Below, piece after piece: positions 1 through 20,492 of a DNA stretch of 20,492 nucleotides; the stretch's first letter is position 1; each line of letters opens with the position of its first letter. Source of the stretch: a virus. Below the pieces are notes generated by a model. It saw only the letters and a list, made by a program, of their open reading frames with translations. It searched no databases and was not told the origin of the DNA. The position numbers were made by a program, and so were the translations under genes. The stretch covers positions 1 through 20,492 of the IMG/VR virus record IMGVR_UViG_3300050132_000171. One strand, 5' to 3'.

Positions 1-1351
1 TGCCGATGTGCCGCGAAAACACGCCATTCGAATACGATGCGCGCTGATGCCAGCACGGATAACCCATTTTGGCCGTCGATGTAAGATCAAGAACCCATGT
101 CGCATTTGCTGTTGGGAACGTGAGAACATAAAAGACATGCCCTTCCTGCTGGTATGAATATCCAATCGCGTCATCGACCACTGCATATTTGGTCATTTCC
201 GCTTCAAGCGCGTGCGTCGAGCGCCGAGTGGGGTTGTATCCTTCCGTCTGCGCCACGAAGCGAGTGCCCTGGTCATTCTGGCCAAGCCAGAGAAGCGTCT
301 GTCCCGTCACGGCTACCGAGGCCGCGCTGGCGATCCCTGTTTCTATGAACACGCCAGTCGCACGCTGGAAGGTGAAGCCCGCCACGCCGGCGTTCACCCA
401 TATCTCGATGTGGCCTTCCTTCATCAGCCAAAGCTCGCGGGAAAGCTCCGCAATCGCCACCAGATTGTCCGGAGTCGCGTCGGCCTTGGAGAAATTCAAC
501 GCCTGCCAGTTCGAGAGATCGTCCAGATCGGACTGATACCAGATGTCGGTGCCGCCCTCTCCCACCAAGCCAAATCCATCTTGGAAGGCCGCAGATTGTG
601 GGTTGGTGAAGGGTAGGTCGATCTCGGCCATCAGTGCGGACGCGCCGAACGTCGGAGCCGTGATGGTGAGGCCGGCACCGCTGCCCGATGTGCTGTTTTG
701 CGTGAAGGATGTCGGTGAGCCGATGAACAGGCCCGGCTGCGTCACGCTGAAGGATTTTGCCACGCCAACATAGGTCGCCGTCGTCGTCACACCGTTGACC
801 GTGGCGGAATAGTTGATAGTCGCCACGGACGTGATCGTGATGATCGCCGTTGCCGCCTGTCCGCCGCCGATCTGGTTGAGCGTGACGGTATCGCCAACCG
901 CGTATAGCGAGCCGCCAGGGTAGGGCGGGGCCGTCGCTGTGGCGATGGTGCCGCCGGTCAGCGGATAGCCACCATTGAGCACCAGGGCGCCCGTGGTGAG
1001 ATACCCGGCATAGCCGTCGAACACCGCCATCTGGTTGCCGTTGTCGATCATCGAAACCGGGCCGCTCAAGGTGCTGAGAAGGCCGAGGAAGGTGCAGCCC
1101 AGCGTCGGGGTGATCTGCCAAAGCTGCGGGCCGGACACCGCATACATGTTGCCGCCCATCACATGCAGCCCGCGGATCGGGCCGGGGCCAACCGTCACCA
1201 CGCGATCAAGGCCCGGCGCCATCTGCAGGTAGCCCGGCGACTTCCCGTCCTTCGACTCGATCACTTCAAGGAAAAGGTTGATCTCCTGCGCATCTTCCAC
1301 ATTGGTCGAGCGAGATACGCCGAACGCGCCGAGGATGGGGGATTCGGGCAT
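1..1351 (-). CDS. P22 gp10-like packaged DNA stabilisation protein (partial, C-terminus off left edge)
   Basis: The frame opens at an ATG at 1351 and stays open for 450 codons to the window edge, so the C-terminus is missing. The N-terminal part (MPESPILGAFGVSRSTNVED, then a SPGYLQMAPGLDRV segment and repeated short beta-type stretches such as GLHVMGGNMYAVSG) matches the general pattern of the P22 gp10 family, which plugs the head-tail channel after packaging and forms part of the tail hub. P22 gp10 is about 470 residues, so little should be missing. It starts 8 bases after the stop of the gp4-like gene, the same neighbour order as P22. The ribosome-binding site is weak, so expression may be coupled to the upstream gene. 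Identification rests on family resemblance and synteny. Confidence 0.8.
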   Translation of the reverse strand, partial: MPESPILGAFGVSRSTNVEDAQEINLFLEVIESKDGKSPGYLQMAPGLDRVVTVGPGPIRGLHVMGGNMYAVSGPQLWQITPTLGCTFLGLLSTLSGPVSMIDNGNQMAVFDGYAGYLTTGALVLNGGYPLTGGTIATATAPPYPGGSLYAVGDTVTLNQIGGGQAATAIITITSVATINYSATVNGVTTTATYVGVAKSFSVTQPGLFIGSPTSFTQNSTSGSGAGLTITAPTFGASALMAEIDLPFTNPQSAAFQDGFGLVGEGGTDIWYQSDLDDLSNWQALNFSKADATPDNLVAIAELSRELWLMKEGHIEIWVNAGVAGFTFQRATGVFIETGIASAASVAVTGQTLLWLGQNDQGTRFVAQTEGYNPTRRSTHALEAEMTKYAVVDDAIGYSYQQEGHVFYVLTFPTANATWVLDLTSTAKMGYPCWHQRASYSNGVFSRHIG

Positions 1352-1359
1352 TACGCCGG

Positions 1360-2088
1360 CTACCGCCTGTAGCCATCGACGTAAATATTGTAGATTCCCG
1401 GCGCCCTGGCCAGGATCTCCGGGTCATACCGCGCTGTGTTTTGGCGGATGTTGGCGCGCTTGATCGTCGCCTTGCTGTTCACCGCGTTCTGCATCACCAG
1501 CGGGTCAATCTGCGACGCCTTGAAGTAGGGCTTCAGCGACACGGCGAGGTTGCTGGTGACCGCCAGTTTGTAGCCGGGCGGCAGGGTCAGGGGCGTCGTC
1601 AGCGAGGCGAAGTCGGACACCTGCAGGTAGGAATCGAAATAGGCCGTGTAGCCGATATTTGGGATGGGATCGAAGTTGAGAATCCCCAACGGGAACTGCG
1701 GATCGTAGAACACCACATCGGGGAAGTTGCTGTTGGTGTTGCGCGAGCCGCGGCTGTTCCACGCCTCGCGGGTGATGACATCCACCCCATATTGGTTCCC
1801 GTTGCTGTCCAGAATGTAGCAGGAACCAGGGCTGGAAATGAGCGAGATCGGGCGGGTGCCATTGACGGCCCCGCCCGGCCCGATGGTGTAGGAGAACAGG
1901 CCCGGGGTGAACACCAGGGATTGCTCAAGGATGGCGAAGCAGGTCAGCGACTCGTTCGACCAAGAGTCCAGCATGTCGTTCATCACCGAGAGGCCGCGCG
2001 CTGCGTCCGCGGCGGTGATCGGCTCGCCGGGGGCGTATTCCCCCAGCATTTCGAGCGCATCTTGGATCAGGTCGAGCGCGGTCGCCAT
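1360..2088 (-). CDS. P22 gp4-like tail accessory factor / head completion protein
   Basis: A 242-residue protein. The N-terminus is a helical segment (MATALDLIQDALEMLGEYA, then GEPITAADAARGLSVMNDML and a DSWSNESL motif) typical of P22 gp4-type head-to-tail adaptors. The middle carries FSYTIGPGG and PISLISS beta stretches, and the C-terminal half has the hydrophobic LPPGYKLAVTSNLAVSL helix. P22 gp4 (166 residues) binds the portal ring after packaging and lets gp10 assemble; this one is longer. A GGAG ribosome-binding site overlaps the end of the preceding gene at 2093, and the gp10-like gene follows directly. Position after the coat gene and before gp10 supports the assignment. Confidence 0.85.
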   Translation of the reverse strand: MATALDLIQDALEMLGEYAPGEPITAADAARGLSVMNDMLDSWSNESLTCFAILEQSLVFTPGLFSYTIGPGGAVNGTRPISLISSPGSCYILDSNGNQYGVDVITREAWNSRGSRNTNSNFPDVVFYDPQFPLGILNFDPIPNIGYTAYFDSYLQVSDFASLTTPLTLPPGYKLAVTSNLAVSLKPYFKASQIDPLVMQNAVNSKATIKRANIRQNTARYDPEILARAPGIYNIYVDGYRR

Positions 2089-2092
2089 GGCG

Positions 2093-2800
2093 TCAGAACT
2101 CCGTGTCGATCGGCGGTGCGGCAGCGGCAGCGGCCTCTGCCTTGGCCGTGGCCTGGATCAGCTTTTCAAGGCTCCACCGGCGATCAACCGTCACGCCAAG
2201 CGCCAGCGCGCGTTCCTCGTAGGATTGGAATAGCGCGTCAACCGAGGTCGGCAGATTCTCGGCGGCGATCACCGCCGGCGGCGCGGACTTCATCGAGAAG
2301 ACCATATCGCCCACGGTCTTTGCGAGGCCTGCCACCACGGCCTGCATCGCGGCCATGTTCCTCGCCATCGCGTCCAACTGCACGTTCGTCTCGCCGGGCT
2401 TGTTGGCCTCGATCTCTGCCAGTCGGCGGGCCTCGGCGCGCGCGCGGGCAAGTTCCTTGGCGTTCTTCTCGATCGCCGCGCGTTCCTCGTCCGCGTTGTG
2501 CACCATGATCTCGCCGCAGAACTTCGGAAATTCCTGATGCCCGTTGGCGCGGGCCGGGTCCGGCGCGGCGTGGGCCTGGACGAAAGCGGCGGGGTTGCTC
2601 TTGCCGCCCGGCACGTAGCCCTGGGCGGCATGATAGTCGTGCTGCTGCTCGTTCTGCACCGTCACCGGCGGGAACTGCATGGCATGGCCCACAGTGCCAG
2701 GGGTGCCTTTGCGATCGTCGGCGGATGTGCCGAGGGTTGCCGGCTGGAAGTTCGGGTGCACCATCATCATCGGATAGTGCTGAAATTTCTGCTCGCTCAT
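2093..2800 (-). CDS. Structural-region protein of unknown function with central coiled coil
   Basis: A 235-residue protein that I do not recognise. The first 100 residues are rich in Pro, His, Gln and Gly and include MMMVHPNFQPATLG. Residues about 103 to 133 form a strongly charged heptad-like helix (DEERAAIEKNAKELARARAE onwards), followed by an amphipathic helical stretch and an Ala-rich tail that ends in PPIDTEF. No signal peptide or membrane segment is visible. The start is an ATGA overlap with the stop of the 50-residue gene upstream, so translation is probably coupled. The position between the decoration candidate and the gp4-like gene suggests a virion or assembly protein, but that is inference. 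Confidence 0.75.
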   Translation of the reverse strand: MSEQKFQHYPMMMVHPNFQPATLGTSADDRKGTPGTVGHAMQFPPVTVQNEQQHDYHAAQGYVPGGKSNPAAFVQAHAAPDPARANGHQEFPKFCGEIMVHNADEERAAIEKNAKELARARAEARRLAEIEANKPGETNVQLDAMARNMAAMQAVVAGLAKTVGDMVFSMKSAPPAVIAAENLPTSVDALFQSYEERALALGVTVDRRWSLEKLIQATAKAEAAAAAAPPIDTEF

Positions 2801-2949
2801 GCCACGGCACTCGGCATCGGGCGCGTCATCAGGCGGTGCAGGGCGTCTTTGAAGTAGCCGCGGCCGTATGGCGTCCAGAGGGCAATCGGCATGTCACGCG
2901 AGGTCAGCGAAGTGCTGCACAGCAAGGCGTTGCAATAGGTCGGATTCAT
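2797..2949 (-). CDS. Small protein of unknown function (50 residues)
   Basis: The start is ATG at 2949, chosen because an AAGGAG ribosome-binding site lies 6 bases upstream. A longer reading of the same frame to 3039 would run through two hairpins and lacks such a site. The product begins MNPTYCNALLCSTSLTSRDM and includes a WTPYGRGYFKDALHRLM segment. It has two cysteines and no membrane segment. The stop overlaps the ATG of the next gene (ATGA). Function unknown; location in the structural operon suggests a small virion or assembly factor. Confidence 0.65.
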   Translation of the reverse strand: MNPTYCNALLCSTSLTSRDMPIALWTPYGRGYFKDALHRLMTRPMPSAVA

Positions 2950-2974
2950 GGGTTGCTCCTTCGTTTGAAAGGGT

Positions 2975-3004
2975 GCCCCGATCCAGTGCGGGATCGCTCG
3001 GGGC
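2975..3004 (-). other. Interrupted hairpin in the leader of the 50-residue gene
   Basis: A compound stem pairs GCCCC with GGGGC and, inside it, GATCC with GGATC around a six-base loop, with a GCTC bulge on one side. It lies between the terminator-like hairpin at 3013-3037 and the ribosome-binding site of the downstream gene. It has no long U-run, so it may be an mRNA-stability or processing element rather than a terminator. Confidence 0.45.
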
Positions 3005-3012
3005 CAACGACC

Positions 3013-3037
3013 AAAACGCGGGGAGTAGCCGCCCCGC
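3013..3037 (-). terminator. Possible intrinsic terminator after the repeat protein gene
   Basis: Reading the minus strand, GCGGGG and CCCCGC form a 6-bp all-G/C stem around an 8-base loop, followed by G and then TTTT. It begins 12 bases after the TAA stop of the repeat-protein gene. The U-run is short, so partial termination that steps down expression of the distal genes is more likely than a full stop. Confidence 0.5.
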
Positions 3038-3048
3038 ACCGGATTGGG

Positions 3049-4410
3049 TTAGCTGATGAGGCCCAGCGAGATCAAGGCGGCCAACAGCACGTCGGCAACA
3101 TTGGACTGGTTGCTCACCGGCACGCTCAGTTCGGCGCCGCTGCCCGCAGCGAAGTTCACCACAGCATACGTCTCGGCGAACGGCGTGATCGCCGCTGCCG
3201 TGTTGTTCTGGTAGGTGATCGCCAGGGTGTTCGCCGCAGAAACCCGAACGCCGACGATCGCCAGACCGGCCTGCGAGCTTGGCTTGGAGATCGCCACGGG
3301 GGTTGCCGATACCAGACCCGTCACGGTGAAGGTCTGCTCGGCCGTCGTGTTGGCGGCCACCGATGCGGGCGCGAGGGCGGCGCTGTAGGCGGCGGCGGGC
3401 GCGGTTGGAGTGCCGCGGAACACCGACACCGAATACAGTTCGTTCGCGGTCGGCGTGATGCTGGATACGGTGGGATTGACGAAAGTGATCCCCACATGCC
3501 CGGCACTGGACACGCGATACCCGGCGATCCCAAGGCCCGCCTGCTCGGTCGGCTTCGACACACCCATGATGATGTCGGTTGCCAGCAGGCCGGGCACGGC
3601 GACGATCTGCTCGGCCGTGGTGATCGTGGCAACGCCAACCAGCGTGCCGACGTTGACGGTGAAGACCATCACGTTGTTGGCAGCGCCGAGGCCCGCGATA
3701 TCGGCAAACAGATACGTCTCAGCGGCGGTCGGCGTGATGGCCGTTGCCGTGTCGTTGAAGAACGTGATGCCGACCTGGGTTGGCGAGATCACACGCACGC
3801 CGCCGATGCCCAAGCCGGCCTGCGCAGTCGGCTTGTTGACCGCCAGCACGGAACCCACCGCCACGTCGCCCAAGGGGACGGTGAAGGTCTGCTCGGCGCT
3901 GGTATTGGCGGCGATGGCCGCCGGCGACAGCACGGCGGTGAAGGTCAGGGAATCGCCGGAGACAAGCTCGGTGACTTCGTAGGTTTCCGAAGCGGTCGGC
4001 GTGATCGAGCCGCTGGTGTCGTTGCTGAACGTGATGGCCAGGGTATTCGCGGCGGACACGCGAACGCCGGCGATGCCAAGGCCAGCCTGGGCGGTCGGCT
4101 TGTTCACCACAGCAAGCGAGGTCGTGCCGACAAGGCCGGTGACGGTGAACGTCTGTTCAGCGGTCGTATTGGCAGCAACGGCGCTGGGCGAAAGCACCGG
4201 CAGGTAGGTGTTCAGCGTGCCGACGCCGCCGGTGCTGGCAAGGCCCGTGGGCTGAACGGCAGGCGTTGCGCCGAAGAACCCCAATTCCGCTGGGTTGCCG
4301 GAGGAATCCAGCGCCGGGTTGACGATGACGCCGGTGGTGCTGCCGTTGGCAAGCTGCTGAATCTGATTCGAGATCGAAGCGGGAAGCGTGGAGGCATAAA
4401 CGCGGGGCAT
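3049..4410 (-). CDS. Tandem-repeat head decoration / head-fibre candidate
   Basis: A 453-residue protein with an N-terminal domain of about 70 residues (including a GFFGATPAVQPTG segment often seen in phage head-surface proteins) and four imperfect repeats of about 82 to 93 residues at roughly 72-158, 160-251, 252-344 and 345-425. Each repeat carries ANTTAEQTFTV-like, KPTAQAGLGI-like, VRVSAANTLAITF-like and AITPTAxETY-like blocks, which suggests an Ig-like beta fold. The C-terminus (SNVADVLLAALISLGLIS) is a short helix of the kind found at the end of such proteins. It has a TGAGGAAC ribosome-binding site and lies just downstream of the coat gene, consistent with a capsid-binding accessory protein. 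The decoration role is inferred. Confidence 0.7.
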   Translation of the reverse strand: MPRVYASTLPASISNQIQQLANGSTTGVIVNPALDSSGNPAELGFFGATPAVQPTGLASTGGVGTLNTYLPVLSPSAVAANTTAEQTFTVTGLVGTTSLAVVNKPTAQAGLGIAGVRVSAANTLAITFSNDTSGSITPTASETYEVTELVSGDSLTFTAVLSPAAIAANTSAEQTFTVPLGDVAVGSVLAVNKPTAQAGLGIGGVRVISPTQVGITFFNDTATAITPTAAETYLFADIAGLGAANNVMVFTVNVGTLVGVATITTAEQIVAVPGLLATDIIMGVSKPTEQAGLGIAGYRVSSAGHVGITFVNPTVSSITPTANELYSVSVFRGTPTAPAAAYSAALAPASVAANTTAEQTFTVTGLVSATPVAISKPSSQAGLAIVGVRVSAANTLAITYQNNTAAAITPFAETYAVVNFAAGSGAELSVPVSNQSNVADVLLAALISLGLIS

Positions 4411-4425
4411 GGGATGTTCCTCAGT

Positions 4426-4728
4426 TCACAGGGAGATTTGGGATTCGGAAACCGTTTCTTCGCGGTGCGCACCCACCCGATCGTTCTGCCGATCTTCCCT
4501 GGTGAACGGCGAACCGTGCACCAGCTTGACGACCTTCACAAATCGAGGGTTGCGCCATTGCTTTTCCTGTCCGTCGATGATGTAGCGGTTGATCTTCTCC
4601 ATCAGCGGCTCAAGGAATTTCTTCAACATGCGCGGCCCGATCGGAATCTCTTGCTTACCCAGCTTGGGGTGATTGTCATCCACCCAAATCTGGTAAAGCT
4701 GCTGGTCCTGGGGATCGGGCTGCGACAT
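4426..4728 (-). CDS. Conserved-type phage protein of unknown function (100 residues)
   Basis: A 100-residue hydrophilic protein starting MSQPDPQDQQLYQIWVDDNH. The middle is basic and helical (GPRMLKKFLEPLMEKINRYI) and the C-terminus is highly charged. A GGAG ribosome-binding site lies within the last bases of the coat gene, and the ATG is 12 bases after the coat stop. No motif that I recognise. Its place between coat and decoration genes suggests a head-related role, which is inference only. Confidence 0.7.
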   Translation of the reverse strand: MSQPDPQDQQLYQIWVDDNHPKLGKQEIPIGPRMLKKFLEPLMEKINRYIIDGQEKQWRNPRFVKVVKLVHGSPFTREDRQNDRVGAHREETVSESQISL

Positions 4729-4739
4729 GTCTATCTCCG

Positions 4740-5960
4740 TCAGTTTGTGAGGCGAACGCCAAGCTCGGGGTAGAACGTCGCCGTGCCGTAGAGCAAGTCA
4801 ATACGGCAAGGAAGCACGTCGTTGTTGATATCGTATTGGCGAACGATGCGCAGGGACATGCCCTTCCACATCTGCCGTGCAGCAAAGTCCACACCCTGCG
4901 GCAGTTCCATCGGCACCATCACCAGTCCGAAGCAATCGCGCACGAAGGCGATGTTCTGGGCGTAGCTGGTGCCGGCCGCGCCTCGGACGGTGATAGCCGC
5001 GCCGTTCGCCGGGGATGCGGAAACGGTCTGATAGGCGCCTGTGACGGTGATCGCCGGGGAGATCCCGATGGTCGAGTTGCCGGAGCCGTCGCTGGAAGCC
5101 TGGGCCGTCACGGTGAAGTTCTGCAGCGAGCCGGTGCTGGTCAGGTTCATCGGATTGACGGCGTAGACGCCCTGGACCGTGAAGACGTCACCCACGTTCA
5201 GCAGCGCGGCGATGCCAGTCACCCAACCATTCGTCACCAGGGTGGAGCCGGTCTGGCCCGCACCATTGACGGAGCCAACGCCGGTGGTCAGGCCGGTGAC
5301 GGATGAGAACGTGCCGCCGTAGTTGCCTGTGGTCTGGCTCTGGATGTTCTGGTCCAGATAGATCTCGAAGTTGGCCAGGGCCGCCAGGAAGCCCTTGAAG
5401 GCCGGCTCGGCAACGCTCTTGACGTAGACGCCGCTGGACAGCGCCGTCGCCAGCGCCCAATTCGCGGCCGGGTTCAGGATCAGCACGCGGCCATCCTGCG
5501 GCACGGCGCCTTCGTCCATGCGCTGCCCGACCTGGGCGAGAAACGAGAAGGCGTTCGGCGTCACGCCGGGGGTGCCGACTTGATTGTAGACCTGCTGGAA
5601 ATTGGTCAGCACGTCGAAGTCCACCTGATTGGCGAGCTTGGCGGCGGCCGGCTTCAGATAGCGGTCGGAAAATTCCTCGATCACCAGCGTGAGGTCGCTG
5701 GTCGAGAACTGGAAATCGACGTGCTTCTGATTGGAGATCGTGATGGCGGTCGAAGGCTCGGTCACATTCTGGATGGACAGGCCGGGACCGCTGGTGACGG
5801 TGAACTTGTTCGGCTTGCGAACGGTGATCGTGTTGCCGATCTTGTTGAACTGGTTTTCGAACTGGCGGTTGACCTTACCGGCGGCCACCAAGTTGTTCTC
5901 AAGGATCGCCAGGGTTTCTTTGGCGATGATGCTGGGGGTGAGAAGGCTGTTGGTCGACAT
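4740..5960 (-). CDS. Major capsid protein, P22 coat-like
   Basis: A 406-residue protein. The N-terminal segment (MSTNSLLTPSIIAKETLAIL, then LENNLVAAGKVNRQF) and the following TITVRKPNKFTV beta strand are characteristic of the P22 coat family with the HK97 fold, as is the QVDFDVLTNFQQVYNQVG helix near residue 130. A stretch rich in Gly, Thr and Ser at about 215-330 looks like an inserted beta domain, comparable to the P22 insertion domain. The C-terminus (LLYGTATFYPELGVRLTN) fits the family. P22 coat is 430 residues. A strong AGGAGA ribosome-binding site precedes the ATG. It follows the scaffold gene after a 150-base gap, as expected for a coat gene needing high expression. Confidence 0.92.
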   Translation of the reverse strand: MSTNSLLTPSIIAKETLAILENNLVAAGKVNRQFENQFNKIGNTITVRKPNKFTVTSGPGLSIQNVTEPSTAITISNQKHVDFQFSTSDLTLVIEEFSDRYLKPAAAKLANQVDFDVLTNFQQVYNQVGTPGVTPNAFSFLAQVGQRMDEGAVPQDGRVLILNPAANWALATALSSGVYVKSVAEPAFKGFLAALANFEIYLDQNIQSQTTGNYGGTFSSVTGLTTGVGSVNGAGQTGSTLVTNGWVTGIAALLNVGDVFTVQGVYAVNPMNLTSTGSLQNFTVTAQASSDGSGNSTIGISPAITVTGAYQTVSASPANGAAITVRGAAGTSYAQNIAFVRDCFGLVMVPMELPQGVDFAARQMWKGMSLRIVRQYDINNDVLPCRIDLLYGTATFYPELGVRLTN

Positions 5961-6104
5961 GGTGCGCTCTCCTGCGAGGCAGAGCGCGCTACGCGCCGGC
6001 CCGCTACGTTGGGGTTTTCATCGAATTGTTCCTTTGGATGCCCAGCAATGGCCTGCTGGTTGGCTGGTAGGCACGCACCCGGATTGTCCCCCGGTGGGCG
6101 GGTC

Positions 6105-6122
6105 GCCGGGCTTATGCCCGGC
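6105..6122 (-). other. Hairpin spanning the scaffold stop codon
   Basis: A perfect 7-bp G/C stem with a 4-base loop lies at the end of the scaffold gene; on the minus strand the loop is ATAA and holds the TAA stop. No U-run follows. The rest of the scaffold-coat gap (5961-6104) shows no gene, only the coat ribosome-binding site. The hairpin may block or pace ribosomes or protect mRNA ends, helping set different scaffold and coat levels; this role is inferred. Confidence 0.55.
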
Positions 6123-7179
6123 TTCCCCACATTGGCGTGCGTCCGTTGGTCGCTTGATTCCGAACGCGGTTGGCGACTTCCTCCATGCTTTCTTCCCGGT
6201 TCGCATTTGAAGCTGGCTCGCGGGATGCCTGCAGCGGAGTAATTGGTGCTGGTGCATTTGATACTCGCACCGGCGGCGTGCTGGCAAGTTTCGCTGATAA
6301 CATGCCGACTTCGAACACTTGCAGCGCCGGCGATAGCTTTGATATCCGCGCCGCTTCTGCCGGATTCTTGCCAAGGTGGTAGGCGATGTCCGGCCCGTTC
6401 GCTGCTGCAATCATGGCGTGCGCGGTGGGGTAGTCGATCGGCAGATTGTCGGCCTCGGTCACGGCTTCGAAGTCCGGGTATTTCACCATGGCTTCAGTCT
6501 TCTTGGCCTCGTATGTGGTCTTCATCGACTCAAGCTGCGCAGCCTGGGATGCCTCGCGCGCTTCGTTCAAGGCGGCTTCACGCGCCTCGGCAGCCTTGCG
6601 CTCGCCATCGGCCGTGGCCTTCGTTGCTGCGGCGGCGGCAGCATCGGTCGCCCATGTGTCGAGCGCGGCATCGTAGGCGTCGGGGTCGTTGAAGTCGGCG
6701 CGCTTCGGCCGCGGCGCGGCGATCGGCTCGGGGGCGGGTTTGGGAGCGAACGCCTTCAGCGCCTCCAATGCTTCATCCAGCCGCTTCTGTGATGCTGCGG
6801 CGGTGGCAAGCGCAGTCTCGCGGGCCGTGTCCGCCTCGCGGCGCTTGTTCCGCTCCTTGGTGATCTCGGCCTTCATCCAAGGCGGCGTCTTGTCGTCTTT
6901 CAGGATCTTGTCGTCGGCGTTCTCGTCCACCGGCGGCTCGCCCGGCTTCGGTGCCTCGGTCGGCGCCGGTGCTTCGGCGGGCTTCGGCGCTTCAATCTGG
7001 TCGGCGCCGCTGCGGGCGCGCACCAGGGCGGCTTGATCCGTCGCGCTCATCTCGCCAACGCTGCCGGCGGCGCGGTCGGCCGGGTCGTTGGAGGCGTTCA
7101 CCGGCGGCGCGGCCGGCATGGACGAAAGCGGATCGCTCCCGGTGGCGTTCAGTGCTGGGCCTGTGGTTGGGTCTGACAT
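6112..7179 (-). CDS. Head scaffolding protein
   Basis: A 355-residue protein, very rich in Ala, Glu, Lys and Pro. Residues 1-100 are disordered-looking with a Pro-Ala-rich stretch (EAPKPAEAPAPTEAPKPGEP). Residues 100-145 and about 175-230 are long charged helices, probably coiled coils. A conserved-looking block at about 259-284 (GPDIAYHLGKNPAEAARISK) is typical of scaffold proteins of phages with a P22-like coat. The basic C-terminus may contact coat. It sits between portal and coat, the standard scaffold position. The ribosome-binding site is TAGGAGT, in which TAG is the stop of the portal gene. The predicted role is to guide procapsid assembly and leave before or during packaging. Confidence 0.85.
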   Translation of the reverse strand: MSDPTTGPALNATGSDPLSSMPAAPPVNASNDPADRAAGSVGEMSATDQAALVRARSGADQIEAPKPAEAPAPTEAPKPGEPPVDENADDKILKDDKTPPWMKAEITKERNKRREADTARETALATAAASQKRLDEALEALKAFAPKPAPEPIAAPRPKRADFNDPDAYDAALDTWATDAAAAAATKATADGERKAAEAREAALNEAREASQAAQLESMKTTYEAKKTEAMVKYPDFEAVTEADNLPIDYPTAHAMIAAANGPDIAYHLGKNPAEAARISKLSPALQVFEVGMLSAKLASTPPVRVSNAPAPITPLQASREPASNANREESMEEVANRVRNQATNGRTPMWGSRA

Positions 7180-7188
7180 GGCTGACTC

Positions 7189-9522
7189 CTATCTCGGCGG
7201 CATCGGTGCTTGAGGCGGTGCCGCTGATGGCATCCCGGCGGACGGTGCCGGTCCCGTAGGCATACCCTGCTGCTGCGTTGGCGGCGGCAGTATTTGTGAC
7301 GACTGGTGCAGCGCGTTCAACGCCTGCCCTGCCGCATCTTCGACTTTTCCGCTGGAAAGCTGCTTCACCAACCCCGTCACGTTCTGGCCAAGCTCTTGAA
7401 GTTGTGCGCCGACATGCGCGTTGAAGGAAGCCTCGGCCTTCTGCACCACGCCCAGCACCTTCGCCTCGAAGTCCAGATGGATCTTTTCGAGACTGACGGC
7501 GCGGTCGCCTTCCTTGTCCTTCAGCGCCATCGCGGCCTGCTGCAGCTTCATGGTCAGGTCTTTGATCTGCATGTCCATTGATTGCAGCAACGCCTGGGTT
7601 TGAGGCGTGATGTCCTTCATGTCCGGGGTCAGCAGGTGCGGCGGAATCGTCTTCGCCAAGCGCGATGCGATCTGCTCGGCTTCCGGCCAATCCTGATTCT
7701 TCGCAATGAGGTCGGCAACCACGGCTGCGGTCTGCGGCAGCGCGCGGACGAACGCCATCATGCTCTCGGCGGCCTCGATGCGCTTGGTGGCGAAGCTCGG
7801 CCCGATCGTCACGGTCACGCCGTATTTGCCCATCGTCGGGTTGAAAATCTTCTGCATCTTGCCGGTCTGCGGGTGCGGCTGCTGGTCGTATGCCTTCTGC
7901 GCGTGCGGGTCGAGTATGACCTGTTCCTCGCCGCCGTCCTCCCGCAAGATCGTCATCATCCGCTTGGTGTCGATCACCTTGGGAATCAGGTCGATGAAAA
8001 TGTCGCCCTGGTGCTTCAGGCTGCGGCACAGGTTGTCCATGTAGTGAAAGCTGCCCATGTCGCTCGTCTGGCGAAGCTCTCGCAGCGCACGGCCGCTCTC
8101 GTCCGTCACGCGCTCCTGCTTGGTGCTGTCGAACCTGATGCCCGTGGTGGCCATCATGTCCTGCGCGGCGCTCTGCTTCAGGCTCTCCCACCCGGCGGCC
8201 GGCATCGACGGGGGTTGGCGCTGCGGCGGCGGCAATGGTTGGCCATTCAGGGACCGCGGCTGGTATTCGAGATAGGGAAACGACTTGGTGTTGGCGGACA
8301 GCCACTTGTCCTCATGGCCCTCGAACTGGCCCTCGGCGCCCACGAACGGGGCTTTCGGCGCCAGGGCAATCGTCTCCATCTCCATCGTCGACGAATAGTT
8401 GTATGACCGCTGGGCGTCCTTGGCGTTGCGGATGATGCCGGACAGCTTCAGCTTTCCCTCGATGTCGATCTCGTTGCCGACAACGCGGATGATCGGTATC
8501 CACTTCCCGGCCCACTTGCGGCGCTCAAGGATCTCAACGGCGGTCAGCTTATACCACATGACGGTCGGGACATCGGCCTCGCGCTCGGCCAGGATTTCCA
8601 GCTTGCCGGATGCAATCGCGGCCTTCACGTCGTCGGATAGATCATCCTTCCATCCGACATGCCCATTGGATAGCTGAACGAGATCCTTGATCTTGTAAGT
8701 AATAACGAAGTATTCAGCAACACGAACACTCTTTTCGTCAATCCAGTTCTTGTATGTATCGCCGGCCGCGCTCTCGGTCCATGACATCGGATCAGCATCG
8801 GGATAGACATCTTCGAACTCGGCGCGCGGAATCAACTCGGTGATGAACGCATACCGCTTGTCGGACGTGTCCGGTTCTTGGCTGGTGGGGTCCGTGTAGA
8901 CCGAGAACGTGTTGCGGATGCGCTTTATCAGCAGGGTTTGATCCATCGATTCCGGCGATTCGTATTCCGTCACCACCCGCCAAAAGCCCCAGCCGATCGA
9001 GGCCGCGCTGTCGAACGCGGTGTCATAGGCGACGTCGGCGTGGCTCTGGCGCTCGAAGAACCGGATCAGGCCGCGATACATCTTCGCAACCTCGGGGTCC
9101 GACTTGTCACCCACCGGGGACACGTTGATCGTCGGCCGGTTGTTCCGCTGCTCGTTCACCACCTGATTGACGAAGGTGGGGATCTTGTTGATCGTCATGC
9201 AGGGCCGCATGTCGTTGTTGCGCTGCGCGGCGATCGACGCCGGCCACTGGTCGCCGGCCTTGAACTTCAGGTCTTCCAGCCCGGCGACGCGATTGTCGCT
9301 CTCGGCCGAGGCGCATGTGTCGAAGTGCTTGCGGGCTTTTGCCAGGATTTTCTGGTCCTCAGCGTCGTCCTCGTCGGTGCCGAGCATCAGATCCTTGGCG
9401 TCGTCCTTGCTGCCCTTGCCGCCCTTGTCCTTCACCATGACGGGGATGCGGTTCATGCCGGCCGTCACCTTGGGCATCCCAATCTTGCCGTTGTCTCTCG
9501 GCTTCCGCGGGTCTTGTGCCAT
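7189..9522 (-). CDS. Portal protein, P22-like
   Basis: A 777-residue protein, close to P22 gp1 (725). Hallmarks are GDQWPASIAAQRNNDMRPCM followed by TINKIPTFVNQVVNEQRNNR (about 90-129), the WGFWRVVTEYE segment near 178, and VYTDPTSQEPDTSDKRYAFI near 208-227. Residues about 600-720 are helical and contain a likely coiled coil, as in the P22 portal barrel; the tail is rich in Pro, Gln, Met and Ala. The portal forms the dodecameric ring through which DNA is packaged. The ATG is in a TGATG overlap with the stop of the upstream gene, and the TAG stop is fused to the scaffold ribosome-binding site. The DNA at about 8640-8770 looks more A/T-rich than its surroundings. Confidence 0.93.
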   Translation of the reverse strand: MAQDPRKPRDNGKIGMPKVTAGMNRIPVMVKDKGGKGSKDDAKDLMLGTDEDDAEDQKILAKARKHFDTCASAESDNRVAGLEDLKFKAGDQWPASIAAQRNNDMRPCMTINKIPTFVNQVVNEQRNNRPTINVSPVGDKSDPEVAKMYRGLIRFFERQSHADVAYDTAFDSAASIGWGFWRVVTEYESPESMDQTLLIKRIRNTFSVYTDPTSQEPDTSDKRYAFITELIPRAEFEDVYPDADPMSWTESAAGDTYKNWIDEKSVRVAEYFVITYKIKDLVQLSNGHVGWKDDLSDDVKAAIASGKLEILAEREADVPTVMWYKLTAVEILERRKWAGKWIPIIRVVGNEIDIEGKLKLSGIIRNAKDAQRSYNYSSTMEMETIALAPKAPFVGAEGQFEGHEDKWLSANTKSFPYLEYQPRSLNGQPLPPPQRQPPSMPAAGWESLKQSAAQDMMATTGIRFDSTKQERVTDESGRALRELRQTSDMGSFHYMDNLCRSLKHQGDIFIDLIPKVIDTKRMMTILREDGGEEQVILDPHAQKAYDQQPHPQTGKMQKIFNPTMGKYGVTVTIGPSFATKRIEAAESMMAFVRALPQTAAVVADLIAKNQDWPEAEQIASRLAKTIPPHLLTPDMKDITPQTQALLQSMDMQIKDLTMKLQQAAMALKDKEGDRAVSLEKIHLDFEAKVLGVVQKAEASFNAHVGAQLQELGQNVTGLVKQLSSGKVEDAAGQALNALHQSSQILPPPTQQQGMPTGPAPSAGMPSAAPPQAPMPPR

Positions 9523-10001
9523 CAGGCGGCCTCGATCTTGTCGATCACGACATCCAAGCGCAACACCGGAACAGGGTCAGCATATCCGATGATTGATTCC
9601 GCCTCCCAAATGGGAGGGAACGTCCATCCAACAACGGTCCGAACCGAAATGTTGTCCAGCATTTCGCGGCCGGCTTGGCATCCCATCGGTAGTTCGAGCG
9701 GGTAAAACGCGCAACCTTTCGGCACAACCGCTGCCAGCCGGCTCGCCAATGGAGCCAAAATCCGATCGCTGAAATCTTCAAATGTTGATACGCAATCGGC
9801 ATACGTCAATTGAGTATCGGCGGAAAATTGAGAAATCCCAGGTTCGATCTTCACGAATTTATTTCGGAATGGAACTTCGCCTTTCCCAAATTCCGCAACG
9901 AATAGCCGGCAGGCTTCACGTGCAACCCCACTGAAATTCTTTATAATTTCGGGGTTTTTGTTGCCGCCAGGAGTTTGCATGTCTCTATTCCCTTGAATCA
10001 T
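9522..10001 (-). CDS. Unknown protein, A/T-rich gene upstream of portal
   Basis: A 159-residue protein that I do not recognise. It opens MIQGNRDMQTPGGNKNPEII and contains a helical ACRLFVAEFGKGEVPF segment and a YADCVSTFEDFSDRILAPLA segment; the C-terminus is beta-like (VPVLRLDVVIDKIEAA). No signal peptide. An alternative start is the second Met at residue 8. The start overlaps the previous stop by ATGA and the stop overlaps the portal ATG by TGATG, so it is embedded in the operon. Codon use has more A/T-ending codons than in its neighbours, hinting at separate acquisition. Confidence 0.7.
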   Translation of the reverse strand: MIQGNRDMQTPGGNKNPEIIKNFSGVAREACRLFVAEFGKGEVPFRNKFVKIEPGISQFSADTQLTYADCVSTFEDFSDRILAPLASRLAAVVPKGCAFYPLELPMGCQAGREMLDNISVRTVVGWTFPPIWEAESIIGYADPVPVLRLDVVIDKIEAA

Positions 10002-10270
10002 GAAGCCCGCTCAAGCTCGCGGGCGGACTCGGCAACCATGTTATCCCACACGTCGGGGTCGACCTTCACTTCGCCCGGTTCGCCGCCGGCGTCCAGTGCG
10101 TCCGCCAGGGCGTCCAGCGCCGCGTTGCGCTTCGCCCGGTAGCTGCGCCGCGGGCCATCGTCAACAATGAGCATGAACAGTTCGTGCCCATGCTCATTGC
10201 CGACGGAGATCCGCACCACATCGCAATCGTGGAATGGGCTGTAGCTTCGCAGGGCTTGGTAGCCGCTCAT
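9998..10270 (-). CDS. Unknown small acidic protein (90 residues)
   Basis: The start is ATG at 10270, which overlaps the upstream TGA (ATGA), rather than a further-upstream in-frame codon that would lie inside the previous gene. The product begins MSGYQALRSYSPFHDCDVVR, continues as beta strands (ISVGNEHGHELFMLIVDDG) and ends with Ala-rich helices and an acidic segment (EVKVDPDVWDNMVAESAREL). No recognised domain. The strict overlap on both sides supports translation. Confidence 0.65.
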   Translation of the reverse strand: MSGYQALRSYSPFHDCDVVRISVGNEHGHELFMLIVDDGPRRSYRAKRNAALDALADALDAGGEPGEVKVDPDVWDNMVAESARELERAS

Positions 10271-10500
10271 TTGCCGTCTGAGAAGTCGCTGCCAAGCAGA
10301 AGGGCGAGGCCGGCCTTCACGCATGGCTTGGTCCAGATATCCATCTTCATCGTGATAAAGCGGCCAAGGCGAGGGGAAACCAAGACGATCATCTCGTCGC
10401 CTTCGAAAACACCCCGGCGCACATCAATCGTGCGTGGCACGGTCAAAAATGCGTCGGGGGTATCCACTGCCGAAGCCAGGGGCAGGTCAGAAGGGAGCAT
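10267..10500 (-). CDS. Unknown small protein (77 residues; alternative GTG start at 10515)
   Basis: The preferred ATG at 10500 overlaps the preceding TGA (TGATG); a GTG at 10515 in the same frame would add five residues. The product is a mixed beta protein with FLTVPRTIDVRRGVFEGDEM and IVLVSPRLGRFITMKMDIW segments, followed by KAGLALLLGSDF. A PRT..VRRGVF.GD pattern suggests a small beta-barrel fold, but I cannot assign a family. It is followed by the 90-residue gene by ATGA overlap. Confidence 0.65.
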   Translation of the reverse strand: MLPSDLPLASAVDTPDAFLTVPRTIDVRRGVFEGDEMIVLVSPRLGRFITMKMDIWTKPCVKAGLALLLGSDFSDGK

Positions 10501-10715
10501 CAGGATTTGCCCCACTGCCCCGGTGCCCGGGTGTTGTTCGTCTCGGGGATCGGCTTGTTGATCCCGTCCGTCGCGCCCGGCTTCATCGTCGGCTTGCCGC
10601 TGGACGCTGGCGAACTTTTCTCAATGGGGGGAACGGCCGGCCGGCGAAACACCGTCTCGCCGTAATCCGGCCCCTTGCCATTGTTGGGGTGCGGGCTGTT
10701 TTTCATGTCGCCCAT
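10500..10715 (-). CDS. Small Pro/Lys/Asn-rich protein (71 residues)
   Basis: Begins MGDMKNSPHPNNGKGPDYGE and ends NNTRAPGQWGKS. It is low in hydrophobic residues and probably unstructured alone, with many Pro, Lys, Gly, Ser and Asn. The GGGAAG ribosome-binding site is at the end of the upstream 43-residue gene, whose stop lies one base before this ATG. Unknown function; one of a series of small proteins between terminase and portal. Confidence 0.65.
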   Translation of the reverse strand: MGDMKNSPHPNNGKGPDYGETVFRRPAVPPIEKSSPASSGKPTMKPGATDGINKPIPETNNTRAPGQWGKS

Positions 10716-10716
10716 G

Positions 10717-10848
10717 TCACTTCCCTTTCTTGGGCTTGTGGACGTGCGGCATTGCCTTCGCCTCCTTGCCGGCCTTCGCCCCGGCCATGCCCTTCATCGG
10801 CGGCATCGGCTTCATGGCGTTGGTGGGCTTGCTGTTCTTCGCAACCAT
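10717..10848 (-). CDS. Very small Met/Lys/Pro-rich protein (43 residues)
   Basis: A 44-codon frame with an AGGA ribosome-binding site 8 bases before ATG 10848. The product starts MVAKNSKPTNAMKPMPPMKG and ends PHVHKPKKGK; Lys, Met, Pro, Ala and Gly make up most of it and it contains no acidic residue except one Glu. The other frame across this DNA gives an Arg/Gly/Glu-rich shadow. A basic, Met-rich miniprotein is plausible as a nucleic-acid or capsid-interior binding peptide, but that is speculation. Confidence 0.6.
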   Translation of the reverse strand: MVAKNSKPTNAMKPMPPMKGMAGAKAGKEAKAMPHVHKPKKGK

Positions 10849-10850
10849 GG

Positions 10851-10994
10851 TCATTTTCCTTTGGGCTTAGGGCGGGATTTCCCCGCAGTGTGGAGCGCGA
10901 TCGCAACGGCCTGTTTCTGCGGTTTGCCGGCCGCCATCTCCGTCTTCACGTTGGCGGAAATTACCTTGCTCGATGAACCTTTCTTCAGCGGCAT
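10851..10994 (-). CDS. Small basic conserved-type phage protein (47 residues)
   Basis: Start at ATG 10994, with a GGGAG ribosome-binding site 9 bases upstream; a longer reading to 11117 lies across the upstream gene in another frame. The product begins [20 protein letters not shown] and continues [20 protein letters not shown] with a Lys/Pro tail. This Lys-Gly-Ser ... [13 protein letters not shown] pattern recurs in very small proteins of many tailed phages and resembles the short DUF6496-type domain; function is not known. Stop is 2 bases before the next ATG. Confidence 0.75.
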
Positions 10995-10995
10995 G

Positions 10996-11202
10996 TCAAG
11001 AATCTCCCGCACACGGGACAACCTTGCGGACTTCCGTGAGCATTGGCTTGGACAGCCAGGACATCGGGTCCGGCCCTCCCTGCCTCGGGGCGTCCTTGGC
11101 AAGCAACGCCAGTTCAACGCTGTCGCACACCGCCATCATCGCATAGACGGTCGGCTGGTCGGCTTCAGGGATGCGTTTCAGAAATTCCATGCGTGGTGTC
11201 AT
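10996..11202 (-). CDS. Unknown small protein (68 residues)
   Basis: Begins [20 protein letters not shown], continues with a predicted helix ([20 protein letters not shown]) and ends [17 protein letters not shown]. It carries an AGGAGAGGG ribosome-binding site in which the TAG stop of the upstream gene is the first triplet. No recognised domain. Its two cysteines are well separated and do not form a clear metal site. Confidence 0.65.
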
Positions 11203-11211
11203 CGCCCTCTC

Positions 11212-11508
11212 CTATGCCGCAGGATTATCCTTCAGGAACTCATTGATCTGATCCGCAACTGCCTTTGGCACGCCGGCGTCTTGGTCAAAATAAATATCGA
11301 ATCCCTCGCATGTGCCGAGAAATCCCGGGATGTCATCCTTGGCGCTTGGGATATGGTCATTGCCGTGCGTGGCGGTCCAAGCGGCTGCGAATGGCCACGC
11401 TTCAACCGGCATCAAGTGTAGTTCCTCCGGCTTTTTCTGATTGGCCGATTTAATCCCGTGGCGTTTGCAAAAGTCTTCCGCTTCTTGAGTCAGTTTATTT
11501 TCGGACAT
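11212..11508 (-). CDS. Unknown acidic protein directly after large terminase (98 residues)
   Basis: Begins MSENKLTQEAEDFCKRHGIK. It has a central PVEAWPFAAAWTATHG segment and an acidic GFDIYFDQDAGVPKAVADQI segment. It has one of the best ribosome-binding sites in the window (TAGGAGG, 5 bases before ATG), and the TAG is the terminase stop codon. The gene has more A/T-ending codons than the terminase exteins. No recognised domain. Confidence 0.7.
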   Translation of the reverse strand: MSENKLTQEAEDFCKRHGIKSANQKKPEELHLMPVEAWPFAAAWTATHGNDHIPSAKDDIPGFLGTCEGFDIYFDQDAGVPKAVADQINEFLKDNPAA

Positions 11509-11517
11509 GATTACCTC

Positions 11518-14220
11518 CTATGTTCCCAGCCATCCAAGCTGCCCGCCCGTCGGCCCACCGGAACGGGAATTTTCCTTGAAGCGCGTCCGCCGCTGCCGCA
11601 CCGGCTCGGCAAAGGTCAGCGCAACGGAGTCCCACTCGTCAGGGGACCGGATGCCGCGCGCCACCATCTTCTCTTTCGGCTCAAGCAAAAGCTGCTGCGC
11701 CATGTTGTAGGTGTAGCTCGGCCCGCACGCATCGGACTGCAGGCTGTCGAGGTCGGGAATGTCGGCGCCGCCAACCTGTGTCAGCCAGTCCCGTGAGCGG
11801 GACCACATCTCGGCCCGCCGGTTGGCAGCGCCCGGCACCTTCGTTCCGTCCTGCAGGATCACCACCGGGTCTTGCGGGCTGCCGCCGAAGTTCACGCCCA
11901 CCACCACGCTGCAATACGGCTCGCCCCAGGACTGCAGAATGTCGAACGTCCCAGCGCCAACGCCGCCGAGGTCGATGAACACCCGATCGGGATCGTCCGC
12001 GTCGATCACCTGCCTGAGCCAGTTGGCGCCCTCAATCGTCCCCACCTTCAGCTTGCTCTCAACCTTCTCAACCTTGCGGCCACGCCGCCACGCCAGGGAA
12101 AACCGATCCTTGCCCATGCGCGCTGGATCCGCGCCGATCACCAGGGGGCCAATCCCCTCGCATGTCGCCTTGCGCGCCCACACCACACTTTCCGGCGTGA
12201 TAAAGCTCTCATGGCCGGAAAACTGGAACATCTCTTGCGCCGTCGCCGGGTATTCCTGCCGGAATAAATTCGGGTCTTTCAACTCCGCAACCTTCGCCCG
12301 GCGCCAAACCATCTGCCGCATCGTCAGCCGGTGCATCCCGGCATATTCCCGTTCCTCGGTATCCAGCACGAAATCCAGCGGCACATCCCGCGAATATTCC
12401 GGCGTCATGAACCAGGGGATGAAAATCGCGATGTAATCGCCCTCGCTCGCCTCGGCCTGCTGCCAACGCTCATGGAACTCGCCACCAACGCCAGCGCCCG
12501 TCGACTCAAGGATGATCTCGGTATCCGGCAAATCCGGCACTGCCTGCACCACGCCGCCAAAGTGCGCCGCCGCATTCGCCCAGAACGCGACTTCGGAATT
12601 ATGGGAGGCTGCATGGATGGTGGTGTAGGAATGATCGGGATGGTCGACTTCGAAATCCATCACTTCGACATCGCCAATCTCTTCCGTGGACACAACCGGA
12701 ACCCAGGCGTAACCGCCTGATATCTTGATATCTCCATACCCCTTTCGCTTGCGTGGGGGCATCTGCCATCCCATTTCGGCACAGAGAACATCAACGCCAG
12801 CGCCACACAGTCTCAAAATCCATTGCTCGCGCTCATTGCGTCCATGCCTGATAGCGGCTTTTTGGTGATAGATGCCGGCCCATCCATAGCCGGATGCCGC
12901 CAGCGCATCTCTCATGCCGATCGTGATCGCTGACCGGATGCTTGGAGCCGAGATCCGACGATTACCAGAGGCTTTGCTGCTGTGACCGTCGCCGGCAAGA
13001 TATCCATGAATCAGACCTCGGACAAAATCGACGCCACACTCACGCCATTCGGCGGGCAGGCGCTTCTCATCAAGGCAACCGCACTGAACCAGCACAAACG
13101 CGGCAAACGATTTGCTGGAAATGACGATATTGACCGTCTTGCTATCGCTGCGAGGTTCAACATGGGGAGGGGTGCGAAACAGACCTGACAGCGGCTTCAG
13201 CCACTCAATCGTCCGGTCGACCTCGCGCTCATGAACCGTGAATGTCACGCCAGACAGAACGCCCGATTTCCACTGACGCTTGATGCTTCCTTCTGCCAGA
13301 TATAGGCCGAGGACACGGCCTATATCATAATTTGGGGAGACATGATCTGGTCCGGTTTGTCGTGTTCCGCCGCCTTGAGGTCGTGCGATATCAGGAACGC
13401 GGAACTTCCACTCAATTCCAGAATCGGAAATCGTTGATACTGGGTAGCCCAATACATCGCCGGGGAGAAATTCTCCAAGATTGCGCCATCCTTGCGGACT
13501 CCAAAAGCGGTGAATGTCAGTTCCAATCAAAGGGAATGCTCTGACATTCTTCAGAACAACGCGGCGGGCGGCTTTCATCTGGCGGCTGATGAAGCTGATC
13601 TTTGCGATCGCGCCTGTGTGGGTGCGGACCAAATCACCAACTCGATGCGCGCCCATTGGAACAAGAGATCCCGTCAGGGGATGAACAATCGGAGTGTCGG
13701 GAGATAGGCATCCATGCAGCCGTTGGATCGTGCGGGACCGGCCGATCGCCTTGGTGCCCGCGGTTCCAACCGCATACCCGCTGTCGAGCTTGTCGAAATA
13801 TAATTCCTTCGCGTTCGACTTCGCCGTCGACACCCGCAGCGGGTTATGTTTGTGAAACCGCTCCACCATCCCAAACAGGTTGTCCGTCGCCGGCTGCTCA
13901 TGCGTCAGGATGAACGTGTTCACGCCGCGCCGCGTCGACGTGGCGTGGTAGAACCTGCCGCCAATGTAGGTGCTGCCGCCGGACTGCCGGCCTTTGCCCA
14001 GGATCGCACGAACCCTGCCAGTCCGCGCCTTCTGTTCCTCCAATCGGCCATGCAGGTAGGCTTGCGCCAGATTGAAATCAAACGGCACAATCGTGCCAGC
14101 CTTCGTCTTGATCTTCAGGCATTGCGCGGCGAACAGCGGGTAATTCCCCAACAGCCGCCGCATCGAAGCATCACGCGCTTTCTGTGTGTCAGCGTCCTCC
14201 GTGAAAAACGAAGCACTCAT
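11518..14220 (-). CDS. Large terminase subunit (TerL) interrupted by an in-frame intein
   Basis: A 900-residue frame; removing the intein (171-541) leaves 529 residues, close to P22 gp2 (499). The N-extein has the Walker A-type loop GKGRQSGGST (75-84) and a THEQPATDNLF segment. The C-extein resumes at SEVAFWANA, where Glu543 is the expected catalytic carboxylate of Walker B, then ESTGAGVGGEF (572-582), the coupling motif. The C-terminal nuclease shows acidic residues at GADPAR (Asp697), FIDLGG (Asp750) and EWDSVALTF (Asp864). The protein drives ATP-dependent packaging and cuts the concatemer. Its ATG overlaps the previous stop (ATGA), and its stop TAG is part of the next ribosome-binding site. 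Confidence 0.95.
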   Translation of the reverse strand: MSASFFTEDADTQKARDASMRRLLGNYPLFAAQCLKIKTKAGTIVPFDFNLAQAYLHGRLEEQKARTGRVRAILGKGRQSGGSTYIGGRFYHATSTRRGVNTFILTHEQPATDNLFGMVERFHKHNPLRVSTAKSNAKELYFDKLDSGYAVGTAGTKAIGRSRTIQRLHGCLSPDTPIVHPLTGSLVPMGAHRVGDLVRTHTGAIAKISFISRQMKAARRVVLKNVRAFPLIGTDIHRFWSPQGWRNLGEFLPGDVLGYPVSTISDSGIEWKFRVPDIARPQGGGTRQTGPDHVSPNYDIGRVLGLYLAEGSIKRQWKSGVLSGVTFTVHEREVDRTIEWLKPLSGLFRTPPHVEPRSDSKTVNIVISSKSFAAFVLVQCGCLDEKRLPAEWRECGVDFVRGLIHGYLAGDGHSSKASGNRRISAPSIRSAITIGMRDALAASGYGWAGIYHQKAAIRHGRNEREQWILRLCGAGVDVLCAEMGWQMPPRKRKGYGDIKISGGYAWVPVVSTEEIGDVEVMDFEVDHPDHSYTTIHAASHNSEVAFWANAAAHFGGVVQAVPDLPDTEIILESTGAGVGGEFHERWQQAEASEGDYIAIFIPWFMTPEYSRDVPLDFVLDTEEREYAGMHRLTMRQMVWRRAKVAELKDPNLFRQEYPATAQEMFQFSGHESFITPESVVWARKATCEGIGPLVIGADPARMGKDRFSLAWRRGRKVEKVESKLKVGTIEGANWLRQVIDADDPDRVFIDLGGVGAGTFDILQSWGEPYCSVVVGVNFGGSPQDPVVILQDGTKVPGAANRRAEMWSRSRDWLTQVGGADIPDLDSLQSDACGPSYTYNMAQQLLLEPKEKMVARGIRSPDEWDSVALTFAEPVRQRRTRFKENSRSGGPTGGQLGWLGT
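12598..13710 (-). mobile_element. Intein with LAGLIDADG-type homing endonuclease in TerL
   Basis: A 371-residue segment within TerL. It starts with Cys171 (CLSPDTPIV, splicing block A) and contains block B with the T-x-x-H motif (GTDIH, Thr234-His237). It ends with a DFEVDHPDHSYTT block F and a His540-Asn541 pair (HAASHN, block G), followed by extein Ser542 as the +1 nucleophile. Between them lie two LAGLIDADG-like motifs, VLGLYLAEG (303-311) and GLIHGYLAGDG (402-412), each with an acidic residue, so the endonuclease looks potentially active. It should excise itself post-translationally and join HG to SEVAFW. The DNA looks more A/T-rich than the exteins, consistent with later arrival. Confidence 0.93.
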
Positions 14221-14588
14221 GACGCTGCATCCGGCTCATCGCCCGTCACATAACCCAGCTTCCGCATCACGCGATCCTCGGCCTTCACCGCAGCGCCCAT
14301 CGCCTCGATCTCGGAAGCAGCAACCCGGAAAAGCCGGGCCAGCGGCAGGTTAGGATCTTCGGTATCCCAACCAAGGCTGAATGACGGACGCCAGGGTTCT
14401 TTGTCGTCGCGCCAGAAAAATATGCCGATGAAGGCCGATGGACGCTCGGGATCCTGAAGCACGCGAGAAATCAATTCTCGCGCTCGGGCGATAATCTTTC
14501 CGTGCGACGCGGGAAGCAGAACGCGCACATCGGCGCCGCCGTTCTTCATGGTGACACGGCCGATGCGGACGCGGGCGATCCCGCTCAC
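14217..14588 (-). CDS. Unknown protein between terminase genes (123 residues)
   Basis: Begins MSGIARVRIGRVTMKNGGAD and continues with VRVLLPASHGKIIARARELI, then a beta region with aromatic residues (AFIGIFFWRDDKEPWRPSFS) and a helical C-terminal half (ARLFRVAASEIEAMGAAVKA). Overlaps both neighbours by ATGA. I do not recognise a family. Its position between the small-terminase candidate and TerL leaves open an auxiliary packaging role, which is only inference. Confidence 0.7.
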   Translation of the reverse strand: MSGIARVRIGRVTMKNGGADVRVLLPASHGKIIARARELISRVLQDPERPSAFIGIFFWRDDKEPWRPSFSLGWDTEDPNLPLARLFRVAASEIEAMGAAVKAEDRVMRKLGYVTGDEPDAAS

Positions 14589-14908
14589 AGCCGCGAAATC
14601 CGATCCAGCATCTCCTCCAAACCCTCGTCCGCAGAATGCTCCATCGGCTGAGAAGCCTTCCCATACGCACGGTCCAGCAATTCCTTCAGCGCCGTCACCT
14701 GCGCGTTCTCGCTCCGCGCCGCCTCATACGCCGGTCGACCCGTCAATTTCACACGGCCGCCCTCGCGGTCCAGCAAACCACCCAACCGCGCCAGACGCTC
14801 AAGCGCATCAGGCCCATACACACCAGCAAGGGCGCGAACTTCTGCGGAGGTCGCCTTCGCTCCACCACCACCCGCAGCAGCTTTCGTCTTCGTCGCGCCC
14901 TTGCTCAT
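14585..14908 (-). CDS. Possible small terminase subunit or terminase-adjacent protein (107 residues)
   Basis: The N-terminus is Lys/Ala/Gly-rich (MSKGATKTKAAAGGGGAKAT). A helical region includes GPDALERLARLGGLL, and the C-terminal half has AARSENAQVTALKELLDRAYGKASQPMEH in order, the pattern of a helical domain often found just upstream of large terminases. P22-type small terminases are larger (about 160 residues), so this is either a short small-terminase or a different DNA-binding adaptor. The gene lies two genes before TerL and overlaps the next by ATGA. The ribosome-binding site is weak. Confidence 0.6.
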   Translation of the reverse strand: MSKGATKTKAAAGGGGAKATSAEVRALAGVYGPDALERLARLGGLLDREGGRVKLTGRPAYEAARSENAQVTALKELLDRAYGKASQPMEHSADEGLEEMLDRISRL

Positions 14909-14949
14909 GTCATCACCACTTTCGAATAATCATCCAGGTCAGCAAGCCG

Positions 14950-15144
14950 TCATTTCAGCGAACCACCAGGATCACGACCCAACGTCTTCGGATTCACCGG
15001 CGCACTCGTCGGCGTCGAAAACTTCGAACCACCCGGACGCGAACCGCTCCCAATCGCAAAACCGTTCGGCGCACTCTTCTGCGCAGGAGGCATCACACCA
15101 CCAACGCTCGCGCCAATCACGCCACCGCCAGAACCCTTCGCCAT
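14950..15144 (-). CDS. Small Gly/Ser/Pro-rich phage protein (64 residues), first gene of the leftward block
   Basis: The ATG at 15144 follows a GGGAG ribosome-binding site by 8 bases, which decides it against the in-frame start at 15267. The product begins MAKGSGGGVIGASVGGVMPP and ends VNPKTLGRDPGGSLK, is rich in Gly, Ser, Pro and Lys, and has no membrane or catalytic motif. It appears to be the first gene of the leftward structural operon. Similar low-complexity miniproteins sit near terminase genes in other phages; function unknown. Confidence 0.6.
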   Translation of the reverse strand: MAKGSGGGVIGASVGGVMPPAQKSAPNGFAIGSGSRPGGSKFSTPTSAPVNPKTLGRDPGGSLK

Positions 15145-15246
15145 CTCACTTCTCCCTAAAAAAACACTTGACCAAGCCCAACCCCTCTTATCACACCACA
15201 ACAACCCTTTCCATAACCCACAATTCCAGACAAAATAATCACGCAA

Positions 15247-15332
15247 CGGGAGGCGCGGAATATTCAAGCGCGCACCGCGATGACGATCTGCAGACCGTCG
15301 CGCGAGGCAGGGTTAAAGCCCCTGGCCTCCCG
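15247..15332. ncRNA. tRNA-like structured element (not a canonical tRNA)
   Basis: An 8-bp outer stem pairs CGGGAGGC (15247-15254) with GCCTCCCG (15325-15332). Directly abutting its 3' arm is a 5-bp stem with a 7-base loop (CAGGG, TTAAAGC, CCCTG at 15308-15324), the spacing of a tRNA acceptor and T-arm. A third stem pairs CGCG and GACG (15276-15285) with CGTC and CGCG (15296-15304). The loop departs from TTCRANY and no normal D-arm or 7-base anticodon loop is present. It could equally act on either strand, for example as a structured leader of the leftward transcript. Confidence 0.4.
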
Positions 15333-15424
15333 GTAAAATAACCCCAGAAAATATAACCAGAATTATTCCAGACGATCCCCACAGCAAAAAATATCGGGGG
15401 GAAAAGCTATTTTTGGCGGATATC

Positions 15425-15471
15425 GGGAGTCGGGGTTTGTGACGGGGGTGGGGTCGGAAGGCGATCGGGGG
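15425..15471 (+). other. G-tract cluster, possible quadruplex
   Basis: Five plus-strand runs of three to five G at about 15425, 15432, 15444, 15450 and 15467, with one 8-base loop slightly beyond the strict quadruplex definition. Non-coding context. Confidence 0.4.
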
Positions 15472-15547
15472 TCGATTTCCCTGAGCCGGTCGGCCGCGGC
15501 GGCACCCTGGCCCCCTGGCCTAGATCGCGCGGCCTAGACCATGGTGG

Positions 15548-15570
15548 CCCCCTCCCCCCCCCCTCCCCCC
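15548..15570 (-). other. Long C-tract (minus-strand G-tract), quadruplex motif
   Basis: Plus-strand C5-T-C10-T-C6; the minus strand is a 23-base almost pure G run that satisfies a quadruplex pattern. The homopolymer is also prone to sequencing and replication slippage, so its exact length is uncertain. Confidence 0.5.
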
Positions 15571-15631
15571 GGCCTACGCTCGATCGCTCGCACGCTGGTG
15601 CTGCGCTCGCTGGCGCGTGGTATGCTGTGGC

Positions 15632-15871
15632 ATGGCACCACATCCACCGACCTGCGTTGACTGCGGCTCACGGCTACACGCGGCTGCTGTCGCTGCGTCG
15701 CGCCGCCGATGCCTGCTGTGCGCTGCTGCGCTCTCCCGTCCAGATTGGTATCTCAACGCGCGGCGGCCGGCCGGCCCTGAACGCGAGTGGGAACGTGATC
15801 GCGTGGCGCAGGCTGTGGGCGGGCGGTTGTCGGCGGTGCTGGCACATGCCGCGCTGCTGCGCACGCTCTAA
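15632..15871 (+). CDS. Putative small zinc-ribbon protein (79 residues)
   Basis: The start is set at ATG 15632; a GTG at 15617 would add five residues. The product begins MAPHPPTCVDCGSRLHAAAV and has a second pair in RRRCLLCAAAL, so CxxC-x15-17-CxxC forms a plausible four-cysteine zinc site in the first 30 or so residues. The rest is Arg/Ala-rich with a helical C-terminus. No good ribosome-binding site is visible and an antisense frame overlaps it, so it may not be a gene. If real, a small DNA-, RNA- or protein-binding factor is likely. Confidence 0.45.
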   Translation: MAPHPPTCVDCGSRLHAAAVAASRRRCLLCAAALSRPDWYLNARRPAGPEREWERDRVAQAVGGRLSAVLAHAALLRTL

Positions 15872-16031
15872 CTCATTGGAACAAATCAGCAACTCATTGG
15901 TCGGTTAGTTCGCATCGTCATACGTCCTGACAATGGCGCTATCGTTGCACCGTTCCGCAATGGCAACACGCGAGATATCAACGGCTTATCCAACTAACGA
16001 AAGTCGCATAATAGTCAATATGGAAAGTCGC
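15870..16031. promoter_or_regulatory. Repeat-bearing intergenic region
   Basis: Between the zinc-ribbon candidate and the convergent regulator gene there is no further gene. The region contains AACTCATTGG twice (15870-15879 and 15891-15900; 21 bases apart start to start, two helical turns) and GAAAGTCGC twice (15999-16007 and 16023-16031). TTAGTT near 15905 and AACTAA near 15992 are inverted copies. Spacing suggests protein-binding sites, but no promoter could be fixed. Confidence 0.35.
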
Positions 16032-16050
16032 GACGAAACGTGTTGTCGGA

Positions 16051-16503
16051 TCAGCGTGTTACGTCGTTAGCGTCGCGCACTGCCACAATCGCACGCTTCA
16101 GCTTGGCAGACTGCCGCGCCGGCAGTGGGTCGAGACGCAGCGGCGCGCCTGCCTGCTGTCGTGGTGAGATCCTGGCGACGGCGACAATCTCTCCGGCACG
16201 TATCTCTGCGTCGCGTAGGTCCAGCAGGTCCATGATGCGCAGCACAATGCGGAGCAGGTCGCCGTGATAGTGGTGGCCACGCACGCGCGCCATCATCCCG
16301 TCGCTGCTGACACCTAGCAGCCCGGCGGCCTGGGCGTTCGTCAATCCGCGCCGGATAATCCAAGCGTCGATGTCGTAGCCGTCACGCTCTCCGGGTTGCA
16401 GTGGCGCGGCAGGCTTGCGCCCTCGTTTCGCAGGCTGATGCAGATAATTAGCTTTATCGTCGTGTTCTTGGTGGATTGTTGCGCTCAACCGCGTGGGCTC
16501 CAT
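16051..16503 (-). CDS. Helix-turn-helix candidate regulator (150 residues)
   Basis: The start at ATG 16503 is preferred over extension to 16674, because the upstream part overlaps another frame and reads like a shadow. The N-terminus is polar with a basic AKRGRKPAAP stretch (residues 25-34) resembling an AT-hook. Residues about 45-80 (AWIIRRGLTNAQAAGLLGVS then SDGMMARVRG) fit a helix-turn-helix of the Cro/CI type. The region after it (RIVLRIMDLLDLRDAEIR) is helical and may dimerise; the C-terminus is basic. The start overlaps the end of the upstream 104-codon frame by 19 bases. Position between opposed gene blocks suits a phage control protein. The ribosome-binding site is weak. Confidence 0.6.
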   Translation of the reverse strand: MEPTRLSATIHQEHDDKANYLHQPAKRGRKPAAPLQPGERDGYDIDAWIIRRGLTNAQAAGLLGVSSDGMMARVRGHHYHGDLLRIVLRIMDLLDLRDAEIRAGEIVAVARISPRQQAGAPLRLDPLPARQSAKLKRAIVAVRDANDVTR

Positions 16504-16799
16504 GCATTTAGTTTCAACGCGAGCAACATTAGAACAGCCAGGTTGTCGATATTCTTTTCGAATGTTGCGTGGTGAAGCCCTGCGGCTCGGCCGATCATGC
16601 GCGCGGCGGTCGAGGATTGTCGAGACCAGCGGCGCAAATCCACCGGAACATTGCGGAGAATAAACCGAGAACATCCGTGAACAAGCTTTTGCCAGGGTAT
16701 CAGGACCGGGCCAACCGGCACCCCGCTACACGGGCAAAAAATCGGGGTTAACTCATGCGTTAATTTCGTCCGATTAATTTGATTTGTCGATATTGCCAC
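16485..16799 (-). CDS. Possible small protein upstream of the regulator (104 residues, GTG start)
   Basis: An open frame starting at GTG 16799, with no good ribosome-binding site; an internal ATG at 16598 would give 37 residues. The C-terminal part (MIGRAAGLHHATFEKNIDNL followed by AVLMLLALKLNAW) looks helix-turn-helix-like and has believable codon use. The N-terminal part has a CPCSG motif. It overlaps the regulator start by 19 bases, suggesting coupling. Existence and start are both uncertain. Confidence 0.4.
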   Translation of the reverse strand: MAISTNQINRTKLTHELTPIFCPCSGVPVGPVLIPWQKLVHGCSRFILRNVPVDLRRWSRQSSTAARMIGRAAGLHHATFEKNIDNLAVLMLLALKLNAWSPRG

Positions 16800-16985
16800 A
16801 TATCAAGGGCTTAGCGTCCAGGCGTCGCAAAATCTCTCCCTCTGGAATCCCCCTAAAAACCCCTGTTTTTTCCGATAAAATCCTTGGATAATTTGCCTTT
16901 GATCGGCTTGCATCTGCTCACCTTTGGGTCCATATATATTGTGCGGCTCGGGGTTATCGGGCATTTATCGAGAGGGGGTTACACC
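16800..16985. promoter_or_regulatory. Divergent intergenic region between leftward regulators and rightward genes
   Basis: No strong gene in these 186 bases. The sequence is A/T-richer, with a CCCCCTAAAAACCCC tract at about 16849-16863, a small AAAAAC/GTTTTT hairpin (16855-16870) and a TATATAT stretch near 16930 that could serve as a -10 region for the rightward block. No -35 at the right spacing convinces me. Divergent orientation makes it the natural place for opposing promoters and an operator. Confidence 0.4.
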
Positions 16986-17174
16986 ATGCTGCATCTTTCT
17001 GTTGCTATTATGGGTTTTGGGGCTGTTGGCTCTGTTTGCTGCGCTGGCCTGTTGGATGTTCCGATGGGGTGGCGGCGTGTTGGTGGGCTGCGGTTCTGGC
17101 GCATCGGGCGTTTGGGCGGGTCGTTTTACGTGGCGCGGCGCCACGGTGGCGCGAGCGTGAGGGGGGATATGTGA
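16986..17174 (+). CDS. Small hydrophobic protein (62 residues), frame uncertain
   Basis: ATG 16986 follows a GAGAGGGGG ribosome-binding site, matching the style of the downstream genes. The product starts MLHLSVAIMGFGAVGSVCCA, a hydrophobic segment that may be a membrane helix or signal, followed by an Arg/Gly-rich tail. Its TGA overlaps the next ATG (TGATG). A second frame over the same DNA (16924-17160, no ATG, TTG start) encodes a better membrane helix (IFLLLLWVLGLLALFAALAC). Only one may be expressed; I favour this frame because of its start signals. Confidence 0.4.
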   Translation: MLHLSVAIMGFGAVGSVCCAGLLDVPMGWRRVGGLRFWRIGRLGGSFYVARRHGGASVRGDM

Positions 17175-17461
17175 TGGGGGTCACTCAAAGCGGGCTGGCG
17201 GCTGCGTCGGCGGTGTCTGAACTGGTGGCGCTGGTGAGCGTGGCAGAGCGGGCGGCAAAGCTCGATACGTGCCTGGGCGTGCGGTTTCTCGGTGCGCTGC
17301 CTCGTGCGACTGCGGCGGGGTATGGGGTGGCCGATCCGGTGGCGCGGTCGTGTTTTGTGTCGGTCTATCTCAACCGGTTGGCGGTGCTGGCGCCTGATGG
17401 CGTGCGGACGGATGCGCGCGGGGTGGTGGTCGGGCTGGGGAGGGCAGTGCTGTGCGTATGA
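17174..17461 (+). CDS. Unknown protein (95 residues)
   Basis: ATG 17174 is preceded by an AGGGGGGAT ribosome-binding site; upstream in-frame codons lie inside the previous gene. The product begins MGVTQSGLAAASAVSELVAL and continues VSVAERAAKLDTCLGVRFL, then YLNRLAVLAPDGVRTDARG. Ala/Val-rich and helical at the start; no membrane segment is certain and no domain is recognised. It overlaps the next gene. Confidence 0.6.
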   Translation: MGVTQSGLAAASAVSELVALVSVAERAAKLDTCLGVRFLGALPRATAAGYGVADPVARSCFVSVYLNRLAVLAPDGVRTDARGVVVGLGRAVLCV

Positions 17462-17778
17462 CGCTGGGCGAATATACGCGACTCGAGAAAATCAGGCGCG
17501 CGGCACGGTTGGCGGCTGAAGCTGCCGATCCGGAATTTCAGGCGCGGCGGGCAGAATTTGAGGCGCACAACGCGCGGATGATCGAGGCAGAACGGGCTTG
17601 GTCGATCAAAAATCGGCTGAGTATCGCCTATTCGGCCGGTGAGACGGCTTTCGCCAACGACGAGCCGGAAGACGCGCCGGGCGATCTTCCTGACGATGAG
17701 GCGGCCGAGTGGCTCACCGGCTGGAATTCCGCCTTGGCAGACGCGGCGCGGTCGGATGATGAGGGGGGTGTGCTGTGA
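17452..17778 (+). CDS. Ribosome-modulation-factor-like small protein (106 to 108 residues)
   Basis: A GTG at 17452 has a GGGAGGG ribosome-binding site at good spacing; an ATG at 17458 overlaps the upstream stop (ATGA), giving two possible starts. The first 50 residues are charged and helical (EYTRLEKIRRAARLAAEAAD). The C-terminal part has AYSAGETAFANDEPEDAP (residues 59-76) and AAEWLTGWNSAL (84-95), a pattern like the A-x-x-x-G-x-x-A ... W-x-x-GW arrangement of ribosome modulation factor proteins, which bind ribosomes and inactivate them. Short Rmf-like proteins are common in phages. The methyltransferase gene follows by overlap. Confidence 0.6.
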   Translation: MRMTLGEYTRLEKIRRAARLAAEAADPEFQARRAEFEAHNARMIEAERAWSIKNRLSIAYSAGETAFANDEPEDAPGDLPDDEAAEWLTGWNSALADAARSDDEGGVL

Positions 17779-18530
17779 GCGTGATAACGCTTCTTGAAGG
17801 CGACATGCGCGATTTGCTCGGAACCGTCCCAGACGAATCGGTCGATTGCATTCTGACCGATCCGCCCTATGGCGAAACCAGCCTGAAATGGGATAGGCGC
17901 GTGGCGGACTGGCCTGCGCTCATTCGGCGCGTCCTTAAGCCTACAGGGTCGATGTGGGTTTTTGGTAGCCTGCGTTTGCTGATGGAGACGGCCCCCGAAT
18001 TTGCGGGCTGGAAACTCTCCCATGATGTGATCTGGGAAAAACACAACGGGACCGGCCTCTTTAACGACCGCTTCCGGCGCGTCCACGAGATCGCCGCCCA
18101 TTTCTACCGCGATGATGTGAAATGGGCGGACGTGTTCAAGGCCCCGCAATTCACCAATGACGCGACGGCGCGCACCGTTCGCAAAAAGGGTCGTCCGGCC
18201 CAATGGATAGGAGCGACCGGCGAGACGCTCTACCGTTCCGAAGATGGCGGTCCGCGCCTGCAGCGTAGCGTCCTCTATGCGAGGTCCGAACATATGCAGG
18301 GCGTAGGGCATCCTACCGCCAAGCCGCTCGCCATTTTGGAACCAATCTTGCGCTATGCCTGCCCGGTTGACGGTCATGTCTTGGACCCGTTCGCAGGTTC
18401 CGGCTCTGCTGGGTTGGCGGCTAATCTGATCGGGGCAAACTGCACGCTGATCGAAGCCAACCCAAAATTCATAGCGGTCATCAAATCCCGGCTCGAGAAT
18501 GACGTGCCGCTTTTGCGAGCCGCAGAATGA
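17775..18530 (+). CDS. DNA methyltransferase (N6-adenine or N4-cytosine, DPPY first)
   Basis: A 251-residue protein. The catalytic motif DPPY is at residues 29-32 (VDCILTDPPYGETSLKWD), and the AdoMet-binding motif DPFAGSG is near the C-terminus at 204-210, so the order is catalytic motif first, as in the beta class. GHPTAKPLAILEPIL (178-192) precedes it, typical of this family. The short DNA-recognition region lies between residues 50 and 175. It should transfer a methyl group from AdoMet to an amino base of DNA, perhaps protecting phage DNA from host restriction or marking it; target sequence unknown. It starts at a GTG overlapping the previous TGA and has no restriction-enzyme partner nearby. 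No key motif is missing. Confidence 0.9.
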   Translation: MSVITLLEGDMRDLLGTVPDESVDCILTDPPYGETSLKWDRRVADWPALIRRVLKPTGSMWVFGSLRLLMETAPEFAGWKLSHDVIWEKHNGTGLFNDRFRRVHEIAAHFYRDDVKWADVFKAPQFTNDATARTVRKKGRPAQWIGATGETLYRSEDGGPRLQRSVLYARSEHMQGVGHPTAKPLAILEPILRYACPVDGHVLDPFAGSGSAGLAANLIGANCTLIEANPKFIAVIKSRLENDVPLLRAAE

Positions 18531-18550
18531 ACAGTGGATCAGCCTGCCGG

Positions 18551-18601
18551 CCTGACGGTCGGGCCTGCCAGGGTCTAGGCCCTGGCTTTCCTGATGGTCG
18601 G
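18551..18601 (+). terminator. Hairpin flanked by direct repeats after the methyltransferase gene
   Basis: A perfect 7-bp stem (GCCAGGG, 6-base loop, CCCTGGC at 18567-18586) is followed by TTTCC only, so terminator strength is doubtful. It is bracketed by near-identical 12-mers, CCTGACGGTCGG (18551-18562) and CCTGATGGTCGG (18590-18601). A gene-end attenuator or a small mobile remnant are both possible. Confidence 0.45.
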
Positions 18602-18632
18602 TTTTCTTCCATCGTTTTGAGGGGTTCGCCAC

Positions 18633-19490
18633 ATGTCGTTTATCAGGTCCGGTTCCAAGCTCGGCGCTGTCGCGCTGTCTGACGATCAGCTTTCGCGCAT
18701 TGCGCCGTCCATTTTCGCACAAGCGCGGCATGATTCGCGGTCGGCGCGATATTCCTACATCCCCACGTCGGAGATCTTGACGGGGATGCGGGCCGAGGGA
18801 TTTTTGCCCACTTTCGCCAAGCAGGGCGGCTCTAGGGTGGTCGGCAAGGCGGCGTTCACTAAGCATTTGATTCGGTTCCGCCGCGTCGATCAGATGGCCA
18901 TCAAGCCGGCGCTGGGCGCGCTGTATCCCGAGGTCGTGCTTATCAATTCGCATGACGGCACGTCGGCGTATCAGGTGTCTGCGGGCCTGATGCGGCTGGT
19001 GTGTCTCAACGGTATGCTCGTGGCGGACAAGGAATTTGCGTCGGTGCGGGTGCCACACAAGGGCGATGTAATGGGGCAGGTGATCGAGGGCAGTTTCACG
19101 GTGCTGGACGAGTCCACCCGGGCGCTGGACGTGGCCGAGTCCTGGGCTGGGGTCACGCTGTCGCGTGAGGAGTCCATGATCATGGCAGAGTCGGCGCACA
19201 TGATTCGGTTCGCCGATGCCGAGGGCAAAATCACGACACCGATTCAACCGGCCCAACTGCTGCACGCGCGGCGGGCGGATGATCGCGGGTCGGATCTCTG
19301 GACGATCAATAATGTCTTGCAGGAGAACGCAATCAAGGGCGGGCAAACCGCGTGGGGGCGCGATGCGCACGGGAAACAGCGTCGCACCACGTCGCGCGAG
19401 GTCGGCGCTATCGACCAGGATGTCAAAATCAATCGTGCGCTGTGGCATCTGGCCACCGAAATGGCGAAGCTCAAGGGCGTCTACGCCTAG
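18633..19490 (+). CDS. DUF932-family phage/plasmid protein
   Basis: A 285-residue protein. Family signature segments are YSYIPTSEIL (41-50), FTKHLIRFRRVDQ (75-87), PEVVLINSHDGTSAYQVSAG (99-118), MRLVCLNGMLV (120-130) and VRVPHKGDVMGQV, in the order of DUF932 proteins, which are widespread in phages and plasmids and have no settled function. It has no signal peptide or membrane segment. A GAGGGG ribosome-binding site precedes the ATG. Neighbours are a DNA methyltransferase and small genes, as in phage early regions, so a DNA-metabolism role is plausible but inferred. Confidence 0.9.
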   Translation: MSFIRSGSKLGAVALSDDQLSRIAPSIFAQARHDSRSARYSYIPTSEILTGMRAEGFLPTFAKQGGSRVVGKAAFTKHLIRFRRVDQMAIKPALGALYPEVVLINSHDGTSAYQVSAGLMRLVCLNGMLVADKEFASVRVPHKGDVMGQVIEGSFTVLDESTRALDVAESWAGVTLSREESMIMAESAHMIRFADAEGKITTPIQPAQLLHARRADDRGSDLWTINNVLQENAIKGGQTAWGRDAHGKQRRTTSREVGAIDQDVKINRALWHLATEMAKLKGVYA

Positions 19491-19577
19491 CGGCGCGGGT
19501 CGGGTTTTCCGCCTGGGGCAACCTGGGCGGGCTTCCTGTCCTGCGATGGTGCGGGGCTGTTAGAGGGGATCACCACA

Positions 19578-19847
19578 ATGCAAACGACGAAAATATCCGC
19601 CACATCTAACGGCGTGTGCCTGGAATATACCGAAATGGACGGGCGCTCGGTGTGGCTGCGCCTGGAGCGTCTGCCTGTCGTCGCGTCGTGGTGGTCCCAT
19701 GAGGCGGGCGCCGTGTGCGACGGGGCTTGCAGGATCGGCGTGGATGGCCCGGCCTGGAATGACGAGTATTTGCCGGACTGCGCGAATAGCCGGCCGGCGC
19801 TGCGCACGATGCCGGACGGTTGGGCGCGGTCGGCGCTGCATTATTGA
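19578..19847 (+). CDS. Unknown protein (89 residues)
   Basis: Preceded by GAGGGG 8 bases from the ATG. Begins MQTTKISATSNGVCLEYTEM, followed by VWLRLERLPVVASWWSHEAG, and ends RSALHY. Four Cys are spread unevenly (including a VCDGAC pair), with no convincing metal motif. No membrane segment. Unrecognised; the gap from 19491 to 19577 before it holds no gene. Confidence 0.65.
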   Translation: MQTTKISATSNGVCLEYTEMDGRSVWLRLERLPVVASWWSHEAGAVCDGACRIGVDGPAWNDEYLPDCANSRPALRTMPDGWARSALHY

Positions 19848-19859
19848 GGGGGATGTGTG

Positions 19860-20138
19860 ATGGCGAAGTTTGACGAAAAAACACGCGAGGCGCTGGCGGG
19901 GTCCGGCTACAAAGTCGGTGTCGATTCCGCTACGAAGAAATTCGCATCGGGCGTCGTCGCTAAGGTGCTGGTGAGCGGCGGGTGGTGGCTCAAGCGTGGG
20001 TCCGAGATACTGGAATCCGGACGTTGCTCGCATCCGTGCTTGGCGGCCATTGATGCCAATGAGGCCGGGTGGAAGTGCGACAAAGAAGTGGATGGCGCGC
20101 TCGCTCGGCTGGCCGAAGGCTGGGCGAATCAGGCATAG
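19860..20138 (+). CDS. Unknown protein (92 residues)
   Basis: ATG 19860 with a GAGGGGG ribosome-binding site at good distance; a GTG at 19857 is the codon before. Begins MAKFDEKTREALAGSGYKVG, contains KKFASGVVAKVLVSGGWWLK, and ends with ALARLAEGWANQA. Mixed alpha/beta with three cysteines near the middle (RCSHPC and KCD). No assigned family. Sits between two other small unknown genes of the rightward block. Confidence 0.65.
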   Translation: MAKFDEKTREALAGSGYKVGVDSATKKFASGVVAKVLVSGGWWLKRGSEILESGRCSHPCLAAIDANEAGWKCDKEVDGALARLAEGWANQA

Positions 20139-20192
20139 GGGCCGGATAGTTTTCAGATCCGCCCAAATTTTCACACGATTGAGGAACGCAAC

Positions 20193-20492
20193 ATGACAAT
20201 CACCACGACACTCAACAAAATCCGCGCAAAATCACCATGCAAGGAGGGGTGGACGAAGCTGCTCTCCACCCTCGGGAAAACTGCGGGCGATGACGAACCA
20301 CTGCCATTTTCCGTCATTGTGGCCAGCAACGGCCTCGATGATGCGCTGTGGTGCTGCCGGTGCGAGCCGGATCATGCGCGCGTATGGCGACTTTACGCGG
20401 TTTGGTGCGCCCGACAGGTGCAGCATTTGATGACCGATCCGCGCTCTATCGCTGCACTTGATGTCGTGGAACGTCATGCTAACGGCATGGCT
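20193..20492 (+). CDS. Conserved-type unknown protein, C-terminus off right edge
   Basis: ATG 20193 follows a GAGGAA ribosome-binding site. The frame is open for exactly 100 codons to the edge. The product begins MTITTTLNKIRAKSPCKEGW, and includes SNGLDDALWCCRC (about 45-57), VWRLYAVWCARQVQHLM and DPRSIAALDVVERHANG. This D-A-L-W ... R-L-A-W-C-A-R-Q-V-x-H-L pattern recurs in uncharacterised bacterial and phage proteins, often with HEAT-like helices. It is shorter than complete members, so the missing part is probably modest. Function unknown. Confidence 0.7.
   Translation, partial: MTITTTLNKIRAKSPCKEGWTKLLSTLGKTAGDDEPLPFSVIVASNGLDDALWCCRCEPDHARVWRLYAVWCARQVQHLMTDPRSIAALDVVERHANGMA

Follow-up and report, generated by a model that had tools for sequence, protein, structure and literature searches.

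A class 1 intein with a LAGLIDADG homing endonuclease in the Walker B site of a P22-type large terminase, and its same-site relatives in other viral terminases

The gene for the DNA-packaging terminase of a virus may carry, within the ATPase active site of its product, several hundred codons that have no counterpart in related terminases, which raises the question of what such a segment is, how it came to lie there, and whether it serves the virus or only itself. Here, this question is addressed for a large terminase (terL) gene in the window, i.e., the whole stretch of DNA that was analysed, a virus record of 20,492 bases. The features to which the following paragraphs refer are these.

4740..5960, minus strand: P22-type coat protein (PF11651, E 2e-52)
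6112..7179, minus strand: head scaffolding protein (phrog_8865, E 1.6e-27)
7189..9522, minus strand: P22-type portal protein (PF16510, E 3e-169)
11518..14220, minus strand: terL precursor gene, 900 aa, a single open reading frame (phrog_2, terminase large subunit, E 5e-20)
13711..14220, minus strand: N-extein, residues 1-170, the ATPase domain up to the Walker B strand, ending in QRLHG
12598..13710, minus strand: class 1 intein with LAGLIDADG homing endonuclease, 371 aa, Cys171 to Asn541
13421..13710, minus strand: N-terminal splicing domain, about intein residues 1-97, with Cys1 and block B T64xxH67 (from the family alignment)
12751..13344, minus strand: LAGLIDADG endonuclease domain, intein residues 123-320, with GLYLAEG (Glu140) and GYLAGDG (Asp241)
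12598..12726, minus strand: C-terminal splicing segment, intein residues 329-371, with block F VMDFEVDHPDHSY and the terminal His-Asn
11518..12597, minus strand: C-extein, residues 542-900, the remainder of Walker B (+1 Ser at the Asp position, catalytic Glu543) and the nuclease domain, stop codon included

The 900-residue precursor frame contains no stop, and its exteins, which together make a predicted spliced TerL of 529 aa, align to annotated terminase large subunits of Vibrio phages and others. The N-extein matches the ATPase of T4 gp17 in a profile alignment and the nuclease part of the C-extein matches Sf6 gp2 (E 8e-6); since this nuclease match is joined by P22-type portal and coat genes next door, the label "P22-type" is fair for this TerL. 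Neither a Pfam family nor an NCBIfam name is assigned to the protein, and such TerL genes can thus escape annotation. The open reading frame, the boundaries of the inserted segment and the three lengths (900, 371, and 529 aa) agree to the residue with a preliminary description of this DNA. Two neighbouring genes also deserve mention. A 159-aa gene between terminase and portal (9522-10001, minus strand) is missing from the three loci closest to the window (L002, L003, and L004), the DNA of which is otherwise colinear with the window around it; this gene has no Pfam or PHROG family and no match among the fetched loci. Between the coat gene and the left end of the window, a 453-aa protein (3049-4410, minus strand), likewise with no Pfam or PHROG family, carries internal repeats (AANTTAEQTFTV ... 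KPTAQAGLGIAGVRV).

Sequence motifs and predicted fold identify residues 171-541 of the precursor as a class 1 intein with a two-motif LAGLIDADG homing endonuclease, for which activity is predicted. The segment begins CLSPDTP and ends in His-Asn followed by a +1 Ser, so that Cys1, the block B T-x-x-H, the C-terminal His-Asn and the +1 Ser named in the preliminary description are all present. Cys occupies position 1 in every family member with a visible start; block B (T64-D-I-H67) is at least 90% conserved across the family of related inteins described below; and in an alignment of 20 members V350, D352, F353, D359, H360, S361, Y362, and N371 are invariant, most of them in or next to block F, which reads DFEVDHPDHSY in the window. 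Both LAGLIDADG acidic residues, Glu140 and Asp241, are kept. Sequence libraries detect the segment weakly, through intein-containing NCBIfam models and Pfam LAGLIDADG_3 (E 1.7e-4, just under the cut-off), and a search of PDB sequences with a profile of five same-site relatives picked out the inteins of Mtu RecA and Ssp DnaB. An AF2 model of the 371 residues, built from 20 family members, reached a pLDDT of 92.7 and matches the TliVMA intein over its whole length (Foldseek E 7e-16; VIA Z 27.5), as it does PI-SceI and PI-PkoII end to end. The splicing part of the model superimposes on the Mtu RecA, Ssp DnaB, and gp41-1 mini-inteins at Z 18-19 with an rmsd of about 2, which points to a Hint fold, and residues 123-320 match I-DmoI at a Z of about 17. 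Given these features, the window copy may be expected both to splice and to cut, and with its canonical His-Asn end it is expected to splice fast.

The position of the intein in the ATPase active site was placed by aligning a profile of intein-free TerL proteins to T4 gp17, an alignment of weak score (E 5e-4) in which LLHG|SEVAF lies opposite IYI|DECAF, so that S542 aligns with gp17 D255 and E543 with E256. In gp17, D255-E256 are the Walker B and catalytic residues. As judged from this alignment, the insertion lies directly before the Walker B Asp position, and the catalytic Glu is the second residue after the intein. Mapping through a structural model of the intein-free TerL of L002 was abandoned because that model is poor (pLDDT 59), and the active-site mapping hence rests on the gp17 profile alignment. 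Together with the Sf6 gp2 match, the P22-type neighbours and the model fold, it bears out the earlier proposal that an intein interrupts Walker B in a P22-type TerL. The same proposal held that the packaging motor lacks its catalytic Walker B glutamate until splicing; this was only partly right, as the residue is present in the precursor, although 371 residues separate it from the Walker B strand. With the Walker B acids cut off from their own strand, the unspliced ATPase should probably be inactive. In the TerL family of the window the Walker B Asp position is held by Ser, and this substitution may let the intein use the residue as its +1 nucleophile, which would give a concrete chemical reason why an intein is tolerated at a Walker B site. 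The surrounding stretch, HGSEVAFWA, ranks 7th in conservation among 495 nine-residue windows of the protein.

Relatives of the segment, the existence of which the preliminary description had made a point to check, occur in the TerL genes of 19 other loci. While a scan of viral contigs with the single intein sequence gave no match, the first members of the family came to light through a degenerate DNA pattern for HN[S/T]E[V/I]AFW, and a profile search then extended it; six of the ten hits of the pattern were intein-free terminases with a native His-Asn. Two of the loci (L104 and L107) are near-identical, leaving 19 distinct elements with the window included, so that at least 18 further uncultivated phages carry such an intein. 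All come from IMG/VR contigs except one, which is from a metagenome-assembled genome (MAG; L111). The insertion point is identical in all 18 loci that hold both boundaries, again counting the window; two others (L091 and L099) are fragments in which only the C-terminal junction is visible. The inteins are 40-63% identical to that of the window and sit in very different terminases (the N-extein of L102, which has a +1 Thr, is 29% identical). A family of 19 distinct inteins at one point in such different TerL proteins is new.

Within this family the terminal Asn is invariant, and the penultimate residue is His in most members, Ser in six, and Lys in one. In L099 the Asp of the second LAGLIDADG motif is replaced by Asn and the endonuclease is probably dead, and two loci carry natural mini-inteins that occupy this TerL site but have lost the endonuclease, i.e., L106:11-472 (154 aa) and L108:4001-4450 (150 aa), the latter with the unusual Lys-Asn end. 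The TerL of L111:4921-7095 (WGMI01000017.1, MAG bacterium RI_152) is interrupted twice, by an intein at this Walker B site and by another, of about 230 aa with a LAGLIDADG-like motif of its own, in the Walker A region (VKGRQQGC / CLAPETRV...LVSHN / STYWGGRF). Three further candidates (L109, L110, and L112) were dropped, their intein match being 23-24% and their exteins showing no match to the window TerL. One of them, the viral contig L109:1181-5680, carries a ribonucleotide reductase-like gene with apparently two inteins that are 23-25% identical to the window intein. INPHARED/GenBank phages and PLSDB plasmids gave weak intein matches (20-31% identity), with no TerL annotation among the matches listed; one phage match is near full length and lies under a portal gene, and the other matches listed are partial.

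The same site is empty in close relatives of the window phage. A query of viral contigs with the C-extein returned 80 relatives, including L002, which is 97% identical in both exteins, and L003 (C-extein 92%, N-extein 85% identical), both intein-free. In these two the N-part and C-part lie on adjacent bases, with 529 codons each and no gap, joined as HG|SEVAFW, which is the junction that the preliminary description had predicted for intein-free homologues; the insert is likewise missing from the 77 other relatives that span the site, and all 79 read through. The residues after the junction are SE in all 79, and the +1 Ser is thus native to the terminase. Third-position GC is 0.55 in the intein and 0.77-0.80 in the exteins, which is what a recently arrived element should show. 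Among the intein relatives no possible donor exceeded 63% identity, and it is hence from the empty sisters, rather than from a visible donor, that we infer a recent arrival.

Around the insertion itself, four of six bases differ between L002 (1858-1864) and the window (13711-13714 and 12596-12597), all synonymously: the window reads TGGA|TC and L002 reads CGGG|AG. The resulting +1 Ser codon of L002, AGC, is rare, AGY occurring in three of the 79 relatives. Co-conversion, or a homing-resistant allele, could perhaps account for these differences; this is only a lead, because two other spots in terL equal the insertion site in divergence.

Comparison of inteins with their hosts points to movement between terminases. 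Intein identity exceeds C-extein identity in 108 of 136 pairs, and the intein tree contradicts the extein tree, above all in the case of L101, whose intein falls in one set (support 100/99) and whose extein falls in the other (92/100). The window extein groups with L111, L096, and L099 at 100/99 and the window intein with L091-L093, a conflict that rests on intein forks of lower support (83-90%). As their trees disagree with those of their host genes, the inteins move horizontally. The patchy occurrence, the endonuclease that looks intact, the conflicting trees and the decayed copies are what a homing cycle leaves behind, and the natural series found here, which comprises complete elements, one whose endonuclease is probably dead, two that have lost it, empty sisters and a twin-intein case, makes such a cycle in phages directly testable.

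We consider it highly probable that the segment is a selfish homing intein in the Walker B site, predicted to splice out of the TerL precursor and to cut empty sites, and close to neutral once spliced. Splicing would follow the usual route, with an acyl shift at Cys1, transfer to the +1 Ser, cyclisation of Asn371 and ligation of HG to SEVAFW, and would yield a normal 529-residue packaging ATPase/nuclease. The LAGLIDADG endonuclease would cut the matching terL site of a co-infecting intein-free phage, and the intein would be copied into that gene as the cut is repaired. The Walker B site may have been chosen because the stretch is among the most conserved of the gene and because the Ser at the Asp position supplies the +1 nucleophile. 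One observation runs against pure selfishness, i.e., the persistence of two copies without endonuclease, which selfish homing explains only as late decay.

Those two copies, splice-competent by sequence, also speak for a different role, in which slow or conditional splicing would delay the ATPase and let packaging start late or only under certain conditions, as has already been proposed for the TerL of cyanophage Mic1 (PMC7156551); the preliminary description had suggested that splicing could time packaging. Such a switch could draw on an ATPase that should be dead until spliced, the Walker B acids being severed from their strand, and on the variable penultimate residue of the family (His, Ser, or Lys), as variation of this kind alters the splicing rate of mycobacteriophage inteins (PMC5050341). 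Yet a 97%-identical sister and all 79 site-spanning relatives do without the intein, the window copy ends in the canonical His-Asn and should therefore splice fast, and the intact-looking endonuclease, the distribution and the tree conflict need only homing; an intein that passes from one TerL lineage to another, and in some of them decays, behaves as a selfish homing element would. We therefore regard a regulatory switch as unlikely, and equally doubt that the same-site lineage has been kept partly because splicing sets the onset of the packaging ATPase. If it had been, the endonuclease-less copies and the His/Ser/Lys variation would reflect splicing speeds tuned to the phage life cycle. Timing of packaging by the intein is possible in principle; it gained no support here and no sign of it was seen, and the literature searched yielded no direct test of the idea for TerL inteins.

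Two further explanations were considered. That the insertion no longer splices, leaving terL broken and the phage defective, is very improbable given an open 900-aa frame, the presence of all splicing residues and a fold predicted with high confidence. An assembly chimera of two genomes could be suspected from contig L004, which shares 99% identity with the window along 6 kb and stops at a distance of 105 bp from the intein, a place where assembly could fail if the population were mixed; both junctions are, however, in frame and base-exact, and independent contigs from other samples hold an element of this kind at the identical point, on which grounds an artefact was rejected as extremely improbable. 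A selfish homing intein thus remains the preferred reading.

In mycobacteriophages no other protein carries inteins as often as the terminase, where they occupy sites a-g (Kelley et al. 2016, PMC5050341). Of the mycobacteriophage terminase inteins, five were tested for splicing in the laboratory and every one spliced readily, and cutting was active in both terminase inteins tested, from BAKA and Bethlehem (PMC5050341); control of packaging by TerL inteins has been proposed as well (PMC7156551, PMC5050341). With regard to structure, the archaeal VMA intein TliVMA (7qss, 7qsu) and yeast PI-SceI share the two-part architecture of the window intein over residues 1-371 (Z 21-27), but they are only 12-17% identical to it and belong to another host protein and another class of organism. 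An intein-like stretch of Eggerthella phage LE2-3 is related over 97% of the length of the window intein, but at 24% identity (E 5e-4) and annotated under a portal gene rather than TerL. Cyanophage Mic1 resembles the window in that its large terminase carries inteins, two in number; these are set apart by their description, lying in the ATPase and nuclease domains and being followed by Thr and Cys (PMC7156551). An insertion just before the Walker B acids was not found in the literature searched, most subscription literature lying outside it, and this site is absent from the published list of mycobacteriophage TerL inteins as far as its accessible part goes, which suggests that the position immediately ahead of the Walker B acids is a new insertion site. 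The closest comparison is with TerL1-e (Gaia gp2), an intein in Walker B that likewise shows LAGLIDADG-like features and interrupts a large terminase at its ATPase active site; it splits LNE/SHHM, the empty LNESHHM being found in the intein-free Gordonia phage BeeGee. While the Gaia intein is inserted after NE, two residues downstream, the window intein lies before the S of SE; while the former starts with ALALDTP, without Cys1, and looks class 3, the latter is class 1; and while TerL1-e resides in a Terminase_1-type TerL, the window intein resides in a P22-type TerL.
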